Positions 1 through 64,000 of a DNA stretch of 64,000 nt are shown here, piece after piece (within the stretch, counting starts at the first letter, position 1; each line of letters opens with the position of its first letter). The translations under genes and the position numbers were made by a program. The notes under the pieces are model-generated. The model worked only from the letters and a program-made list of their open reading frames with translations, did not search any database and was not told the DNA's origin. The stretch covers positions 772,644 through 836,643 of the forward strand of contig JAFDWQ010000001.1 of the NCBI GenBank assembly GCA_018268395.1, written 5' to 3'. Source of the stretch: Armatimonadota bacterium (GTDB lineage Bacteria; Armatimonadota; Fimbriimonadia; Fimbriimonadales; Fimbriimonadaceae).

Positions 1-2525
1 CGCGCTGCGACCATGACCGCGTCGCTGACCCAACTTCGCGGGGCCGGGTCGAGCCCTCGGGCTTCCACGATGCGACGGGCCTCGGACAAGCGATCCTTGG
101 CATCGTGCAGGCGGCCGTCGGCAAGGGCGACGAGGCCGAAGTTGTGCAGGTTGTTCGCGAGCCAGTCGTCGTTGTCCCCCGACCGGAGCTCGGCGATCGT
201 CTCGCTGTACACGCGCTCGGCTTCCTGGAGGTCGCCCTCCAGGTAGTGCGCGAAACCGTCGTTAAGCCGGACGGCCAATGCGAGCTGGACGTCTTCGGCC
301 AGCTTGCAGTATTCGAGGGCCTCTCGGAACGCCTCCTTGGCCTCGTCGAATTTCATCGCCTGCATCAAGGCGTTCCCTTTTGAGTTCAAGAAGCGGCCCC
401 GTTCGTAGGGCACCGTGTCTTCTGGCAAGTGACGGAAACCGATGGTCAACGATTCGACCGCTTCGTCATAGCGGGTCAACCCGACATAGAGCGTCGAAAG
501 GGCGCGGTAGGCGTTCGCTATCGGTCCGGAGGGCCCGTCCGTGTTCGCTTCCAGGGCTTTCCGGATCCAGGCCTCGCCTTCGCGGTACATGTCCCGGCTG
601 TACCAATAGTAGGCGAACGTGGTCACGAAATCGAGCGCCCACGTCGGCTCGTGATCCAGGCACCACTCCATGGCGGTGCGGAAATTGTCGTATTCGACGG
701 AGCGGCTCTCCAGATACTGCTGGTTGAAGTCCAAGGACTTCGCCCGAAGTTCGACGGCCCATGTGTGCATCGCCGTCGCATGCCGCCGCCGGGCGTCCTC
801 GAGTCCCTCGGTTCCGGCCTTGGCGCGGACGAACTCGCGGATCGATTCGAGCATGTCGAACCGGACCGTCGAACCGCGGGCGACGGCCTGGACCAGCGAG
901 GCTCGAAGCGCGGTCTGGAGGTGCGAGGCCGTCCCTGGTTCTTGCCGGGCCCGTTCGGCGTTCTCCACCGTCCATCCGTCGCGGAAGACCGAAAGGCACC
1001 GGAGCGTGTCGTGGATCTCCGGATGCATCGAGTGGCTCCAGTCGATGCAGGCCCAGAGCCGCTTGTGCCGGTCCGGCCTTTCGTCCGAGTCTTCTTGAAG
1101 GACTTCGAAGCGCCGGTCGAGACGTGCCAACGTTTCGGAAGGCGAGAACAGGTCGGCATGGGCCGCGGCCAGACAGATCGCGAGGGGCAGCCCGTCCAAC
1201 CTCCGGACCAACTCGGAGAGACTTGTCGGATCGTCGATCTGGTAGTCAGGGACGAGAAGCCGGGCCCTGTCCACGTAGAGACTGACGCTCGGACTGTCCT
1301 GCCACGAGCCGTCCTCGTCCGGGACCCCTAACGTCGCCACGCCGACCGACCGCTCCTCCGGAACCGCAAGGAGCGTCCGCGATGTGGCTACGACGCTCAG
1401 GCCCGGTTCGGCCGTAACGAGAGCCTGCACGACCGGCCCTGGGTCAGGAACGACCTGCTCGAGGTTGTCGAGGACGACCAAGCCGCGCACGCCCCCGAGG
1501 AAGCCGTCGAACCCCGATTCAGGGCGGTCCGTCTCTTCGCGGCCCAAGACGTCCCAGAGCCTCGCCGCTAAGCCCTCGGGTGCCTGGACGGACGAACAGT
1601 CGACGAACCAGACATGGCCGTCGAGGCCCGAGGACGACCGTTTGGCGACCTCTAAGGCCAGCCGGGTCTTGCCGACGCCGCCCGGACCGTAAAACGTCAC
1701 GATCCGGCCCGCACCTTCGGCCCTTGTGACGTAGGCGACCACCTCATCGACCAGGTCTTCCCGGCCGAAGATCGGAGGGAGGGACGTCGGGACGTTCGAC
1801 GCGGACCATCGACGCCTGTGACTGGACCGGCGCCGCGCTTCCCGGGCGAGCGCCACGGTCTCGTCGGACGGCCCGATCCCCAACCGGGACCTGAGCCCCG
1901 ACTCGAACGTCCGATAGCGCCGGATCGCATCGGCTCCCCTCCCTGCTTGGGTCAAGGCTCGGAGGGCCAGCCTTAGCTTGCGCTCCGACTCTGGATCGGC
2001 GTCGGACGCTTGAACGGCGAGGTCAGCGGCACGGGACGACTCTCCGGTTTCAAGCAGCGACACGACGACGGATTCCAGTCGTTCTTCGAAGAGACCGGTC
2101 AGTGCGGCCCGTTGGGCCGATACCCAAGGTTCGCCGAACCCTTCGCAAAACCGCCAGGGCTCGAACGGCCCCTTCTCCGAGCCGCTCAAGAACGCCTGGA
2201 CGTCCGAGGTTCCATAACCATCGTCGAGCCAGACGTCCGTCCGGTCGGAACGTAGGGCCGCGTCGGAGTCGTGGCCCAGAGCGGCGAGGTCCTTTTTCAA
2301 GAGCGACAGGGCGTTGCGCAGGCTTGCGAGCGCCGATTCGGGAGCGACGTCGGGCCAAACGTCTTTGGCGACGACCCGTCGGTCGCACCGTTCGCCTGCC
2401 TTGGTCGCAAGGTACGCGGCCAACAAGGCGACCTTGCGGTTGGAAAACGACGAGACGAGTCCGCCGCTAGTGGTCGCTGACGGGCTTCCGAACAGCCGGA
2501 GTCTGAGCCTTCCGCCGCCGTCCAC
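1..2525 (-). CDS. SARP/AfsR-type regulator (BTAD + NB-ARC-like ATPase + TPR), 3' end cut by window edge
   Basis: About 840 codons are visible and the C-terminus runs off the left edge. Residues 1-90 look like a SARP winged-helix DNA-binding domain (RLRLRLFGSP at the start, then RKVALLAAYLA and VWPDV). Residues about 95-230 are a helical bacterial transcriptional activation domain. An NTPase follows, with Walker A GPGGVGKTR near residue 280 and Walker B GLVVLDNLE. The rest is TPR-like helical repeats. The start is GTG at 2525, because an in-frame TAA lies just upstream and a TAAACT -10 ends 6 nt before it. Such proteins are usually ligand- or partner-gated activators. The target genes cannot be read from this sequence. 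Confidence 0.85.
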   Translation of the reverse strand, partial: MDGGGRLRLRLFGSPSATTSGGLVSSFSNRKVALLAAYLATKAGERCDRRVVAKDVWPDVAPESALASLRNALSLLKKDLAALGHDSDAALRSDRTDVWLDDGYGTSDVQAFLSGSEKGPFEPWRFCEGFGEPWVSAQRAALTGLFEERLESVVVSLLETGESSRAADLAVQASDADPESERKLRLALRALTQAGRGADAIRRYRTFESGLRSRLGIGPSDETVALAREARRRSSHRRRWSASNVPTSLPPIFGREDLVDEVVAYVTRAEGAGRIVTFYGPGGVGKTRLALEVAKRSSSGLDGHVWFVDCSSVQAPEGLAARLWDVLGREETDRPESGFDGFLGGVRGLVVLDNLEQVVPDPGPVVQALVTAEPGLSVVATSRTLLAVPEERSVGVATLGVPDEDGSWQDSPSVSLYVDRARLLVPDYQIDDPTSLSELVRRLDGLPLAICLAAAHADLFSPSETLARLDRRFEVLQEDSDERPDRHKRLWACIDWSHSMHPEIHDTLRCLSVFRDGWTVENAERARQEPGTASHLQTALRASLVQAVARGSTVRFDMLESIREFVRAKAGTEGLEDARRRHATAMHTWAVELRAKSLDFNQQYLESRSVEYDNFRTAMEWCLDHEPTWALDFVTTFAYYWYSRDMYREGEAWIRKALEANTDGPSGPIANAYRALSTLYVGLTRYDEAVESLTIGFRHLPEDTVPYERGRFLNSKGNALMQAMKFDEAKEAFREALEYCKLAEDVQLALAVRLNDGFAHYLEGDLQEAERVYSETIAELRSGDNDDWLANNLHNFGLVALADGRLHDAKDRLSEARRIVEARGLDPAPRSWVSDAVMVAA

Positions 2526-2531
2526 AGGGGA

Positions 2532-2537
2532 AGTTTA
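2532..2537 (-). promoter_or_regulatory. -10 element TAAACT of the SARP-type regulator
   Basis: The hexamer ends 6 nt before the GTG start, so the transcript would begin at or beside the start codon. There is no Shine-Dalgarno sequence. Confidence 0.5.
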
Positions 2538-2567
2538 GCCCTTCGCCGGCCCGTCGGACCTTGCCGG

Positions 2568-3728
2568 CTATCTCGTCCGTTCGACGGCGACTTCGACGGC
2601 CTTCTTCAGGAACAGGTCGGTACCGGCCCGATCGAACTCTTGGTCGACCTTGACGTCGGCCTGGACAGGGTTGTGCTCCAACCGGATCCCGTCGACTTTG
2701 ACGTCGACCATCGGAATCTCGACGTAGGCCCAATCCCCGACCGGACTCGGCGTCGTTCCTAGGACGTCGCCCGCGGACCGGTTGCCGACGAGGACGCCAC
2801 GGCCGGTCTTCTTCATGATATAGCTGAAGACGTCTTTCGCCGACCGCGAGCCCTCGTTGATGATCACGATCAGCGGCTTTTGATATCCGAACAGTTGCTT
2901 CATCGTGGCCCCGCCTGCCACCGTCCACTCAAGGTCGACCTTGGGCCGGAAGAAGGGGTCGCCGAATCCTTCGGGGCGACCCCCGAACCCGTCCCTGATG
3001 TCGAGGATGAAGGCGTCCGTGTTCGCAGCCCTGTTGTAGACGAAGTTCTCCAGCGCCTGTCGGAACTTGTCGTTCGCCATCGTCCAAAGGTGGAGGTAGC
3101 CGAACTTCTTGCCACCCTCTTCGATGATGCGTCCGCTACGGCGGGTCGCGTCCAAGAACATGTCTTGTCCAGGCGTTTCCGTGACCTTGACGGTCACCGT
3201 GGAGGCTTGCCCGCCGTCCGACGGTCGACGAAGTTCCAACCGGACGTCCTGACCGACCTTTCCGGCGAACGCGTCGACAGGACTGAACGGTTGCCCGTCG
3301 ACGGCGAGGAGCCGATCGCCCTTCCGGACTCCCGCGGCTTCGGCAGCGCCCCCGTTCAAGACCATTTGGACCGTGTACCCGTCCTTGTCCTTGCGGAACC
3401 AGGCACCGATGTTGGCCATCTTCGCGGCTTTATCCCCCTTCGCGAAGCCGTCGAAGAGATAGAAACCTTGCTCTCTGCGTGTCAGAAAATCGAAATGAGA
3501 ATCGCCGAACTTGGCGATCATGGCGTCCATGGCCCGGTCGAACTCGTCTTCGGACTTGGCGGCCTTGGCTGCAGGCTCCGCCTCCTTCAAGAGGCGATCG
3601 AGCTTCTCGGACTGGCTCGACTTGGCCCAGTACATCGTCTTGATCCTCGAAGAGACCGTCGACCATGCTGCGTCGGCGTCGAAAGCGGCGACCGGGTGGC
3701 TGAGAGCGAAGACGATGACTGGGATCAC
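2568..3728 (-). CDS. S41-family peptidase-like protein with PDZ domain, exported
   Basis: 386 aa. It begins with a hydrophobic signal-like segment (residues 1-16) and has a PDZ-like domain at about 108-183 and a C-terminal tail-specific protease fold. The expected nucleophile is present: NEGSRSAKD aligns with the S41 serine motif and puts Ser at 296. At the position of the usual catalytic Lys (GKG in CtpA) the sequence has GD, Asp321. The classical Ser/Lys dyad is therefore incomplete, as in the more divergent tricorn/IRBP-like S41 branch, and activity is uncertain. The start is GTG at 3728 with no clear ribosome binding site. It stands alone, divergent from rplA. Confidence 0.75.
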   Translation of the reverse strand: MIPVIVFALSHPVAAFDADAAWSTVSSRIKTMYWAKSSQSEKLDRLLKEAEPAAKAAKSEDEFDRAMDAMIAKFGDSHFDFLTRREQGFYLFDGFAKGDKAAKMANIGAWFRKDKDGYTVQMVLNGGAAEAAGVRKGDRLLAVDGQPFSPVDAFAGKVGQDVRLELRRPSDGGQASTVTVKVTETPGQDMFLDATRRSGRIIEEGGKKFGYLHLWTMANDKFRQALENFVYNRAANTDAFILDIRDGFGGRPEGFGDPFFRPKVDLEWTVAGGATMKQLFGYQKPLIVIINEGSRSAKDVFSYIMKKTGRGVLVGNRSAGDVLGTTPSPVGDWAYVEIPMVDVKVDGIRLEHNPVQADVKVDQEFDRAGTDLFLKKAVEVAVERTR

Positions 3729-3841
3729 GGCATCAAGTTACGTCTGAGACTAGGGCCGAGGTTCCGGCTTCGGGACGGCCGGACTGCCGTGGAGGTATCC
3801 TGCCGGGCCTGTGGAAGGCCTTGCGCGGCCACGAACACCAC

Positions 3842-3849
3842 AGGGGTGA
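3842..3849 (+). promoter_or_regulatory. Shine-Dalgarno of rplA
   Basis: AGGGGTGA lies 6 nt upstream of a TTG codon. It fixes the start of ribosomal protein L1 at that non-AUG codon. Confidence 0.6.
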
Positions 3850-3855
3850 ACCCGA

Positions 3856-4578
3856 TTGCGCACACAGAAGAAGAAGCAAAAGCACTCGAACCGGTTTTCC
3901 GACGCCCTCAAGCAGGTCGACCAGGATAAGCTCCTTGAGCCCGGAGAAGCGATCTCGACCGTCAAGAAACTGGCTTCGGCCAAATTCGTCGAAGGAGTCG
4001 ACCTGAGCGTCCGTCTCGGCGTCGACCCTCGCAAGGGCGATCAGAACGTCCGCGGCATCACGAACCTTCCCCACGGTACGGGCCGGACGAAACGTGTCGC
4101 CGTCCTGGCCAAGGGCGACTTGGCCAAAGAAGCCGAGTCGGCAGGCGCCGATCACGTCGGTGACGACGATCTGATCACGAAGATCCAGGGCGGCTGGAAA
4201 GACTTCGACGTCGTCCTGGCCACCAGCGACATGGCGCCCCAGATCGGCAAGATCGGCAAAATCCTTGGCACCCGGACGCCGAACAAGAAGAACGGCACGG
4301 TGACGGACGCGATCGGTCAGGCAGTCAAAGAGATCAAAGGAGCCACCCGTGTCGAATACCGCGTCGACAAGGCAGGCATCGTCCACGTACCGATCGGCAA
4401 GGTCAGCTTTTCGGAGGACCAACTGTTCGACAACTTTAAAGCGGCGGTCGACGCCATCGTCCGTGCGAAGCCGGCGAGCGCCAAAGGTCGGTACCTGGTC
4501 TCGATGACGTTGAGCTCGACGATGGGCCCCGGAGTCCGACTGGACACCTCACTGGCCAGCAAGGCTAGCGGACACTAG
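3856..4578 (+). CDS. rplA: 50S ribosomal protein L1
   Basis: 240 aa, normal length for L1. It shows the typical N-terminal helix, GRTKRVAVLAKGD, the GTVT region and the C-terminal KGRYL-SMTLSSTMGPG signature. L1 binds 23S rRNA at the L1 stalk and in many bacteria represses its own operon. The start is TTG with a good Shine-Dalgarno. The usual partners rplK, rplJ and rplL are absent on both sides: the neighbours are a peptidase and lipB. The stop codon overlaps that of convergent lipB (shared CTAG at 4575-4578). Confidence 0.97.
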   Translation: MRTQKKKQKHSNRFSDALKQVDQDKLLEPGEAISTVKKLASAKFVEGVDLSVRLGVDPRKGDQNVRGITNLPHGTGRTKRVAVLAKGDLAKEAESAGADHVGDDDLITKIQGGWKDFDVVLATSDMAPQIGKIGKILGTRTPNKKNGTVTDAIGQAVKEIKGATRVEYRVDKAGIVHVPIGKVSFSEDQLFDNFKAAVDAIVRAKPASAKGRYLVSMTLSSTMGPGVRLDTSLASKASGH

Positions 4579-5213
4579 CCCGCCGCGAACACGTCACGAT
4601 AGCCCTGGACGACCGCATCTTTCGCGTCGTCCGGGGCTGTCCGTTTTCCCGTCTCGAGACTGAGGCTCGTGACGCCGTATCCGTGTATCCCGCAAGGGAC
4701 GATCAGTTCGAACGACGCGAGGTCGTTGTCGCAGTTCAACGCCACGCCGTGGACACTGACCCACTTCCGCACTTTGACCCCGATCGCAGCGATCTTCCTC
4801 AAAGCAGGTTCGGCGCCGGTCCAAACCCCGGTATGGGGAGGAAAGCGGACTCCGTTCAGTCCGAAGCGTGCGAGCGCACGGATGTGGACGTCCTCCAGTT
4901 CGCGCAACCATCGATGGAGGTCCTGGCCGTGCCGCCTCAGGTCGAAAACCGGATAGCTGACGAGTTGACCTGGCCCGTGGTACGTGACGTCGCCACCACG
5001 GTCGGTCCGGACGACGTCGATCCCCCTGGCGACGATTTCGTCTTCGGGAAGCAAAAGATGCTGAGGATCGAACGAGGCCCCGAGGGTGAAGACCGGCGGG
5101 TGCTCGACCAGGACCAGCGTGTCCTCACCGCCGTCCAAGACCGATTGGGCGACTTCGGACTGTAGGCGCCACGCCTCGCGATAATCCATCTTCCCCGCGT
5201 CGACGACTTTCAT
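4575..5213 (-). CDS. lipB: Octanoyl-[acyl-carrier-protein]:protein N-octanoyltransferase (lipoate biosynthesis)
   Basis: 212 aa, full length. It transfers octanoate from octanoyl-ACP to lipoyl domains of 2-oxoacid dehydrogenases and the glycine cleavage H protein; LipA then adds sulfur. Family motifs are clear: RGGDVTYHGPGQLVSYP at about 72-88, Lys140 in RKIAAIGVK, and the acyl-thioester Cys174 in VPCGIHG. The ATG start overlaps the stop of the upstream cyclase-like gene by 4 nt (ATGA), so the two are probably cotranslated. No lipA is seen in the window. Confidence 0.96.
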   Translation of the reverse strand: MKVVDAGKMDYREAWRLQSEVAQSVLDGGEDTLVLVEHPPVFTLGASFDPQHLLLPEDEIVARGIDVVRTDRGGDVTYHGPGQLVSYPVFDLRRHGQDLHRWLRELEDVHIRALARFGLNGVRFPPHTGVWTGAEPALRKIAAIGVKVRKWVSVHGVALNCDNDLASFELIVPCGIHGYGVTSLSLETGKRTAPDDAKDAVVQGYRDVFAAG

Positions 5214-6940
5214 GCGCCTAGGGTCGGGTTGACGACCAAGAACGCCTTCAGACCGTCCACCGGGTCTTTGAGTTCGGTCAACGGCTCTTCGGACACGAGC
5301 CTTGCGAACGTCTCGCTCACGAGGATCCCACCGACCGGGGCGTGCTCCTGGAAATGGGCGGCGATGTCGATGACGTCGTTGTACTGGACTTCCCCCAAGG
5401 CACCTTGTGCTTCACCGGTGTGCAAGCCCGCACGGACACGAAACGGTGCTTCCAGTCGGTTGACGCGCATGTTGAACCACCCGAGCCTGGTCTGGGCGTC
5501 CTTGGCTGCCCTCAAAGCGTCGTACGCGTCCGAGAACGTCAGGATGGCGCCGTCACCAGCAGTCGACAGAACGGACCCGCCGTTGGCTTCGGCACTTTCG
5601 CTCCAAAGCCGCTGGAGTTCGCGAAAACTCCATTCGACCTCGAGGGGGTCTTGACCCGCCTTCATGGCCGTGCTCCGGGCGACGTCAAGACAAAGGACGA
5701 AGTTGGCGCTGGCGTCCCGGTTCAGGTGCTTCTCGATCAGGACGAGTTCGGCGACAAGGGTGGCGGGATCGTCGCTGTCCCGACGGCGCTGGAGCCTGGC
5801 TGACTCCTCGATGTGGGACCCGATGCCGGTCAAGATGCCGGACATGGCCAAGAGCATGCCGTAAGACGGCAGTTGTTCGGGTGCGAACTGTCGCACCCCG
5901 AACTGGAAGCCGAAAATGCCGAGAGGGAAGAATCCGGCCGCCGCGAAGCCGAGGAACGCGAGGACCTGACTGGCCAAGGACCGTCGCACGCCACCTGCGA
6001 TGAACCCGACGAACAGAAAGGCCAGGACCGTCGCTCCCGCCGCGATGATCCGGAGAAGGGCGTAGACGGGGTCCCGCGTGAGGTCGGAGCCCGGAAACGC
6101 CACCTGGTACCCGCCAAGGACCAAGACGCGGAACAGGCCTGCCAAAGCCCCCCCGCAGAGGGCCAAAAGGATCCAGCGGCTACCGGACTTCAGCGCGTCG
6201 AACCTACGGCGGTCGCTCTGGTGCGCGCGCAACGGGCCGAGTTTCTTAAGCCGTTCCTTGATGGCGAACCGACGGTCAAGGGCCTCTTGGCGCGAAAGGC
6301 CGCTGAGGTTCCGGGCTTGACGCCCGGCGGCGATGTAACCGCCCATCAGGGTCATCAACGCGCCGAAGACGAAATACAGCAATCCGGACGAAACGGCGAA
6401 CCCGACGTCGAAAACCGAGATCCGCCCCGTCCGCAGGAGCGCGCCGGCGAGGAGCGCACCGGCCATGATGCCGGACGACATCGCGGGGAACCGCATCCGC
6501 CCGTGACGTGCGAAGCAGGCCAAATGAAGTCCAAGGACGGCCCAAACGATCGCCGACGGGCCGTCCGCCTGATCGTGCGCGCCCGTCATCGCTTGGAACA
6601 GGTTGACGGCCGTTTGGAGCAGATAGCCGGCCAATCCTGTCGCCACGACGAACCCGATCGGGTTCGCCGTACTGTTGAGCCAGAGGTTCTTGGCCGCGTC
6701 GAAGAACTGCTGCCCGCCCTTGAGCAACGCTTTCCAGACGAGGTCGGAATGCCGTGCCGAGCGTTGTGGCCCGCTCATGGCATCGATGACTTGGATTACG
6801 AAGTCTTCTTCGAGACCATACGTCTCGGCGAGTTCGGCCACGTTCAACGCCCGTAACGAACGCCGACCCTTCAAGTGCTCGACGAACTCGTCAAGCCCTT
6901 GGGGTCGGACTACGCGCGAAGGTTCTTGGGCCAAAGTCAA
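5210..6940 (-). CDS. Integral membrane protein with C-terminal class III nucleotidyl cyclase-like domain
   Basis: 576 aa. Residues 90-380 contain about eight hydrophobic segments in two groups split by a charged linker (205-255). Residues 412-575 form a class III cyclase homology domain. Both metal-binding aspartates are present (Asp419 in LCLDVARST and Asp463 in AGDGA). The transition-state Asn and Arg of the NxxAAR motif are replaced by Asp525 and His529 (DIAAHF), so cyclase activity is doubtful and a degenerate sensor role is possible. The TTG start is the best available but not well supported. It overlaps lipB by 4 nt. Confidence 0.75.
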   Translation of the reverse strand: MTLAQEPSRVVRPQGLDEFVEHLKGRRSLRALNVAELAETYGLEEDFVIQVIDAMSGPQRSARHSDLVWKALLKGGQQFFDAAKNLWLNSTANPIGFVVATGLAGYLLQTAVNLFQAMTGAHDQADGPSAIVWAVLGLHLACFARHGRMRFPAMSSGIMAGALLAGALLRTGRISVFDVGFAVSSGLLYFVFGALMTLMGGYIAAGRQARNLSGLSRQEALDRRFAIKERLKKLGPLRAHQSDRRRFDALKSGSRWILLALCGGALAGLFRVLVLGGYQVAFPGSDLTRDPVYALLRIIAAGATVLAFLFVGFIAGGVRRSLASQVLAFLGFAAAGFFPLGIFGFQFGVRQFAPEQLPSYGMLLAMSGILTGIGSHIEESARLQRRRDSDDPATLVAELVLIEKHLNRDASANFVLCLDVARSTAMKAGQDPLEVEWSFRELQRLWSESAEANGGSVLSTAGDGAILTFSDAYDALRAAKDAQTRLGWFNMRVNRLEAPFRVRAGLHTGEAQGALGEVQYNDVIDIAAHFQEHAPVGGILVSETFARLVSEEPLTELKDPVDGLKAFLVVNPTLGA

Positions 6941-6995
6941 AGCGACACCGGAACGTCTTTACGGCCCCGGCCGTTCCGGAATGCCCGGACCGGGA

Positions 6996-7208
6996 CTATT
7001 CGGCCGACTCTTCGGCCTTTTTGGGCTTGGCCGCCTTTTTGGGTTTGTCCGCAGCCGGTTTCTTCGCAGCTTTTGGTTCAGCGGGCTTTGGTGTCGACGA
7101 CTTGGCCTTCCCGCCCTTGGCTTCGGCTTTGGCCGCTGACACGAGTTCTTTGATCCTCTGCTCCTTTCGATGCCGTCTCGCTCGGAGCTCCTTGTTCCGG
7201 ACTCTCAT
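6996..7208 (-). CDS. Small Lys/Ala-rich basic protein, unknown function
   Basis: 70 aa. The N-terminal part (1-25) is rich in Arg and Lys (RNKELRARRHRKEQRIK) and is followed by a Lys-Ala-Pro tail with KPKKA-type repeats, like an H1 or nucleic-acid-binding tail. A GAGG Shine-Dalgarno at 7215-7218 sits 6 nt before the ATG, which is good support for a real gene. It overlaps the 3' end of the upstream deacetylase gene by 131 nt in another frame. I do not recognise the family. Binding to RNA or DNA is inferred only from composition. Confidence 0.6.
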   Translation of the reverse strand: MRVRNKELRARRHRKEQRIKELVSAAKAEAKGGKAKSSTPKPAEPKAAKKPAADKPKKAAKPKKAEESAE

Positions 7209-8205
7209 ATTTATCCTCAGGATTGCGCGGGAGAGGATACCTCTTGCCGCTGATCAACTCCTGTGTCAGGTCCGGTCGGGGCGCGACCTTGCGTCCGCCC
7301 CAGGTCTGTGACTTCGGATCCTTGAGGAAGTCGCTGATCTTCACGAACTCGAATCCCTTGGCCCTGAGGTCGGCGACGATCTTAGGAAGGGCCTCGAGCG
7401 TCCCGGGCATGGGGTCGTGCATGATGACGATCCCTCCGTTGGTCGCACTCTTCATGACGTGGCGGTAGACGTCCGCCGCGGTCGGGTTCCCTTTGACGGT
7501 CGTATAGTCGGCCGCGTCCGAAGTCCAGAGGATCATGCTGAGCCCGGCTTGGCGGGCGACGTCGCAGACTTGGTCGTCGTAGTCGCCTCCCGGTGGGCGG
7601 AACAGCGACGGTCGCACGCCTGTCGCCCTCTCGATCGCCTCGAAGCCTTTCGCCACTTGGTATTCGACTTCTGGCCGGGTCTGGCCACGAAGGCGGCTGT
7701 GGCTGTACGTGTGGTTCCCGAGCTCGATACCGTTGTCGGCGGCGAGCTTGGCGAGGTCCGGGTACGAGTCGACGTTCTGTCCGATGAAGAAAAACGTGGC
7801 CGAGACTTTCAGGCCGACGAGGGTCTTGATGAGCCGCTCGGTGTACCCGCGGTGAGGACCGTCGTCAAAGGTCAGCGCGATCCGTTTCTTCTCGGTGTCG
7901 CCCCGGACCAGGCGCGCCGGATATCCGGTCGAAAGGAGCGGCTCGACCGTCGCGGCCGTCAGATCGAAGTCTTCTGCCGGCACGACGATCCGTGCCGGGG
8001 CCTTGTCCAGTTGGCTCTTCGGAACGAGCGTGCCGTGGACGACCGCTTCGTCACGAGGGGCCTCAGCGGGCGGCGTCCTTTTCGCGACCGTCGGAGCCGG
8101 CCTTACGGGCGGGATGTACGACACCGCGCCGCCTGTCGGCTCACAGCCGACGAGGAGGAACACCGGCAGGACAAAGCCGGCAAACCGGGTGAAGGACATT
8201 CGCAT
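7078..8205 (-). CDS. Polysaccharide deacetylase (NodB domain) lipoprotein
   Basis: 375 aa. A signal peptide ends in lipobox LVGC (Cys21), so it is predicted to be lipid-anchored. The NodB domain covers about 105-290: TFDDGP with Asp114/Asp115, the zinc motif H165-x3-H169 in GNHTYSHSR, RPPGG, and a final IVIMHD. The family removes N- or O-acetyl groups from peptidoglycan or exopolysaccharide; the substrate is unknown here. The last 40 or so residues are Gln/Arg/Ser-rich and overlap the small basic gene in another frame, so this tail may be a by-product of the overlap. It lies 13 nt after acnA, probably in one transcript. Confidence 0.88.
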   Translation of the reverse strand: MRMSFTRFAGFVLPVFLLVGCEPTGGAVSYIPPVRPAPTVAKRTPPAEAPRDEAVVHGTLVPKSQLDKAPARIVVPAEDFDLTAATVEPLLSTGYPARLVRGDTEKKRIALTFDDGPHRGYTERLIKTLVGLKVSATFFFIGQNVDSYPDLAKLAADNGIELGNHTYSHSRLRGQTRPEVEYQVAKGFEAIERATGVRPSLFRPPGGDYDDQVCDVARQAGLSMILWTSDAADYTTVKGNPTAADVYRHVMKSATNGGIVIMHDPMPGTLEALPKIVADLRAKGFEFVKISDFLKDPKSQTWGGRKVAPRPDLTQELISGKRYPLPRNPEDKYESPEQGAPSETASKGAEDQRTRVSGQSRSQGREGQVVDTKAR

Positions 8206-8218
8206 CGGGATAACGTCT

Positions 8219-10897
8219 TTAGCTCTTCAACAAGTTTCGCAGCACGTATTGAAGCACACCACCGTGGCGGTAATAGTCCGCTTCCGTCGGAGTATCGATC
8301 CGGACGGTGACCGAAAAGGAGACCGTGTTCCCGGACGGGTCGGTGGCGCGGACGGTCAGGTCTTTGCCTCCAGCAAAATTGTCGGCGAAAGCGTCGCTCA
8401 ACCCCACGACGGAGTATTCCTCGAGGCCCGTGAGCCCCAATTTCGCCGCACCTTCCCCAGGTTTGAACTGGAGCGGCAGTACGCCCATGCCAACGAGGTT
8501 GGAGCGGTGGATCCTTTCGAAACTTTCGGCGAGGACCGCCCGGACCCCAAGCAAGAGGGTCCCTTTCGCCGCCCAGTCCCGGCTCGATCCGGTCCCGTAC
8601 TCCTTCCCTGCGACGACGATCAGATTGTCGCCCGCATGGGCATAGACCCGGGAGGCGTCGAAGATCGTGGTCGTCTCGCCGCCTGGCGGACAAGTCGTGA
8701 AGCCGCCCTCGGTCTCCGGAGCCAGACGGTTGCGGAGCCGGACGTTCGCAAAGGTGCCTCGGATCATGACTTCATGGTTGCCCCGGCGGCTGCCGTAGCT
8801 GTTGAACATCGCCGGCGTCACGCTGTGGGACGTCAGGTATGTCCCAGCGGGCGAGTTCAGCTTGATGGAGCCGGCGGGCGAAATGTGGTCGGTCGTGACA
8901 CTGTCACCGAGCAGCGCGAGCACTTTGAGCCCGTTCAGGTCATCGACGGTCTCTCTGGGTTCGGGATCCATGCCGTCGAAGTAGGGCGCCTGTCGCACAT
9001 AGGTGCTGGAGTCGTCCCAAGCGTACTTCTGACCTCCGGCGACCGCGATGGCCCGCCACTGGTCGTCCCCTTCGAAGACGGTCGCATAGGACGACGTGAA
9101 CATTTCCCGGGTGATGTGCGCTTCGACGGCCTCGGCGATTTCGCGCTGGCTGGGCCAGACGTCGCGCAGCGTCACGTCGCGGCCCTCGGAGTCTTGTCCG
9201 ATCGGATCCTTGCTGAGATCGATGTCGATGGTGCCCGCAAGCGCATAGGCGACGACGAGCGGCGGTGACATCAGGTAGTTCGCCTTGACCGCCTGCTGGA
9301 CGCGGCCCTCGAAGTTCCGGTTCCCGCTCAGGACGCTGGCGACGGTCAGGTCGCCGTCTTCGACCGCTTTCGCGACGTCGTCGGGCAACGGGCCGGAGTT
9401 TCCGATGCACGTCGTGCACCCGTAGCCGACCACGTTGAAGCCAAGGGCTTCGAGGTCGTCGAGGAGGCCGGCCGACTTGAGGTACTCCGTGACGACTTTG
9501 GAACCGGGAGCCAGGCTTGTCTTGACCCAAGGCTTCGGCCGCAGCCCGAGGGCCGCGGCCTTGCGGGCCACCAGCCCGGCAGCCATCATGACGCTCGGGT
9601 TGCTCGTGTTCGTGCAGCTCGTGATGGCGGCGATGACCACCGAACCGTGCGTCAGGCGGCTCGTCGCCGCTCGATCGAGGACGGCCGTCCCGCCGGACGA
9701 GAGGGCGTCGCTGCCCGGTTTCGACGTCGGAAAGGCGGCAAAGAACGAGTCGCGGGCTTTCGAAAGGACGGTCCGGTCTTGTGGCCTTTTCGGGCCTGCC
9801 ACGCTCGGCTCAACGGTCGAAAGGTCGAGTTCCAGGACGCTCGTGTATTCGGCTTCGGGCGAGTCGGCCGTGTGGAACAGGCCTTGATGACGCATGTACG
9901 CTTCGACCAAGGCGACTTGGTCTTCGCTCCTGCCGCTGACCCTCAGATAGCGCACGGTCTCGTCGTCCACCGGGAAGATCCCGCACGTGGCCCCGTATTC
10001 GGGAGCCATGTTCGCGATCGTGGCCCGGTCGGCCAGAGGAAGGCTGCCGATGCCAGGCCCGAAGAACTCGACGAACTTGCCGACGACGCCGTGCTTTCGG
10101 AGCATCTCGGTCACGGTCAGGACGAGGTCGGTCGCCGTCGAACCTTCCCGAAGTTTCCCGCTCAGTCGGAATCCGACCACCTGAGGGATCAACATCGGGA
10201 TCGGCTGACCGAGCATGGCCGCCTCTGCCTCGATACCGCCGACGCCCCAGCCAAGGACGCCTAGACCGTTGATCATCGTCGTGTGCGAATCGGTCCCGAC
10301 CAGGGTGTCCGGGTAGCAAGTGCCGGACGCATCGAAGACGACACGTGCGAGATATTCGAGGTTGACCTGGTGGCAGATGCCCGTGTTCGGCGGCACGACG
10401 CGGAAATTGTCGAACGCCGCCTGGCCCCACTTGAGAAAGGCATAACGCTCGGCGTTCCGGTCGAATTCGAGGTCGAGATTGATCTGCAAGGCCGCGTCGC
10501 TTCCGTACGAGTCGACCTGAACGGAGTGGTCGATGACGAGTTCCACGGGTTGGAGCGGGTTGACCTTGGCCGGGTCACCGCCGAGCCGGGCCATCGCGTC
10601 TCGCATGGAGGCAAGGTCGACGACGCACGGAACTCCCGTAAAGTCCTGCATCAGGACCCGTGCGGGCATGAACTGGATCTCATAGGACGGTTCCGCTTTC
10701 GGGTCCCATGCCAGGAGGGCTTCGACGTCCGCCTTGGTGACCCGGACGCCGTCTTCCGCCCTGAGGAGCGCTTCGAGCAGGACGCGCAACGAATAAGGCA
10801 ACCGGGAGAGCCGGTGTCCGGCAAAGGCCTGAAAACTGTGAAGGGTCCTGCTCTTGCCTGCAAGATCAAGGGTTTTAAGGGTGCCAAAGCTGTTCAT
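8219..10897 (-). CDS. acnA: Aconitate hydratase A
   Basis: 892 aa, usual length for the AcnA/IRP branch. It interconverts citrate and isocitrate in the TCA cycle. The [4Fe-4S] ligands are Cys428 (ITSCTNTS) and Cys494/Cys497 ([12 protein letters not shown]). [21 protein letters not shown] and the C-terminal swivel domain motif [10 protein letters not shown] are also present. A possible -10 (TAAGAT) lies at 10945-10950. The polysaccharide deacetylase gene follows closely. No other TCA genes are in the window. Confidence 0.97.
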
Positions 10898-11066
10898 GGT
10901 CGTCGGCCGGGCCCGTCCGGTTCCGGGAGGGGATCTTGAACCTGATCTTACCTTTGCAAGGTCGTAAGCCCACGGTATCGTCCGGATCCTGGAGCGCGGG
11001 TCAGAAGCGCCTGGCGGGACGGTCTAAAGACTAAGTCTCGTGCAACCGGAACCAGGGTCAGAACGG

Positions 11067-11072
11067 TATAAT
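11067..11072 (+). promoter_or_regulatory. -10 element TATAAT upstream of the PspA-like gene
   Basis: A perfect TATAAT sits in the 214-base divergent space between acnA and the PspA-like gene, giving a leader of about 35 nt. I see no convincing -35. Confidence 0.5.
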
Positions 11073-11111
11073 CCGAGGTCGCGGCAGACCCCTCTGCCGG
11101 CCAAGGACGAA

Positions 11112-11882
11112 ATGAAGCGGTTTTTTGCGTGGCTCCGAGCGATCTTCAACCGGGGGATGGACAAGCTCGAAGACCCCGAAATCATGTTGGACCAGGCCCG
11201 TCGTGACATGACGCAAGCGCTCGTCGCGAACCGTGAGAAAGCGGTCCAGGCCATCACGCAGAAGAACCGGCTCCAGGGCATGTTGGACGAGTCCGTCCGC
11301 AAGGCCGGACAACTCGAGCAGCAGGCGACGGCCGCCCTCAAGGCCGGGAACCGCGAGCTCGCCAAGCAGTTCCTGCGCGAGAAAGCGACGACCGACGCGA
11401 CGATCGAGACCCTAAGAGGCACGCTCGCCACGGCGGTCGAGACCGTCGAACAGGTCAAGGTCGCGATCAAACGGCAAGAAGAGGAAGTCCGGAAGAAGAC
11501 CGCCGAGGCCCTTGCGCTCAAGGCCCAATGGAAGCAGTCCCAGATCCAGTCGTCGATCACGAAGGCCCTCGAAGGCCTGACGTTCGAGAACGAATACGAG
11601 GGTTCGTTCGCCGCGGCAAGGGACAGGATCGCGGACAAACAGGCCGAGGCCGCCGCTCGTCAAGAAATGTTCTCGGGCAGCATCCAGGGCAAGATCATGA
11701 CGATGGAGGACCAAGCCATGGACATGGCCGCCGACGAGGAACTCCGGAAGCTCGAGGAAAAGCTCGGCATGTCGACGGCGGCGCCTGCGACTTCGACCGA
11801 AACGACCGTGCAAAGCGACGTCGACAGTCAACTGGACGAGCTTGAAAAGCGCCTCCAGCAGGGTCAGAACGGGAACACCTGA
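11112..11882 (+). CDS. pspA: PspA/IM30 family membrane-stress protein
   Basis: 256 aa. The N-terminal amphipathic segment KRFFAWLRAIFNRGMDKLEDPE is followed by a long coiled coil (about 25-210) typical of PspA/Vipp1, ESCRT-III-like proteins that coat and stabilise damaged inner membrane. The ATG at 11112 is chosen over an in-frame codon further upstream because AAGGA lies at the right distance and homology begins there. The C-terminal tail is Thr/Gln-rich. No pspF, pspB or pspC partners are nearby; the next genes encode an exporter. Confidence 0.9.
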   Translation: MKRFFAWLRAIFNRGMDKLEDPEIMLDQARRDMTQALVANREKAVQAITQKNRLQGMLDESVRKAGQLEQQATAALKAGNRELAKQFLREKATTDATIETLRGTLATAVETVEQVKVAIKRQEEEVRKKTAEALALKAQWKQSQIQSSITKALEGLTFENEYEGSFAAARDRIADKQAEAAARQEMFSGSIQGKIMTMEDQAMDMAADEELRKLEEKLGMSTAAPATSTETTVQSDVDSQLDELEKRLQQGQNGNT

Positions 11883-12003
11883 GACGCCGAACGCGTAAGG
11901 GAGTCCGTCCCGCGCATGACGTCGTAGTCCCAAACGGTGTATCGCCCGCTCCGCCAAAGGGGTATGTAGTCATGGGCCCCGACCGCGGGGCAGAGTTTTG
12001 TTT

Positions 12004-13296
12004 ATGACCAGGACGTCCCTGCTTGTACTGTCGGCCCTTTTCGCATGCGCGGCGTCCGCTCAAGACGACGCGAAGCTCACGCTAAGGGAGGCCCTCCGCT
12101 CCGCCCGTCAGAACAACGGGACCGTCCTGGCCGCCCGGCTCGGATACGAGTCTGCGAAGGCGTCCACCAAGTCCGCCTTCTCGGCCTTTCTGCCGACGGT
12201 CACGCCGACCTACAGCCGGGAAGACGGGTTCATCGACACGCTGACCGGCCCAGGACGCGGGCGTTCCGACCTGGACAGCGGGACCTCCGCGGTCACCGCC
12301 TCCTGGTTGCTCTTCGACAACGGAGAACGTTCGACCAACTACTCCCGGGCACGTACTTCCGAGCAACAGACCGAGTACCAGACCTTAGAAACGTACCGGT
12401 CGGTGCTGTTCAGCGTCCATTCGGTCTTCTACGACGCCCTCCGGTCGCAGCAGCTTCTCAAAGTCGCGAACTCGGCCCTCGAGCGGGCCACGACCCTGCA
12501 GGACTACGCCGAAAAACGCGCCGAAGTGGGATCCGGCCCGCGCAAGGACATCCTCCAGGCCAAAGCCGATGCGTTGAACGCGAAAGTCGACGTCCTGACC
12601 TCCACGAACCAAGTCTCGACCTCTCTCGCGACGCTCAAAGCCGTCCTCGGGTGGCCACAAGCCGAACTTCCTCCGCTCGACGACAGCGAGTCGGAGCAAC
12701 CGACGATCGTCGACTACACGCTTGACCAGGCTCTTGCAGAGGGGTTGGCGAACCGACCGAGCCTGCTTGCCTCCCGAAAACTGGTCGACCTAGCCAAACT
12801 CAACGTCAGGAGCGCGAAGCTCGACACGTCGGTCGCGTTCGCCGGAAGGGCGAACTACCTCAAATCGTTCAGCGAGTCGCAGTTCGACAAACCGACGTTC
12901 ACGCTGACGGCGAGCTTCCCGCTGTTCGACGGGTACCTGTCGCGGGAAAACCTCAGGGCCGCAGAACTCGACCTCAAGGCGCGGCAGGCCTCGGTGGTGC
13001 AAGACGAACGAGACGTGCGGGCCGAAATCGAGTCTGCGTACAAGGAATTCCGGCAGAACTTCGACAGACGCGAAGCGGCAAAACTCGCATTAGACGCCGC
13101 AAGACTGAACTTTGAGTCGGCAAAAGGGTCTTACACGGAAGGGGCGGGCACGATCCTTGACCAATTGACCGCACAAGTGAGCCTCTCCACCGCTGAATCG
13201 AACGCTATCGCCGCCTACTATGACCTTCTCATCTCGGAAGTCCGCTTGAAGTTGGTAACGGGACGACCGTTGCCGGGTGAGACGGACGGTGAATAA
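12004..13296 (+). CDS. TolC-family outer membrane efflux protein
   Basis: 430 aa. A signal peptide (cleavage likely after CAASA, before Gln) is followed by two OEP repeats rich in Ala/Leu coiled coil, including the DGYLSRENLRAAE region typical of TolC-like barrels. It forms the outer-membrane channel of a tripartite exporter. The ATG at 12004 is preferred to TTG at 11998. The 3' end overlaps the adaptor gene, so channel, adaptor, permease and ATPase lie in transport order. Confidence 0.92.
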   Translation: MTRTSLLVLSALFACAASAQDDAKLTLREALRSARQNNGTVLAARLGYESAKASTKSAFSAFLPTVTPTYSREDGFIDTLTGPGRGRSDLDSGTSAVTASWLLFDNGERSTNYSRARTSEQQTEYQTLETYRSVLFSVHSVFYDALRSQQLLKVANSALERATTLQDYAEKRAEVGSGPRKDILQAKADALNAKVDVLTSTNQVSTSLATLKAVLGWPQAELPPLDDSESEQPTIVDYTLDQALAEGLANRPSLLASRKLVDLAKLNVRSAKLDTSVAFAGRANYLKSFSESQFDKPTFTLTASFPLFDGYLSRENLRAAELDLKARQASVVQDERDVRAEIESAYKEFRQNFDRREAAKLALDAARLNFESAKGSYTEGAGTILDQLTAQVSLSTAESNAIAAYYDLLISEVRLKLVTGRPLPGETDGE

Positions 13297-15091
13297 GTGG
13301 GCGATCGGGATCGGGGCCGCCGTTCTGATCGGCGTCGCGACGTGGGTCGTCGTGAACGGCAGCCAGTCGACGTCCGAAATCGAATACCGCTATTCCACCG
13401 TCGGTAAGGGCGAGCTCGTCCGGTCGACGTCGGCGACGGGAACGCTCGTCCCGTTGACGAAGGTCGACGTGAAGTCCAAAGCGGGCGGAAAGGTCGTCAA
13501 GCTCTTGGTCGAAGAGGGGTCGCCGGTCCGCCAGGGCGACGTCATCGCCATCATCGACCCGGAAGACACGAAGACCGCCTTTGAGCAGGCTGCTGCCGAC
13601 GTCACGACGGCCGGCGCCAGGGTCAGCCAGGCCCAGGTCAACGCCAGGATGGAGGAGAAGAACGCGTCGGACCGGGTCCGTGACGCCGAGGTCGCCTTAG
13701 CGTTGGCAAGGTCGCAGTATGCGAAGGCCCAGCAGACGGCTACCGCACAGCCGACCCTGACCCAAGCCGACATCAAGACGGCGGAAGCCAACCTGACCTC
13801 GGCGGAGGAGAACCTGAAGCTCGTGCAGGACGTCCAGGTCCTCCAGACGCGGCGCGACGTCCAAGGGACGTACGACCGCTCGAAAGCCGACCTTGAAGCC
13901 GCGCAGGCCGAAATGACGCGCCAGGAGCGACTGCTGGAGTTGGGCTACGTCAGCCAAAGCGCGGTCGAAAAACAGAGGACGGTGGTCGAGAGCGCACGGG
14001 CCGCGTTCCGGTTGGCCGAGCAGCGCCGCGCGACCGTTCAAGCCGAGATCGAAACGCAACTCCGGACGGCAAGGGCGAGAGTCCAACAGGCCGAACAGTC
14101 TCTACGACAGTCGCGGACGAACGCGAACCGGAACGTCTTGACCCAACGGGACTTGGACATCGCCCGTCAAAACGTCCGCGGAGCGGAAATCGCCCTCAGC
14201 CAGGCCCGGACCGCGAAGATGAACATCTCTCTTCGTCGGTCGGACGTCGCGAGCGCCCGTGCGAGCGCCGTCCGGAGCGAAGTCGCGTTGCGGAACGCAC
14301 GGGTGCAACTCGACAGCACGACGGTCCTTGCACCCAGAGACGGCATCGTGACCACGAAGTACCTCGAAGAAGGGACGATCATCCCGCCGGGGACGTCGAC
14401 CTTCGCCCAAGGGACGAGCCTTGTCCAGATCGCCGATACGACGCAGATGGAGGTCGAATGCCTGGTCGATGAGGCCGACATCGCCTCGGTCCGGGTCGGT
14501 CAGCCCGTCCGGATCATCGTGGAGGCCTATCCGGGCCAGACGTTCGACGGTTCGGTCAAGCGTATCTTCCCCGCCGCGGACACGGCCCAATCGGTGACGA
14601 CCGTCAAAGTCCGCGTTACCGTCAAAGGCCCGTCCAAGTCCTCTGGCGACGTCCGGAACGGCGGCGGCCCCGAAGGTCGAGGCGAAGGCGGCGGCAAGCC
14701 CTCGGGCAAGAGCGAAAGCGTCTTACGCCCGGGCATGAACGCAACGTGCGAGTTCATACAATTGGACAAGCAAGCGGTCCTGACCGTGCCCCAGCCGGCG
14801 ATCCTCCGGGAGGGCGGCGAAACGTACGTCCGGGTCAAGACGGGCGACCCGAAGAAACCGGAGAAGCGGCCCGTGAAACTCGGCGCGGTCGGTAACGAGT
14901 CGATCGAGGTCGTCGACGGCCTCAAAGAAGGCGAAGAGGTCGTCGTGGCCGAAGTCGACCTGAGAGCGATGCGCGACCGCCAGACGAAGATGCAACAGCA
15001 GCAACAAGGCGGCGGCGGCCTCGGCTCGCTCAACAAAGGTGGGCCAAGTTCGTCCCGTGCCTCCGGCGCCTCGAAAGGCGGTGGCAAATGA
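13289..15091 (+). CDS. MacA/HlyD-type periplasmic adaptor
   Basis: 600 aa. An N-terminal transmembrane helix (about 4-24) precedes a lipoyl-like half-motif, a very long coiled-coil hairpin (about 85-300), the second half with APRDGIV, then beta-barrel and membrane-proximal domains. The C-terminus carries Gly-rich and Gln-rich stretches. The adaptor joins the inner-membrane MacB-type pump to the TolC-like channel. The start is taken as GTG 13289 because GGGTGAG lies 7 nt upstream; GTG 13277 is the alternative. It is longer than E. coli MacA (about 370 aa), mainly in the hairpin. Confidence 0.88.
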   Translation: MNKWAIGIGAAVLIGVATWVVVNGSQSTSEIEYRYSTVGKGELVRSTSATGTLVPLTKVDVKSKAGGKVVKLLVEEGSPVRQGDVIAIIDPEDTKTAFEQAAADVTTAGARVSQAQVNARMEEKNASDRVRDAEVALALARSQYAKAQQTATAQPTLTQADIKTAEANLTSAEENLKLVQDVQVLQTRRDVQGTYDRSKADLEAAQAEMTRQERLLELGYVSQSAVEKQRTVVESARAAFRLAEQRRATVQAEIETQLRTARARVQQAEQSLRQSRTNANRNVLTQRDLDIARQNVRGAEIALSQARTAKMNISLRRSDVASARASAVRSEVALRNARVQLDSTTVLAPRDGIVTTKYLEEGTIIPPGTSTFAQGTSLVQIADTTQMEVECLVDEADIASVRVGQPVRIIVEAYPGQTFDGSVKRIFPAADTAQSVTTVKVRVTVKGPSKSSGDVRNGGGPEGRGEGGGKPSGKSESVLRPGMNATCEFIQLDKQAVLTVPQPAILREGGETYVRVKTGDPKKPEKRPVKLGAVGNESIEVVDGLKEGEEVVVAEVDLRAMRDRQTKMQQQQQGGGGLGSLNKGGPSSSRASGASKGGGK

Positions 15092-15166
15092 CGCACCGGC
15101 CTAGGGGATCCCGCCCGGCCGTGAACATTCCGACACCTTTGGGCGGATAACTCTGTAGGAGCAACT

Positions 15167-16390
15167 ATGACGTTCGGTGACAGCTTCGATGCCGCAGTCC
15201 GGTCGATCAGTTCGAACAAACTCCGTTCGATCCTGACGATGCTCGGGGTCGTCATCGGCGTCGGCTCCGTCATCGCGATGATCGGGATCGGCGAAGGGAC
15301 GAAGAAGAAGTCGCTGAGCGAGCTCGAGGTCATGGGTTCGAACCGCATCACGATCATGCCGAACTGGGGGCGGGGCGGCGGTCGCGACGCGAACGCGGCA
15401 AGCACCCTCCGGCCGGAAGACGTCGACCGGATCCGCAGGTTCGTCCCCGCCGCCAAGTACGTCACGGGCGTCGTGTCCAGTCGGTTCTCCGGCCAGTCGA
15501 CCGTCAAGTTCGGAAGCAAGTCCAAGAGGACGGGCGTGACGGGCGCCGAGCCTGTGATCCGGTTCATCGACAACTCCACGAAAATGCATTCGGGCGTCTG
15601 GTGGGACGAAGCCGACAACGAGTTGATGGAGCGCAAGGCCGTCTTGGGCTACGCGGTCTACGACGAGCTTTTCGGCGGAGAGAACGCCATCGGATCGACC
15701 ATCAAGATCGCGAACCAGAACTTTGAAGTCGCTGGCGTCGTGGACTACAAAGGCGGTTCGGGTTGGAACAACCCCGACGACCAGGTCTACATCCCGTTGA
15801 AGACGGCGCAGTACCGCTTGCTCGGATCCAAAGACAGACTGAACTTCATCACCCTCCAATCGGTCGACAGCACGATCATGATGGCCCTCCAGCAGCAGGT
15901 CGAAGACGTGCTGTCGCAGACTCGGAAGAACGCGACGGGCGAAGACCTGTTCCGGGTCATGAACCAGGCGGACACGCTTCAGGCGATCCAGACGCAGTCG
16001 CAGATCCTGAGCCTGCTTTTGGCCGGGATCGCGAGCGTATCGTTGTTGGTCGGCGGTATCGGCATCATGAACATCATGCTCGTCAGCGTGACCGAAAGGA
16101 CCCGTGAGATCGGCCTCCGCAAGGCTCTGGGCGCCCAGCGACAGACGATCCTGACCCAGTTCCTGCTCGAAAGCGTCGTCATGTGCGTCCTCGGCGGCCT
16201 GATCGGCATCATCCTCGGCAGCGCGGCCGTCCAGGTCGTCGCCGTGCCCCTGCAGGTTCCGGCCGTGGTCAATATGACGGCGGTGGCTTGGGCCTTTGGT
16301 TTTTCGTCGCTGGTCGGCGTCGTGTTCGGCCTCTATCCCGCCATTCGGGCCAGTAACCTGCTCCCCATCGAGGCTTTGAGGTACGAATGA
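15167..16390 (+). CDS. MacB-type ABC transporter permease (FtsX domain)
   Basis: 407 aa. N-terminal transmembrane helix (about 20-45), then a periplasmic MacB core domain (about 50-270), then three C-terminal helices of the FtsX fold including [21 protein letters not shown]. Shine-Dalgarno GTAGGAG precedes the ATG. Unlike E. coli MacB, the ATPase is not fused but encoded by the next gene. Together they would move substrates from periplasm to the TolC-like channel; the substrate is unknown. Confidence 0.93.
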
Positions 16391-16469
16391 CCGTGGCCTG
16401 GGCCATCGGCACGCCTCCCCGAAACCTCTGTCGGGAAACGGGCGTAAGCCGACTTCAGGCGTCGAACCC

Positions 16470-17198
16470 ATGAGCATCGTCATCGAAGTCAAAGGCCTCT
16501 CGAAGGACTACGTCATGGGCGAGACCGTCGTCCATGCGCTCCGCGGTGTCGACCTCGCGATCGAAGAAGGCGAATCGGTCGCGATCATGGGCCCGAGCGG
16601 AAGCGGCAAGTCGACGTTCATGAACATGGTCGGGTGCCTCGACCGCCCCTCGGCCGGCCAATACTGGCTCGGCGGTCAGGAAGTGTCCCTGCTCAGCGAT
16701 TCCGATCTCGCCGCAGTGCGGAACAAGCGGATCGGCTTCGTTTTCCAGACCTTTAACCTCTTACCCCGGACGTCGGCCTTGAAAAACGTCGAACTTCCTC
16801 TGATGTACGCCGGAGTCAAAGACCGCACGTCCCTTGCGCGGCGGGCGTTGGAACGGGTCGGCCTCGGACAAAGGATCGACCACCGACCGAACGAGCTGTC
16901 GGGCGGTCAGCAGCAGCGCGTGGCCATCGCCCGGGCGATCGTCAACGATCCCGTCATGATCCTCGGGGACGAGCCCACTGGGAACCTCGACTCCCGCACC
17001 AGCGAGGAGATCATGGCCTTGTTCCAAGAGCTCAACGAAGCGGGCAAGACCGTCGTCATCGTCACCCATGAAGAGGAGATCGCCCACCATTTCAAGCGGA
17101 TCATCCGGTTCCGCGACGGGAAGATCCAGAGTGACGAGAAAGTCGAGTCGCCCGTCCGTGCGAGTTCCATGCTCGCCGATATGCCTCCCGTCGCATAA
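16470..17198 (+). CDS. ABC transporter ATPase (MacB/LolD type)
   Basis: 242 aa. Walker [11 protein letters not shown]-loop in [24 protein letters not shown], signature [15 protein letters not shown], Walker [14 protein letters not shown] and H-loop VTHEEE are all intact. It powers the MacB-type permease just upstream as a mechanotransmission pump. It is the last gene of the four-gene export set. Confidence 0.95.
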
Positions 17199-17214
17199 GC
17201 CTGACGAACTTGAC

Positions 17215-17241
17215 TAAAAATTCACAGTTCGTTACCGATCA
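17215..17241 (+). promoter_or_regulatory. Sigma28 (FliA)-like promoter of the chemoreceptor
   Basis: TAAA at 17215-17218, 15-nt spacer, then ACCGATCA at 17234-17241. The consensus is TAAA-N15-GCCGATAA, so the -35 is perfect and the -10 matches 6 of 8. It lies in an AT-richer gap directly before the chemoreceptor. Confidence 0.6.
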
Positions 17242-17306
17242 TTGACTGAGTTACCGGCATCGGCCGTCCAATCATTTCAAATGCGGCCGCGAGCGGTCGC
17301 ACACGG

Positions 17307-18905
17307 GTGGGTGAGACAGTGCTGTGTGAGAAGTTCGGATTGAACGCTGAGAAGTGCCGTCAGCGGCTTGAGAGTTCGCGGATCCAGGTGGCCGACCTGG
17401 ACGCCCTGAAAGAGCTCGGGCCCTTGTTCCAAAAACACATGGACGTGATCGTCGACGCGTTCTACGACCATGTCGGGACGATGCCGGGGGCGCTCAAGGT
17501 CGTCGAGTCGGCCGGGAGTTCGATCCCTAAACTCAAGAAGACGAACCCCAACTACTTCGCCGAAATGTTCCGGGGCGCCTGCGACCAGGCGTACTTCGAG
17601 AGCCGGCTGGTGATCGGGAAGATCCATGCGGCCATCGGCCTGGAGCCGGACTACTTCTTCTCGGCGATGTCGACGTACTACGACGTCATGACGCCGATCC
17701 TGTTCGACCATTACCGGTGGAACCCGAGGAAGCTCAAACAGGCCATCGTCTCCCTTCAGAAGATTTTCAACCTCGACCAGGCCCTCATCCTCGAAGCCTA
17801 TATCGAGTTCGGCTTCGTCGCCGAGCTCCGCGACGTCGTCGGCAAGACGAAGGAGGTCGCGGACGCACTGGCCAAGAGCAGCACCATCCTCGCCGGAGCG
17901 GGCGAGGAGTCGGGCAAGGCGTTGGGCGAACTGGCCCACGTGAGCGAGCAGATCGCGATGTCGGCCACCTCCCAAGCCGAGTCGAGCCAGCAGGCGGCGA
18001 TGGGCACCTCGGACCTCAGCGATTCGAGCAAGAGGATCTCGTCGGGCGCCCGGGAACAGACGCTTGCGATCGAGACGGCCCGGAACGCGATCATGACGGT
18101 CCAGCAGATCATCGACGAGATCCACGACCAGGCCTCCGTTTGGTCGGAGATCCGCGAGCGGATGACGGCCATGGAACGCGTCCAAGGCGCCGTTCAGGAG
18201 ACCGCCGAACGTGTCCGGGAGATGAACTCCAGCTCCGACCAGATCGGCCGGATCGTACAGACGATCGAGGACATCGCCGCCCAGACGAACTTGTTGGCCC
18301 TGAACGCCGCCATCGAAGCGGCCCGGGCGGGCGAAGCGGGCCGAGGGTTCGCGGTCGTCGCCGACGAAGTCCGAAAGCTCGCCGAGCACTCGTCGTCGGC
18401 CACGAAGGAGATCGCCAATCTGATTTCCGCGGTTCAGACGGGCAGCAAACTCGCGTCGGAGTCCATGCACCAGACGCTTGAGGACGTCAAGGACGCCTCG
18501 GAGGTCACCCTTCAGGCTGCGGGCTGCCTCGAGACCATTTCTGAGTCGGCACGGACGGCCGTCGGCGCGAGCAAGAACGTGACGTCGGCGATGGACGTCG
18601 TCGACCGCGAACTGGAGACGAACAACGAACTGATCGCCTCGATCGAAAAGTCGACGGACTCACTGAACAGCATGATCGAACATATGGCGGCGATCGCAGA
18701 GGAGAACTCGGCGTCTTCGGAAGAGATGAGCGCTTCGACGCAGGAGATGAACGCCCAGGTCGAGGAACTCCTCGCCGGCGTCCACGAGCTCGACGGCCGG
18801 GTCGAAGGCCTGCGCACGATGATCCGGACGGTCGAAGAGGCGCTCGCAAAGAGCTCCAAATCGGGCAACCCGGGAAGTGAAGGCACGTTGAGGGTCGCGG
18901 CCTAA
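17307..18905 (+). CDS. Globin-coupled chemoreceptor (HemAT-like), soluble
   Basis: 532 aa, no transmembrane helix. Residues about 10-180 are a protoglobin sensor; His107 in [12 protein letters not shown] fits the proximal heme ligand of HemAT. Residues about 200-515 are a methyl-accepting signalling domain with the CheA/CheW hairpin tip [18 protein letters not shown] and methylation helices. It would sense oxygen or another heme gas ligand and feed the CheA pathway. No che genes are in the window. The start is GTG at 17307, or GTG at 17319, nearer a GGGTGAG. The sigma28-like promoter upstream agrees with a motility role. Confidence 0.9.
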
Positions 18906-18944
18906 AGCCTCAGATCGTTCGGGACTGTCGTCAGAATCTATGAC

Positions 18945-19367
18945 ATGTCGGTCGGCAGGCGGGTTTGGGCCTCCGTCGGTCTCGTCTTCGTAGGACTAGG
19001 CTTCGTGGGGGCCTTCGTGCCCGGCATGCCGACCACGGTCTTTCTGATCGTCGCCCTGTACTGTTTCAAGCGGGGCAGCGCCAAGTTCGAAAAGTGGCTC
19101 CTCGAACACCGCGTGTTCGGCCCTACCTTGAGGGACTGGGAACAGTATCGCGGGATGCGCGCCAAATCGAAAAGGGCCGCGCTCTTGGTCATGTGGCCGT
19201 GCTTGGCCGTGTCGTGCTTGGTCTTGCTACAGCGCCCCCCGATCCTGGCGATCGTGTTCGCCTCAGGTGTGATCGCGACCTGGGTCATCCTTACGAGGCC
19301 GACCGTTCCGGACGATACCGAAAGCCGGCCGGACGCTGAAAACGATACGTCGACCGCCGCCGCCTGA
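18945..19367 (+). CDS. DUF454 (YbaN family) inner membrane protein
   Basis: 140 aa. Three hydrophobic segments (about 8-40, 75-90, 95-112), with the family signature GAFVPGMPTTVFLIVALYCF and a conserved FEKWLLEHRVFGP loop. Function is unknown in all members. It sits between the chemoreceptor and convergent ribF with an 8-base gap. The C-terminal tail is acidic and hydrophilic. Confidence 0.88.
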   Translation: MSVGRRVWASVGLVFVGLGFVGAFVPGMPTTVFLIVALYCFKRGSAKFEKWLLEHRVFGPTLRDWEQYRGMRAKSKRAALLVMWPCLAVSCLVLLQRPPILAIVFASGVIATWVILTRPTVPDDTESRPDAENDTSTAAA

Positions 19368-19375
19368 CGCCCGTA

Positions 19376-20290
19376 TCAAGCGGAGACGAGGCCCCTGGTC
19401 TTTCGGACGTCGTCCTCCATTTGGGCCGCGAGCGACTCCATTGAATCGAACTTGATCTCCTCGCGGATACGTTGAACGACGGCGAGATCGACGGACCGTC
19501 CGTACACCGAATCCCCGGGATAGTCGATCAGATACGCCTCGATGCTCCGCTCTTGGCCTCCGACGGTCGGTCTCGTCCCGATGCCGATGGCGGCGGCGAA
19601 CCGCGCGCTTCCGATCCGACAGGTGCCTGCGTAGACTCCGTCTCCCGGGACCGCCTGGGCGACCGGTAACGAGAGGTTGATGGTCGGAAACCCGAGCCGG
19701 CGGCCAAGCTTCTGCCCTGATACGACGACGCCTTGGAGCGTCAACGGGCGTCCCAGCAATCCGGCTGCCTCCGCGACCTTTCCTTCCAGCACGAGGCTTC
19801 GCACTGCACTGCTGCTGACCCTAAGGCCCTCGACCTCGTAGGGCGGGACGATATCGGTCGCGATCCTCTCGGCCAGCCATGCGGCGGTGCCTTTCCGGTC
19901 GTGGCCCAATGCAAAGTCGTGCCCGACGACGATCCGCTCGGCCAAGAGTCTTTTAACGAGCACCTCGTCCAGGAACGCGTCCGCCTCGGTTTCGGCGGTC
20001 TTCCGATCGAACGGATAGACCACGGCGACGTCCACTCCGAGCTCACGGAAGACGTCGAGGTTTTGAGACAGGGTCGCAAGGGCGGGAGGGACCTTGTCCG
20101 GCGCCAGGACGGCGGCCGGATGGCGGTCGAACGTAAGGAGGACGCACGGTTCGTCATGGAGGCGCGCGTCGCGGACGGCGGTAGCGACGACCTGTCTGTG
20201 GCCGAGGTGGACGCCGTCGAACGTACCGATACAAACGGTCGACCTTCCCCAGTGAGCCCTGAGGCTGTCCGTGCCGAAATGGACCGTCAC
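19376..20290 (-). CDS. ribF: Bifunctional riboflavin kinase/FAD synthetase
   Basis: 304 aa. N-terminal FMN adenylyltransferase domain with GTFDGVHLGHRQV (HxGH nucleotide-binding motif) and VVGHDFALGHDRKGT; C-terminal riboflavin kinase domain with GRRLGFPTINL. It turns riboflavin into FMN and FAD. The GTG start at 20290 overlaps the upstream membrane-protein stop (GTGA), so it is translationally coupled to the end of the flagellar operon. No FMN riboswitch is seen. Confidence 0.96.
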   Translation of the reverse strand: MTVHFGTDSLRAHWGRSTVCIGTFDGVHLGHRQVVATAVRDARLHDEPCVLLTFDRHPAAVLAPDKVPPALATLSQNLDVFRELGVDVAVVYPFDRKTAETEADAFLDEVLVKRLLAERIVVGHDFALGHDRKGTAAWLAERIATDIVPPYEVEGLRVSSSAVRSLVLEGKVAEAAGLLGRPLTLQGVVVSGQKLGRRLGFPTINLSLPVAQAVPGDGVYAGTCRIGSARFAAAIGIGTRPTVGGQERSIEAYLIDYPGDSVYGRSVDLAVVQRIREEIKFDSMESLAAQMEDDVRKTRGLVSA

Positions 20291-20730
20291 GACGACTCCT
20301 CCGGTTTCGAAAGCACGGCGACGGAAGTCAGGACGACGGCATGGTAAAGGGCCATCCCTCCGGCCACGGGGAACGAGCCCCAGACTTGGTCGAACCGGGC
20401 GACGTCCCCGAGCAGTCCGAGCGGCGGGTAAGCCATGACGAGCACCACCGATCCGCACAAAGAGCAGGCGGCGAACAGGACAGGATAGGTGAGATTGAGC
20501 GGGAACGCGATCCGGCGGGGGCCCGCCACGCTCGGCACGACGAACGCGACGAGTGCGAACAGGACGCAACCGATCCCCAGTGGGAGCACACCGATCCGGA
20601 CGGCGTCCCAGTCCTTGACACCCTTTCCCGCCATCCAGAGGGCCATCGGCACGGCGGCCAGGACCGCGAGCAGCACGGAAAGCGACATCGTGAACATCGC
20701 CGACTCGAGCGAGGCCTTAAGGCCTTTCAT
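20287..20730 (-). CDS. Four-helix membrane protein of unknown function at the tail of the flagellar operon
   Basis: 147 aa from the ATG at 20730, with four hydrophobic segments (about 12-34, 45-66, 77-100, 120-138). I do not recognise the family. A longer form could start at a TTG (20778) that overlaps the csrA stop, which would add 16 basic residues. It lies between csrA and ribF and overlaps ribF by 4 nt, so all three are probably cotranscribed. Confidence 0.7.
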   Translation of the reverse strand: MKGLKASLESAMFTMSLSVLLAVLAAVPMALWMAGKGVKDWDAVRIGVLPLGIGCVLFALVAFVVPSVAGPRRIAFPLNLTYPVLFAACSLCGSVVLVMAYPPLGLLGDVARFDQVWGSFPVAGGMALYHAVVLTSVAVLSKPEESS

Positions 20731-20774
20731 GGTGCGTGGCCCTGAAGGTCGACCATGGCGAAGGACACGGGCGG

Positions 20775-20981
20775 TCAATCGGGAACGTCGGTCGGGTCGG
20801 TGCTGGACGCCGCTTCGTTCTCAGCGTGGATCTGCTCGAAAATCTCTTTACGGTGGACTTCGACATTGCGGGGCGCTTTGATGCCCAGGCGGACTTGTTC
20901 GCCACGGACTTCGAGCACGACGACCTCGATTCCGTCACCGATGATGATGCTCTGGTTGACTTTTCTGGTCAGGACCAGCAT
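20775..20981 (-). CDS. csrA: Carbon storage regulator CsrA, RNA-binding translational regulator
   Basis: 68 aa. [20 protein letters not shown] is the CsrA N-terminus, followed by [17 protein letters not shown] with the conserved RNA-contact region VHR. CsrA dimers bind GGA motifs near ribosome binding sites. It follows fliW by 34 nt in the usual fliW-csrA order, where FliW binds and antagonises CsrA until flagellin accumulates. Confidence 0.97.
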
Positions 20982-21015
20982 AGCGGCGCCCTCCGTGGCA
21001 CCCGAACGAACGCCC

Positions 21016-21474
21016 TTAGGCGGCCTCTTGCTCCTGTCGCCCGAACACGGTGAAGCGTACGGGATAGGTCTCGTCGTCCAGCACCACCTGACGCGCTTCG
21101 CGCGTCTCGGCGTTGAGGACGATCGGTCCGGCCAGGTTCAAAGTCATGCCTTGGGGGTTTCCGTTAGGGATCGAACAAATAGTATAGACGAGGATCGGAG
21201 TCTCCGCATTCAGGTCCAACGCGGAAGTCGCACTTTCCGGCATCGCAGGAGCGTAATCGGACACGTAATGACACGGGTCGATGACGAGCAGCGCGAACGA
21301 TCCGTCGTCCAAGCTCTGCAACCACCGGAACGGACTGCCTTCCTTGTGCTGGACCAGGACGAACCTCCGGAACCCCGTCAGGCCGACGAGGCCCTCGGGG
21401 AACACGATCGTGTCTTCGGTTTCGACGGCGATCTCTCCGAATCGCGCGGTGTGGATCAAGGTCTGCGTCGTCAT
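21016..21474 (-). CDS. fliW: Flagellar assembly factor FliW
   Basis: 152 aa. Contains [30 protein letters not shown] and [30 protein letters not shown], both FliW hallmarks. FliW is a flagellin chaperone-like protein that sequesters CsrA by an allosteric contact. The start overlaps the stop of flgL by 4 nt, so translation is coupled to hook-junction synthesis. Confidence 0.95.
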
Positions 21475-22355
21475 GTGAGGAAGTCCATGAGGCTCAAGGC
21501 GTTACCTCGCGCCGTCACCTGAAGGGCGGCGGTGTAAGCGGTTTCGGCCGCTTGCATCTTCGTCACCGCTTCGGTCAAATCGATGTCTTGGACGTCGGAG
21601 ATCTGTGTCGACAGTTCGTCGATACGTCGTGCGTTCTGGGCGGCCAGCGTCGTCACGGTCTGAAGTTTCGAACCGACGTCGCCTCGGACCGATCCGATCG
21701 CCCTGAGTTGGCCCTGGACGGCGGCGATGTCCGCGTTTCCGATCTGGGAGAGGTTTCCGGACGACAGGTCGTTCTTGAGCGTCTCCAAAGTCGCGTAGAG
21801 GCCCGTGAGCATCGTCCCCGCCCCTTGCAGGTTCACGCGCATGGTCTCGTTCGGTCGGACTTCGACGTTGATCGGATTGTCGTCTCCCGAAAAGGTCAAG
21901 GTCGGCGGCGTCTCTGCGAACGGTTTGGCGTCGGACTTTTGCCCGCCGAAGACGAACTGGCCGTTCCCGCCTTGGGTGTTGGCCAGATACGCCACGCGGC
22001 GCTGGACCTCGGCGATCTGCTTCGCCATGCTGTCCCTTGCGGCCTGGTCGTAAGTGCTGTTCGCACCGTTGACGGCGATCGTATAAGCGTTGTTGACGAG
22101 ACTGTTGAGTTCAGAGAACACCTGTTCGGTGTTCCCGAGGTAGTCCTTGGCGCTGCGCAGGTTCTTGTCGAGTTGTGCGGTCCGCGACCGTATCGACGAG
22201 GCGCTGACGACGAAGTGGGCGTCACCCGTGTTCTCGCTCGCGATCTCGAACTTCTTCCCCGTCAAGACCTGTTTCTGAGCCGACACGTACCGCTCGTGAG
22301 CGGAGTGGATGTGCGTCGTGTACAGGTCGAACTGGTACTGCGTGCTGACTCTCAT
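21471..22355 (-). CDS. flgL: Flagellar hook-filament junction protein FlgL (HAP3)
   Basis: 294 aa. The N-terminal coiled coil (MRVSTQYQFD onward) and the C-terminal coiled coil ending [17 protein letters not shown] flank a variable middle domain, as in FlgL and flagellins. It joins hook to filament with FlgK. It lies 10 nt after flgK. Confidence 0.93.
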   Translation of the reverse strand: MRVSTQYQFDLYTTHIHSAHERYVSAQKQVLTGKKFEIASENTGDAHFVVSASSIRSRTAQLDKNLRSAKDYLGNTEQVFSELNSLVNNAYTIAVNGANSTYDQAARDSMAKQIAEVQRRVAYLANTQGGNGQFVFGGQKSDAKPFAETPPTLTFSGDDNPINVEVRPNETMRVNLQGAGTMLTGLYATLETLKNDLSSGNLSQIGNADIAAVQGQLRAIGSVRGDVGSKLQTVTTLAAQNARRIDELSTQISDVQDIDLTEAVTKMQAAETAYTAALQVTARGNALSLMDFLT

Positions 22356-22365
22356 CCTATCGGCC

Positions 22366-23751
22366 TCACCTGTTCACCATGTTGATCACGTCTTGCGTGA
22401 CCTGGTCGAAGATCGTCAACGTTTTGGCCGCGGCCTGATAGCTCCGTTGGAACTTGACCATGTCCGCCATTTCGTCGTCGATCGATACGCCGCTGACGGC
22501 TTGGATCTGGGCTTGCACCTGGTCGTTGACGACGACCTCCGTGTCCTGCGCCTGGATGTAATAGGCGCGGACGCTGGCAAGGGTGTCGACCGTCTGCTGG
22601 AAATAGCCCGAGAACGACTTCGTCCCTAGTGCGGCGAACCCAGAGTCCCGGATGCCGGACAAGGTCTGCGCCAGACCCCCGTCGCCTGCGTTCCCGCTGA
22701 CGCCGGACATGACGTTGTTCACGTCGGCCTTCACAGGGTCGTCCAGGTCGAAATCGATGGCACCGGTCTGAGGAGGGACGGCGACGTCGTTGAAGAACTT
22801 CACGTTGGTCGTTCCGGCCGCGTTGGTTCCGGTCGTGTGGACGGCGTTGATCTCGGTCCGCAACGTATTGGCGAGCGTATCGAGACGGGATTTCTGGTTC
22901 AAGGCTTCGGAGGCTTGGACGAAGAGTCCCGCAAGTTGCCCGTTCCGGACGGGGTTGGTCGTCGTTCCGTCCGTGACAGTGCCCGTCGCGACGTCATAGG
23001 TCGACGGATAAGGCATCGTTCCTGCCGCGTCGACGACCGTGAACCCGGAGGCATAGACCGCCAAAGTCCCGTCAGTGAAGCGTTCTGTCTGCACGTCGAC
23101 GAGCCCGCTCAGGTCGCGGACGGCCTGGTCCCGTTGGTCAAGGAGGTCGCTCGGCTCGTTCCCGCCCACCGTCGCCTGCTTGATGGCCTTGTTGAGCCTG
23201 TCGATCTGTCCCGCAAGGTCGTTGATCTGGCCGATCACGGTCTGGATCCGGCCCGTCGCGTCGGTCTGGACCCGGTCGAACTGTCCCCACGAGCCACGGA
23301 TCCGGTCGGCCAGCGTCTGGCCCGCGTTCCGGACTTCGAACTTCGCTCCTGCGTCGCCAGGGTTCGCGGCGAGACCGGACCAGGAGTCGAAGAACTTGTC
23401 CAGCGCGGCCGAAATCCCGGAGTCGCTCGGTTCCCCGTATACCTGTTCGATCACCCCGAGCCCCGAGGCGGACATCCCGAACTTTCCAAGATTGCCCGCG
23501 CTCTGGTTCGCGCTCCGCTCTAAGAACAGGTCCCGCGCACGGCTCACCGCCGCGACGTGGGCGCCCTGCCCCATCGACCGCCAGCCGGACTCATAGTAGA
23601 GCTTCGGCTGGTTCGTCGCGAATTCGACGCGCTGACGCGAATAGCCCCTCGTGTCGACGTTCGACACGTTATGGCCCGACGTCTGTAGCGCTTGTTGGAA
23701 GTTCCTCAGCGCGTACGACATCATATTGATGCCGCTGAACGGGTTGGCCAT
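22366..23751 (-). CDS. flgK: Flagellar hook-associated protein FlgK (HAP1)
   Basis: 461 aa. N-terminal rod-like motif ALQTSGHNVSNVDTRGYSRQRVEFA and the C-terminal segment VSGVSIDDEMADMVKFQRSYQAAAKTL are diagnostic. FlgK sits between hook and FlgL. FlgN, its likely export chaperone, is encoded directly upstream in the same operon. Confidence 0.96.
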   Translation of the reverse strand: MANPFSGINMMSYALRNFQQALQTSGHNVSNVDTRGYSRQRVEFATNQPKLYYESGWRSMGQGAHVAAVSRARDLFLERSANQSAGNLGKFGMSASGLGVIEQVYGEPSDSGISAALDKFFDSWSGLAANPGDAGAKFEVRNAGQTLADRIRGSWGQFDRVQTDATGRIQTVIGQINDLAGQIDRLNKAIKQATVGGNEPSDLLDQRDQAVRDLSGLVDVQTERFTDGTLAVYASGFTVVDAAGTMPYPSTYDVATGTVTDGTTTNPVRNGQLAGLFVQASEALNQKSRLDTLANTLRTEINAVHTTGTNAAGTTNVKFFNDVAVPPQTGAIDFDLDDPVKADVNNVMSGVSGNAGDGGLAQTLSGIRDSGFAALGTKSFSGYFQQTVDTLASVRAYYIQAQDTEVVVNDQVQAQIQAVSGVSIDDEMADMVKFQRSYQAAAKTLTIFDQVTQDVINMVNR

Positions 23752-23767
23752 ACCGGTAATTGTCGGG

Positions 23768-24247
23768 TCAAGCGACCTGGTTCATCACCACGCTCGGAGC
23801 CACCACGGCCTGTTGATAGGGCCCTTGTTGCTCGGTGGCCGTGCGTGCGACCAGTGCCATCGTCCCGTTGACGTACTCCAGTTCGTTTTCGATCAGGGCG
23901 CGGTTCTTCGCGATCACCGTCTGGACGTTGCGTCCGACGACGATCACGCGGTTCGCAACCGACTGGATCTGCTGTGCTTCGGCTTTCTCAAGCGCCTGCG
24001 CGATGCTTCGAAGGCTAGGTTCCGTACCCAGCTCTTCGGCCAGCTCTTTCACGCAAGCCACGGCCTTCAAGTCGGTCTCCTCCATCTTGGTCATGAGGCT
24101 GTCCAGTTCGGGCTGGATCTTCTCGACCCGCTCCGGTTGGCGCAAGGTCAGGGCGGCCGTCTGCTCGTGCAGGCTCCGCAGCAGCCTCTCGGCCGTGCTC
24201 AGCCAGTCCCACCACAGTTGTTCGAGTTGCTTGGTCTTCTTTGCCAT
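23768..24247 (-). CDS. flgN: FlgN-like flagellar export chaperone
   Basis: 159 aa, almost entirely alpha-helical and charged. Its position between flgJ and flgK, length and helical pattern fit FlgN, the type III export chaperone of FlgK and FlgL. Sequence identity in this family is low, so the call rests largely on context. The start codon abuts the flgJ stop. Confidence 0.75.
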   Translation of the reverse strand: MAKKTKQLEQLWWDWLSTAERLLRSLHEQTAALTLRQPERVEKIQPELDSLMTKMEETDLKAVACVKELAEELGTEPSLRSIAQALEKAEAQQIQSVANRVIVVGRNVQTVIAKNRALIENELEYVNGTMALVARTATEQQGPYQQAVVAPSVVMNQVA

Positions 24248-24808
24248 TTAGCGTTTGGTCTCCGATCGAGCCTGCGAGGCGGCCGCGACGGCCGACTTCA
24301 CGAGGTTCTGTGCGTTGTCGAGGAAAACGATCTGTGCGATGCCGATCGAGGAGCGGCCTTTGGACGTCTGGTCGGCCACGGCCTGGTCCATCGTGTCGGT
24401 CGCGAACTGCGACATGCCGTTCTTCGGCTTGCCGTCGTAACTGATGCGGCGCATCTGTGCCAGCAACTGCCGGACGAAGATCGCTTCGATCCCCTCCGAC
24501 GCCTTTTCAAGCTTAGCGAGCTCTCGCTTCGTCCCTTCCGGCAGGGTTTCAAGGTCGAAGCCGCCTCTCTCGTCGAGATAGGGACCGGCCTGTTTCGCGA
24601 CGGTCCGCCTCCGCTCGGAACCGGCTTCGCCGACCCAACCGTTCAGCCGCTGTTCGAGGAGCCTTCGGAACTCGGGGCGCAACGAGGCCTCCTTCGATCC
24701 GGACTCCGTATTGACCGGGGCGGCCAGTCCCGTGCCCACGGACGAAGAGCCGGGTAGGACCGCCGACGACCCCTGAGGCACGGTACCGGGCAGTGGAGGC
24801 ATCCGCAC
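24248..24808 (-). CDS. flgJ: FlgJ-type rod-binding protein (muramidase domain absent)
   Basis: 186 aa. Residues about 85-160 carry the rod-binding domain (LEKASEGIEAIFVRQLLAQMRR, later SQFATDTMDQAVADQTSKG). The peptidoglycan-hydrolase domain of enterobacterial FlgJ is missing, as in many bacteria, so another enzyme must open the wall for the rod. GTG 24808 is chosen because AAGGTG lies 8 nt upstream; ATG 24802 is the alternative. It starts 2 nt from the flgI stop. Confidence 0.88.
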   Translation of the reverse strand: MRMPPLPGTVPQGSSAVLPGSSSVGTGLAAPVNTESGSKEASLRPEFRRLLEQRLNGWVGEAGSERRRTVAKQAGPYLDERGGFDLETLPEGTKRELAKLEKASEGIEAIFVRQLLAQMRRISYDGKPKNGMSQFATDTMDQAVADQTSKGRSSIGIAQIVFLDNAQNLVKSAVAAASQARSETKR

Positions 24809-24810
24809 CG

Positions 24811-26058
24811 CTACTGCACCTTGATCCTTGCCTTGAGGGCGCCCTGAGCCTGGAGGGCCTGAAGGATGGCGATCATGTCGCGTGCGCTCACTTTGAGCGT
24901 CTGCAGGATCTTCGCGAGGTCGTCCAACGTCGCGTTCGGGGCGACGATCGCGACCTGTGCGGGCGGGTCTTCGGCCTGGACGGTCGGTACGGCGACGACG
25001 ACCGTCTCCCCGTTGCCGAACGGTTGCGGCTGGCTCACGACGACGTCGGTCGAAATCGTCACTTGGAGAGATCCATGGGCGATCACTGCGGGGCCGAGCT
25101 TGACGTTTCCGCCGACGACGATCGTGCCTGTCCGCTCGTTGACGACCACGCTGGCGGGCGTATTGGCCATGACTTGCACGGCCTCCACCTTTTGGGCGGC
25201 CAAAGTGGGAGCGGTCCCTGTCGGGAACGCGATCTTGATCGTCGCTCCGTCCATCGCTTCGGCGCCCCAACCCGGGTTGGCCGACTTCAGGGCTTCAGCG
25301 GCACGCTGGGCTGTCGTGAAATCAGGTTCGTCCAAGTCGAAGAAGAGGACGTTGCCGTCGAAGACGAACTGTGTCGGGACCGACTTCTCGACGATCCCGC
25401 CCCCCGAGACGATGCCGACGTTGGTGTGGTTCTTGCGGACGGCGCTACCGCCCGCGCTGGCGTTGAAACCGCCGATGCTTACGGAACCAAAAGCCGTGCA
25501 GACCGGGGTCTGAGGATCGGCCATGCTGGTCAGAACGGTCGGAAGGAGCACACCGCCTTCCAGGCTTTTGGCGTCGCCCGACGAGCTGACGGTGACATCG
25601 AGCTTCGTCCCCGGAGCGACGAACGGCGGTAGTTCGGCCGTGATCATGACGGCGGCGATGTTCTTCGAACGCACCTGCTTCTCGTCGACCATCGAACCCC
25701 AGCGGGCCATCATGTTCGAGATCAAGGTCTTGGTCCACGGTGTCGACTGCGTATCGCCCGTGCCTCCAAGTCCGACGATGAGCCCGACGCCCTGCAAGAT
25801 GTTCGACCTGGCGCCACGGAACCGGCCGATGTCGCCGAGCCGCACGGAGACGCCTTGCGTCTCGCCGTTGTGGACGGCCTCGGACTCTCTCGTCCGCTTC
25901 TCGTCGAGGAGTTTCTGGATTTCGGCCAATTGCTCCTTGGTCAATTGGGGAGGAGCCTGCGTCTGGCCGTTTCCGGGCTTGGCCCCTTGTTGGGCACAAG
26001 CTGCGAGGGACAGCGCGAGCGTGGCGGCGGTCAGAAGAGTACGGGCGAACACGTTCAT
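24811..26058 (-). CDS. flgI: Flagellar P-ring protein FlgI, with an unusual lipobox
   Basis: 415 aa. From about residue 72 it follows the FlgI pattern (RLGDIGRFRGARSNILQGVGLIVGLGGTGDTQ, MVTAELPPF-like and VVNERTGTIVVGG). The signal peptide ends in LAAC with Cys21, a good lipobox. Classical FlgI is a soluble periplasmic protein without one. Residues 22-70 form an extra Gln-rich, charged helical linker before the conserved part. The P ring surrounds the rod at the peptidoglycan; its chaperone FlgA is encoded two genes upstream. Confidence 0.94.
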   Translation of the reverse strand: MNVFARTLLTAATLALSLAACAQQGAKPGNGQTQAPPQLTKEQLAEIQKLLDEKRTRESEAVHNGETQGVSVRLGDIGRFRGARSNILQGVGLIVGLGGTGDTQSTPWTKTLISNMMARWGSMVDEKQVRSKNIAAVMITAELPPFVAPGTKLDVTVSSSGDAKSLEGGVLLPTVLTSMADPQTPVCTAFGSVSIGGFNASAGGSAVRKNHTNVGIVSGGGIVEKSVPTQFVFDGNVLFFDLDEPDFTTAQRAAEALKSANPGWGAEAMDGATIKIAFPTGTAPTLAAQKVEAVQVMANTPASVVVNERTGTIVVGGNVKLGPAVIAHGSLQVTISTDVVVSQPQPFGNGETVVVAVPTVQAEDPPAQVAIVAPNATLDDLAKILQTLKVSARDMIAILQALQAQGALKARIKVQ

Positions 26059-26065
26059 AGTCTCC

Positions 26066-26665
26066 TTAGAACAGCCAGTCCAAGACGGTCGTGATCAAGC
26101 CCTTCTTCTGCTTGTCCTGGATCTGGCCCTTTCCGGCCAAAGACAGCTTCAGTTCGGCGACTTGAGAACTCAAAACGGTGTTGTCCGACTTGATGTCGAA
26201 GGGACGGACGACGCCGGAGAACACGATGGTCTCGGTGTCCCGGTTCGTCGTCAGGCTCCGGTGGCCCTCCACCATAAGGTTGCCGTTCGGAAGCACCTGC
26301 GTCACGACGACGCTCAGTTTCGAGTCCACCTTGTTCGTGTGCGTCGTCTTGCCGTCGCCTTTCGACGAGCGGCTCGAGCTGGCCGTGAACCCTCGGAAGA
26401 GCCTCTCTACGATGTCGAACACGAACCCCGGGGAGAAACTTCCGGTCTCGTTCTTCGACGTTTCGGTGTTGGCGGAATAGGTCGCGACCGTGTTCTCCGA
26501 GACGATGACGGTCAGGAGGTCGCCCGTCCGGCGCGCGACCCTGTCGGTCAAGGGGTTCACGTACGACCCGTTGAACAGGCTTCCCGGATTCTCCTTCTCC
26601 GGCGTTTGTTGGGCGTAGCCGACCACGACGGTCAGCACGGCGAGTGCAAGTAGGACGTTTTTCAA
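26066..26665 (-). CDS. flgH: Flagellar L-ring protein FlgH, without lipobox cysteine
   Basis: 199 aa. Shows the family core: GSLFNGSYVNPLTDRVARRTGDLLTVIVSENT, then NLMVEGHRSLTTNRDTETIVFSGVVRPFDI and the C-terminal AELKLSLAGKGQI. Classical FlgH is an outer-membrane lipoprotein, but this signal peptide ends VVVGYAQQ and the protein contains no cysteine at all. It should be cleaved by signal peptidase I or anchored another way. It overlaps flgA by 4 nt. Confidence 0.94.
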   Translation of the reverse strand: MKNVLLALAVLTVVVGYAQQTPEKENPGSLFNGSYVNPLTDRVARRTGDLLTVIVSENTVATYSANTETSKNETGSFSPGFVFDIVERLFRGFTASSSRSSKGDGKTTHTNKVDSKLSVVVTQVLPNGNLMVEGHRSLTTNRDTETIVFSGVVRPFDIKSDNTVLSSQVAELKLSLAGKGQIQDKQKKGLITTVLDWLF

Positions 26666-27858
26666 GATCGGACCTCCACAGATCCGTCCGGACGGGCGGT
26701 ACCCGTGAGGACGGCTCCGGTATCGGGAATCTGGACGGTCACGGCGCCTCCGGCGAGGTCGACTTTCGTGACCTTGCCCTTGGTCTCGACGGTCAGCCGA
26801 CCGTGCGTGACATGGACGGGAACGATCGACCCGACCTTCAGCCTGGTGGCGGGTGCGTTCGACTTCAACTTGACCGTTCTGCAGTTGAACCGGCGACCGT
26901 CGACATAGACGCCGACCGTGACCATGGTCTCGGCCGTTCCCGCTCCGACGGATTCGCAGACGAGCTCGAGATCACCCATGGGCACCGTCATGACGGGGCC
27001 AGGCGCCCCGCTTTCCATGCCCGCGAGGCCTTTCAGCTCGGAGCCCCGGACGGCAGCTTCGACGAACTGCTCGTGCGTGACCTGTTGGCCCTTTCTCACG
27101 ACCCGGGCCTTTTCCGGACCGCCAAGGTCGACGGTCGTCGGATCGATCCCGAAAGATTTGACACGGCTCAAGATCCGGTTGCGGTCGACGATCCGTTCGA
27201 CGCCGATCGGAGGGGTTTCCCCGATCTCGGACGAGCCGAGCCTTCCGGCCAGGGCCGGATCGGCATGGATTTCGGCGATCTCGCCCAACGTGAACGTCTT
27301 GGCCTCGACCTCGGACTTGTCGCGGAGAAGGATGAGGATCCGTCCGTCCGCGTTCTTGACCGGCTTGTTCGGGCTGGTCGTCCTCGCGGCCCCCGCCATA
27401 ATGTCCGGCTTGACGGTCGGGACCGGCCCGGGCGAAGCGATAGGAGCGACCTTGGGGCCGTTCCCGCTCCGGACGACGCCTGTGTCCCCTTCGCCGGGAT
27501 CGGCCAATGTCGGGCGGACCGCAGAGCTGAACAGTCCGTCCTCGGCCGTCGGCACAGCTGAAAAGACCGCCAGGACGAGCCTTCCGACGGTCCGTCCATC
27601 CGTAGTCACCGTTCCGTCGAGCGCGACGTCGATCCGTCGGACCCCGGCCGCGATCTCGAGGGCCGGGACGGTTTTGGCGCCGCCCTTCTCTCCCAGGCGC
27701 CCTTCGACGACGGTGAGGTCCGCTGCTTTGGCGTAGAGCGTCCGTCCGTCCCGCGTGAACCGCAGATAGCCTGGACCGTCGACCCGCACGGACACGGTCG
27801 GTGCCGACCATGCCACGACAGAGGCTAGGACGAGTGTCAGAAGGGCGAGAAACCGCAT
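26662..27858 (-). CDS. flgA: FlgA-type P-ring assembly chaperone (SAF domain), long form
   Basis: 398 aa against about 220 in E. coli. A signal peptide (1-18) and an extra 150-residue N-terminal region of unknown role come before the FlgA part, which includes TFTLGEIAEIHADPALAGRLGSSEIG, RKGQQVTHEQF and the C-terminal SAF-like segment TRLKVGSIVPVHVTHGRLTVETKG. FlgA helps FlgI polymerise in the periplasm. The start overlaps the flgG stop (TAATG). Confidence 0.85.
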   Translation of the reverse strand: MRFLALLTLVLASVVAWSAPTVSVRVDGPGYLRFTRDGRTLYAKAADLTVVEGRLGEKGGAKTVPALEIAAGVRRIDVALDGTVTTDGRTVGRLVLAVFSAVPTAEDGLFSSAVRPTLADPGEGDTGVVRSGNGPKVAPIASPGPVPTVKPDIMAGAARTTSPNKPVKNADGRILILLRDKSEVEAKTFTLGEIAEIHADPALAGRLGSSEIGETPPIGVERIVDRNRILSRVKSFGIDPTTVDLGGPEKARVVRKGQQVTHEQFVEAAVRGSELKGLAGMESGAPGPVMTVPMGDLELVCESVGAGTAETMVTVGVYVDGRRFNCRTVKLKSNAPATRLKVGSIVPVHVTHGRLTVETKGKVTKVDLAGGAVTVQIPDTGAVLTGTARPDGSVEVRS

Positions 27859-28646
27859 TATCGTTTGAGTCCGTTCAAAGTGCCGAGCATGTCGTCGGCG
27901 GTCTGGATCGCCTTGGAGTTGATCTCATAAGCGCGCTGGGCCGTGATCATGCGGACCATCTCTTCGACGACTTGCACGTTCGAGCCTTCGAGGAAGCGCT
28001 GTTGGAGCGTGCCCGCGCCCTGTTCGCCAGGGTTGGTCTCGATCGGGTCGCCCGATCCGCCGCCGGCTTTGAAGAGGTTCTGCCCCATCCTGGTCAAGCC
28101 GGCCGGGTTCGGGAAGATCGCCATACTGATCGAGCCGATCGGCGTCGGATCGTTGGTGCCCGGCAGGATCGCCGCGATCGTCCCGTTGGGCGAGATCGTG
28201 ACGGCGGTCGATCCGGACGGGATCGTCGTCTGCGGCTTCACCGCGTAACCGTCGCTCGTCACGAGGAGACCGTTGGCGTCCGTCTTGAAGGCGCCGTCTC
28301 GGGTGTACGCCGTCGATCCGTCCGGCAATTCGACTTCGAAGAACCCGTCGCCGTTGATCGCGACGTCGTAGGGGTTCCCGGTCGCTTGGATCGTGCCGTA
28401 GGTGAAGTTCGTGGTGCTCGCCGCGAAGCGCGAACCGAGGCCGATCTGGGCGGCGGCCGGAAGGGTGGCCTCACCCCCGTTCGCCGCGCCCGAAGCCCGG
28501 TACGTCTGGTACATCAGGTCTTGGAACTCCGCCCTTTGGACTTTAAAAGCGTTCGAATTGACGTTCGCCAAGTTGTTGGCGATGACGTCGAGGTTCATCT
28601 GTTGGGCGACCATTCCGGTGCCCGCGGTGGTTAAGGCTCGCATCAT
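27858..28646 (-). CDS. flgG: Flagellar distal rod protein FlgG
   Basis: 262 aa, full length. N-terminus MMRALTTAGTGMVAQQMNLDVIANNLANVNSNAFK and C-terminus QRFLEGSNVQVVEEMVRMITAQRAYEINSKAIQTADDML are diagnostic for FlgG. It builds the distal rod inside the L and P rings encoded downstream. A 110-base gap separates it from flgF. Confidence 0.96.
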   Translation of the reverse strand: MMRALTTAGTGMVAQQMNLDVIANNLANVNSNAFKVQRAEFQDLMYQTYRASGAANGGEATLPAAAQIGLGSRFAASTTNFTYGTIQATGNPYDVAINGDGFFEVELPDGSTAYTRDGAFKTDANGLLVTSDGYAVKPQTTIPSGSTAVTISPNGTIAAILPGTNDPTPIGSISMAIFPNPAGLTRMGQNLFKAGGGSGDPIETNPGEQGAGTLQQRFLEGSNVQVVEEMVRMITAQRAYEINSKAIQTADDMLGTLNGLKR

Positions 28647-28756
28647 GTGGCGTTCGTTCGCGTTTCAAGCGTCTTCGCCGTCCTAGCCGATCCACGGGTC
28701 GTGTTCGACGTCCCGTGCGCCCCTCTCCGACGTCCTGTCAGAGTCCGGTCAGCGTC

Positions 28757-29482
28757 TTATCGGCCTTGAAGGCTGGAGACGAGTCGTTGGGTGCTCTCGT
28801 CCTGGCTCTGCACGCTGCGCTGGGCCAGTTCGAAGGCACGGTTGAGTCGGATCATCGCGACCATTTCTTCGATCGCGTTGACGTTGGACGATTCGAGGGC
28901 GCCGACGGCGATGTCGGGGCTGTCGACGGCTTGGGCGTCGGTACTGGAGAAGAGGTTTCCTCCGACTTTGCGGAACGCGCCGCCGAACACGGCGATCTGT
29001 CCCACAGGCTTACCGCCGACACTGACGGTGCCGTCAGAGTCGACGTCGATGGTGCCGCTGGGAAGCGAAATCGGTCGGGACTGACGGTCAAGGACGGGGT
29101 GCCCATCTTTGTCGACGATCTCGCGGTCGCCGTTCAGATGGAAGGCGCCGTCCCGCGTATAGCGGACGCCTTGGGGCGTCTGGACGGCGAAGGCGCCGCC
29201 TTCGGTCTTGACGGCCAGGTCGAGGGGGTTGCCCGTCGCCGTGACGGCCCCGTTGCTGAAGTCGACGTATTGGCCTTTGATGACGGTGCCGCTCCCCAGG
29301 CTACCGAGCACCTGACCCTGACCGGCGTTGGCGGCCAATGTCCTGAGGAGTCCGTCGTTGAACGAGAGGCCGTCTTTTTTGAAGCCCGTGGTACTGGCGT
29401 TGGCGAGGTTGTTGGTGACGACGTCCAGCCATTGCTGGGCCGTCCCCATCGCCGTCGCGGCCGAGTACACACCTCTGTTCAT
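28757..29482 (-). CDS. flgF: Flagellar proximal rod protein FlgF (FlgF/FlgG family)
   Basis: 241 aa. N-terminal AMGTAQQWLDVVTNNLANASTTGFKKDGL and C-terminal ALESSNVNAIEEMVAMIRLNRAFELAQRSVQSQDE are typical of rod proteins; length and gene order before flgG favour FlgF. It is the first gene of the flagellar operon, preceded by AGAGGGGG as ribosome binding site and by a sigma28-like promoter. Confidence 0.9.
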   Translation of the reverse strand: MNRGVYSAATAMGTAQQWLDVVTNNLANASTTGFKKDGLSFNDGLLRTLAANAGQGQVLGSLGSGTVIKGQYVDFSNGAVTATGNPLDLAVKTEGGAFAVQTPQGVRYTRDGAFHLNGDREIVDKDGHPVLDRQSRPISLPSGTIDVDSDGTVSVGGKPVGQIAVFGGAFRKVGGNLFSSTDAQAVDSPDIAVGALESSNVNAIEEMVAMIRLNRAFELAQRSVQSQDESTQRLVSSLQGR

Positions 29483-29491
29483 CCCCCTCTG

Positions 29492-29518
29492 TTATCGGTG
29501 GAATTGCCGGGCCCTTCA
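29492..29518 (-). promoter_or_regulatory. Sigma28 (FliA)-like promoter of the flgF operon
   Basis: Read on the minus strand: TGAA (29515-29518), 15-nt spacer, ACCGATAA (29492-29499). The consensus is TAAA-N15-GCCGATAA: 3 of 4 in the -35 core and 7 of 8 in the -10. It lies 9 nt before the flgF start. Confidence 0.6.
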
Positions 29519-29575
29519 GGGGCAGAACTTGGCAATCGACTTGAGGTTTTCAGGGTCTTGAGGTTACTTTTGCCG

Positions 29576-30736
29576 TCACTTCGGCATTCCGAGCCGCCAG
29601 ACCCGGAGGACCTTGTCCAATCCGCCCGTCGCCATTTCCGTCCCCGACGGACTGAAGGCCAGACATGACAAAGGTTGCAGCGAAGCCTCGATCCGTCCGT
29701 GACCGATGCCGTGGACGACGTTCCAAAGACCGAACGACCCGTCGCGTGACGTGCTGGCGAGAAGCCAGGACCGGGGATGGAAGGCCATGGCCTCGATCGG
29801 TCGCTGATGGCCGAAGAACGTTTTGCGGAGCTTCTTGGAGGCGACGTCGAAAACGCGGATCGAGAGGTCGACGGCGGCCACGGCCAGCCAACGGCCGTCC
29901 GGGCTCACGGCCATCGACGTCACCGCCGAACGCACTTGTTGTACGACTCCGCGTTCGTTGCCCGTCCGTGCGTCCCAGAGCCGGACGGTGGCGTCGGCGG
30001 AGCCCGTCGCCAGCAAGCGCGAGTCGGCCGACCAAGCGAGCGCGGTCACGGACTCGCTGTGCCCTTGACAGATGTAGCGTTGCTGCCCCGTCTTGGCGTC
30101 CAAGACCCTCGCCGACTTTTCGACCGAGCCGACCGCCAGGAGCCCACCGTCGGGCGAAACGGATACGCCGACCGCCCAGTCCTTGGGCGCCTGACGCCAG
30201 ACGGACGTCTGGCCTCCGTTCACCCGCCAGCACGTCAACTGCTGTTCCGTACACCCGGCGACGACCATTTCAGTGTCGTTCAGCGCGACCATCGTACTGG
30301 CAACGCCGCCCTCCAGTTTCAATCTGCGCTCGGACTTCTCGAGCCCGGGCTCCCACCAGTAGAGGTCGTTGTCGAACGAACACGACACGAGCCTCCGGGT
30401 GTCGGACGTGTAGGCGAGGGCGTAGAACGGTGTCCGAGGAGCACGGAGGCGGTGGACGAGGGTCGCCCGGACCGCATCGGGCCTTTCGGCCGCTTCGCGC
30501 TCGTCGTTGATCGGCTCCCCATAGACCTGCTCGCCGATCGAAAGGTCGTACTCCATCCGCCGGACGGGGTCGCTGAGGACCTCGAACGCGGCGTTGATCT
30601 TGGCCATCTGTTCGTGGGCCTTGGGATCGGGGTTCAGGTCGGGATGGTACGTCCGGGCCAACTTGCGATAGGCGTGGCGGACTTCCGTGCCTTGCGCCTT
30701 CGTCGGCACTCCCAGAATTTCGTACAGCGTAGGCAA
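29576..30736 (-). CDS. J-domain/WD40 beta-propeller fusion protein
   Basis: 386 aa. Residues 1-66 form a complete J domain (LYEILGVPTKAQGTEVRHAYRKLARTYHPDLNPD, with the HPD motif that stimulates DnaK). Residues about 95-385 contain about seven WD40 repeats (SPDGRWLAVAA, VRLWDARTG and similar). A cytosolic co-chaperone that recruits clients through a propeller would fit, but that is inference. The start is TTG at 30736, supported by a CATAAT -10 ending 11 nt upstream. No dnaK or grpE is nearby. Confidence 0.88.
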   Translation of the reverse strand: MPTLYEILGVPTKAQGTEVRHAYRKLARTYHPDLNPDPKAHEQMAKINAAFEVLSDPVRRMEYDLSIGEQVYGEPINDEREAAERPDAVRATLVHRLRAPRTPFYALAYTSDTRRLVSCSFDNDLYWWEPGLEKSERRLKLEGGVASTMVALNDTEMVVAGCTEQQLTCWRVNGGQTSVWRQAPKDWAVGVSVSPDGGLLAVGSVEKSARVLDAKTGQQRYICQGHSESVTALAWSADSRLLATGSADATVRLWDARTGNERGVVQQVRSAVTSMAVSPDGRWLAVAAVDLSIRVFDVASKKLRKTFFGHQRPIEAMAFHPRSWLLASTSRDGSFGLWNVVHGIGHGRIEASLQPLSCLAFSPSGTEMATGGLDKVLRVWRLGMPK

Positions 30737-30747
30737 GAGTAGGCTCG

Positions 30748-30753
30748 ATTATG
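30748..30753 (-). promoter_or_regulatory. -10 element CATAAT of the J-domain/WD40 gene
   Basis: Ends 11 nt before the TTG start, giving a near-leaderless transcript. Confidence 0.4.
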
Positions 30754-30827
30754 AAATCTCGGAGCCTCTGCGACGGGCATTTTGGAGCGTCAAGGACGAG
30801 GATTCGAAGGACGGTCTGGCGTCGGCG

Positions 30828-31820
30828 TCAGTGCCCGCCGAACTGGTCCATGTCCGACGAGTGTCCTGGAAACAACTTGGCAGAAGGGTCGATAAGGGTC
30901 TTTGCGATGCAGACCGCCGTCACCGCTTCGCCGACCCCTGTCGCGATCAGTTTGAGCTTTCCTTCGTACGTGCACACGTCTCCGACCGCGAAGACGCCTG
31001 GAAGCCCTGTCCGGTACAGGCCGTCCACCACGATCTGGTTTTTTTCGATCGTTAAGCCCCAGTCTTTGATCGGGCCGAGCGAGGATTTGAACCCGATATT
31101 GACCACGACCGCGTCGCACGGAAAATGCTCTTCTTCCTTCGAGCGAGTATCGACCAGGGTCAATCCCGACAAACGGCCGTCCCCGTGCAGCGCGGCGACC
31201 GATCGCCATAGATGGAACCCGATCCCGAGCTTCTCGACCTCTTTGACCGTCTCTTCGTGCGCCTTGAACTGGTCCCGACGATGGATCAACGTGACCTTGC
31301 GGGCGACGGGATGGAGGTTCACCGCCCAATCGAAGGCACTGTCACCCCCGCCGATGATCGCCACGTCCTTGCCTTCGAAGTCCGACTTCGACTTCACGCC
31401 GTAGTGAAGCCCTTTCCCCTCGTAATCAGGCTCTTCGACAAGGCCGAGACGGGTCGGCGAGAACGCGCCGGCACCCGCCGAAATCAAGACCGTCCGGGTC
31501 GGATAAGCCGCCCCGCCGACCCCCGTGACCGTCCAGCCTTCGTTGTCCCGCGTCAAGCCCGTGGCGGTTTCGCCCAAACACAGGTCCGGCCCGAACTGCG
31601 TCCCTTGACGAGCCAGGCCCGCGGCGAGGTCTTTGGCCAAAACGGACGGAAACCCCGGCATGTCGAAAACGTGCTTTTCCGGGTAGAGCGCGGTCAATTG
31701 GCCGCCCAGTTCGTCAAGGCTGTCGATGATGCGCACGGACATACCGCGCATGCCGGCGTAGAACGCGGCGAACAGCCCTACGGGCCCGCCCCCGATGATC
31801 GTGAGATCGACCCTGGTCAT
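30828..31820 (-). CDS. Ferredoxin--NADP(+) reductase, thioredoxin-reductase-like type
   Basis: 330 aa. FAD-binding GGGPVGLFAAFYAGMRG at the N-terminus, NADPH-binding GGGDSAFDWAVNL, and the closing FAD motif GVFAVGDVCTYEGKLKLIATGVGEA. There is no CxxC redox motif, which separates it from thioredoxin reductase and fits the YumC-type FNR. It would exchange electrons between NADPH and ferredoxin or flavodoxin. It is divergent from mnmG, with its -10 6 nt before the ATG. Confidence 0.9.
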   Translation of the reverse strand: MTRVDLTIIGGGPVGLFAAFYAGMRGMSVRIIDSLDELGGQLTALYPEKHVFDMPGFPSVLAKDLAAGLARQGTQFGPDLCLGETATGLTRDNEGWTVTGVGGAAYPTRTVLISAGAGAFSPTRLGLVEEPDYEGKGLHYGVKSKSDFEGKDVAIIGGGDSAFDWAVNLHPVARKVTLIHRRDQFKAHEETVKEVEKLGIGFHLWRSVAALHGDGRLSGLTLVDTRSKEEEHFPCDAVVVNIGFKSSLGPIKDWGLTIEKNQIVVDGLYRTGLPGVFAVGDVCTYEGKLKLIATGVGEAVTAVCIAKTLIDPSAKLFPGHSSDMDQFGGH

Positions 31821-31826
31821 GTACGA

Positions 31827-31832
31827 AGGGTA
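31827..31832 (-). promoter_or_regulatory. -10 element TACCCT of the ferredoxin-NADP reductase gene
   Basis: Ends 6 nt before the ATG, predicting a leaderless transcript. It shares the 62-base divergent space with the mnmG promoter. Confidence 0.4.
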
Positions 31833-31870
31833 CCGGTCGGAAGCGGGCCGACCCGGGAAACGTCGGCCGG

Positions 31871-31876
31871 TACACT
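31871..31876 (+). promoter_or_regulatory. -10 element TACACT of mnmG
   Basis: Ends 6 nt before the GTG start of mnmG. There is no Shine-Dalgarno between it and the start. Confidence 0.45.
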
Positions 31877-31882
31877 CGGCCG

Positions 31883-33835
31883 GTGGAGCGGTTCGACGTC
31901 ATCGTCGTCGGAGCCGGGCACGCCGGAATCGAGGCGGCCCTCGCTTCGGCGCGCCTCGGCCGCAAGACCTTGTGCGTCACGCTCCGGCTCGACCGCATCG
32001 GCCACTTGCCCTGCAACTGCTCGATCGGCGGACCGGCAAAGGGCCACATCGCGCGCGAAGTCGACGCCCTTGGAGGCCAAATGGGCGTGACGACCGACCA
32101 CACGTTGACGCACCTCCGCAAAGTCGGAACAGGCAAAGGTCCGGCCGTCCAGACTACTCGGGCCCAGGTCTGCAAGTCGGACTACCCCGCCTTCATGCGC
32201 AAGGTCTTCGAGGCCCAGCCAGGCATGACGGTGTTGGAGGGATCGGTCGACGGGGTCGCGACCGGTCCGGAGGGCGTCTGCGGGATCGAAGTCACCGCGT
32301 CGGACGGTGCGCGCCTCTCCATAGCCTGTCGCGCCGTCGTCCTGACCACGGGCACGTTCCTGAACGGTCTGTGCCACGAAGGGCGCAACAAGACCGTGGC
32401 GGCACGGGAAGGCGACCGGGCGGTCGTGTCCCTCAGCGACTTTCTGCTCGATTTGGGAGTACGGATCCGAAGGTTCAAGACCGGCACGACACCAAGGATC
32501 CGGGCTGGAACCATCGACTTTTCGCAGACCGAGGTCATGCCGAGCGAGCCTGAAGCGGGCCCCTTGAGCGCGCTCCACGACAGGCCGCTCCCCCGACGCG
32601 GGCTTCTTCCCACGTGGCAGACCCGCACATCGGCGGCGACCCATGCCTTGTTGCGCGAGAGACTTGGCGAGAGCGCGATGTACTCGGGCGAAATCGAGGG
32701 CGTCGGCCCGCGGTATTGCCCGAGCATCGAGGACAAGGTCGTCCGGTTCGCCGAGAAGGACTCTCACCCGATCTTCCTGGAGGTCGAGGAGTGGGACTCG
32801 GACTCCGTCTACGTGCAGGGCTTTTCGAGTTCGATGCCCGCCGAAGTCCAGCTCGCCGCTCTTCGGACGGTGCCCGGACTGGCCGCGGTCGAAATGATCC
32901 GGCCCGGATATGCGGTCGAATACGACATGGCCGACCCCCTCCAACTCTGGCCGACGCTGATGTCGAAGCTCTTGGACGGGCTGTTCCTGGCGGGCCAGAT
33001 CAACGGGACGAGCGGCTATGAGGAGGCCGCGGGGCAAGGGATCGTCGCGGGGATCAACGCCGCCCGCTATGCGACGGGCGAGCCCGAACTGACGTTCTCG
33101 CGCACGGAGAGCTTCATCGGCGTGATGACCGACGACCTCGTGACAAAAGGGGTCGAGGACCCGTACCGGATGCTCACGTCAAGGGCCGAGCACCGCCTTG
33201 TCCTCCGTCACGACAACGCCGATCTGAGGCTGACCCCTTTGGCCGCGCGGATCGGCCTGGCCTGTGAGACGCGCCGCCGCCGTCTTGAGCAGAAGCAGGA
33301 AGCGATCGCCCTTGGCAAGTCCTGGTTGGAGGGGACGTACGTTTTGGAGGCCCAGTCGACAGCGGTCGAATCGCGAGGTTCGTCACCCGTGCGCGGCCGG
33401 GCCTCGTTATGGGACCTACTGAAGCGGCCGGACCTCGACCTCGATACGGTCGAGCAGATCGCGGCCGAATGCGGCTTCGGGCCGTCCGACCGGCTTCCAG
33501 ACGCAGCCAAGGACGGTGCGTTCGGGGCGGTCGGCCCGACCGCACGGGCCCAGATCGAGATCGAGGCCGTGTACTGCGGGTATCTCCAACGACAGGTCGA
33601 CGAAGCCGCGCTGGCGAAGAAGATGGAGGCCTTGCGGATCCCGAAGGAGTTCCGGTTCGACGAACTCAAGGGGTTGAGCCACGAAAGTAAGGAGAAGCTC
33701 GGCCGGACGCGCCCGACCACGGTCGGCCAGGCAAGCCGGATCCCTGGTGTACGTCCGTCGGACGTCGCGCTCCTGATCGGCCACTTACGGCACGGGTCAG
33801 GCCGGACGGAGCAGACGGAAGCGCCGGTCACCTGA
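31883..33835 (+). CDS. mnmG: tRNA uridine-5-carboxymethylaminomethyl(34) synthesis protein MnmG
   Basis: 650 aa. FAD-binding VIVVGAGHAGIEAALASARLG, then CNCSIGGPAKGHIAREVDALGGQMG and the C-terminal tRNA-binding GLSHESKEKLGRTRPTTVGQASRIPGV. With MnmE it modifies the wobble uridine of several tRNAs. The start is GTG at 31883 with no Shine-Dalgarno, consistent with leaderless expression. The 3' end overlaps the convergent proteasome-like gene by 39 nt. No mnmE, rsmG or parAB neighbours are present. Confidence 0.96.
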   Translation: MERFDVIVVGAGHAGIEAALASARLGRKTLCVTLRLDRIGHLPCNCSIGGPAKGHIAREVDALGGQMGVTTDHTLTHLRKVGTGKGPAVQTTRAQVCKSDYPAFMRKVFEAQPGMTVLEGSVDGVATGPEGVCGIEVTASDGARLSIACRAVVLTTGTFLNGLCHEGRNKTVAAREGDRAVVSLSDFLLDLGVRIRRFKTGTTPRIRAGTIDFSQTEVMPSEPEAGPLSALHDRPLPRRGLLPTWQTRTSAATHALLRERLGESAMYSGEIEGVGPRYCPSIEDKVVRFAEKDSHPIFLEVEEWDSDSVYVQGFSSSMPAEVQLAALRTVPGLAAVEMIRPGYAVEYDMADPLQLWPTLMSKLLDGLFLAGQINGTSGYEEAAGQGIVAGINAARYATGEPELTFSRTESFIGVMTDDLVTKGVEDPYRMLTSRAEHRLVLRHDNADLRLTPLAARIGLACETRRRRLEQKQEAIALGKSWLEGTYVLEAQSTAVESRGSSPVRGRASLWDLLKRPDLDLDTVEQIAAECGFGPSDRLPDAAKDGAFGAVGPTARAQIEIEAVYCGYLQRQVDEAALAKKMEALRIPKEFRFDELKGLSHESKEKLGRTRPTTVGQASRIPGVRPSDVALLIGHLRHGSGRTEQTEAPVT

Positions 33836-34477
33836 GCCGTCCCGCAGGAGAACGGCCGCCTCGAAGACGAGACCGGCCCCCTCGTTTTGGTCGGTGGCCT
33901 TCTCTTTGGAGACCGTGCGTTCAAGGACGCCTTGTAAGGCCGCGACCACATCGTCGAGACCTGCCTTCCGGTCGATCTTCTCGAGTTCCGTCTCGACGAC
34001 GGACTCGTCCGCCTTTTCGGCCGCGAGGCAACAGCGCATGTGTTCCGTGCTGAAGTCGCCGTCATAGTCGAGGCAGTAGTAACGGTCGTCTTCACAGGCG
34101 GATCCGACTTCCATGAACATCGCGCGGGCGACCCACGGCGCAGAGCTGAAGTTGGCGAACGCTTCCTTGACAGGTTGGCTCAGGGCGTTGACCACGCGTT
34201 GGATGGAGACGTCGTTCTCGCTCCGTTGGAAGCCCTCACGATGGGAGAAGTCGACGGCGGCGACGCGGAGGGACTCGATGTCCGACTGCTGACCGATCCC
34301 GGCGTACATGAGACGGTCGTAGACCTCGTAAACCTTCTGCACCCGTTTACGGTAGGTCGCAGTGACGATCCCGGCATCGACCGACAGCGCTAGGACGGGG
34401 ATGCCGGCTGCGATGCGCGATTCGATGAACTGGGCGCGGTGGGTGATCGCTTCTTGCCAGTCGAAGGGCGAGATCAT
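33797..34477 (-). CDS. Proteasome alpha-subunit-like (PrcA-like) Ntn-fold protein, orphan
   Basis: 226 aa. Reads like bacterial PrcA: start SPFDWQEAITHRAQFIESRIAAG, then VLALSVDAGIVTATYR, KVYEVYDRLMYAGIGQQSDIESLRVAAVDFSHREGF, and YYCLDYDGDF. As in alpha subunits there is no N-terminal catalytic Thr. In actinobacteria PrcA pairs with PrcB beside pup, dop and pafA; none of these is nearby. It may join a beta subunit encoded elsewhere, or be a repurposed stand-alone ring. A TAGGAT -10 ends 6 nt before the ATG. Confidence 0.75.
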   Translation of the reverse strand: MISPFDWQEAITHRAQFIESRIAAGIPVLALSVDAGIVTATYRKRVQKVYEVYDRLMYAGIGQQSDIESLRVAAVDFSHREGFQRSENDVSIQRVVNALSQPVKEAFANFSSAPWVARAMFMEVGSACEDDRYYCLDYDGDFSTEHMRCCLAAEKADESVVETELEKIDRKAGLDDVVAALQGVLERTVSKEKATDQNEGAGLVFEAAVLLRDGSGDRRFRLLRPA

Positions 34478-34483
34478 CCCTTC

Positions 34484-34489
34484 ATCCTA
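34484..34489 (-). promoter_or_regulatory. -10 element TAGGAT of the PrcA-like gene
   Basis: Carries an extended-10 TG one base upstream and ends 6 nt before the ATG. Confidence 0.45.
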
Positions 34490-34499
34490 GCACGGGGCT

Positions 34500-35069
34500 T
34501 TAGCCTTGGACCCGCCACCGGGGATCGGCTTCTGTACCGGACTTGCCTTTGAGGACGGCCCCCATGTTCTGGTTCGGAAGGGTTTCGGCGATAGCGCCTT
34601 TGTCCCAGACCGTGAAATATCCGAGCCCTCCTCGGGCGAGGGATCCGGGCATCGCGACACGGTAGGTCTTGTCGTTCTCAAGGTTGGCCCCGGACAATGT
34701 CACGGACACGATCCGGTGGTTCGGATCGGCGGACTTGTTGAACGTGGCGACGATGCCGGAAAGCTGGAGGAAGCCAGGGTTGGGCGAGGGGTAGATGCCC
34801 ACGGACTTTTCGAGCGCTTGCCGGACTTGGGCGCCGGTCAGTTTGACGACGCACACGTCGTCGGCCGGGAACAACAGCATGCCGGACAGTTCGCCGGCTT
34901 TGAACGTCGGCTTCAAGACGCCCGCAGGCAAAAACGCGAGGTCGGCACGGGTGGACGTTCGTAAGGCGTCGGCGGCGGCTTGAGCCGGGCCCGACGACTC
35001 GGTGTCAGGGCCCGCTAGAGCGGCTACGGCCAACAGTGCGGCGACAACGGTCAAAGCACACTTTCGCAT
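34500..35069 (-). CDS. Exported stand-alone 5'-nucleotidase C-terminal domain protein
   Basis: 189 aa. Signal peptide (1-20), then a fold like the C-terminal substrate-binding domain of 5'-nucleotidases/UshA (RADLAFLPAGVLKP, TGAQVRQALEKSV, LQLSGIVATFN, YRVAMPGSLARGGLGYF). The N-terminal metallophosphatase domain is absent, so by itself it should not hydrolyse nucleotides. A TATAGT -10 at 35088-35093 precedes it. It is divergent from imuB. Confidence 0.75.
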   Translation of the reverse strand: MRKCALTVVAALLAVAALAGPDTESSGPAQAAADALRTSTRADLAFLPAGVLKPTFKAGELSGMLLFPADDVCVVKLTGAQVRQALEKSVGIYPSPNPGFLQLSGIVATFNKSADPNHRIVSVTLSGANLENDKTYRVAMPGSLARGGLGYFTVWDKGAIAETLPNQNMGAVLKGKSGTEADPRWRVQG

Positions 35070-35087
35070 GTGAACGCCACGGTCATC

Positions 35088-35093
35088 ACTATA
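35088..35093 (-). promoter_or_regulatory. -10 element TATAGT of the 5'-nucleotidase C-domain gene
   Basis: Lies 18 nt before the ATG. It is part of GTCTATAGT, which shares the GTCTATA half-site with the imuB operator but lacks the matching inverted half. Confidence 0.4.
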
Positions 35094-35213
35094 GACTCTC
35101 GGGATGTCGGAAGGTTTCTAGAGGGCCTAAGGTTCGGAGGCTTGCCGGAAGCCCTAGGCCGACGATATGAGGACCGGATCCGGGGTGCGCCCCTCGTGTC
35201 CCGGCCGTATTGC

Positions 35214-35229
35214 GTCTATAATAGTAGAC
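35214..35229 (+). promoter_or_regulatory. Palindromic operator overlapping the imuB -10 (candidate damage-response operator)
   Basis: Perfect inverted repeat GTCTA-N6-TAGAC. The canonical -10 TATAAT (35217-35222) lies inside it, so a bound repressor would block RNA polymerase. It ends 4 nt before the imuB ATG. Mutagenic polymerase cassettes are classically LexA-controlled, so a lineage-specific LexA site is the first hypothesis. The motif is not the E. coli, Bacillus or alphaproteobacterial LexA box. Confidence 0.55.
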
Positions 35230-35233
35230 ACAT

Positions 35234-36418
35234 ATGCACTATATCCTCTACGTCGCACTGGAGGGGTTCTACGTGGCCGACCAGGACGACGGATCCGGTC
35301 GCGCGACCGTCGTCCATCAGGACTCCACGGTGCTGGACGCCTGCAGGCTCGCTCGGGAACGGGGGGTCGTCCCTGGGACCGCACTGTCCGAGGCCAAGTC
35401 CATCCTCCGCGAGGAGGGTCGCTTTCTTGCCTTCTCCCCAGACGTCTATGCCCGCGCCCGTGAGGAGTGGCTGGACACGTGCCTGCGGTTTTCAGACAGG
35501 ATCGAGCCAGGACGACCGCACGAGGCTTACGTCGATCTGACGGGCCATGCCCGTCCGGCCCGTGCCGCCGACGAGCTACTCGCCGCGCTCGCACCTCGGC
35601 AGCCGGTGGCCGGGTTAGCCCCGGCGAAGTGGATCGCGCGGGTGGAAGCGAGGAGCGTGGACGTCGGCGCAGCGGCGTTCGGACTTCCGGTCATGGAGGC
35701 CTTGACCGATGTCGCCTCGTTCCTGGGCAGGATCCCGACGACCCTGCTCTTGCCCATCGCCGCTCCGTACCGGGAACGGTTGTGTTTTCTGGGATACCGC
35801 TGGACCCGGGACGTGGCCCGAGCAGGTCTTCACGAACTCAGGTCCCAGTTCGGATCTGACGCCATCGCGATACAGGAGGCTGCCCAAGGGAGGGTCTTAG
35901 ACCAGGTCGCGCCCTCGTATCCCGAGCGGTCCCTGACCGTGTCGTTGGAATTCGGCGCGGCACTCGACGACAGGGTCGTCCTCGACCTGGGCCTCCGGCA
36001 CCTGGCGCAACGGTGCGCGGCCCGATTGTGCGAGACCGACCAGACGGCGCAGGGCGTAGTGGCGCGGTTCGAGTCCGAGGATGGCGCGAGCGCGCTGGGG
36101 AAACGGGAGTTCGCCAAGCCAGCGCAGACGGCGACGGTGTTGGCCGCAGCGTTGCACGCGTTGTGGGACACGTCCCGTTGCCCGTTCCCGCCTGTATCGG
36201 CCACGGTGCACCTGACCAGGCTGAGACCGGCCCCGCGTAGCCAGCGATCGTTCACCGGAACGGAATCGTACGCAGAACGGTCGCAGACCTGCGACCGCGT
36301 CGTGCGGACGCTCACGGCAGCCTACGGCGACGGGACACTGGTGAAGGCGCGCGATCTGCGCGTCCCCCGCAGGGAACTCGTCCTGCGGGCGTGGAGACAT
36401 GCGACAGGATGGCATTGA
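35234..36418 (+). CDS. imuB: ImuB-like Y-family polymerase homolog, catalytically inactive type
   Basis: 394 aa. The fold begins YILYVALEGFYVAD where active Y-family enzymes have a DxD-type metal motif, and the SIDE motif is replaced by RPHE (GRPHEAYVDLTG). The first metal ligand and the Asp of SIDE are thus lost, as in ImuB, which acts as a beta-clamp adaptor for DnaE2. The C-terminal half fits a little-finger domain plus an ImuB tail. The ATG is 11 nt after TATAAT. It overlaps dnaE2 by 20 nt. No imuA or sulA-like gene is present. Confidence 0.85.
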   Translation: MHYILYVALEGFYVADQDDGSGRATVVHQDSTVLDACRLARERGVVPGTALSEAKSILREEGRFLAFSPDVYARAREEWLDTCLRFSDRIEPGRPHEAYVDLTGHARPARAADELLAALAPRQPVAGLAPAKWIARVEARSVDVGAAAFGLPVMEALTDVASFLGRIPTTLLLPIAAPYRERLCFLGYRWTRDVARAGLHELRSQFGSDAIAIQEAAQGRVLDQVAPSYPERSLTVSLEFGAALDDRVVLDLGLRHLAQRCAARLCETDQTAQGVVARFESEDGASALGKREFAKPAQTATVLAAALHALWDTSRCPFPPVSATVHLTRLRPAPRSQRSFTGTESYAERSQTCDRVVRTLTAAYGDGTLVKARDLRVPRRELVLRAWRHATGWH

Positions 36419-39400
36419 GGTCCTCGCCCGCTGGCGCGAGGCGGGCGAATGGTGGAGCGGCGAAGAGCCCCGTGAGATCGTCCAGTGGCGGGACCGCAAA
36501 GGCGTGCGCCGCGAACGGATCCGGACGATGCCGCACGTCGCCCCTACCCACCAAAAGGTGGATTGGCACGAAGACAACTCCGTCGAGATCACTTTAAGAC
36601 CGCGCAAGACGCGGGACGAGAAGGTCATGACCGCGTGCGGCGCTTACCGTGAGCCCGCCCCGTCCTTGTCACGATCGCCCCAAACGACGTATGCCCCGCT
36701 CCACCTGCAGTCGGGTTACTCTTATGGGAGGAGCGTGCTGCTCGCCCGAGAGATCCCACGGAGGTGCGCGACGCTGGGGATCACGGCAGCGGCCCTGGTC
36801 GACAGGTTTTCATTGACCGGAGCGATGGAGTTCGCGAAGGAGTGCGCCGATTGCGGCGTGAAACCCTTGATCGGCGCGACCTTCGAACTCGACACCGGTG
36901 GCGAGGTCGTCCTGATCGCCAAAGACAAGTCCGGATACGCGTCGTTATCGCGGCTCGTCACGGACTGCCATCTGGAAGAGCCACGGCTCTTCCCTTTATG
37001 CGACCGTGAACGGCTCGAAAGGCACACACGGGGACTGCTATGTCTGACAGGAGGGGACTCGGGCAGGTTGGACAGGCTCGTGGTGGCAGGACGCTACAGA
37101 GAGGCGTCGGAGTGGCTCGCGTTCCTGTGCGGGCTCTACGGACATGGGGACGTCTTCGTGGAGATCGAGCGGACATCGTTACCCTGGGGACTGTCGACTG
37201 AAAAGGCGCTGACCGAACTGGCGTCGGTACACGGCGTGCTCTCCGTCGCAGGAGGCAGCGTGACCCACGCCCGTCCAGAGGACTTCGCGGTGCAAGACGT
37301 CGCGCTATGCGCAGAGTCGCTCTGCACCGTGGACGAGGTCGTGGGGAGGAAGTCTACGCGCCATCCTGACCAGCCCCCTCTCGACGAGCGACCGTTGCGC
37401 GCCTTGAACGGGGAACGCTACCTGCGCAGCCCGATGGAAGCACGGAACGCGTTCGCGGGACGCCACGACCTCTTGGAGAACACCCGGTGCGTCTCCGAGC
37501 GGTGCGACGAGGACGTGATGCCTGGCCGGACGAGGCTTCCCGAGATGTTCGGAGACGGTCCTAGCGTCCTCCGCGAGGCGACCATCGCCGGCGCGCACAG
37601 GTGGCACCGCAACGTGTCCCGCCCGTTGATGAGGCGGATCGAGCACGAGTTGGAACGCATCGCCCGACTCGGGTTCGCCGATCACTTCCTGGTCGCGTGG
37701 GAGATGTGCGAATGGGCCCAGAGCCGACAGATCCACTTTAGCGGGAGAGGGTCGGTCGTCGACTCGGCTGTCGCTTACTGCCTGGGGTTCAGCCGTATCG
37801 ACGCCTTCAAGCACAACCTCCACTTCGACCGGTTCCTTCCTGAAGACGGGAGCAAACGGCCAGACATCGATATCGACTTCGAAGCCAAGAGGAGGGAGGA
37901 CGTGCGGACCCACCTTACGGTGAAGTACGGCCGGGACCGTGTCGCCACCGTCGCCGCGGTCGGAGCCTACAACACCCGCGGGATCATCCGCGAGGTCGGA
38001 AAGGCGCTCGGACTGTCCCCAGAAGCGATCGGGTTCCTGGCAAAGCGCATCCACGGAGGCGTCGTCCCCGACCAGTTGGAGAACGCGCTCGACAAGCGTC
38101 CCGAACTCCGCGACAGCGCGATCGACCGAGGCCGGCTCCAGTGGTTGTTCCGTCTCGCCCGCAGCCTTGCGGACGTACCGCGCAACGTTCGTGCCCATTC
38201 CTCCGGCGTCGTCATCAGTGCGGACCCGCTCTGCGAGACGGTGCCCGTGCAGTGGTCAGGAGGAGCCTCCGGCGACGAAGAAGACTTCCTCCGGATCGTC
38301 CAGTGGGACAAACGCAGCGCCAAACACTGCTTTGACAAGTTCGACATCCTGTGCCTGCGCGGACAGGACGTGCTCTCGGGTACGGAAGCCAGGGTGAGGT
38401 TGCGCGACTCTGGCTTCGATGTCCGAGAGATCGGGACTTCGGACGAGGAAGCGTTCCGGGCGATGCGGGCCGGAGAATTGATCGGCGTCCCTCAATCGGC
38501 CTCTCCCGCCATGCGACAGGCCCACATGCGGCTCCGGACGCAAGACCTGCACGACGCGAGCCTCGTACAAGCCGGGATCCGCCCTGGAGTCGGCGGTGCG
38601 GTCAAGCTCAACGAGCTGATCGCGAGAAGGCGCGGGCTCAAGCCGTTCGGGTTCGACCATCCGGACTTCGAAGGCATCCTCGGACACACTTACGGCATCG
38701 TCGTGTTCCAAGAGCAGATCGACCAGCTCCTCCAAGTGTTCGCCGGTTACGGGAGCGGCGAGGCCGAAGACATCCGCGACGAGATCCATAAACGAAGGCG
38801 CGAGGACTATGGCCAGGTCATCCGTGACGAGGTCGTCAACCGTGTGGTGAAGAACGGGTACCCGCAGAAGACCGCCGAGCAGGTGTTCGAGTATGTCGCG
38901 GGATTCAAAGGCTACGGGTTCGCCCAGGGTCACGCCCTCGCGTTCGCTGAGATCTCCTTGAGGTCGATCCATTGCCAACAGAATTTTCCGGCCGAGTACT
39001 TCGCCTCCCTTCTCGACGCCCAGCCCGCAGGGTATTACGGCCCGTGTACCCTTGTCAACGAGGCCCGCGCCAGGGGCGTGACGCTCCTTCCGGTGGACAT
39101 CGGCCGTAGCGGCCCCGGGTTTCTCGTCGAAGACGTCAGGAACGAAGCGACCGGAGGACTGCTCGTCCCCAATGCCGGGATCCGGGTCTCACTGGGTTCG
39201 GTCCACGGGCTTTCGAGAGCTACGGTCGACCGGACCGTGGCAGAGCGCGACGTGCGACCGTTCGCCGGGTTTCCCGACTATGCGGCCCGGGTGCGACCGT
39301 CGAGGGACGAGTTGGAGAACCTCGTCCTGTGCGGAGCGTTCGATTCGAGCTTCCCGAACCGTAGGGCCCTGCTATGGTCGGTGCCATCGATGCTCGATTG

Positions 39401-39929
39401 GGCGAAGAACTGCTCGGAAGGCCTGTTCGGCACCGACTCGTCTCCGTCCCCGTTCGTCGATCCCACGGTCCCGGACTTTACCGATGCGGAAAAGGCCGTT
39501 CGAGAACGGCAGATCCTTGGCCTGGACGTGGCCCGACACCTGATGGGCTACGAACGGGAGCGCGTGACCGCTCGCGGCGGTGTCACGTGCGAAGAGGCGA
39601 GGCGTCTGACGGACGGGAAGAAGGCGATCGTGGTCGGTAACGCGATCCGCCTGAGGTTCCCCCCGACGCCGAGCGGGAAACGCGTGGTGTTTTTCGACCT
39701 TGAGGACGAGAGCGGGCTCTTGAACGTCACGTGCTTCGACGCGGCTTACCGCCGCGACGGGCACGCGATCGTGACGAGCCCGTACGTCACGCTCGTCGGC
39801 CGGAGCCAATGGCGGGACGGTCATTCTGCGTTCATCGTTCAGCGCGTTTTCCCGTACAGCCCCGTCATCACCCGGCTCGTCGACATTGAAAAACTCCCGG
39901 TCGTCACCGCGGATTTCCTAGTCGGTTGA
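36399..39929 (+). CDS. dnaE2: DnaE2-like error-prone DNA polymerase III alpha subunit with extra N-terminal domain
   Basis: 1176 aa. Residues 1-75 (VLARWREAGEWWSGEEPRE) resemble the small DUF6504-type protein found beside imuB/dnaE2, here fused. A PHP domain (97-300) has degenerate metal ligands (LHLQS for LHxHS). The polymerase palm has the three Asp of PDIDIDFE (489, 491, 493) and the third catalytic Asp at 649 (DKFDILCL), so polymerase activity is expected. Helix-hairpin and OB-fold domains follow (about 1060-1160). With ImuB it would carry out damage-induced mutagenic translesion synthesis. An internal ATG at 36627 could make a form without the extra domain. Confidence 0.88.
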   Translation: MRQDGIEVLARWREAGEWWSGEEPREIVQWRDRKGVRRERIRTMPHVAPTHQKVDWHEDNSVEITLRPRKTRDEKVMTACGAYREPAPSLSRSPQTTYAPLHLQSGYSYGRSVLLAREIPRRCATLGITAAALVDRFSLTGAMEFAKECADCGVKPLIGATFELDTGGEVVLIAKDKSGYASLSRLVTDCHLEEPRLFPLCDRERLERHTRGLLCLTGGDSGRLDRLVVAGRYREASEWLAFLCGLYGHGDVFVEIERTSLPWGLSTEKALTELASVHGVLSVAGGSVTHARPEDFAVQDVALCAESLCTVDEVVGRKSTRHPDQPPLDERPLRALNGERYLRSPMEARNAFAGRHDLLENTRCVSERCDEDVMPGRTRLPEMFGDGPSVLREATIAGAHRWHRNVSRPLMRRIEHELERIARLGFADHFLVAWEMCEWAQSRQIHFSGRGSVVDSAVAYCLGFSRIDAFKHNLHFDRFLPEDGSKRPDIDIDFEAKRREDVRTHLTVKYGRDRVATVAAVGAYNTRGIIREVGKALGLSPEAIGFLAKRIHGGVVPDQLENALDKRPELRDSAIDRGRLQWLFRLARSLADVPRNVRAHSSGVVISADPLCETVPVQWSGGASGDEEDFLRIVQWDKRSAKHCFDKFDILCLRGQDVLSGTEARVRLRDSGFDVREIGTSDEEAFRAMRAGELIGVPQSASPAMRQAHMRLRTQDLHDASLVQAGIRPGVGGAVKLNELIARRRGLKPFGFDHPDFEGILGHTYGIVVFQEQIDQLLQVFAGYGSGEAEDIRDEIHKRRREDYGQVIRDEVVNRVVKNGYPQKTAEQVFEYVAGFKGYGFAQGHALAFAEISLRSIHCQQNFPAEYFASLLDAQPAGYYGPCTLVNEARARGVTLLPVDIGRSGPGFLVEDVRNEATGGLLVPNAGIRVSLGSVHGLSRATVDRTVAERDVRPFAGFPDYAARVRPSRDELENLVLCGAFDSSFPNRRALLWSVPSMLDWAKNCSEGLFGTDSSPSPFVDPTVPDFTDAEKAVRERQILGLDVARHLMGYERERVTARGGVTCEEARRLTDGKKAIVVGNAIRLRFPPTPSGKRVVFFDLEDESGLLNVTCFDAAYRRDGHAIVTSPYVTLVGRSQWRDGHSAFIVQRVFPYSPVITRLVDIEKLPVVTADFLVG

Positions 39930-39969
39930 GCTGTCGGACACGGAACGTCCCCTTATCGGTCGGTTCGAG

Positions 39970-39975
39970 TACAAT
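39970..39975 (+). promoter_or_regulatory. -10 element TACAAT of the CAP-domain gene
   Basis: Lies 20 nt before the ATG. A small GC-rich hairpin-forming stretch (GGCGGCCCGCC) sits between. Confidence 0.4.
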
Positions 39976-39995
39976 CGCCTTCCTGGCGGCCCGCC

Positions 39996-40880
39996 ATGTT
40001 AAAATTGCTTGCCCTTGCCGTCCTCTTTCCAGGAGTCCAAGACCCCGACAAGTCTGAGACCGCATTCACTGTACCGGGCAACGCTCCACCGACCGAAGAG
40101 CAAGGGTTCGCGATCGAAGTCTTGAACGGCTTCCGGTCGCTCCACGGGCTCGACGCCGTCTCCCTAGATTCACGGCTCGTATCGTCCGCCGAGTCCCATA
40201 GCAGGGCTATGGCCAAATCCAAGTTCCTGACCCATAAGGAAGAGGACGGCGCCATGGCCGACGCGTCGCGCCGTTCGCGCTCCTTCGGGTTCGAAGGGCC
40301 TGTGGCCGAACTCGTCGCGTCAGGGATGCCCAACGTCCCCTACAGCATCGCTTCGTTTATGGACGCCCCCTATCACCGGCGGCTCTTGCTCCGCCCAGGG
40401 AAACTCTCCTTCGGGTGTGCGGAAACGGACGGGTTCGTTTGCCTGGTCCTCGGCGGGACCGCCGCGGCCGGTACGGTCGTCTCTCCTCCTGACGGGTCGC
40501 AAGGCGTCCCCACACTCTGGGACGGGATCGAAGAGCCGAACCCGGTCCGCGCGAAAGGAGCGCGACCGCCCTACGGCTATCCGATCGCCTTCTACGCGTT
40601 CGGTCGCACCCTCCGCGACGTTAAAGCGACGTTCACCGAAGGCAGCGGGGCCGCCGTACCGTTCCATCTGAGCGAACCGGGCAACGATCCTCACGCGACC
40701 GATTCCGTGATCCTCGTGCCTAAGGCGCCTCTCACGCCCTCCGGATCCTACACCGCTACGGTCCAAGCGTCGCTGGACGGAGTTCCGACCACGATGGTCT
40801 GCCACTTCAAGACAGGGGCAGCGGAGACCTCGCGAAAGGCGCCGGAACCGGGCAAAAAGAAAAAGTCGTCTCGCCGTTAG
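39996..40880 (+). CDS. Secreted CAP (SCP/PR1) domain protein
   Basis: 294 aa. Signal peptide with Gln right after the hydrophobic core (LFPGVQ). A CAP domain at about 35-155 (VLNGFRSLHGLDAVSLDSRLVSSAESHSRAMA, then MDAPYHRRLLLRP) is followed by an Ig-like region (185-270) and a Lys-rich tail. Bacterial CAP proteins are extracellular and often of unknown activity. The stop codon overlaps that of the convergent M48 peptidase gene. Confidence 0.8.
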   Translation: MLKLLALAVLFPGVQDPDKSETAFTVPGNAPPTEEQGFAIEVLNGFRSLHGLDAVSLDSRLVSSAESHSRAMAKSKFLTHKEEDGAMADASRRSRSFGFEGPVAELVASGMPNVPYSIASFMDAPYHRRLLLRPGKLSFGCAETDGFVCLVLGGTAAAGTVVSPPDGSQGVPTLWDGIEEPNPVRAKGARPPYGYPIAFYAFGRTLRDVKATFTEGSGAAVPFHLSEPGNDPHATDSVILVPKAPLTPSGSYTATVQASLDGVPTTMVCHFKTGAAETSRKAPEPGKKKKSSRR

Positions 40881-42034
40881 TGGTCGGGCCAGATCCTATA
40901 GTTCAAGTCGAAAAGCACCTTCTTCATCGACGCCATCGCCGACTGGACACCCTTCGACCTTTCTGGACCGTCGTCCGACCGGACGTCGAACAACACTCTG
41001 GACTGCCCGATGACTTGCCCCTCGTCCGTGGACGACAGCTCGTAAAGCGCCGGGACCGAATCAAAGAACTGATTGACTTCGTAGAGGGCTTCGTCAGCCC
41101 GGGTCAAGGCTTCCGCCCCACCGAAAACGTGGATCTTCGTTTTCCCGAACCAAAGTTCGACGGTCCCGTTCTCGCCCGGCAAGACCTGTCCCCGCAGGGA
41201 CTTCGTGACCTGACTCCTCTTGATCGAAATCTGGTTCTCGCCAAGCCGTTTCATGAGCGCTTTCGCCCGTTCGTCCGAGGGCGGGTGGCTCTGGTAGATC
41301 CCGTAGTTCATCGAGACCGAACCGCGGTCGCGGAACGCCAGCCTCTCCATAAAGGTGAGCATGCCGACCGGGTTGTACTTGCTCGCCAGCAGGTACTGAA
41401 GACCGCCAAAGTCGGCCGCCTCTTCGGCCTTGACCGACCAGCCGCTCATCATCGCCTGGTTCATGAGTTGGGTTCCGGTCACGATGCCCGAGGACTCGGA
41501 CCCTTTGCTGAAGATCGCGGCAAGGATCAAAGGAATGCTGACCAGGTCGAGCTTGCTTTGCTCCTTCGTCAACGTCGCGACGTGCCGGAACGCGGCATGG
41601 GCGATCTCGTGAGCGACGACGCCAGCGATCTCATCGTCCGATTCCGCGAACTTAAAGACCCCCTCGTAGATGTAGATGAAGCCGCCCGGTAGTGAGAACG
41701 CGTTGACGTCGTCGCCCTTGAGGACCGTGAATTCGTACGGGAAGGGGCTCAGTTGTTTGTCGCCCCAAGTGACCGTGACCTGCTTCTGCCTGGCGATGGC
41801 AGAAAGTTGGTCGCCGATCTCTAAGAGCTTCTCGATGTACGCCCGGTTCTCGGAAAGGGGGAGTTCCTTTCGGACTCTCTCGGAATATTCGCGCCCGAGC
41901 TTCAGATCGGCGTCGATGTCCCGCTGGTGGCGGTCTTCCTTCTTCTGCTGCTGTGCCTGAGCCACCGGGGCCGACGGTGTGACCGCCGCACCCTGCACAG
42001 GAGCTAAGACCGCAAGACAGGCGAGTAAGGCCAT
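40877..42034 (-). CDS. M48-family zinc metalloprotease, exported
   Basis: 385 aa. Signal peptide (about 1-28), then the peptidase domain with VVAHEIAHAAFRH (HExxH zinc site) and the third ligand region WSVKAEEAADFGG (E in xxExxAD). It resembles BepA/LoiP-type periplasmic M48 enzymes involved in outer-membrane protein quality control, but without visible TPRs. The C-terminal 100 residues are of unknown fold. The start could also be an upstream in-frame ATG at 42076, giving a longer basic n-region. Confidence 0.88.
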   Translation of the reverse strand: MALLACLAVLAPVQGAAVTPSAPVAQAQQQKKEDRHQRDIDADLKLGREYSERVRKELPLSENRAYIEKLLEIGDQLSAIARQKQVTVTWGDKQLSPFPYEFTVLKGDDVNAFSLPGGFIYIYEGVFKFAESDDEIAGVVAHEIAHAAFRHVATLTKEQSKLDLVSIPLILAAIFSKGSESSGIVTGTQLMNQAMMSGWSVKAEEAADFGGLQYLLASKYNPVGMLTFMERLAFRDRGSVSMNYGIYQSHPPSDERAKALMKRLGENQISIKRSQVTKSLRGQVLPGENGTVELWFGKTKIHVFGGAEALTRADEALYEVNQFFDSVPALYELSSTDEGQVIGQSRVLFDVRSDDGPERSKGVQSAMASMKKVLFDLNYRIWPDH

Positions 42035-42161
42035 CCGAGTTCTTTGACGCCCCAAGCGGGCGAGTGGCTCCATCGGCCCGGCGGGGTCCCGGTCGGCCTC
42101 AGGGGCATACGTGACGATACCAGAGCCACGCCCGCCAGGTTCCCTTGATCGGAGCGGCTGG

Positions 42162-42167
42162 TAGAAT
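42162..42167 (+). promoter_or_regulatory. -10 element TAGAAT (extended TGg) of the SRPBCC gene
   Basis: TGgTAGAAT; the hexamer ends 11 nt before the ATG. Confidence 0.45.
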
Positions 42168-42178
42168 CGGCGGCTCCC

Positions 42179-42625
42179 ATGCCGATCGTCGAGACCTCCG
42201 TTTGGATCAAGGCTCCATTGGACAGGGTGGTCGCTGTCGCTCAGGACAACGAGTCTTTCCCACAGTTCATGAAGGACGTCCTCTCGATCCAGATCGTAGA
42301 ACGGGACGCCGGCCGCGTGGTGAGCGACTGGGTCGGAGTGGTTTCGGCCTTCGGGGTCAAGGTCCGTTGGCGCCAGGAGGACGTCTGGGACGACGGGACC
42401 CACGAATGCCGCTTCCGGCAGCTCCAGGGCGACTACGAAAAACTGGAGGGCACCTGGACGTTCCGGGAGGAAGACGGCGGGACTCGCTTCGACTCGACCG
42501 TGGACTATGTGTACGACGTGCCGACCATCGGTGCGCTCGTGAAGAAGGTCGTCCACGGGCTGGTCGTCAAGAACCTTCAGGACACTCTCGACGCGATCAA
42601 GTCGCGTTGCGAAGCGTCCGGATAA
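42179..42625 (+). CDS. SRPBCC (polyketide cyclase/Coq10-like) protein
   Basis: 148 aa, one START-like domain. The opening VETSVWIKAPLDRVVAVAQDNESFPQFMKDV and the W-rich beta strands are typical. Members bind hydrophobic ligands or lipids; no catalytic residues can be assigned. It is a single gene followed by a strong hairpin. Confidence 0.8.
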   Translation: MPIVETSVWIKAPLDRVVAVAQDNESFPQFMKDVLSIQIVERDAGRVVSDWVGVVSAFGVKVRWRQEDVWDDGTHECRFRQLQGDYEKLEGTWTFREEDGGTRFDSTVDYVYDVPTIGALVKKVVHGLVVKNLQDTLDAIKSRCEASG

Positions 42626-42630
42626 AGTCC

Positions 42631-42659
42631 GACGGCCGGACCCTAGGGGCCCGGCCGTC
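42631..42659. terminator. Bidirectional hairpin terminator between convergent genes
   Basis: Perfect 9-bp stem GACGGCCGG/CCGGCCGTC with an 11-nt loop, lying between the SRPBCC gene and the repeat lipoprotein gene. The following GGTTTCG is only weakly T-rich, so termination may need factors. Confidence 0.65.
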
Positions 42660-42685
42660 CGGTTTCGTCTGATCGGTCGGGAGCC

Positions 42686-43066
42686 TTAGTGGCCCGCGCC
42701 GGCTTTGTCGGCGGCACCCTTCGCGGCGTCGCCCATCTTCTCGGCGCCTTCCTTAGCGGCGTCGCCGGTCTTGTCGGCAGCACCCTTGGCAGCGTCGCCC
42801 ATCTTTTCGGCGCCGTCCTTAGCGGCGTCACCCATCTTCTCGGCGCCGTCCTTAGCGGCGTCGCCCATCTTCTCGGCGCCGTCCTTGGCAGCGTCGCCCA
42901 TCTTCTCGGCGCCGTCCTTGGCCGCGTCGCCGGTCTTACCGGCGTCCGGTGCACCGGCGCTGGAGTTCGTGCCTTCGGCCGGCTTCTGCTCTTCGCTCGG
43001 AGCGCAACCGACGGCAAAAGCGCCGACGAGAGCGGTCACGATGATCACATTGATCCATTTCTTCAT
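42686..43066 (-). CDS. Lipoprotein with seven tandem 11-residue Lys/Ala/Asp repeats
   Basis: 126 aa. The signal peptide ends in a lipobox-like FAVGC (Cys21). Residues 46-122 are seven copies of an 11-residue unit, four identical (GDAAKDGAEKM) and three variants. The 11-mer periodicity suits an amphipathic or LEA-like helix lying on a membrane or sheathing other molecules. ATG 43066 has GGTGA 7 nt upstream. Function is unknown; a surface or stress-protective helix is inference. Opposite-strand frames through the repeat are open only because the repeat unit is a multiple of three. Confidence 0.8.
   Translation of the reverse strand: MKKWINVIIVTALVGAFAVGCAPSEEQKPAEGTNSSAGAPDAGKTGDAAKDGAEKMGDAAKDGAEKMGDAAKDGAEKMGDAAKDGAEKMGDAAKGAADKTGDAAKEGAEKMGDAAKGAADKAGAGH
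42701..42931. repeat. 33-bp tandem repeat, about seven units
   Basis: In-frame coding repeat of the lipoprotein. Units 1-4 are near-identical in DNA, differing mainly at single third positions, which suggests recent expansion. Units 5-7 are more diverged. Confidence 0.85.
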
Positions 43067-43153
43067 TTTTTTCACCACTGAATCACGGAGCCGGAAACGG
43101 CACCGTACGGCATTATAACGTTGGCCGCTAGGGAAACGATCCCGGGTCCTGTC

Positions 43154-43636
43154 CTAGAACGACAGTTCGGAAAGTCCAGAAAGGTCGAGCTTGTCTGTAT
43201 GGACTTCCTTGATCCTCCAGATCGGGGCAGGGAGGAAGACGAACCTTGTCCCCGTTTCGCGACCGAGCGTGATCACGACCCGGTCGATGTGGAGGTTGAC
43301 GGGCATCGGACCGACCGCGATACGGAGATCGGCCGGCGTCACGATCTGGGCGGAGTCGCCGCTGATGATCGCGGCGGTGTTCTCCAAATAGATCTCGGGC
43401 TTGCTGTTGCGGATGTAGCGGGCGACTTGGGCCCGGTATTCGACGGGGACGTCGTTGTACGTCAGAGACCGGCTCAAATACTCCATGACGCTGCCGGACC
43501 GGCCTTCCCGGCTCGCGTCGACCGACTCCTTCAAAGCCTGATTGATCAGGTCCTGGTCTTTCGGTTGGAACAGGAAGGGCGTCGCCAAGATCAAGAGGAA
43601 GGCGGCGCATCCGACGATGGTCAGTGTCCTCTTCAT
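43154..43636 (-). CDS. Exported protein, possible NTF2-like fold
   Basis: 160 aa from ATG 43636. Signal or anchor helix at 4-23, then DQDLINQALKESVDASREGRSGSVMEYLSRSL and beta-rich segments ending in APIWRIKEVHTD, a layout seen in NTF2-like domains. I cannot assign a function. An in-frame ATG at 43675 would add 13 residues. It shares orientation with the upstream dienelactone hydrolase gene, with a 57-base gap. Confidence 0.65.
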   Translation of the reverse strand: MKRTLTIVGCAAFLLILATPFLFQPKDQDLINQALKESVDASREGRSGSVMEYLSRSLTYNDVPVEYRAQVARYIRNSKPEIYLENTAAIISGDSAQIVTPADLRIAVGPMPVNLHIDRVVITLGRETGTRFVFLPAPIWRIKEVHTDKLDLSGLSELSF

Positions 43637-43693
43637 GTCCGTGGCAACAACGGACGCCCTCCTAAAGTTCGCCATCCTGTCAGAAACCTCTGT

Positions 43694-44536
43694 TCAACCA
43701 AGGTTCTTCTTGTAGAACGCGAGGGTCTTCTTCCACGCGTCCCGGGCCGCTTCGCTCTGATAGCTTTTCGACGATGGGTTCGCGAACGCGTGGTCCGCGT
43801 CGTACTCCTCGACCTCGAGCGGCTTTGCCGCAGAGTGCATGGCGGACCGGAAGCCGTCCAGCACGTCGGCGTTGATCCATTTGTCCTTCTTCGCGAAGAC
43901 GAAAAGGACGGGCGCCGACATCCGCTCCAATTCGCCGGGCGAGACGGAGGGCATGCCGTAGTAGACGACGCAGGCCTGGACGTCTTTGCCGCCCATGATC
44001 GCTGCCTTGTGCGACCATCCGCCTCCGAAGCAGTATCCGACCGTTCCGATCTTAGTCGCAGGTTTCGTCCCGTCGATGCCCGCTTTGATGGCCCGTAAGG
44101 CCGCATTGACGGTCGCCGACGCTTGGGTCGCCTTCACGGCGGCCATGTACTTGCCCGCCTCGTCGGCGTTCTTCGCGACCTTGCCCTCATAGAGGTCCAC
44201 GGCAAGGACCCCGTACCCGGTCTCGGCGTTCAACGCGTCGGCCGTTTCGCGGATGTTGTCGTTCAGCCCCCACCATTCGTGGACCATCAGCACCACTTGG
44301 CCGTGGCCCTCTTTCGGAGCGTCCCAATAACATTTGACCTTGTCCTCTCCGACGTTGAGCGTCACCTCCTTGCCTGCGAGCTTGGCCACGGTCGGCTCGC
44401 GAAGCGTGTGGGCGCTGTGGAACTCTTTGTCCTTAGCGAACTGCGCCATCCCCTTGTCTTGAGGGACCGGTACGGCCGACTGCGGCTGGCAGGCGACGGC
44501 AGCGAGTAAGGGCAAGAGACCAAGGGTTCGGGACAT
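43694..44536 (-). CDS. Dienelactone hydrolase family lipoprotein
   Basis: 280 aa from ATG 44536 (a GTG one codon earlier is also open). The signal peptide ends in VAC, so it is probably a lipoprotein. The alpha/beta hydrolase triad fits DLH: Cys in GTVGYCFGGG, Asp in AKKDKWIN and His in DADHAFANP. An active-site Glu/Trp region HEWWGLN is present. The substrate is unknown; the export signal argues against a role in cytosolic aromatic breakdown. Its -10 (TAATAT) overlaps the divergent DAHP synthase -10. Confidence 0.85.
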   Translation of the reverse strand: MSRTLGLLPLLAAVACQPQSAVPVPQDKGMAQFAKDKEFHSAHTLREPTVAKLAGKEVTLNVGEDKVKCYWDAPKEGHGQVVLMVHEWWGLNDNIRETADALNAETGYGVLAVDLYEGKVAKNADEAGKYMAAVKATQASATVNAALRAIKAGIDGTKPATKIGTVGYCFGGGWSHKAAIMGGKDVQACVVYYGMPSVSPGELERMSAPVLFVFAKKDKWINADVLDGFRSAMHSAAKPLEVEEYDADHAFANPSSKSYQSEAARDAWKKTLAFYKKNLG

Positions 44537-44544
44537 CACATTGG

Positions 44545-44551
44545 TATATTA
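44545..44551. promoter_or_regulatory. Shared divergent -10 elements (TATATT +, TAATAT -)
   Basis: TATATT (44545-44550, plus) is 10 nt before the aroF-type ATG, and TAATAT (44546-44551, minus) is 9 nt before the hydrolase ATG. The two -10 boxes overlap by five bases, so polymerase can bind for only one gene at a time. Confidence 0.45.
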
Positions 44552-44560
44552 CGTCCTCCC

Positions 44561-45592
44561 ATGATCATCGTGATGCAGTTCGGGGCGAGCGACGCCCAGA
44601 TCCAAGCCGTCTGCACGGTGATCAAAGAACGAGGCTTCGATCCCCTGGTCATGCCGGGCGAGGACCGTTTGGCGATCGGCATCCCCGCATCCCTCTCGCC
44701 GGACGACCGGATCTTCCTAGAGTCTGCGATCGGTTCGATCGAAGGCGTCAGCAAGGTCACTCAGACGAGCAGCCCTTACAAGCTGGCATCGATCGAGTTC
44801 CATAAGGAGCGGACGGTCGTGGAGGTCGGCGCGGTCAGGATCGGCGCAGGTTCGTTCACGGTCATGGCAGGGCCGTGCTCGGTCGAATCTTACGAGCAGT
44901 TCCGGGCCGCGGCCGATAGGGTGAAAGCGTCCGGCGCGACCGTCTTGAGGGGCGGGGCCTTCAAGCCCCGGACGTCGCCGTACTCCTTCCAGGGCCTGCA
45001 AGAAGAAGGGCTCAAGATCATCCGGCAAGTCGGCAAGGAGACGGGCCTCGCGACCGTCAGCGAAGTGATGAGCGCGGACATGGTCGGGCTCGTCGGGGAG
45101 TATGTCGACATCTTGCAGATCGGGGCTCGGTCGATGCAGAACTTTCCTCTGCTCATCGAAGCCGGTAAGAGCGGCAAACCCGTGTTCCTCAAGCGCGGGC
45201 CGTCGGCAACGATCGACGAGTTCCTCCTCGCCGCAGAATATGTCCTCTCCCAAGGCAACCGACAGGTCATCCTGTGCGAACGCGGGGTCATGCCCATCGA
45301 CCGGGCCTATACGCGCAACACGCTCGACCTTTCGGCGATCCCGGTCCTGAAAGAGCACTCCCACTTACCCGTCGTCGTCGACCCGTCCCATGGGACCGGC
45401 GTGGCGAGGTACGTCCTGCCGATGGCCAAAGCGGCCATGGTCGCCGGAGCGGACGGCGTCATGGTCGAAATGCACCCCGACCCCAAGCACGCCCTCAGCG
45501 ACGGTTCGCAGGCGCTCGATCCCAAAGCCTACGACAACCTGATGAAGGAGCTCAAGGCACTGGGGAAGGCGCTCTCCATCGAACTCGAATAG
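44561..45592 (+). CDS. aroF: 3-deoxy-7-phosphoheptulonate (DAHP) synthase, class I-beta with N-terminal regulatory domain
   Basis: 343 aa. Residues 1-70 form the ferredoxin-like regulatory domain of Thermotoga-type DAHP synthase. The catalytic barrel follows with MAGPCSVES, GGAFKPRTSPYSFQG, LKRGPSATIDEF, CERGV and DPSHGTG. It condenses erythrose-4-phosphate and PEP, the first step of aromatic amino acid synthesis; the extra domain normally gives feedback inhibition. The 3' 228 nt are also read on the other strand by the convergent gene. Confidence 0.96.
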   Translation: MIIVMQFGASDAQIQAVCTVIKERGFDPLVMPGEDRLAIGIPASLSPDDRIFLESAIGSIEGVSKVTQTSSPYKLASIEFHKERTVVEVGAVRIGAGSFTVMAGPCSVESYEQFRAAADRVKASGATVLRGGAFKPRTSPYSFQGLQEEGLKIIRQVGKETGLATVSEVMSADMVGLVGEYVDILQIGARSMQNFPLLIEAGKSGKPVFLKRGPSATIDEFLLAAEYVLSQGNRQVILCERGVMPIDRAYTRNTLDLSAIPVLKEHSHLPVVVDPSHGTGVARYVLPMAKAAMVAGADGVMVEMHPDPKHALSDGSQALDPKAYDNLMKELKALGKALSIELE

Positions 45593-46987
45593 TCTCTCTT
45601 TCGGGTCAGGGACGAACTTCACGTGCCCGTCGGCGAAGGCCACGCAACGGCCTCCGGAGATCGGCAAGTAGCCGATCTCGGTCCTCGCCGGATCGTCGAT
45701 CCCGGTCGCGTTCTTGCCCGAGAACGTGTAGACGAAACCATCGAACGTCTGTAACGACTTGACGTACGGCCCGACGCAGTCCTTGATGTCGCCCGAAAGC
45801 GGGAACAAGTCGTCGTTATCGGCGCAGTACATCATGATCCCGGTCGCGACCTGCTTGACCTTATCGATCGCCTCCTTGCGGTCCGCGACTTTCAGAGCCT
45901 CGGCGAAAGCGGCGAGGTCGACTTTCGCCAGTTCGCGGGCGTAAAGACGACCCTCGACCGTGTAGGCGATCCTATGAAGGTCGGGCGATAGCCAATGTTT
46001 GTCGACATCGGCCGCCACGAACGCCATGCTCTGCTCTTCGGCTTGACTCCCCACCATCCAGAGGTTCCGAACGGGGATTTTCTTCGACCCCGCCCCGGTC
46101 TCGGAATCGGCAAGGAGGGCCCTGATTTCTGGCTCGGACTCGCCGTCGCCGTACATCGCGATGGGCTCGGTCGTCTCGCTGATCAAGCCTGTCGTGAAGT
46201 TTGCGACCAAGGTCTTGTACGTTGCCCGTTTCCCGACCGCCGCGACCCTTGACACGCTGCCAAGCATGTTCTCACCGTCCTTCGTCCAACCTGACAGCAT
46301 CGCCCTGCCCTCTAAGGAAGCCTGCCCCTTCTTGACGACGTTGCCTTCGAAGTCGTACTTCGTAAACCCGACCGTCGACTTGTATCCTGTGGCGTCGACG
46401 GGCGTGTTCCTGGAGAACTCCTGGACGACGAAGAACGGCCGGGTCGGCGAGATCTCGACCGAGGCGAACCGTCCTGCCTGCCGCTCGAATTTGAGCAGAC
46501 GCTTGAACGAACCGTCGATCAAGGACAATCGGTCGACCGTCGTCACCGGACTGACGGCGCCCTCCTTGGCGGTGGCCGGAAAGTCCATTGAGACGAGGAG
46601 CACGGTATTGGGCACGGAGGTGAACTCCATGCTCGCCCTCGAGGCCATCAGCCTCTCCAACACGATCCTCGGAACATCGCGCACGGAACCGGACTTCGTG
46701 TCCCAGGCCTTCATCCAAAGCTGTCCTTGTCCACCGTTCCCCTCGAGGGCCCGCTTCAGTTCGCCCTCCGCACTGACGACCGTATCGGTCCGACCGCCGA
46801 TGTAAGCGAACCGGCCGTCCGGGGAGAACTGAAGGTCGTCGACGAGCCCTTCGCTGATCAACCGGGACGGGGCGATGAAATACGCGCTGGACGGCGTCGT
46901 GACGAACGACGCCGAGAGCGGGCGCTTTTGGTCTTGGCCCGTCAAGGCCAGCATAAGACCGACGGCCGACAACAGGATCGTTCTCAT
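45365..46987 (-). CDS. Exported beta-propeller-like protein with C-terminal DUF1559-like DGHV domain
   Basis: 540 aa. Signal peptide (1-18), then residues about 45-390 with TolB/propeller-like repeats (LQFSPDGRFAYIGGR, ISPTRPFFVVQEF, LSPDLHRIAYTVEG). Residues 405-470 resemble the DUF1559 pseudopilin-associated domain: IDKVKQVATGIMMYCADNDDLFP and CVAFADGHVKFV. The last 75 residues, after the DGHV domain, are encoded antisense to aroF and have no expected counterpart, so they look like read-on past a lost stop. Function is unknown. CACAAT ends 6 nt before the ATG. Confidence 0.72.
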   Translation of the reverse strand: MRTILLSAVGLMLALTGQDQKRPLSASFVTTPSSAYFIAPSRLISEGLVDDLQFSPDGRFAYIGGRTDTVVSAEGELKRALEGNGGQGQLWMKAWDTKSGSVRDVPRIVLERLMASRASMEFTSVPNTVLLVSMDFPATAKEGAVSPVTTVDRLSLIDGSFKRLLKFERQAGRFASVEISPTRPFFVVQEFSRNTPVDATGYKSTVGFTKYDFEGNVVKKGQASLEGRAMLSGWTKDGENMLGSVSRVAAVGKRATYKTLVANFTTGLISETTEPIAMYGDGESEPEIRALLADSETGAGSKKIPVRNLWMVGSQAEEQSMAFVAADVDKHWLSPDLHRIAYTVEGRLYARELAKVDLAAFAEALKVADRKEAIDKVKQVATGIMMYCADNDDLFPLSGDIKDCVGPYVKSLQTFDGFVYTFSGKNATGIDDPARTEIGYLPISGGRCVAFADGHVKFVPDPKERLFEFDGERLPQCLELLHQVVVGFGIERLRTVAEGVLGVGVHFDHDAVRSGDHGRFGHRQDVPRHAGPMGRVDDDG

Positions 46988-47073
46988 CACTCCATTGTGA
47001 GGCCGGTTTGCGGCGGAGAGTTCGAACTTGACAGATTTTTCGACTCGGCCCTGGCCCGGCAGCGGCCCTTGGC

Positions 47074-47079
47074 TATACT
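47074..47079 (+). promoter_or_regulatory. -10 element TATACT of the ECF sigma gene
   Basis: Lies 15 nt before the ATG. TTGACA occurs at 47028-47033 but is too far away to be its -35. Confidence 0.4.
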
Positions 47080-47094
47080 CCGGCGACCCGTTCC

Positions 47095-47682
47095 ATGGAG
47101 GCGACCCTCGACCGGAGAAAGGAGTTCGAAGACCTCTTGGCCCCCGTGGCCGCGGTCGCATACCGCGTCGCGCACGGACTCACGCACAACGCCGAGGACG
47201 CGATGGACCTCGTCCAAGACGCCACCGTCCAGGCGTTCCGAGCCTTCGGGACCTTCGCTTCCGGATCCAATTTCAAGGCTTGGTTCCTGCGCATCCTGAC
47301 GAACCGCTACCTCAAGTCCCGGTCGAAGAAGGCGTTGCCCGTGCAGTCGTTCGACGAGGTCGAGGACGTCTATCTTTTCCAGATGACCCGTCAGGCGGGG
47401 TTGCACGGGAACCCCGAAGACCCGGTCCGGCTTGTCTTAGACGGACTGGAACTGGAATCCGTCCAACAAGCGATGCAGACGTTGCCCGACGAATACCGTT
47501 CCGCAGCCGTCCTCTATTTCTTGGAAGATTCGAGCTACGAGGAGATCGCCCATGTGCTCGATGTACCGGTCGGGACGGTCCGGTCACGGCTCCATCGAGG
47601 GCGCAAGTTGTTGCAGAAGGCACTATGGGAGGTCGCGGTCGAACGGGGGATCGTGAGCGTCGAGGGACAGAGGGCACCATGA
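47095..47682 (+). CDS. ECF-family RNA polymerase sigma factor
   Basis: 195 aa. Sigma region 2 (AEDAMDLVQDATVQAFRAFGTFASGSNFKAWFLRILTN) and region 4 (LPDEYRSAAVLYFLEDSSYEEIAHVLDVPVGTVRSRLHRGRKLL) are intact. It directs RNA polymerase to stress regulon promoters. The stop overlaps the start of the zinc-finger anti-sigma gene (ATGA), the usual coupled arrangement of RpoE/SigR-type factors. Confidence 0.95.
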   Translation: MEATLDRRKEFEDLLAPVAAVAYRVAHGLTHNAEDAMDLVQDATVQAFRAFGTFASGSNFKAWFLRILTNRYLKSRSKKALPVQSFDEVEDVYLFQMTRQAGLHGNPEDPVRLVLDGLELESVQQAMQTLPDEYRSAAVLYFLEDSSYEEIAHVLDVPVGTVRSRLHRGRKLLQKALWEVAVERGIVSVEGQRAP

Positions 47683-47930
47683 ACGAGTTCGATTGCAAGG
47701 AAGCCTTCCGAAGGTTGAGCGACTATATCGATCGGGAACTGACGGCGGAAGAAATGGAAGCCGTCCGGCAACACTTGGAAAAGTGCACCGAATGTGCCGA
47801 AGAGTTCCACTTTGAAGGCAACGTGGTCCGGTGCGTCAAGGAGAAGCTGGCCAGGATCGACCTTCCGTGCGACCTTTTGGATCAATTGCGGGCGGCCCTG
47901 GATGCTGCCGGGACGAAAGACGCCGACTGA
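47679..47930 (+). CDS. Zinc-finger (ZAS) anti-sigma factor, soluble
   Basis: 83 aa. The H-x3-C-x2-C motif of ZAS anti-sigma factors is present (QHLEKCTECAEEF), plus an upstream Cys (DCKEAFRRLSDYIDREL). No transmembrane helix, so a cytoplasmic RsrA-like redox or zinc sensor is likely. It would hold the sigma factor until released by stress. Further cysteines (VRCVKEK, LPCDLL) could take part in thiol switching. The 3' end overlaps the convergent M28 peptidase gene by 49 nt. Confidence 0.88.
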   Translation: MNEFDCKEAFRRLSDYIDRELTAEEMEAVRQHLEKCTECAEEFHFEGNVVRCVKEKLARIDLPCDLLDQLRAALDAAGTKDAD

Positions 47931-48934
47931 TCACCCTGGAGTTTTTTCCAGGCTTCGACGTAACGCTTGGTCTTTTCGTTGGCTTCGTTCCACTTGATGG
48001 GCCGGGGATCGTTGGCGATGGACCATAAGCCGGCGCAGACCGAACGGACGATCTTCGTCGTGTTGTCGTAATCGATCTTCTGCCACTCGTCGCCCGGTTT
48101 GTGGTAGTCGGGAAAGCTGTAAGCCGTACTGACCGTGTTCGCAGGGACACCGACCCCGGCGAATGCGGCATTGTCGCTGGCGAAGAAGTAGGGCCCGCTC
48201 AGCTTCTCGTGCATCGTGACCTTGACTCCATGCGGCTCGGCTGCGGCCTTCAAGCGTTCGGCCAAGTCCGTATAGTCGTATCCGGTCACATTGAACTCGG
48301 ACACGCGCGGGCCCTCATCGTCGTCGGTCCGTCCGATCTGCTCCAGATTAATGTCGACCACCGTGTCCCGTAAGGGGAACACCGGGTTCTCGACGTAGTG
48401 CCTGGAGCCCCGCAAACCCATCTCCTCGCCCCAAAAACACATGAAGACGATGGTCCGTTTGGGCTTCATTCCGGCCAAGGCCCGCGCACATTCGATGACG
48501 CCGACCGTCCCGCTGCCGTCGTCGTCCGCGCCGTTAAAGATCTGATCACCCTCTCCTTCGCGCATTCCCAGGTGGTCGTAGTGCGCCGTGACCAAGACGT
48601 AGGTGTCTTTGAGCTTATCGTCGGTCCCGCGCAGGACGCCGATCACGTTCCGGACAGGGGCTTTGACCTGCGTCCGACGGTTTTCGAACTCGGTGATTTG
48701 AAAGTAGCCCTCCTTTGTGCCCGGTTCAAGTCCGGCGAGTTGGAACTGGGCCGCGATGTACTCGGCCGCGATGTCCAATCCCCGGCTGGGCGTCCCCCTT
48801 CCTTCAAGCAGGTCGCTCGCCAAGAACTTCAAGTGGGCCTCGACCGACTTCGGCGTCACGGAGTCGAGCTTCGGGCCAGCCTTTTCTTGAAGGACTGCGG
48901 CGACGAAAAGGGCCGGGGCGAACGCGAACGGCAT
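47882..48934 (-). CDS. M28-family zinc aminopeptidase, exported
   Basis: 350 aa from ATG 48934. An ATG three codons earlier is rejected because it sits inside the TAGAAT -10 (48942-48947). Signal peptide, then M28 metal ligands: TAHYDHLGM, NGADDDGSG, CFWGEEMGLRGS, and the final His in FPDYHKPGDEW. It would cleave amino-terminal residues of peptides outside the cytoplasm. It stands alone between the anti-sigma gene and a hypothetical gene. Confidence 0.92.
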   Translation of the reverse strand: MPFAFAPALFVAAVLQEKAGPKLDSVTPKSVEAHLKFLASDLLEGRGTPSRGLDIAAEYIAAQFQLAGLEPGTKEGYFQITEFENRRTQVKAPVRNVIGVLRGTDDKLKDTYVLVTAHYDHLGMREGEGDQIFNGADDDGSGTVGVIECARALAGMKPKRTIVFMCFWGEEMGLRGSRHYVENPVFPLRDTVVDINLEQIGRTDDDEGPRVSEFNVTGYDYTDLAERLKAAAEPHGVKVTMHEKLSGPYFFASDNAAFAGVGVPANTVSTAYSFPDYHKPGDEWQKIDYDNTTKIVRSVCAGLWSIANDPRPIKWNEANEKTKRYVEAWKKLQGDQSASFVPAASRAARN

Positions 48935-48941
48935 ACGGGCC

Positions 48942-48947
48942 ATTCTA
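48942..48947 (-). promoter_or_regulatory. -10 element TAGAAT of the M28 peptidase gene
   Basis: Ends 7 nt before the second in-frame ATG and contains the AT of the first, so it decides the start. Confidence 0.45.
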
Positions 48948-48984
48948 TCGCGGCCAGTGGCGGCGACGTTCCGGCTTACGCTCC

Positions 48985-49566
48985 TTAGGGGTCATTGGGA
49001 AATCCACGGAGGAAAGCGGCAAAGGCCATGACGAGACACCGACCGTCCGCCTCCAAATCGGTGGACACCTCCAGAAAGAGCTTGATCCGCCGAGCGTCGT
49101 CCGAATCTCGCCAGACGTTGTGGCACTTTACAAGAGCTTCGCCGCCCTTACTGACCTGAAAACTTGCGCCGGCGCGTTGGACGAGGAAGGGTGGGTCGCG
49201 CGGAACCCTGGGACCTTTCGTCGTCGAGGAATGGTCGACCGACGCCCACGTCGTGAGACCGGAATCGGTACCGTGTTCGATCACGATCGAGGAGAGCCAT
49301 CTGACGTCGCCTAGGCTGTCGTGCTCGTACCCGACCTTCCAATCGCCGGCGATCTGACCATAGACGTTCCCCGCCGTGATACGCAAAGGCGTGTTAAAGG
49401 GGCTGCTATGGAGCCAAGCGACGTCCTGATCGGCCGAGACGAGGACGGGACGCGTCGAGACCACCAGACCTCCGAGCCCCTTCGAAGGCCTGTCCACGAT
49501 CCTGAGCCATCCGGACTGATCGACGGGATTGCCTTCTTCACCGTAGAAGCTCTGAAACTGGGGCAT
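48985..49566 (-). CDS. Hypothetical protein, soluble, beta-rich
   Basis: 193 aa. No signal peptide or membrane segment. Tryptophan-rich strand-like segments (GDWKVGYEHDSLGDVRWLSSIVIEHGTD, KLFLEVSTDLEADGRCLVMAF) suggest a compact beta fold. I do not recognise the family. The start follows TAAGAA by 7 nt, in keeping with the leaderless pattern elsewhere. It lies between hutU and the M28 peptidase gene on the same strand. Confidence 0.6.
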   Translation of the reverse strand: MPQFQSFYGEEGNPVDQSGWLRIVDRPSKGLGGLVVSTRPVLVSADQDVAWLHSSPFNTPLRITAGNVYGQIAGDWKVGYEHDSLGDVRWLSSIVIEHGTDSGLTTWASVDHSSTTKGPRVPRDPPFLVQRAGASFQVSKGGEALVKCHNVWRDSDDARRIKLFLEVSTDLEADGRCLVMAFAAFLRGFPNDP

Positions 49567-49610
49567 ACGGCCTTTCTTACGGATGCGTGCCGTCGCTAGG
49601 TGCTCACGTC

Positions 49611-51257
49611 CTAAGACCTTTCCATCGGCACTTTGACCCCGTGCGATCGGGCGAACGTGCGCGCGTCGTCATAGCCCGCGTCGGCGTGACGGATGACGCC
49701 CATCCCAGGGTCGGTGGTCAGCACGCGCTCCAGCCGCTTCGCTGCCTCCGGTGTGCCGTCCGCCACGACGACCATCCCAGCGTGCTGGGAATAGCCGATG
49801 CCGACTCCACCGCCGTTGTGCACGGACACCCACGTCGCTCCGGCCGAGCAGTTGACCATCGCGTTCAAGAACGCCCAGTCCGAAACCGCGTCGGTGCCGT
49901 CCTGCATGGACTCCGTCTCGCGGTTCGGCGACGCCACCGATCCACAGTCCAAATGGTCACGCCCGATGACGATCGGAGCGGACAGTTCCCCGCTCGCCAC
50001 CATGTCGTTTAACTTGAGCCCGGCCTTGACCCTTTCCCCATAGCCTAGCCAACAGATCCGGGCCGGAAGACCTTGAAAATGAACCTTTTCCCTGGCTTTG
50101 GACATCCAACGACTCAGGGCACCGTTTTCGGGGAAGAGGTTTAGCACTGCTAGGTCGCTCTTATGGATGTCCTCTGGGTCGCCGCTAAGTGCCGCCCACC
50201 GGAACGGGCCCTTCCCTTCGCAGAACAGCGGCCGGATGTATTCCGGGACGAAACCCTTGATGTCGAACGCGTCCTGACATCCGGCATCTTGGGCGAAAGC
50301 ACGGATGTTGTTCCCATAATCGAACGTCACGGCACCCAGCTCTTTGAGCTTGAGCATCGCCCCGACATGGACGGCCATGGCCTGCTTCGACTTTCGGACG
50401 TACGCGTCCGGGTCGCTCTGCCTCAGCTCGAACGCGCCGGACAGGGTCATGCCGTTCGGGACATATCCGTTCAAGGGATCGTGGGCGCTCGTTTGATCGG
50501 TCAAGACGTCGGGAACGATCTGTCTTCTGACGAGTTCGGGAAGAACGTCCGCACAGTTGCCGACGAGCCCGACGCTGATGTTCGGACGACCGTCCAACAT
50601 CTTGAGAGCTTCGTCGAGCGACCAGGCGACCTTGTCGCAGTATCCGGTCTTGAGGCGCTTCTCGATCCGCGAGGGGTCGACGTCGATCCCCAAGTACGCC
50701 GCACCGTTCATCGTCGCTGCGAGAGGCTGGGCGCCGCCCATTCCCCCCATGCCGCCGCTGACCACAAGCTTGCCCTCCAGGGATCCTCCGAAGTGGCGGT
50801 CGGCGCAAGCCGCGAACGTTTCGAACGTGCCCTGGACGATGCCTTGCGAACCGATGTAGATCCAGGAACCGGCCGTCATCTGGCCGTACATCATCAGGCC
50901 TTTGCGCTCCAGTTCGTTGAAGTGCTCCCAGTCCGACCACTTACCGACCAGGTTGGAATTCGCGATCAACACCCGCGGCGCATCGGCATGGGTGCGGAAG
51001 ACTCCGACGGGCTTACCGCTTTGCACGAGCAGCGTCTCGTCGTTCTCCAGGTCCCGGAGGCAACGGACAATGGCCTCGAAGCACTCCCAGTTCCGGGCGG
51101 CTTTGCCCGTCCCGCCGTAGACGACGAGATCGTCCGGCCTCTCGGCCACCTCCGGATCCAGGTTGTTCATCAGCATCCGAAGCGCGGCTTCCTGAAGCCA
51201 GCCCTTGCAGGACAGTTCCGGGCCTCTCGGTGCACGGATCACGGTCTTTGTAGCCAC
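49611..51257 (-). CDS. hutU: Urocanate hydratase
   Basis: 548 aa, full length. NAD-binding [21 protein letters not shown], catalytic Cys region [14 protein letters not shown] and [17 protein letters not shown] are diagnostic. It converts urocanate to imidazolone propionate in histidine breakdown. hutH, hutI and hutG are not in the window. The start is GTG 51257, because TACAAT ends 7 nt before it and homology begins there; much longer open frames upstream are antisense to fabI. Confidence 0.96.
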
Positions 51258-51264
51258 TTCCTCG

Positions 51265-51270
51265 ATTGTA
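51265..51270 (-). promoter_or_regulatory. -10 element TACAAT of hutU
   Basis: Ends 7 nt before the GTG start. The intervening GAGGAA is too close to the GTG to work as a normal ribosome binding site. Confidence 0.45.
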
Positions 51271-51356
51271 TCCCTCGACCCGAGCCCGTCCCCGATCCCA
51301 GGTTCGTTCGCGCTCCGAAACGGAGGAAGGGTTGGGGCGGGGCGTCCAGGCTCCGC

Positions 51357-51362
51357 CATAAT
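51357..51362 (+). promoter_or_regulatory. -10 element CATAAT of fabI
   Basis: Ends 6 nt before the ATG. Confidence 0.4.
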
Positions 51363-51368
51363 CTGCCC

Positions 51369-52133
51369 ATGCTCCTGGAAGGCAAGAAGGGCCTCGTCCT
51401 CAACGTCACCAATAAGAACAGCATCGGCTGGGCCATCGCCGACGCTGCGAACGCGCACGGAGCGACCGTCGGCGTCGGCGCGCAGAACGACAAGCTGCTC
51501 GGTCGGGTGCAGGAGATGATCGACGGGCGGGAGCGGTTCGACACGTTCACGGTCGATTTCGGGTTCGACGACCAGCTCGAAGCTTTGCGCGACGCCGTCG
51601 CTGCGGCGTACGGCACGATCGACTTCCTCGTCCACAGCGCCGCCTTTGCCAAGAAGGAAGACCTCCAGGGACGATTCATCGACACGAGCCGCGACGGCTT
51701 TTCGGTCGCTATGGACGTCAGCGCCTACTCCCTGATCGCACTTTGCCGAGCCCTCGAACCCGTCCTTGCGGACGACGCGAGCGTCATGACGATGAGCTAC
51801 CTCGGTAGCGTCCGTGCGGTCTTGGGCTACAACGTCATGGGGGTGGCGAAGGCCGCGCTGGAATCGGCGGTCCGATACCTGGCCATCGACCTTGGGGAGC
51901 GCGGCATCCGGGTCAATACGGTCAGCCCGGGCCCGATCAACACGGTTTCGGCACGCGGCGTCAAGGGCCTGATCGAGAAGATCGATCACGTCCACGAGCG
52001 GGCCCCTCTCAAACGCCCGTTCGCCCAAGAAGAAGTGGCCGGTACCTGCGTCTACCTGATGAGCGACCTTTCCAAGGGAGTCAGCGGACAGGTCGTCTAC
52101 GTCGACGACGGTTACAACGTCGTCGGCATCTGA
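51369..52133 (+). CDS. fabI: Enoyl-[acyl-carrier-protein] reductase (NADH), FabI type
   Basis: 254 aa. N-terminal [21 protein letters not shown] is the FabI variant of the SDR nucleotide motif, and the active site Tyr-x6-Lys ([13 protein letters not shown]) is the FabI rather than classical SDR spacing. It performs the last reduction of each fatty acid elongation cycle. It is divergent from hutU and apparently monocistronic. Confidence 0.94.
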
Positions 52134-52155
52134 CATCCTTGCCGGCTGACCCGTG

Positions 52156-52161
52156 TAGACT
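52156..52161 (+). promoter_or_regulatory. -10 element TAGACT of the WD40 gene
   Basis: Ends 9 nt before the ATG. Confidence 0.4.
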
Positions 52162-52170
52162 CCGGCGAGC

Positions 52171-53070
52171 ATGACCACCTTACTTGTCGTCGCCGCCCTG
52201 ATAGCGCCTGTCCAAGACTTCGTCGGCCACACGCGCGAGGTGAGCAGCCTCGCTGTCTCCCCTGACGGCAAGTGGCTCGCTTCCGGAAGCGTCGACCTCA
52301 CCGTCAGGATCTGGGACGCGAAGACGCGGCAGTGCGTGAAGGTGCTCGAAGGGCACGACGGCGAGGTGAAATGCTTGGCGTTCAGCCCCGACGGCAAGAC
52401 CCTCGCCAGCGGCGAGCAGTACAAAAAGGTCCGCTTCTGGGACGTCGCCAGCGGAGCGCTACAACGGACGGTGACGGGCTATGAAGGCGCGGTCAACGGT
52501 ATCGTGTTCCTCCCGGGCGGCGGCCTCGCCGCCGCATGCCAGGACAACAACGTGTGGAAGGTCGGGCCTGACGGGACGGAAGCCAAGGTCGGCGCGAAGC
52601 ACAAGTTTGGTGTCGCGGGCATCAGTGCTTCGAGCGACTCGAAGGCCGTCGTCTCCATCGACGAGAACGGGACGGCGATGCTCTGGGATTCGTCCAACCT
52701 TATGGTTAGGGCGATCTTTGAACAAGGGGGACGGGGCAAGTGCGTCGCGGTTTCGCCCGACGGAAAGTGGTTCGCCACCGGAGGCACCGAGAACCCCGTT
52801 CAACTTTGGTCCGCGTCGAGCACTCCCGCACCGCAGTTCGGCGGCCCTAAGGTCGAGGCCAACGCGCTGGCGTTCTCGCCTGACGGAAAGCGCCTGGTCG
52901 TCGGGACTCAGGACAACGAAGTCCTCGTCGTGGACACGGCGGGCGGAGCCGTCAAGTTCCGGAAGGAAGGGCACGAGCGTCCCGTCACGGCCGTGGCCGT
53001 GTCGCCGGACGGCAAGACGTTTTACACGGCGAGCATGGACATGAAAGTCAAGTCGTGGCCGATGCCCTGA
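52171..53070 (+). CDS. Exported WD40 beta-propeller protein
   Basis: 299 aa. A short signal-like segment ([12 protein letters not shown]) precedes about seven WD40 repeats ([35 protein letters not shown]) filling the rest. There is no fused enzymatic domain. Such propellers are protein-interaction platforms; the partner is unknown. It converges on the ABC exporter gene with a 7-base gap. Confidence 0.88.
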
Positions 53071-53077
53071 AACCGAC

Positions 53078-54934
53078 CTAAGCGAGAGACGGGTCTCGTG
53101 ACGGTGCCGGACCGGCGGTCGCCTCAGGTCCGCTGAACTGCTCGTCGTAAAGGCGTTTGTAGACGCCGCCTTTGGCGAGCAGTTCGCCGTGCCGACCATG
53201 TTCTACGAGCCGGCCGTCGTCGATGACGAGGATCTGGTCCGCGGCGACGATCGTCGACAGCCGGTGGGCGATGGCGAACGTGGTGCGACCCTTCATCAAG
53301 GTGTTCAGCGAGGCCTGGATCTGTCGTTCTGTCTCGGTATCGAGGGCGGACGTCGCCTCGTCAAGGATGAGGATCCGCGGGTTTTTCAGGATCGCCCGGG
53401 CGATGGCGAGGCGCTGTTTTTCGCCGCCTGAAAGCTTATAGCCGCGCTCGCCCACGATCGTGTCATAGGCTTCAGGCAGCGACGCGATGTGGTCGTGTAT
53501 CGCCGCGAGGCGGCACGCCTCCGTCAGTTCATCGTCCGTCGCGTCCGGCTTCGCGACCCTAAGGTTCTCGCGGACGGTGTCGTGGAGAAGATACGTTTCT
53601 TGGGTGACGGCCCCGACGCACTGCTGCAACGATGCCAACGTCACGCCCCGGACGTCATGGCCGTCGATGGTCACCGATCCCTCCGTGACGTCCCACAGTC
53701 GGGGGACGAGGTAGGTCAGCGTGGTCTTTCCCGCTCCCGAGGGACCGACAAGAGCGACCAACTGCCCTGGTTCGACCTCGAAACCGATCCCGCTGAGCGT
53801 CGGCTCCGGCTGGTCGGCGGAGTACTGGAACGTCACGTCGTCAAAGACCACCCTCCCCTCAAGGGTCGCAGGGTCGAGGGCGACCGCGTCCGGAGCGTCT
53901 TGGATGTCCTGCTTGAGGTCGACGTACTCGAAGATGCGGTCGAACATCGCGAACGAGCTCATCACCTGCACCTGGGCGCTCATCAATCCGGTCAACGGAA
54001 AGAAGAGGCGCGTCTGGAGAGCGGTGAACGCGATCAAGGTCCCGACGGTGATGTGAGTGTCGCCCCTTTGGAGAAGGAGCCATCCTGCGAACCAGTACAC
54101 GATCGCAGGCGACAGTCCGGTGATCATCCGGAACAGTCCGAACATCGTGTACATGAACACTTGGGCCTTGATCTGCCAGTCTGCGAGCTTGCGGTTTTCG
54201 ACGTCGAACTTCTTGGCGACGATGTCGTGGCGGCCCGTGGTCTTCGTCAGGAGGATCCCGCTGACCGAAAGCGTCTCCTGGATCATCGCGTTGACTTCGG
54301 CCGTCTGCTCCTGAGTGCCTTTCGTGACTTTGCGCGCGAACTCGCCGACCTTCTTCCCGACGATGCCGACGATCGGCACCATGGCGATACTGATCAAGGT
54401 CAGCCGCCAGTCCATCCACAGCATGTTGATCAACGTACTGACCACGATCGCCAGGTTCGAGATCACGTCCACGAACGTGCCGCTGACGACCTGCTGGACA
54501 CCCCCGACGTCGCTGATCATCCGGCTTTGGATCTCGCCCGTTTTCGTGCCCGTGAAGAACGCGAGCGGCATGCCTTGAAGGTGTTCGAACAGACCGTGCC
54601 GCAGATCGCACATGATCTCTTGTCCGATCACGACGCTCAGATAGCCGTACAGGAGCGTCACGCCGGCCGCGACAAGGTTCGCCACGATCGATAGGACCGA
54701 GAACAAGGCCACGACGCCCATGTCCCGGGCGATGATCCCGTCGTCGAACAAGACCTTCAGGAATAACGGCGGCAACAGCCCGAGCAAGACGCCGACGAGG
54801 ACCGTGAGGAGGGTCAGGACGACACGCCGCTTGTAGGGCCGGAACAACCCGACGACGCGCCGTAGCGTCGCCGGATCGACGTTCTTCGGCGCCTTTTCGT
54901 CCGCGTTGGCGGCTCCCCGCATCATCATCGACAT
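53078..54934 (-). CDS. MsbA-like ABC exporter (fused membrane and ATPase domains)
   Basis: 618 aa. Six-helix transmembrane domain (about 30-335), then an ATPase with Walker A GPSGAGKTT, signature LSGGEKQRLAIARAI, Walker B ILILDEATSALD and H-loop AHRLSTI. It works as a homo- or heterodimer exporting lipids, drugs or peptides. There is no N-terminal C39 peptidase domain, so bacteriocin processing is unlikely. CACAAT at 54945-54950 ends 10 nt before the ATG. Confidence 0.92.
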   Translation of the reverse strand: MSMMMRGAANADEKAPKNVDPATLRRVVGLFRPYKRRVVLTLLTVLVGVLLGLLPPLFLKVLFDDGIIARDMGVVALFSVLSIVANLVAAGVTLLYGYLSVVIGQEIMCDLRHGLFEHLQGMPLAFFTGTKTGEIQSRMISDVGGVQQVVSGTFVDVISNLAIVVSTLINMLWMDWRLTLISIAMVPIVGIVGKKVGEFARKVTKGTQEQTAEVNAMIQETLSVSGILLTKTTGRHDIVAKKFDVENRKLADWQIKAQVFMYTMFGLFRMITGLSPAIVYWFAGWLLLQRGDTHITVGTLIAFTALQTRLFFPLTGLMSAQVQVMSSFAMFDRIFEYVDLKQDIQDAPDAVALDPATLEGRVVFDDVTFQYSADQPEPTLSGIGFEVEPGQLVALVGPSGAGKTTLTYLVPRLWDVTEGSVTIDGHDVRGVTLASLQQCVGAVTQETYLLHDTVRENLRVAKPDATDDELTEACRLAAIHDHIASLPEAYDTIVGERGYKLSGGEKQRLAIARAILKNPRILILDEATSALDTETERQIQASLNTLMKGRTTFAIAHRLSTIVAADQILVIDDGRLVEHGRHGELLAKGGVYKRLYDEQFSGPEATAGPAPSRDPSLA

Positions 54935-54944
54935 CGGCCGATTG

Positions 54945-54950
54945 ATTGTG
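54945..54950 (-). promoter_or_regulatory. -10-like CACAAT of the ABC exporter gene
   Basis: Weak first base, but placed 10 nt before the start like other -10 elements in this window. Confidence 0.3.
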
Positions 54951-55000
54951 CGGTTTCTTCAGCCCGGGGCATAGGGCGCGGTTCGGGTATCCCTCGTCGC

Positions 55001-55450
55001 GTGGAGTACTCCGTGCCGGACGCCGCTGCCATGGCCCGGCTCGCAGCCGAGGTCGGGCGCGCGTTCCGTCCGGGCGACACGGTGCTCCTTTTCGGCGGAC
55101 TCGGGGCCGGCAAGACGACCTTCGTCCGAGGCTATCTCGCCTCGTTGGGGCTCAAGGACCCCGTCCGCTCGCCGACCTTCAACCTCGTCCAGATGTTCGA
55201 AACGGTCCCGCCTGTCGTCCACGTCGACCTCTACCGGGTCGCATCGGACTCGGGGCTCGGACTGGAAGACACCTTGGAAAGCCATGTGACCTTAGTGGAG
55301 TGGCCCGACCGTCTGGGGACATGGGTCGATCCTGCAGACTGTTGGACGGTGACCATCCGCCACGATGGCGACGGCCGGAACGTCGTCGTCGCCCCTCCGC
55401 CGGGCCGGTTGAAGAAGAAAAAAAACCCGGACATCGAGCCCGGGCGGTAA
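55001..55450 (+). CDS. tsaE: tRNA threonylcarbamoyladenosine biosynthesis ATPase TsaE
   Basis: 149 aa. Walker A in LLFGGLGAGKTTFVRGY, then SPTFNLVQMFE, HVDLYRV and VEWPDRLG, all characteristic. TsaE drives the TsaB-TsaD complex that makes t6A37 in ANN-decoding tRNAs. The start is GTG. The Lys-rich C-terminal tail is unusual. No tsaB, tsaD or alr neighbours. Confidence 0.94.
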   Translation: MEYSVPDAAAMARLAAEVGRAFRPGDTVLLFGGLGAGKTTFVRGYLASLGLKDPVRSPTFNLVQMFETVPPVVHVDLYRVASDSGLGLEDTLESHVTLVEWPDRLGTWVDPADCWTVTIRHDGDGRNVVVAPPPGRLKKKKNPDIEPGR

Positions 55451-55584
55451 ATGGCAATCGCGGTCTTGGACCCTTGCGCTTAGGTCTATGATTGACAGAG
55501 TCCTTGTCTCATCATAGTCGGACCCAAACTGACTTAATTGGTATTTGTTGGCCGTTACTGGTAAATTTCCGCCATTGAAACTGG

Positions 55585-55590
55585 TACAGT
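55585..55590 (+). promoter_or_regulatory. -10 element TACAGT (extended TGg) of the AraC-family gene
   Basis: TGgTACAGT; the hexamer ends 8 nt before the ATG. The 148-base space before this gene is AT-richer than its surroundings, and I saw nothing else definite in it. Confidence 0.4.
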
Positions 55591-55598
55591 AGCGGGAC

Positions 55599-56369
55599 AT
55601 GCGGTTTGCGGTGGCATCGCTGGCCGCTTCGCCGACGAAGGCCGTCGTGAGCGAAGCAGCGTTCTCAGGAGATTCGAAGGAGTGGACACAGCCGTCCGAT
55701 CTATGGTCGGCCCTTTATTACCACCACGGCAACGCCCTAACGGTTAATACCGTGACGTTCGCGGTCGAGTGCGGGGACGTGGCCCTCATACCCCCGGGAG
55801 CGCGCGTCGTCCATTCGATGGTCGGGGACGGAACGTTCCATACGGCCGTCCGGTTCAACCTTCCCGGCTCGGGTTTCCCTCGTCGTGCCGTGCCTTACCT
55901 GTCGAGCGGAATGGCTTCGACGTGGGGCGATTGGCGGGACGCGATCGACAAGAGCGACAAGAGCCCGCTGGCTGCGGTCGCGTTCGTCTGGCACCTTGTC
56001 TGGAAAGTGTCCTGCGATCTCGACGTGATCCCCGGCCACGAAGCGATTTCGGCCTCGGAGACGTGGATCCTGGACAACCTGCACAGGAAGTTCACGGTGC
56101 AGGAACTCTGTGAAGCGGTCGAAGTCTCCCAACGCCAATTGCTGAGGCTGTTCCAGGCCGAGCACGGCACGAGCGTCCAGGAGTACGTCCTCCAACGGAG
56201 GATCCAGGAGTCGACGCGGCTCCTCATGAACACGGCCCTTTCGGTCAAGCAGGTCGCGGCCAGGGTCGGGTTCAACGACCTTCAGCACTTCAACAAAGTG
56301 ATGCGGGAGGCGACGGGCTCGTCACCGAGACGGTTCAAAGAGATCAGTCACCGCCCGAAGCACGGCTAA
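55599..56369 (+). CDS. AraC-family transcriptional regulator
   Basis: 256 aa. N-terminal cupin-like sensing half (FAVECGDVALIPPGARVVHSM) and C-terminal double helix-turn-helix (FTVQELCEAVEVSQRQLLRLFQ and LSVKQVAARVGFNDLQHFNKVMREATGSSPRRFKE). It probably responds to a small ligand and regulates an unlinked gene or itself. The 3' end overlaps convergent cysS by 26 nt. Confidence 0.9.
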   Translation: MRFAVASLAASPTKAVVSEAAFSGDSKEWTQPSDLWSALYYHHGNALTVNTVTFAVECGDVALIPPGARVVHSMVGDGTFHTAVRFNLPGSGFPRRAVPYLSSGMASTWGDWRDAIDKSDKSPLAAVAFVWHLVWKVSCDLDVIPGHEAISASETWILDNLHRKFTVQELCEAVEVSQRQLLRLFQAEHGTSVQEYVLQRRIQESTRLLMNTALSVKQVAARVGFNDLQHFNKVMREATGSSPRRFKEISHRPKHG

Positions 56370-57867
56370 AGGGCCTCCGGATCCAGGTCGTCCCTTCCGG
56401 AGCGTCCCGCAACTCGATCCCTTCCGAACTCAGGACGTCACGGATCCGGTCCGACTCGATAAAGTCCTTGGACCTCTTCGCCGCGGTGCGGGCTTCGATC
56501 CACTCGCTCACGGTCCTTCCCTGGACCGTCGGTTCTGCTTCCTCCCGGGTTCCCTCATGGGCGCCGGCGTGCCGCTCCGGATACGCGATCCCGAGCAGAC
56601 CGTTGACGGCCTTCAGGAACCACCCGGCGGCTAGGGCGTCGGCGTCTGAAAGTCCGGGCTGACGCAGGATCCACTTGGCACCCTCGACCGCTTTGGAGAT
56701 CGCGACCGACGTGTTCAGATCGTCGCACATGGCGTCGAGGGCTTGACCGTACAGCGCATCGAGCGGATGTTCCGGCCCGGGCGCACCGAGCGTCGATTCG
56801 ACGAACCTTGGAAGCCGCGCTTCGACGCGCCGGACGCATTCCCGGAACCGTTCGACGTTGCCTTGGGCGTCCTTCAAGACTTGGAGCGTGAAATTGAACG
56901 GCTTTCCATAAGGGACGCTGATCAAGGCGTACCGGAGGGCGAGCGGGTCGAACCCCCGCTCGACAAGGTCCCGGACCGTATAGAAGTTCCCGGTCCGCTT
57001 CGCCATCTTCTCGCCTTCTACTTGTAAGTAGCGGACGTGCATCCAATGGTTGGCGAACGGCCGCCCCGTCACGGCTTCGCTCTGGGCGATCTCGCACTCG
57101 TGGTGCGGGAACGCGTTGTCCTCGCCGCCGCTATGGAGGTCCAACGTGTCGCCCAGATAGACGCGCGCCATCGCCGAACACTCGATGTGCCACCCCGGGA
57201 AGCCCCAGCCCCAAGGCGAAAACCATTGCATGAGGTGCTTGTCGTCCTTCTTCCAGAGCGCGAAGTCGGCCTGCTTCCTCTTATTGTCGTCGACGACGAC
57301 TTCCCGCACGGCCTCCATCAACTTGTCGCGCGTGTTACCGCTCAGTTTGCCGTAGCCCTGGAACGAATCGACGTCGAAATAGACGCCTGTCGGAGTTTCG
57401 TACGCGTGGCCGTCGGAAACAAGTTGTTCGGCCATGAGGATCTGCTCGCGCACGTGCTGGGTGGCCCTCGGACGGACGTGCGGTTCACTAAGGTTGAGCC
57501 GCTCCCAGTCTTCGATGTAGCACTGGGTGTAGTACTCGGCCAGGTCCCAAACGTTGGCGAAATGCTCGCCTTCCTTACTCCGCAACGCTCGCTCCATGCG
57601 GTCCTCCCCTCCGGCGTCGGCGACGTCGTCTTGAGTCAGGTGCCCGACGTCCGTGACGTTCGTGACCCATGTCACGCGCCAGTCCAACGAACGGGCCGTC
57701 CGGACGACAAGGTCGGCTCCGAGGAACGATCGGAAGTTGCCGATGTGCGCGTAGCTATAGACGGTCGGGCCGCACGTGTAAAAACGGAGGTGCCCCGGTT
57801 CCGACGTCTGGAGCTCCTTCACCTGTTTCGTCATCGTGTCGTAGAGCTTGAACACCCGCCTCGACAT
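56344..57867 (-). CDS. cysS: Cysteinyl-tRNA synthetase
   Basis: 507 aa. HIGH-type motif AHIGNF, zinc ligands in [18 protein letters not shown] and [10 protein letters not shown], and KMSKS-type motif [11 protein letters not shown]-terminal DALR anticodon-recognition region [25 protein letters not shown]. No T-box leader is seen. TACCCT at 57877-57882 ends 9 nt before the ATG. Confidence 0.97.
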
Positions 57868-57876
57868 AGGTTCGAG

Positions 57877-57882
57877 AGGGTA
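57877..57882 (-). promoter_or_regulatory. -10-like TACCCT of cysS
   Basis: GGTACCCT, 9 nt before the ATG; the same hexamer precedes the ferredoxin-NADP reductase gene. Confidence 0.35.
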
Positions 57883-57944
57883 CCGGGTCAGGCGGCAACG
57901 GGCAAGGACGGAACCTCGCGCCCGTTCCGCGACATCATCAGGGC

Positions 57945-58361
57945 ATGAGGGAGCCTCCCCTGACCGTCACGACCGACTCCGGTCGTATCGACGTCGAGAC
58001 CGTCCACCGTTGGCTGAGCGGGTCTTACTGGGCCGCCAACAGGACTTTGGACGAACAGCGTCGGGCCATGGCGTCGTCGGTGAACTTCGGGGCGTTCGCA
58101 GGCGACCGCTTGATCGGGTTCGCCCGAGTCGTCACCGACGGCACGACCTTCGCTTGGCTTTGTGACGTCATCGTCGATCCCGAAGAACGGGGGAAAGGCG
58201 TCGGCCGCGCCCTTATGGACGGGGTCTTCGCTCATCCGGACCTGGTCGGCATCCGGATGACGGTCCTTGCGACACGCGACGCCCACGAGCTTTACAGGCC
58301 CTACGGGTTCGACGAGGTCGAGCACCGCAACGTCATGGCGCGGCGCATACCCGAAGGTTAA
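57945..58361 (+). CDS. GNAT-family N-acetyltransferase
   Basis: 138 aa. Core acetyl-CoA motif VIVDPEERGKGVGRALMDGVF and C-terminal AHELYRPYGFDEVE are typical of small GNAT enzymes. The acceptor substrate is unknown. It is divergent from cysS. Confidence 0.9.
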   Translation: MREPPLTVTTDSGRIDVETVHRWLSGSYWAANRTLDEQRRAMASSVNFGAFAGDRLIGFARVVTDGTTFAWLCDVIVDPEERGKGVGRALMDGVFAHPDLVGIRMTVLATRDAHELYRPYGFDEVEHRNVMARRIPEG

Positions 58362-58433
58362 GACCGTCGACGGCCGCCGTGAGATCCGGTATTCCGGCCA
58401 GTTGAGATCCGTGCGGCACAGGGAACAAGGGCC

Positions 58434-58985
58434 GTGATGCTTGCCCGATTCTCGCGCGGCACGGCTGTCGCGGTCGTCAGACTGCTGGCGGTCATGGCCC
58501 ACGGATCGCCTGTCGAAGCACCCGTCGACAACGTCACGGTGCTTTATGGCAAGCACACGTCCGGAACCGTCCAAAGCCTGGCCGTCGAAGACGGTGAAGC
58601 GATGCGGTTCTGCCGCTTCCTGGTCCCGAACGCGGAGGTGTATCCGATCACGGTCCGCTTCGAAGGACACCTGTCGTCGGCCCCTTCCGCGCTGCGCTTT
58701 TCGGTCGTGGGCCGGTCGGCTGCCATGGGCACCTATGTCCAGTCGCTCAACCTCTACGATTGGACCAAGAACCTCTATGAGCCCAATACGAACGCGACGG
58801 CGCCGTTGAGAAAGGACTACGGCCGCATGGACTGTTACCCTTGGGGCGACGCCTCGAAGTACGTCCGTCCGCTCGACCGTAAGGTCATGGGGCTCGTTCG
58901 GGTCCGCGTGATCGGGCTCGAGATCTCGCTCGGCTGGCCCGCCGAGTACGATCACGTTTGGTTCTCCTTCGAGCCTGCCGCGTAG
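58434..58985 (+). CDS. Exported hypothetical protein, beta-rich
   Basis: 183 aa from GTG 58434 (ATG 58437 next to it). Weak signal peptide ending near VEA. The later part (YVQSLNLYDWTKNLYEPNT, then KYVRPLDRKVMGLVRVRVIG) resembles a beta-sandwich often found in secreted proteins of Armatimonadota and Planctomycetes. No catalytic residues can be named. A longer open frame on the other strand is judged a shadow. Confidence 0.6.
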   Translation: MMLARFSRGTAVAVVRLLAVMAHGSPVEAPVDNVTVLYGKHTSGTVQSLAVEDGEAMRFCRFLVPNAEVYPITVRFEGHLSSAPSALRFSVVGRSAAMGTYVQSLNLYDWTKNLYEPNTNATAPLRKDYGRMDCYPWGDASKYVRPLDRKVMGLVRVRVIGLEISLGWPAEYDHVWFSFEPAA

Positions 58986-59016
58986 ACGAAGGCCTTGGCC
59001 GTGCCGGCCGGGACGG

Positions 59017-59022
59017 TAGAAT
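59017..59022 (+). promoter_or_regulatory. -10 element TAGAAT of the RNase E/G gene
   Basis: About 77 nt before the start, so this is a leadered transcript with its own AGAGG ribosome binding site, unlike most genes here. Confidence 0.4.
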
Positions 59023-59099
59023 CTCGAGCGTCCCTTAACTCCGCAGGTGTCGAAGAGCGTGCCGCTCCGCCGCGTTGAGACCGGACGAAGAGGTTTTCA

Positions 59100-60860
59100 T
59101 TGAGAAGAAGGTCCAACCCTAGATCGTCGGATCGACCGTCCACCGGACTGTCCAGACCGCGCAACATCGAAATCATCGTCAATTGCGCCAGCCGCGAGAC
59201 CCGCATCGCCGTCCTCGAAGACGCGAAGCTCATGGAATACCGCGTCGAGCGGGAAGAGCGCGTCGTCGGCTCGATCTTTAAGGGCATCGTCCAGAACGTC
59301 CTTCCGGGCATGGATGCTGCCTTTGTCGATATCGGGCTCGAGCGCAACGCGTTCCTCTACGTCGCGGACATCTTGCCCGAAGACTTGAGCGACGGCAGCC
59401 CTGCGAGCGTCCGCCGCTCCGAACTGCGGCGTCGCAAGATCAAAGAACTGATCAAGCCGGGCCAAGAATTGATGGTGCAGGTCACCAAGGGCCCGCGCGG
59501 CACCAAGGGAGCCCGCGTTACGACCCGGATCTCGCTTCCTGGCCGCTACGTCGTCCTCATGCCGGAAGGCAACCACCTCGGCGTCAGCCGCAAGATCGAA
59601 GACCGCAAAGAGCGAGAGCGGCTCCGTCGGGTCGGCGAGAAGATCGTGCCGAACGGCTTCGGACTGATCCTGAGGACGGAGTGCGAAGGGCGGACCGAAG
59701 CCGAACTCAAAGCCGACATCCTCTTCCTCCAGCAACTCTGGTCTCAAGTGCTCGAGAACGCCAAGCGCCTTCGGGCCCCGGTCGTGGTGCACCGCGACCA
59801 GACGTTGCTGTACCGGACGATCCGGGACGTCTTCGGCGACGAAATCGACCGGATGGTCATCGACGACCCTGAGGAGTACGAAAAGGTCGCGCTCGTCGCC
59901 GGGATCGTCGCGCCGAAGTTGAAAGGCCGGATCCACCTCTACGACCGAGAAGAACCCATTTTCGACCATTACGGGATCGAGAAGGACCTCGACCGTCTGC
60001 TCGAACACAAGGTGCAGCTTAAGAGTGGAGGAAGCCTCGTCGTGGACGAGACCGAGGCCCTCACCGCGATCGACATCAACACCGGTAAGCAGGTCGGGAC
60101 GACTTCGCTTTCGGACACCATCCTCAAAGCCAACCTCGAAGCGGCCGAAGAGGTCTGCCGCCAGCTCCGCTTACGCGACATGGGCGGCATCATCGTCATC
60201 GACTTCATCGACATGGACGAGGCGGCCGACCGCAAACGCCTGATCGAACACTTCGAAAAGCTCCTGTCACGCGACCGGGCCCGCACCCGGGTCGGAAAGA
60301 TCAGTTCCCTCGGCCTTGTCGAGATCACTCGCAAGAGGACGGGTGAAAGCGTCACCGAAGCGATCACGAGCCTCTGCCCCATGTGCGAAGGCCGCGGCCG
60401 GATCGCGAGCGCTGACACTGTCGGCCTCTGGGTCGAACGGGAGATGAAACGTAAGCTCTCGGAACCAGGAAACGCGTTCTTTATCGAATGCCATCCGGGA
60501 GTCGTCGAGAGCCTCATCGGGTTGGACGGCGAAGACATCGAAGACCTCGAGCACGACTTGAAACGCGGTCTTTACATCCGGGCGAACTTCGACTTCGACT
60601 TCGAGGACTTCGAAATCACGTCCGGCACGATCGACGAGTTCGACCGCTCCTTGATGGGCTTCCGCCGCGCACAGGTCCTCGAGTGCAACGTTCGCCGCTC
60701 CGCGTCGGAATCGTCGAACAAGGCGATCGGATGGACGGACTCGGGTTACTACGTGGAACTCCTGGACGGCATCGAACACGTCGGACACCGCGTAAAAGTC
60801 GTGCTCCAGGACATTCGGCGCTCGTTCGCCGTCGCCGACGTCATCCTGCCGGGGAAGTGA
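59100..60860 (+). CDS. rng: Ribonuclease E/G
   Basis: 586 aa. S1-like domain (NVLPGMDAAFVDIGLERNAFLYVADI), RNase H-like and DNase I-like catalytic core with Asp in LTAIDINTGKQVG and GGIIVIDFIDMD, and the zinc-link CPMCEGRGR. The N-terminal 24 residues are basic and the C-terminus has about 110 residues past the zinc link but no long RNase E scaffold. It cleaves single-stranded A/U-rich RNA in mRNA decay and rRNA maturation. The TTG start has AGAGG 7 nt upstream. Confidence 0.92.
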   Translation: MRRRSNPRSSDRPSTGLSRPRNIEIIVNCASRETRIAVLEDAKLMEYRVEREERVVGSIFKGIVQNVLPGMDAAFVDIGLERNAFLYVADILPEDLSDGSPASVRRSELRRRKIKELIKPGQELMVQVTKGPRGTKGARVTTRISLPGRYVVLMPEGNHLGVSRKIEDRKERERLRRVGEKIVPNGFGLILRTECEGRTEAELKADILFLQQLWSQVLENAKRLRAPVVVHRDQTLLYRTIRDVFGDEIDRMVIDDPEEYEKVALVAGIVAPKLKGRIHLYDREEPIFDHYGIEKDLDRLLEHKVQLKSGGSLVVDETEALTAIDINTGKQVGTTSLSDTILKANLEAAEEVCRQLRLRDMGGIIVIDFIDMDEAADRKRLIEHFEKLLSRDRARTRVGKISSLGLVEITRKRTGESVTEAITSLCPMCEGRGRIASADTVGLWVEREMKRKLSEPGNAFFIECHPGVVESLIGLDGEDIEDLEHDLKRGLYIRANFDFDFEDFEITSGTIDEFDRSLMGFRRAQVLECNVRRSASESSNKAIGWTDSGYYVELLDGIEHVGHRVKVVLQDIRRSFAVADVILPGK

Positions 60861-60861
60861 C

Positions 60862-61638
60862 TTAGGAGAACCTAGGTCGGAATTTCAGGAAAATGTCCGT
60901 CCTCGGGACAAAGTCCTTGACCGAGAACGTGATCGTCCGACCGTCTTTCCGGACGGAGCCCGGTCCCCGATAGAGAACGGCGTCGCGGTTCTCCGTCCAG
61001 AAGGATCGGAGCCGGTCGACGTCGTCAAAGTCTCGCTCGATCAGGAACCGTGGCATTATCGGCAGGGCTTTTTTCGTGAACGTGAACGAGAACGTCGCAG
61101 ACTTGATCGTCCCCTTCCACGTCCTGCCGGTCGAGACGATGTAAGACACGACGGACAGGACCGGAGTACCGGTGGCGGCGTCGGCTCCATGGCTCACGCC
61201 GTAAGTGTTCCGGATCTTCCTGGTCTGGCCCCGTGCAAACGGAACGTCTTTCACCTGCCATCGCGGATACTCAAGGCGCTTTTGAATCGCCCGATCGGAA
61301 ACAAAGCGGGTCTTGACGGGCCGGCCGTCGACCGTGGATCGAAAATCGGTCATAACACCCGACTTGGTGTGCCGGGCCTCGTTCGCGTCGTCGTTCGCTC
61401 CACCGTCCGGAAACCCCATGCGCACCGTCGTCGCCGCCCCAGAGTTGTGGAACACGAAGTCGGTCACGACATCGCTCGATTCATCACCGACAATGACGGT
61501 GACGGCTTCACTGACCATTTGGATCGTCGGATGCTTTCCGTCGACCGCAGCGGGATTGCCGTGGTACGCATACCAGCCGTCGTTCAACGTTGTCGAAGCC
61601 ACTGATCCCAGCAAGACGGCCGTCAACACGCTGCTCAT
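60862..61638 (-). CDS. Exported DUF4424-like protein
   Basis: 258 aa from ATG 61638. Signal peptide (1-16), then MVSEAVTVIVGDESSDVVTDFVFHNSG and VRMGFPDGG, resembling DUF4424 domains, where a beta-sandwich handles extracellular ligands or stress. Upstream in-frame starts (61668 and further) would spoil the signal peptide. It converges on the RNase gene with a 1-base gap. Function is unknown. Confidence 0.65.
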   Translation of the reverse strand: MSSVLTAVLLGSVASTTLNDGWYAYHGNPAAVDGKHPTIQMVSEAVTVIVGDESSDVVTDFVFHNSGAATTVRMGFPDGGANDDANEARHTKSGVMTDFRSTVDGRPVKTRFVSDRAIQKRLEYPRWQVKDVPFARGQTRKIRNTYGVSHGADAATGTPVLSVVSYIVSTGRTWKGTIKSATFSFTFTKKALPIMPRFLIERDFDDVDRLRSFWTENRDAVLYRGPGSVRKDGRTITFSVKDFVPRTDIFLKFRPRFS

Positions 61639-61715
61639 GCTACCGGGCCTAGGCTCAATGGCAGCCATGGTCGGACTCAAAACGGAAATGTCACAAAAAA
61701 CTTGAGGTCTCACCC

Positions 61716-61743
61716 TAAAGAAACCTCGAGAAACGACCGTTAT
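61716..61743 (+). promoter_or_regulatory. Possible sigma28-like promoter of flgM
   Basis: TAAA (61716-61719), 16-nt spacer, ACCGTTAT (61736-61743): perfect -35 core, 5 of 8 in the -10, spacer one longer than consensus. Weaker than the flgF and chemoreceptor promoters. It would place the riboswitch-like leader within the transcript. Confidence 0.35.
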
Positions 61744-61771
61744 TCCTACTAGCACGACCAGGCCCTAGCCA

Positions 61772-61840
61772 GAAAAGGCACGACGGAGGCGACTCCGCTC
61801 ACGCAAAGCCACGGGTCCCACGCGGACAGCCGGGTTTCCT
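61772..61840 (+). promoter_or_regulatory. Cyclic di-GMP-I (GEMM-I) riboswitch-like leader of flgM
   Basis: In order: a P2 hairpin CGGAG-GCGA-CTCCG (61784-61797) with GNRA loop, the conserved ACGCAAAGCC (61801-61810), a P3 hairpin with GTCC/GGAC and CGG/CCG pairing (61811-61832), and GGGTTTCC (61832-61839) matching the 3' strand of P1. This order and sequence follow the GEMM-I consensus closely, above all the segment ending GGACAGCCGGGTT. The 5' P1 strand (AGGCACGA for GGCAAAC) is the weakest part. The downstream CCTC can pair with the Shine-Dalgarno, so control of translation is likely. Ligand (c-di-GMP or 3',3'-cGAMP) is inferred. Confidence 0.7.
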
Positions 61841-61855
61841 CGAAAGGGACCGGTC

Positions 61856-61862
61856 AGGAGGT
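61856..61862 (+). promoter_or_regulatory. Shine-Dalgarno of flgM
   Basis: AGGAGGT 5 nt before the GTG, the strongest ribosome binding site in the window. It is partly complementary to CCTC at 61838-61841 in the leader. Confidence 0.7.
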
Positions 61863-61867
61863 CTGTC

Positions 61868-62134
61868 GTGAAAATCAGTACGCAACAATTGGACAAGGTC
61901 AAAGCTCTCGACGGTCGGTTGACCCCGCCGGAGAGCGTCGTCGATACAGCGGTGATCAGGCTCATGGACGCCGATCTCATCAAGTCCGTAACGTCCGAGG
62001 TCGAGGCGATGCCCGACCGTGAAGACTTCGTCTCGGAACTCAAGGCCCGGCTTGATGCCGGCGAATACGCGGTGACCGCCGAGGACATCGTGGACGCCAT
62101 GGCCCGCCGGGCCCAGGCCGACAGGATCAGTTAA
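61868..62134 (+). CDS. flgM: FlgM-like anti-sigma28 factor
   Basis: 88 aa. MKIST start, mid-region SVVDTAVIRLMDADLI, and C-terminal DREDFVSELKARLDAGEYAVTAEDIVDAMAR, matching the FlgM sigma-binding helices (pDxRxxxVxxLKxxIxxGxYxVxxxxIA). FlgM holds FliA until the hook is finished and is then exported. It is encoded away from the flagellar operon of this window. The GTG start is fixed by AGGAGGT. The leader carries the GEMM-I-like element. Confidence 0.75.
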   Translation: MKISTQQLDKVKALDGRLTPPESVVDTAVIRLMDADLIKSVTSEVEAMPDREDFVSELKARLDAGEYAVTAEDIVDAMARRAQADRIS

Positions 62135-62154
62135 GTCCTTCAGACATGAACACC

Positions 62155-62184
62155 GACGGGGACGGGCACAAGCCCTTCCCCGTC
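62155..62184. terminator. Terminator-like hairpin between flgM and the DUF2314 gene
   Basis: Stem GACGGGG/CCCCGTC (7 bp) extended by an A-T pair, a mismatch and GGG/CCC around a CACAAG loop. No T-run follows on the plus strand. Confidence 0.55.
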
Positions 62185-62203
62185 CTTGTCGGTCGGTAAG
62201 GTT

Positions 62204-62617
62204 TCAGTCCCGTAGCGTCGCGCCGCCCTTGACGCGGCCGCCTTCGACGATCATCCAGTCGCAGACTTCGGATTCATCGATCTTGACGATGCGGCACGTC
62301 TGTCCGCCGCCCGGCACGAGGCGCCCCTCGATCGTGTTCCCCACGACCTTCAGCCCATCGACCCAGACTTCGGACCGCGGCGATCCGAACTTGGCGCCGT
62401 CGACCGCGACCGAAAAGTACTGCTGGCCGCTACGGGGAGCACGCAGGTCACGAAGGAACGAGGTCAGCCCGGCCCGCCTGTCCTTGGACCGCACGCCTTC
62501 TTGAAGGTCGGGGCCGGTGCGGGCCGTGCGGGTCAAGGTCAGGTCGGGGAGGCACCCGGTCGCCACGAACGCGACGACGCCCGCCGTCAGCGCACCGACC
62601 GTCCTCGTCAAGAGCAT
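62204..62617 (-). CDS. DUF2314-domain lipoprotein
   Basis: 137 aa. Signal peptide with Cys after FVATG (lipobox-like ATGC). The domain from about residue 60 (QYFSVAVDGAKFGSPRSEVWVDGLKVVGNTIEGRLV, then DWMIVEGGRVKGGATLRD at the end) fits DUF2314, a family of unknown function. ATG 62617 is chosen over an ATG three codons earlier because the TATAAT -10 (62624-62629) overlaps the earlier one and ends 6 nt before 62617. Confidence 0.75.
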   Translation of the reverse strand: MLLTRTVGALTAGVVAFVATGCLPDLTLTRTARTGPDLQEGVRSKDRRAGLTSFLRDLRAPRSGQQYFSVAVDGAKFGSPRSEVWVDGLKVVGNTIEGRLVPGGGQTCRIVKIDESEVCDWMIVEGGRVKGGATLRD

Positions 62618-62623
62618 GAGCGG

Positions 62624-62629
62624 CATTAT
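62624..62629 (-). promoter_or_regulatory. -10 element TATAAT of the DUF2314 gene
   Basis: Perfect hexamer. Its last two bases belong to an earlier in-frame ATG, which makes the next ATG, 6 nt downstream, the likely start. Confidence 0.5.
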
Positions 62630-62682
62630 AGGGAAGCTCCGAAGGGTCGCCAAAGGAGGGCCCAGGCTAAGGTCCTGGAACT

Positions 62683-63432
62683 CTAGAGCTTGGTCTTCTT
62701 GAAAACGCTTTCCGGGACAGAGCGTAAGACGAACATGACCGCCCGCCACGGGCCCGGCAGATAGGCGACGTCCTTCCCGTTCTCAAGGGCACGCACGATC
62801 GCCCGACCGATCACCTTCGGCTGCGCCAAGAGAGGGAGCTTGTCCATCCCGAACGTCATGGCCGTATCGACAGGTCCAGGTTTGACCGTCAGGACATGGA
62901 CTCCGGACTTCTGTAGCCTGGCCCTCAGGCCCTGCAGGAAGACGGTGAGGCCGCCTTTGGCGGATCCGTACACGTAGTTGCTCATGCGCCCTCGGTCGCC
63001 GGCCACCGACGAGATCGCGACGATCCAACCGGACTCGGCCTTTTCGAACGCCGCTGCGACGACGTGCAAGACCGAGACGGCCGCGACATAGTTACGGTGC
63101 AGGACGGCGTGGGCCTCCTGCCAATCGGTTTGGGACCGGATTTGGTCGCCGAGAGCGCCGACGGCGTAGACGACTCCCGAGAACCCACCCATGACTGACG
63201 AGGAGTCCTGGAAGAACGCCAGGTGTGTCGAGCAATCGTCGGCATCGAATCGGCCCGTCTCGACCCGGACGTTCGTCCGGATCTTGATGTCGCAAGCGAC
63301 GCGCTCCAGTTCGTCGAGGTCTCTGCCTGCGAGGAACAGCGAGGCACCCTTTTCGGCCAGGGCGAGGGCGGTCTCGCGTGCGATCCCGGACGTTGCGCCG
63401 AGGACCAACACGGGCCCCTCGATCACCGGCAC
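62683..63432 (-). CDS. Short-chain dehydrogenase/reductase, DprE2-like
   Basis: 249 aa. SDR nucleotide motif LGATSGIARETALALAEKG and active site SSVAGDRGRMSNYVYGSAKGG (Ser, Tyr-x3-Lys). The pairing with an FAD-linked oxidase in a 10-nt overlap matches DprE1-DprE2, which epimerise decaprenyl-phosphoribose to the arabinose donor in mycobacteria. Here the substrate is unknown; a related polyprenyl-sugar epimerisation for envelope glycans is inference. Confidence 0.8.
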   Translation of the reverse strand: MPVIEGPVLVLGATSGIARETALALAEKGASLFLAGRDLDELERVACDIKIRTNVRVETGRFDADDCSTHLAFFQDSSSVMGGFSGVVYAVGALGDQIRSQTDWQEAHAVLHRNYVAAVSVLHVVAAAFEKAESGWIVAISSVAGDRGRMSNYVYGSAKGGLTVFLQGLRARLQKSGVHVLTVKPGPVDTAMTFGMDKLPLLAQPKVIGRAIVRALENGKDVAYLPGPWRAVMFVLRSVPESVFKKTKL

Positions 63433-64000
63433 AGTCCGATCCTCCGAGCCAGGTCGGAATCGAACCGTCCGCCCGGATCGACGGCCGAACGCACGGCACA
63501 GAACTCATCGATCCTCGGATAGCCCGCACGGAAGACGTCCGGTTTCATCCTGGAATCCTTGGCCAGGTAGAGCCGGCCTCCGTGCTTCGACACGGTCTGG
63601 TCCATCCGCTCCAAGAAGTTCATCAGGCCGTCGGCCATCGGAATGTCGAGGGCCAGGGTCAAGCCTTCGGTCGGGAACGACAACATGCCCGGCCCCTGGG
63701 GCCCGAATCTCTTGAGAACGGCAAGGAACGACGCCCTTCCCGCGGCCGAGAGTTCTTCCAGGATCGTCCTTGTTCCTTCGAACGCGCCGGCCGTCGGCAA
63801 TACGTATTGGTATTGGACGAACCCGCGCTTGCCGTACATTCTGTTCCAGCCCTCGATCCCGTCGAGCGGATAGAAGTACTTGTCGTAGTCGCAGACGAAC
63901 TCGCCCTTTCGGCCTTGGAAGGCGTCGTAGACCCGATTGAACGTTTTGACCGTCAACGGGTTCAGCGCCCACCCCGGAAGGTCGAACGGGAACGGCTTGA
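63423..64000 (-). CDS. FAD-linked oxidase, DprE1-like, 5' end cut by window edge
   Basis: Only the C-terminal 192 codons are visible; the gene continues past the right edge. Segments LPGWALNPLTVKTFN, YDKYFYPLDGIEGWNRMYGKRGFVQYQYVLP and GGRLYLAKDSRM match the C-terminal substrate domain of DprE1/alditol-oxidase-like flavoproteins. The FAD-binding domain would lie outside the window. It overlaps the SDR gene by 10 nt. Confidence 0.82.
   Translation of the reverse strand, partial: KPFPFDLPGWALNPLTVKTFNRVYDAFQGRKGEFVCDYDKYFYPLDGIEGWNRMYGKRGFVQYQYVLPTAGAFEGTRTILEELSAAGRASFLAVLKRFGPQGPGMLSFPTEGLTLALDIPMADGLMNFLERMDQTVSKHGGRLYLAKDSRMKPDVFRAGYPRIDEFCAVRSAVDPGGRFDSDLARRIGLCR

Follow-up and report, generated by a model that had tools for sequence, protein, structure and literature searches.

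A probable LexA operator of Fimbriimonadales at the start of an inactive Y-family polymerase–dnaE2 operon

LexA boxes described elsewhere include GTTC-N7-GTTC in Alphaproteobacteria, TTAC-N3-GTAA in Bdellovibrio, GGTT-N10-AACC in Geobacter, CTAA-N5-TTAG in Bacteroidetes and TTACACATATTTTWTACATA in Balneolaeota, as given in the accessible parts of two papers (PMC8565304; PMC7739468). The site reported here, with the consensus AATAGTAGACATATGTCTACTATT, the half-site ATAGTAGAC and a spacing of N4, matches no box named in those parts of the same two papers (PMC8565304; PMC7739468). It resembles the LexA boxes of other phyla in that a dyad or repeat lies at lexA, recA and error-prone polymerase promoters and occurs alongside a canonical LexA or LexA-like repressor. 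We take the nearest known box to ATAGTAGAC to be the Xanthomonas LexA site (TTAG/TACTA type). A search of the literature on LexA in Armatimonadetes, Armatimonadota and Fimbriimonas returned no report of a LexA box, and the novelty of the box is provisional because most subscription papers lay outside that search.

The operon behind this site is comparable to the imuA-imuB-dnaE2 cassette, as an inactive Y-family protein is followed by DnaE2 under SOS-type control (predicted here), but it differs from that cassette in that no imuA was detected in it, and only one RecA-family protein was hit in the genome. It is closer to the inactive-PolY/DnaE2/RecA associations of PMC12926913.

The operon and its start region

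The window, that is, the whole stretch of 64 kb analyzed here, contains the following features around the start of the operon.

35214..35229, no strand: GTCTA-N6-TAGAC palindrome, GTCTATAATAGTAGAC; exact in the sequence, left arm judged coincidental
35217..35222, + strand: -10 element TATAAT, read from the sequence; precedes GTAGAC in most orthologs
35220..35243, no strand: proposed LexA operator AATAGTAGAC-ACAT-ATGCACTATA (consensus AATAGTAGACATATGTCTACTATT); best held-out genome-wide profile hit
35221..35229, + strand: left half-site ATAGTAGAC; GTAGAC at the operator position in 22 of 28 orthologs plus G022
35234..35242, - strand: right half-site, ATGCACTAT on the + strand, degenerate; overlaps the first three codons, with CTAT at a fixed distance from GTAGAC
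35234..36418, + strand: inactive Y-family polymerase-like protein (imuB-like), 394 aa; IMS and IMS_C domains, weak Pol IV model matches
36399..39929, + strand: dnaE2-type error-prone polymerase; PHP, DNA_pol3_alpha, finger and HHH_6 domains, best NCBIfam match an error-prone DNA polymerase subfamily

The sequence-only reading had labeled the first gene imuB, which is apt insofar as it encodes a Y-family protein without catalytic residues beside dnaE2, the usual catalytic Asp/Asp-Glu motifs being replaced by VALEGFY and PHEAYVDL. The gene is better named an inactive Y-family polymerase. imuA was not detected: none was seen in the operon, and the sole PF00154 hit in the genome is recA itself, in a search that a very diverged imuA would escape. 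The DnaE2 protein carries an N-terminal extension of ~90 aa (36399-36695, ARWREAGEWW...), which is conserved in relatives and for which a Pfam search returned no credible family; by eye it recalls a C-terminal ImuB region, possibly reflecting a fusion. No good -35 element was seen upstream of the TATAAT at 35217-35222.

A half-site shared by imuB, lexA and recA promoters

The promoter comparison drew on 41 genomes: 40 relatives plus the genome of the window itself. An ortholog of the gene downstream turned up in 30 of these, and 28 of the corresponding promoters were read. In most of these 28 imuB promoters, TATAATAGTAGAC (TATAAT followed by AGTAGAC) stands directly before the start codon. Among the 6-mers of the lexA promoters GTAGAC ranks first, occurring in 28 of 30 against ~1.5 (1.45) expected from the flanks, and it is also among the top 6-mers at imuB (23 of 28 against 1.0 expected, one of the 23, L044, being a chance copy in an upstream gene, while G022 does have the site) and at recA (16 of 30 against 1.3). 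A downstream inverted partner at spacing 4 (GTAGAC-N4-GTCTAC) is preferred at imuB and recA, to a degree reached by none of 200 shuffles, and comparison of the imuB, recA, Pol IV and other promoters yields the dyad AATAGTAGAC-ATAT-GTCTACTATT. The right half of the window's operator is degenerate, with 3 mismatches in 16 core positions. The distance between its CTAT and GTAGAC is nevertheless constant in the orthologs while the codon phase varies (L017 versus L018 and L026), suggesting that selection acts on the DNA and not on the protein.

The arrangement differs between genes. GTAGAC typically lies just behind the -35 element at lexA (TTGACA-GGTAGACA), between -35 and -10, and behind the -10 element in many recA promoters. 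The N4 dyad is not clearly visible at lexA promoters, and in the genome's own lexA promoter, TTGACAGGTAGACA, only a half-site is clear. In a set of lexA promoters (L057, L060, L061, L068, L070, L074-L076), GTAGAC is accompanied by another half-site, GTCTAC or TTCTAC, at a distance of exactly 18 nt, which is kept in promoters with different -35 to -10 spacings; the pair flanks the -10 element. The recA promoters of G009, G019 and G023 (L078, L106 and L092) carry GTAGAC as a direct repeat with a spacing of 4 or 6. One fixed dyad does not explain the lexA geometry, nor the recA promoters in which GTAGAC is directly repeated.

On counts alone, the loose palindrome TAGTAGAC-N4-GTCTACTA at 3 mismatches was no commoner than the control in five genomes, and therefore a weighted profile together with gene context was used instead. 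The profile was built from 45 sites of other genomes, with none from the window genome, and its consensus, AATAGTAGACATATGTCTACTATn, is a perfect palindrome with T as the last base. Across the 3.7 Mb of the window genome it gave exactly three hits at E<=10, of which the window site ranked first (E 0.043); the other two belong to a small sigma70-region-4-like protein and a DinB/YfiT-family protein. Within the window the operator scored 34.2 bits against 9.6 for the runner-up, and the genome's own recA and lexA sites scored 21.8 bits and a weaker 14.7 bits, respectively. A control profile of reversed sites gave no hit in the window genome and three in 13 genomes, compared with dozens for the real profile, where most of the 13 supplied training sites and only G000, G007 and G013 did not.

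A further site, TAATAGACACGTGTCTGCTT, belongs to the window genome's own Pol IV-type gene. Among the other genomes, operators were found ahead of Pol IV, uvrA, SPL-like radical SAM and LigD_N (LigD 3'-phosphoesterase-domain) genes, as well as glyoxalase-fold and class II ribonucleotide reductase genes; the operator lies just upstream of the reductase gene in G001 and G003 (L290 and L299). In many genomes a strong operator marks the start of a small protein of ~140-150 aa (L137:1753-2207; G000:C2:26252; orthologs in L138, L145, L147, L149, L265, L326 and L315). Most members of this family have a weak sigma70-region-4-like domain, and the protein is a possible second-tier SOS regulator. Since lexA, recA, Pol IV and other genes share the half-site across Fimbriimonadales, it is taken as the SOS box of that lineage.

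LexA as the probable repressor

The window genome encodes one canonical LexA, with a match above cut-off to TIGR00498 (the NCBI LexA equivalog) and with S24 (PF00717) and LexA_DNA_bind (PF01726) domains; its cleavage site and its Ser/Lys residues are conserved among relatives (AAG, GDSM and KR). LexA was used to scan named genomes, the close relatives being Fimbriimonadaceae and other Fimbriimonadales of the phylum Armatimonadota. In genomes of Fimbriimonadales and in those named Chthonomonas, GTAGAC is found together with the recognition helix SLRGVTVHL, an Armatimonadetes LexA with the helix SSSTVHSHL has a promoter without GTAGAC, and two named genomes with the same helix SLRGVTVHL (L188 and L189) have a lexA promoter without GTAGAC. 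G036 (L044, L086 and L268) has SVRGVQNHL as its helix and GTATAC-TGGT-GTATAC as its operator at both recA and imuB, while the lexA promoter keeps GTAGAC; helix and operator thus apparently co-vary in this single genome, as judged from the sequences.

We therefore regard it as highly probable that 35220-35243 is a LexA operator, the SOS box of Fimbriimonadales, that represses the inactive-PolY/dnaE2 operon; binding, repression and induction by damage are predicted here by analogy with established LexA biology. A LexA dimer would sit on two inward-facing half-sites ATAGTAGAC 4 bp apart, the left one over the end of the -10 element and the likely transcription start, the right one within the opening codons of the Y-family gene. 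LexA at 35220-35243 would thereby cover the end of the -10 element, the start point and the start codon, and RNA polymerase would be blocked. Upon DNA damage, RecA filaments would promote LexA self-cleavage and hence its release, and the operon would then be expressed from a nearly leaderless mRNA.

A broader proposal is possible, and we advance it with considerable reserve: the Fimbriimonadales LexA may recognize GTAGAC in several arrangements (as an inverted N4 pair at polymerase genes, as a direct N4 repeat at some recA genes and as the 18-nt pair at lexA) and may also control the undescribed small sigma70-region-4-like regulator, which would make a two-tier SOS response.

Alternative readings and the SOS response of the lineage

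Instead of LexA, a different damage regulator might have the dyad as its operator, such as another S24 repressor or the small, SOS-linked protein with the sigma70-region-4-like domain: in several genomes the site of that small regulator ranks first or second, and the link to LexA is itself read from sequence. We consider this unlikely, as the motif is present in nearly all lexA promoters, matching the autoregulation expected of LexA, LexA occurs in nearly all genomes whereas the small regulator is seen in only some, and the apparent co-variation in G036 argues against it as well. Still less probable is that TATAATAGTAGAC represents an extended promoter or start-region signal without any repressor. 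GTAGAC does follow the -10 element immediately in most imuB promoters, but its positions at lexA and recA, its occurrence in both orientations with an inverted partner, and the scarcity of profile hits, many of them at repair genes, do not fit such a signal.

The sequence-only reading had placed a repressor site over the -10 element and the start of a putative mutagenic polymerase operon, which is supported, albeit by the dyad at 35220-35243 and not by the perfect GTCTA-N6-TAGAC drawn at 35214-35229. That palindrome, GTCTATAATAGTAGAC, is present with TATAAT inside and ends 4 nt before the ATG (35234), as described, yet it is not the functional unit. It is the sole match at <=1 mismatch in the window, where shuffled windows contain a mean of 0.6 copies of the 16-mer at <=1 mismatch (48 of 100 have at least one). 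The whole genome holds the exact palindrome once, and 19 copies at <=1 mismatch against 19 for a control pattern, and the exact motif is absent from the genome's own lexA and recA promoters, which refutes it as drawn by the criterion that the sequence-only reading itself had set. Among the imuB promoters it appears in 1 of 28, that of the window genome, the left arm being unconserved. The TA of this arm already forms the first two letters of TATAAT, which leaves GTC as the only addition, with a ~2% chance by base composition. The strongly conserved right arm, TAGAC, belongs to a different, slightly shifted palindrome of 22-24 bases, the dyad at 35220-35243, so that the palindrome as drawn is half coincidence. 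As a motif, the 16-mer is ruled out by the genome counts and the ortholog promoters. That GTCTA-N6-TAGAC is itself the operator in this species, with half-sites facing outward around the -10 element, is hardly credible despite its perfect 10-bp symmetry there, given the unconserved left arm, half of it accounted for by TATAAT, and the absence of genome-wide excess and of copies at lexA and recA.

The accompanying proposal of a new damage-regulator motif is largely right in its interpretation, namely a LexA-type motif of this lineage that seems not to have been described, and wrong in the motif drawn. Repeated changes have altered the SOS box from one phylum to another, with its targets largely constant. 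What is gained here is a concrete consensus, a LexA recognition helix that matches it and a regulon that may have new members, which together make the SOS response of a little-cultivated phylum directly testable in vitro.
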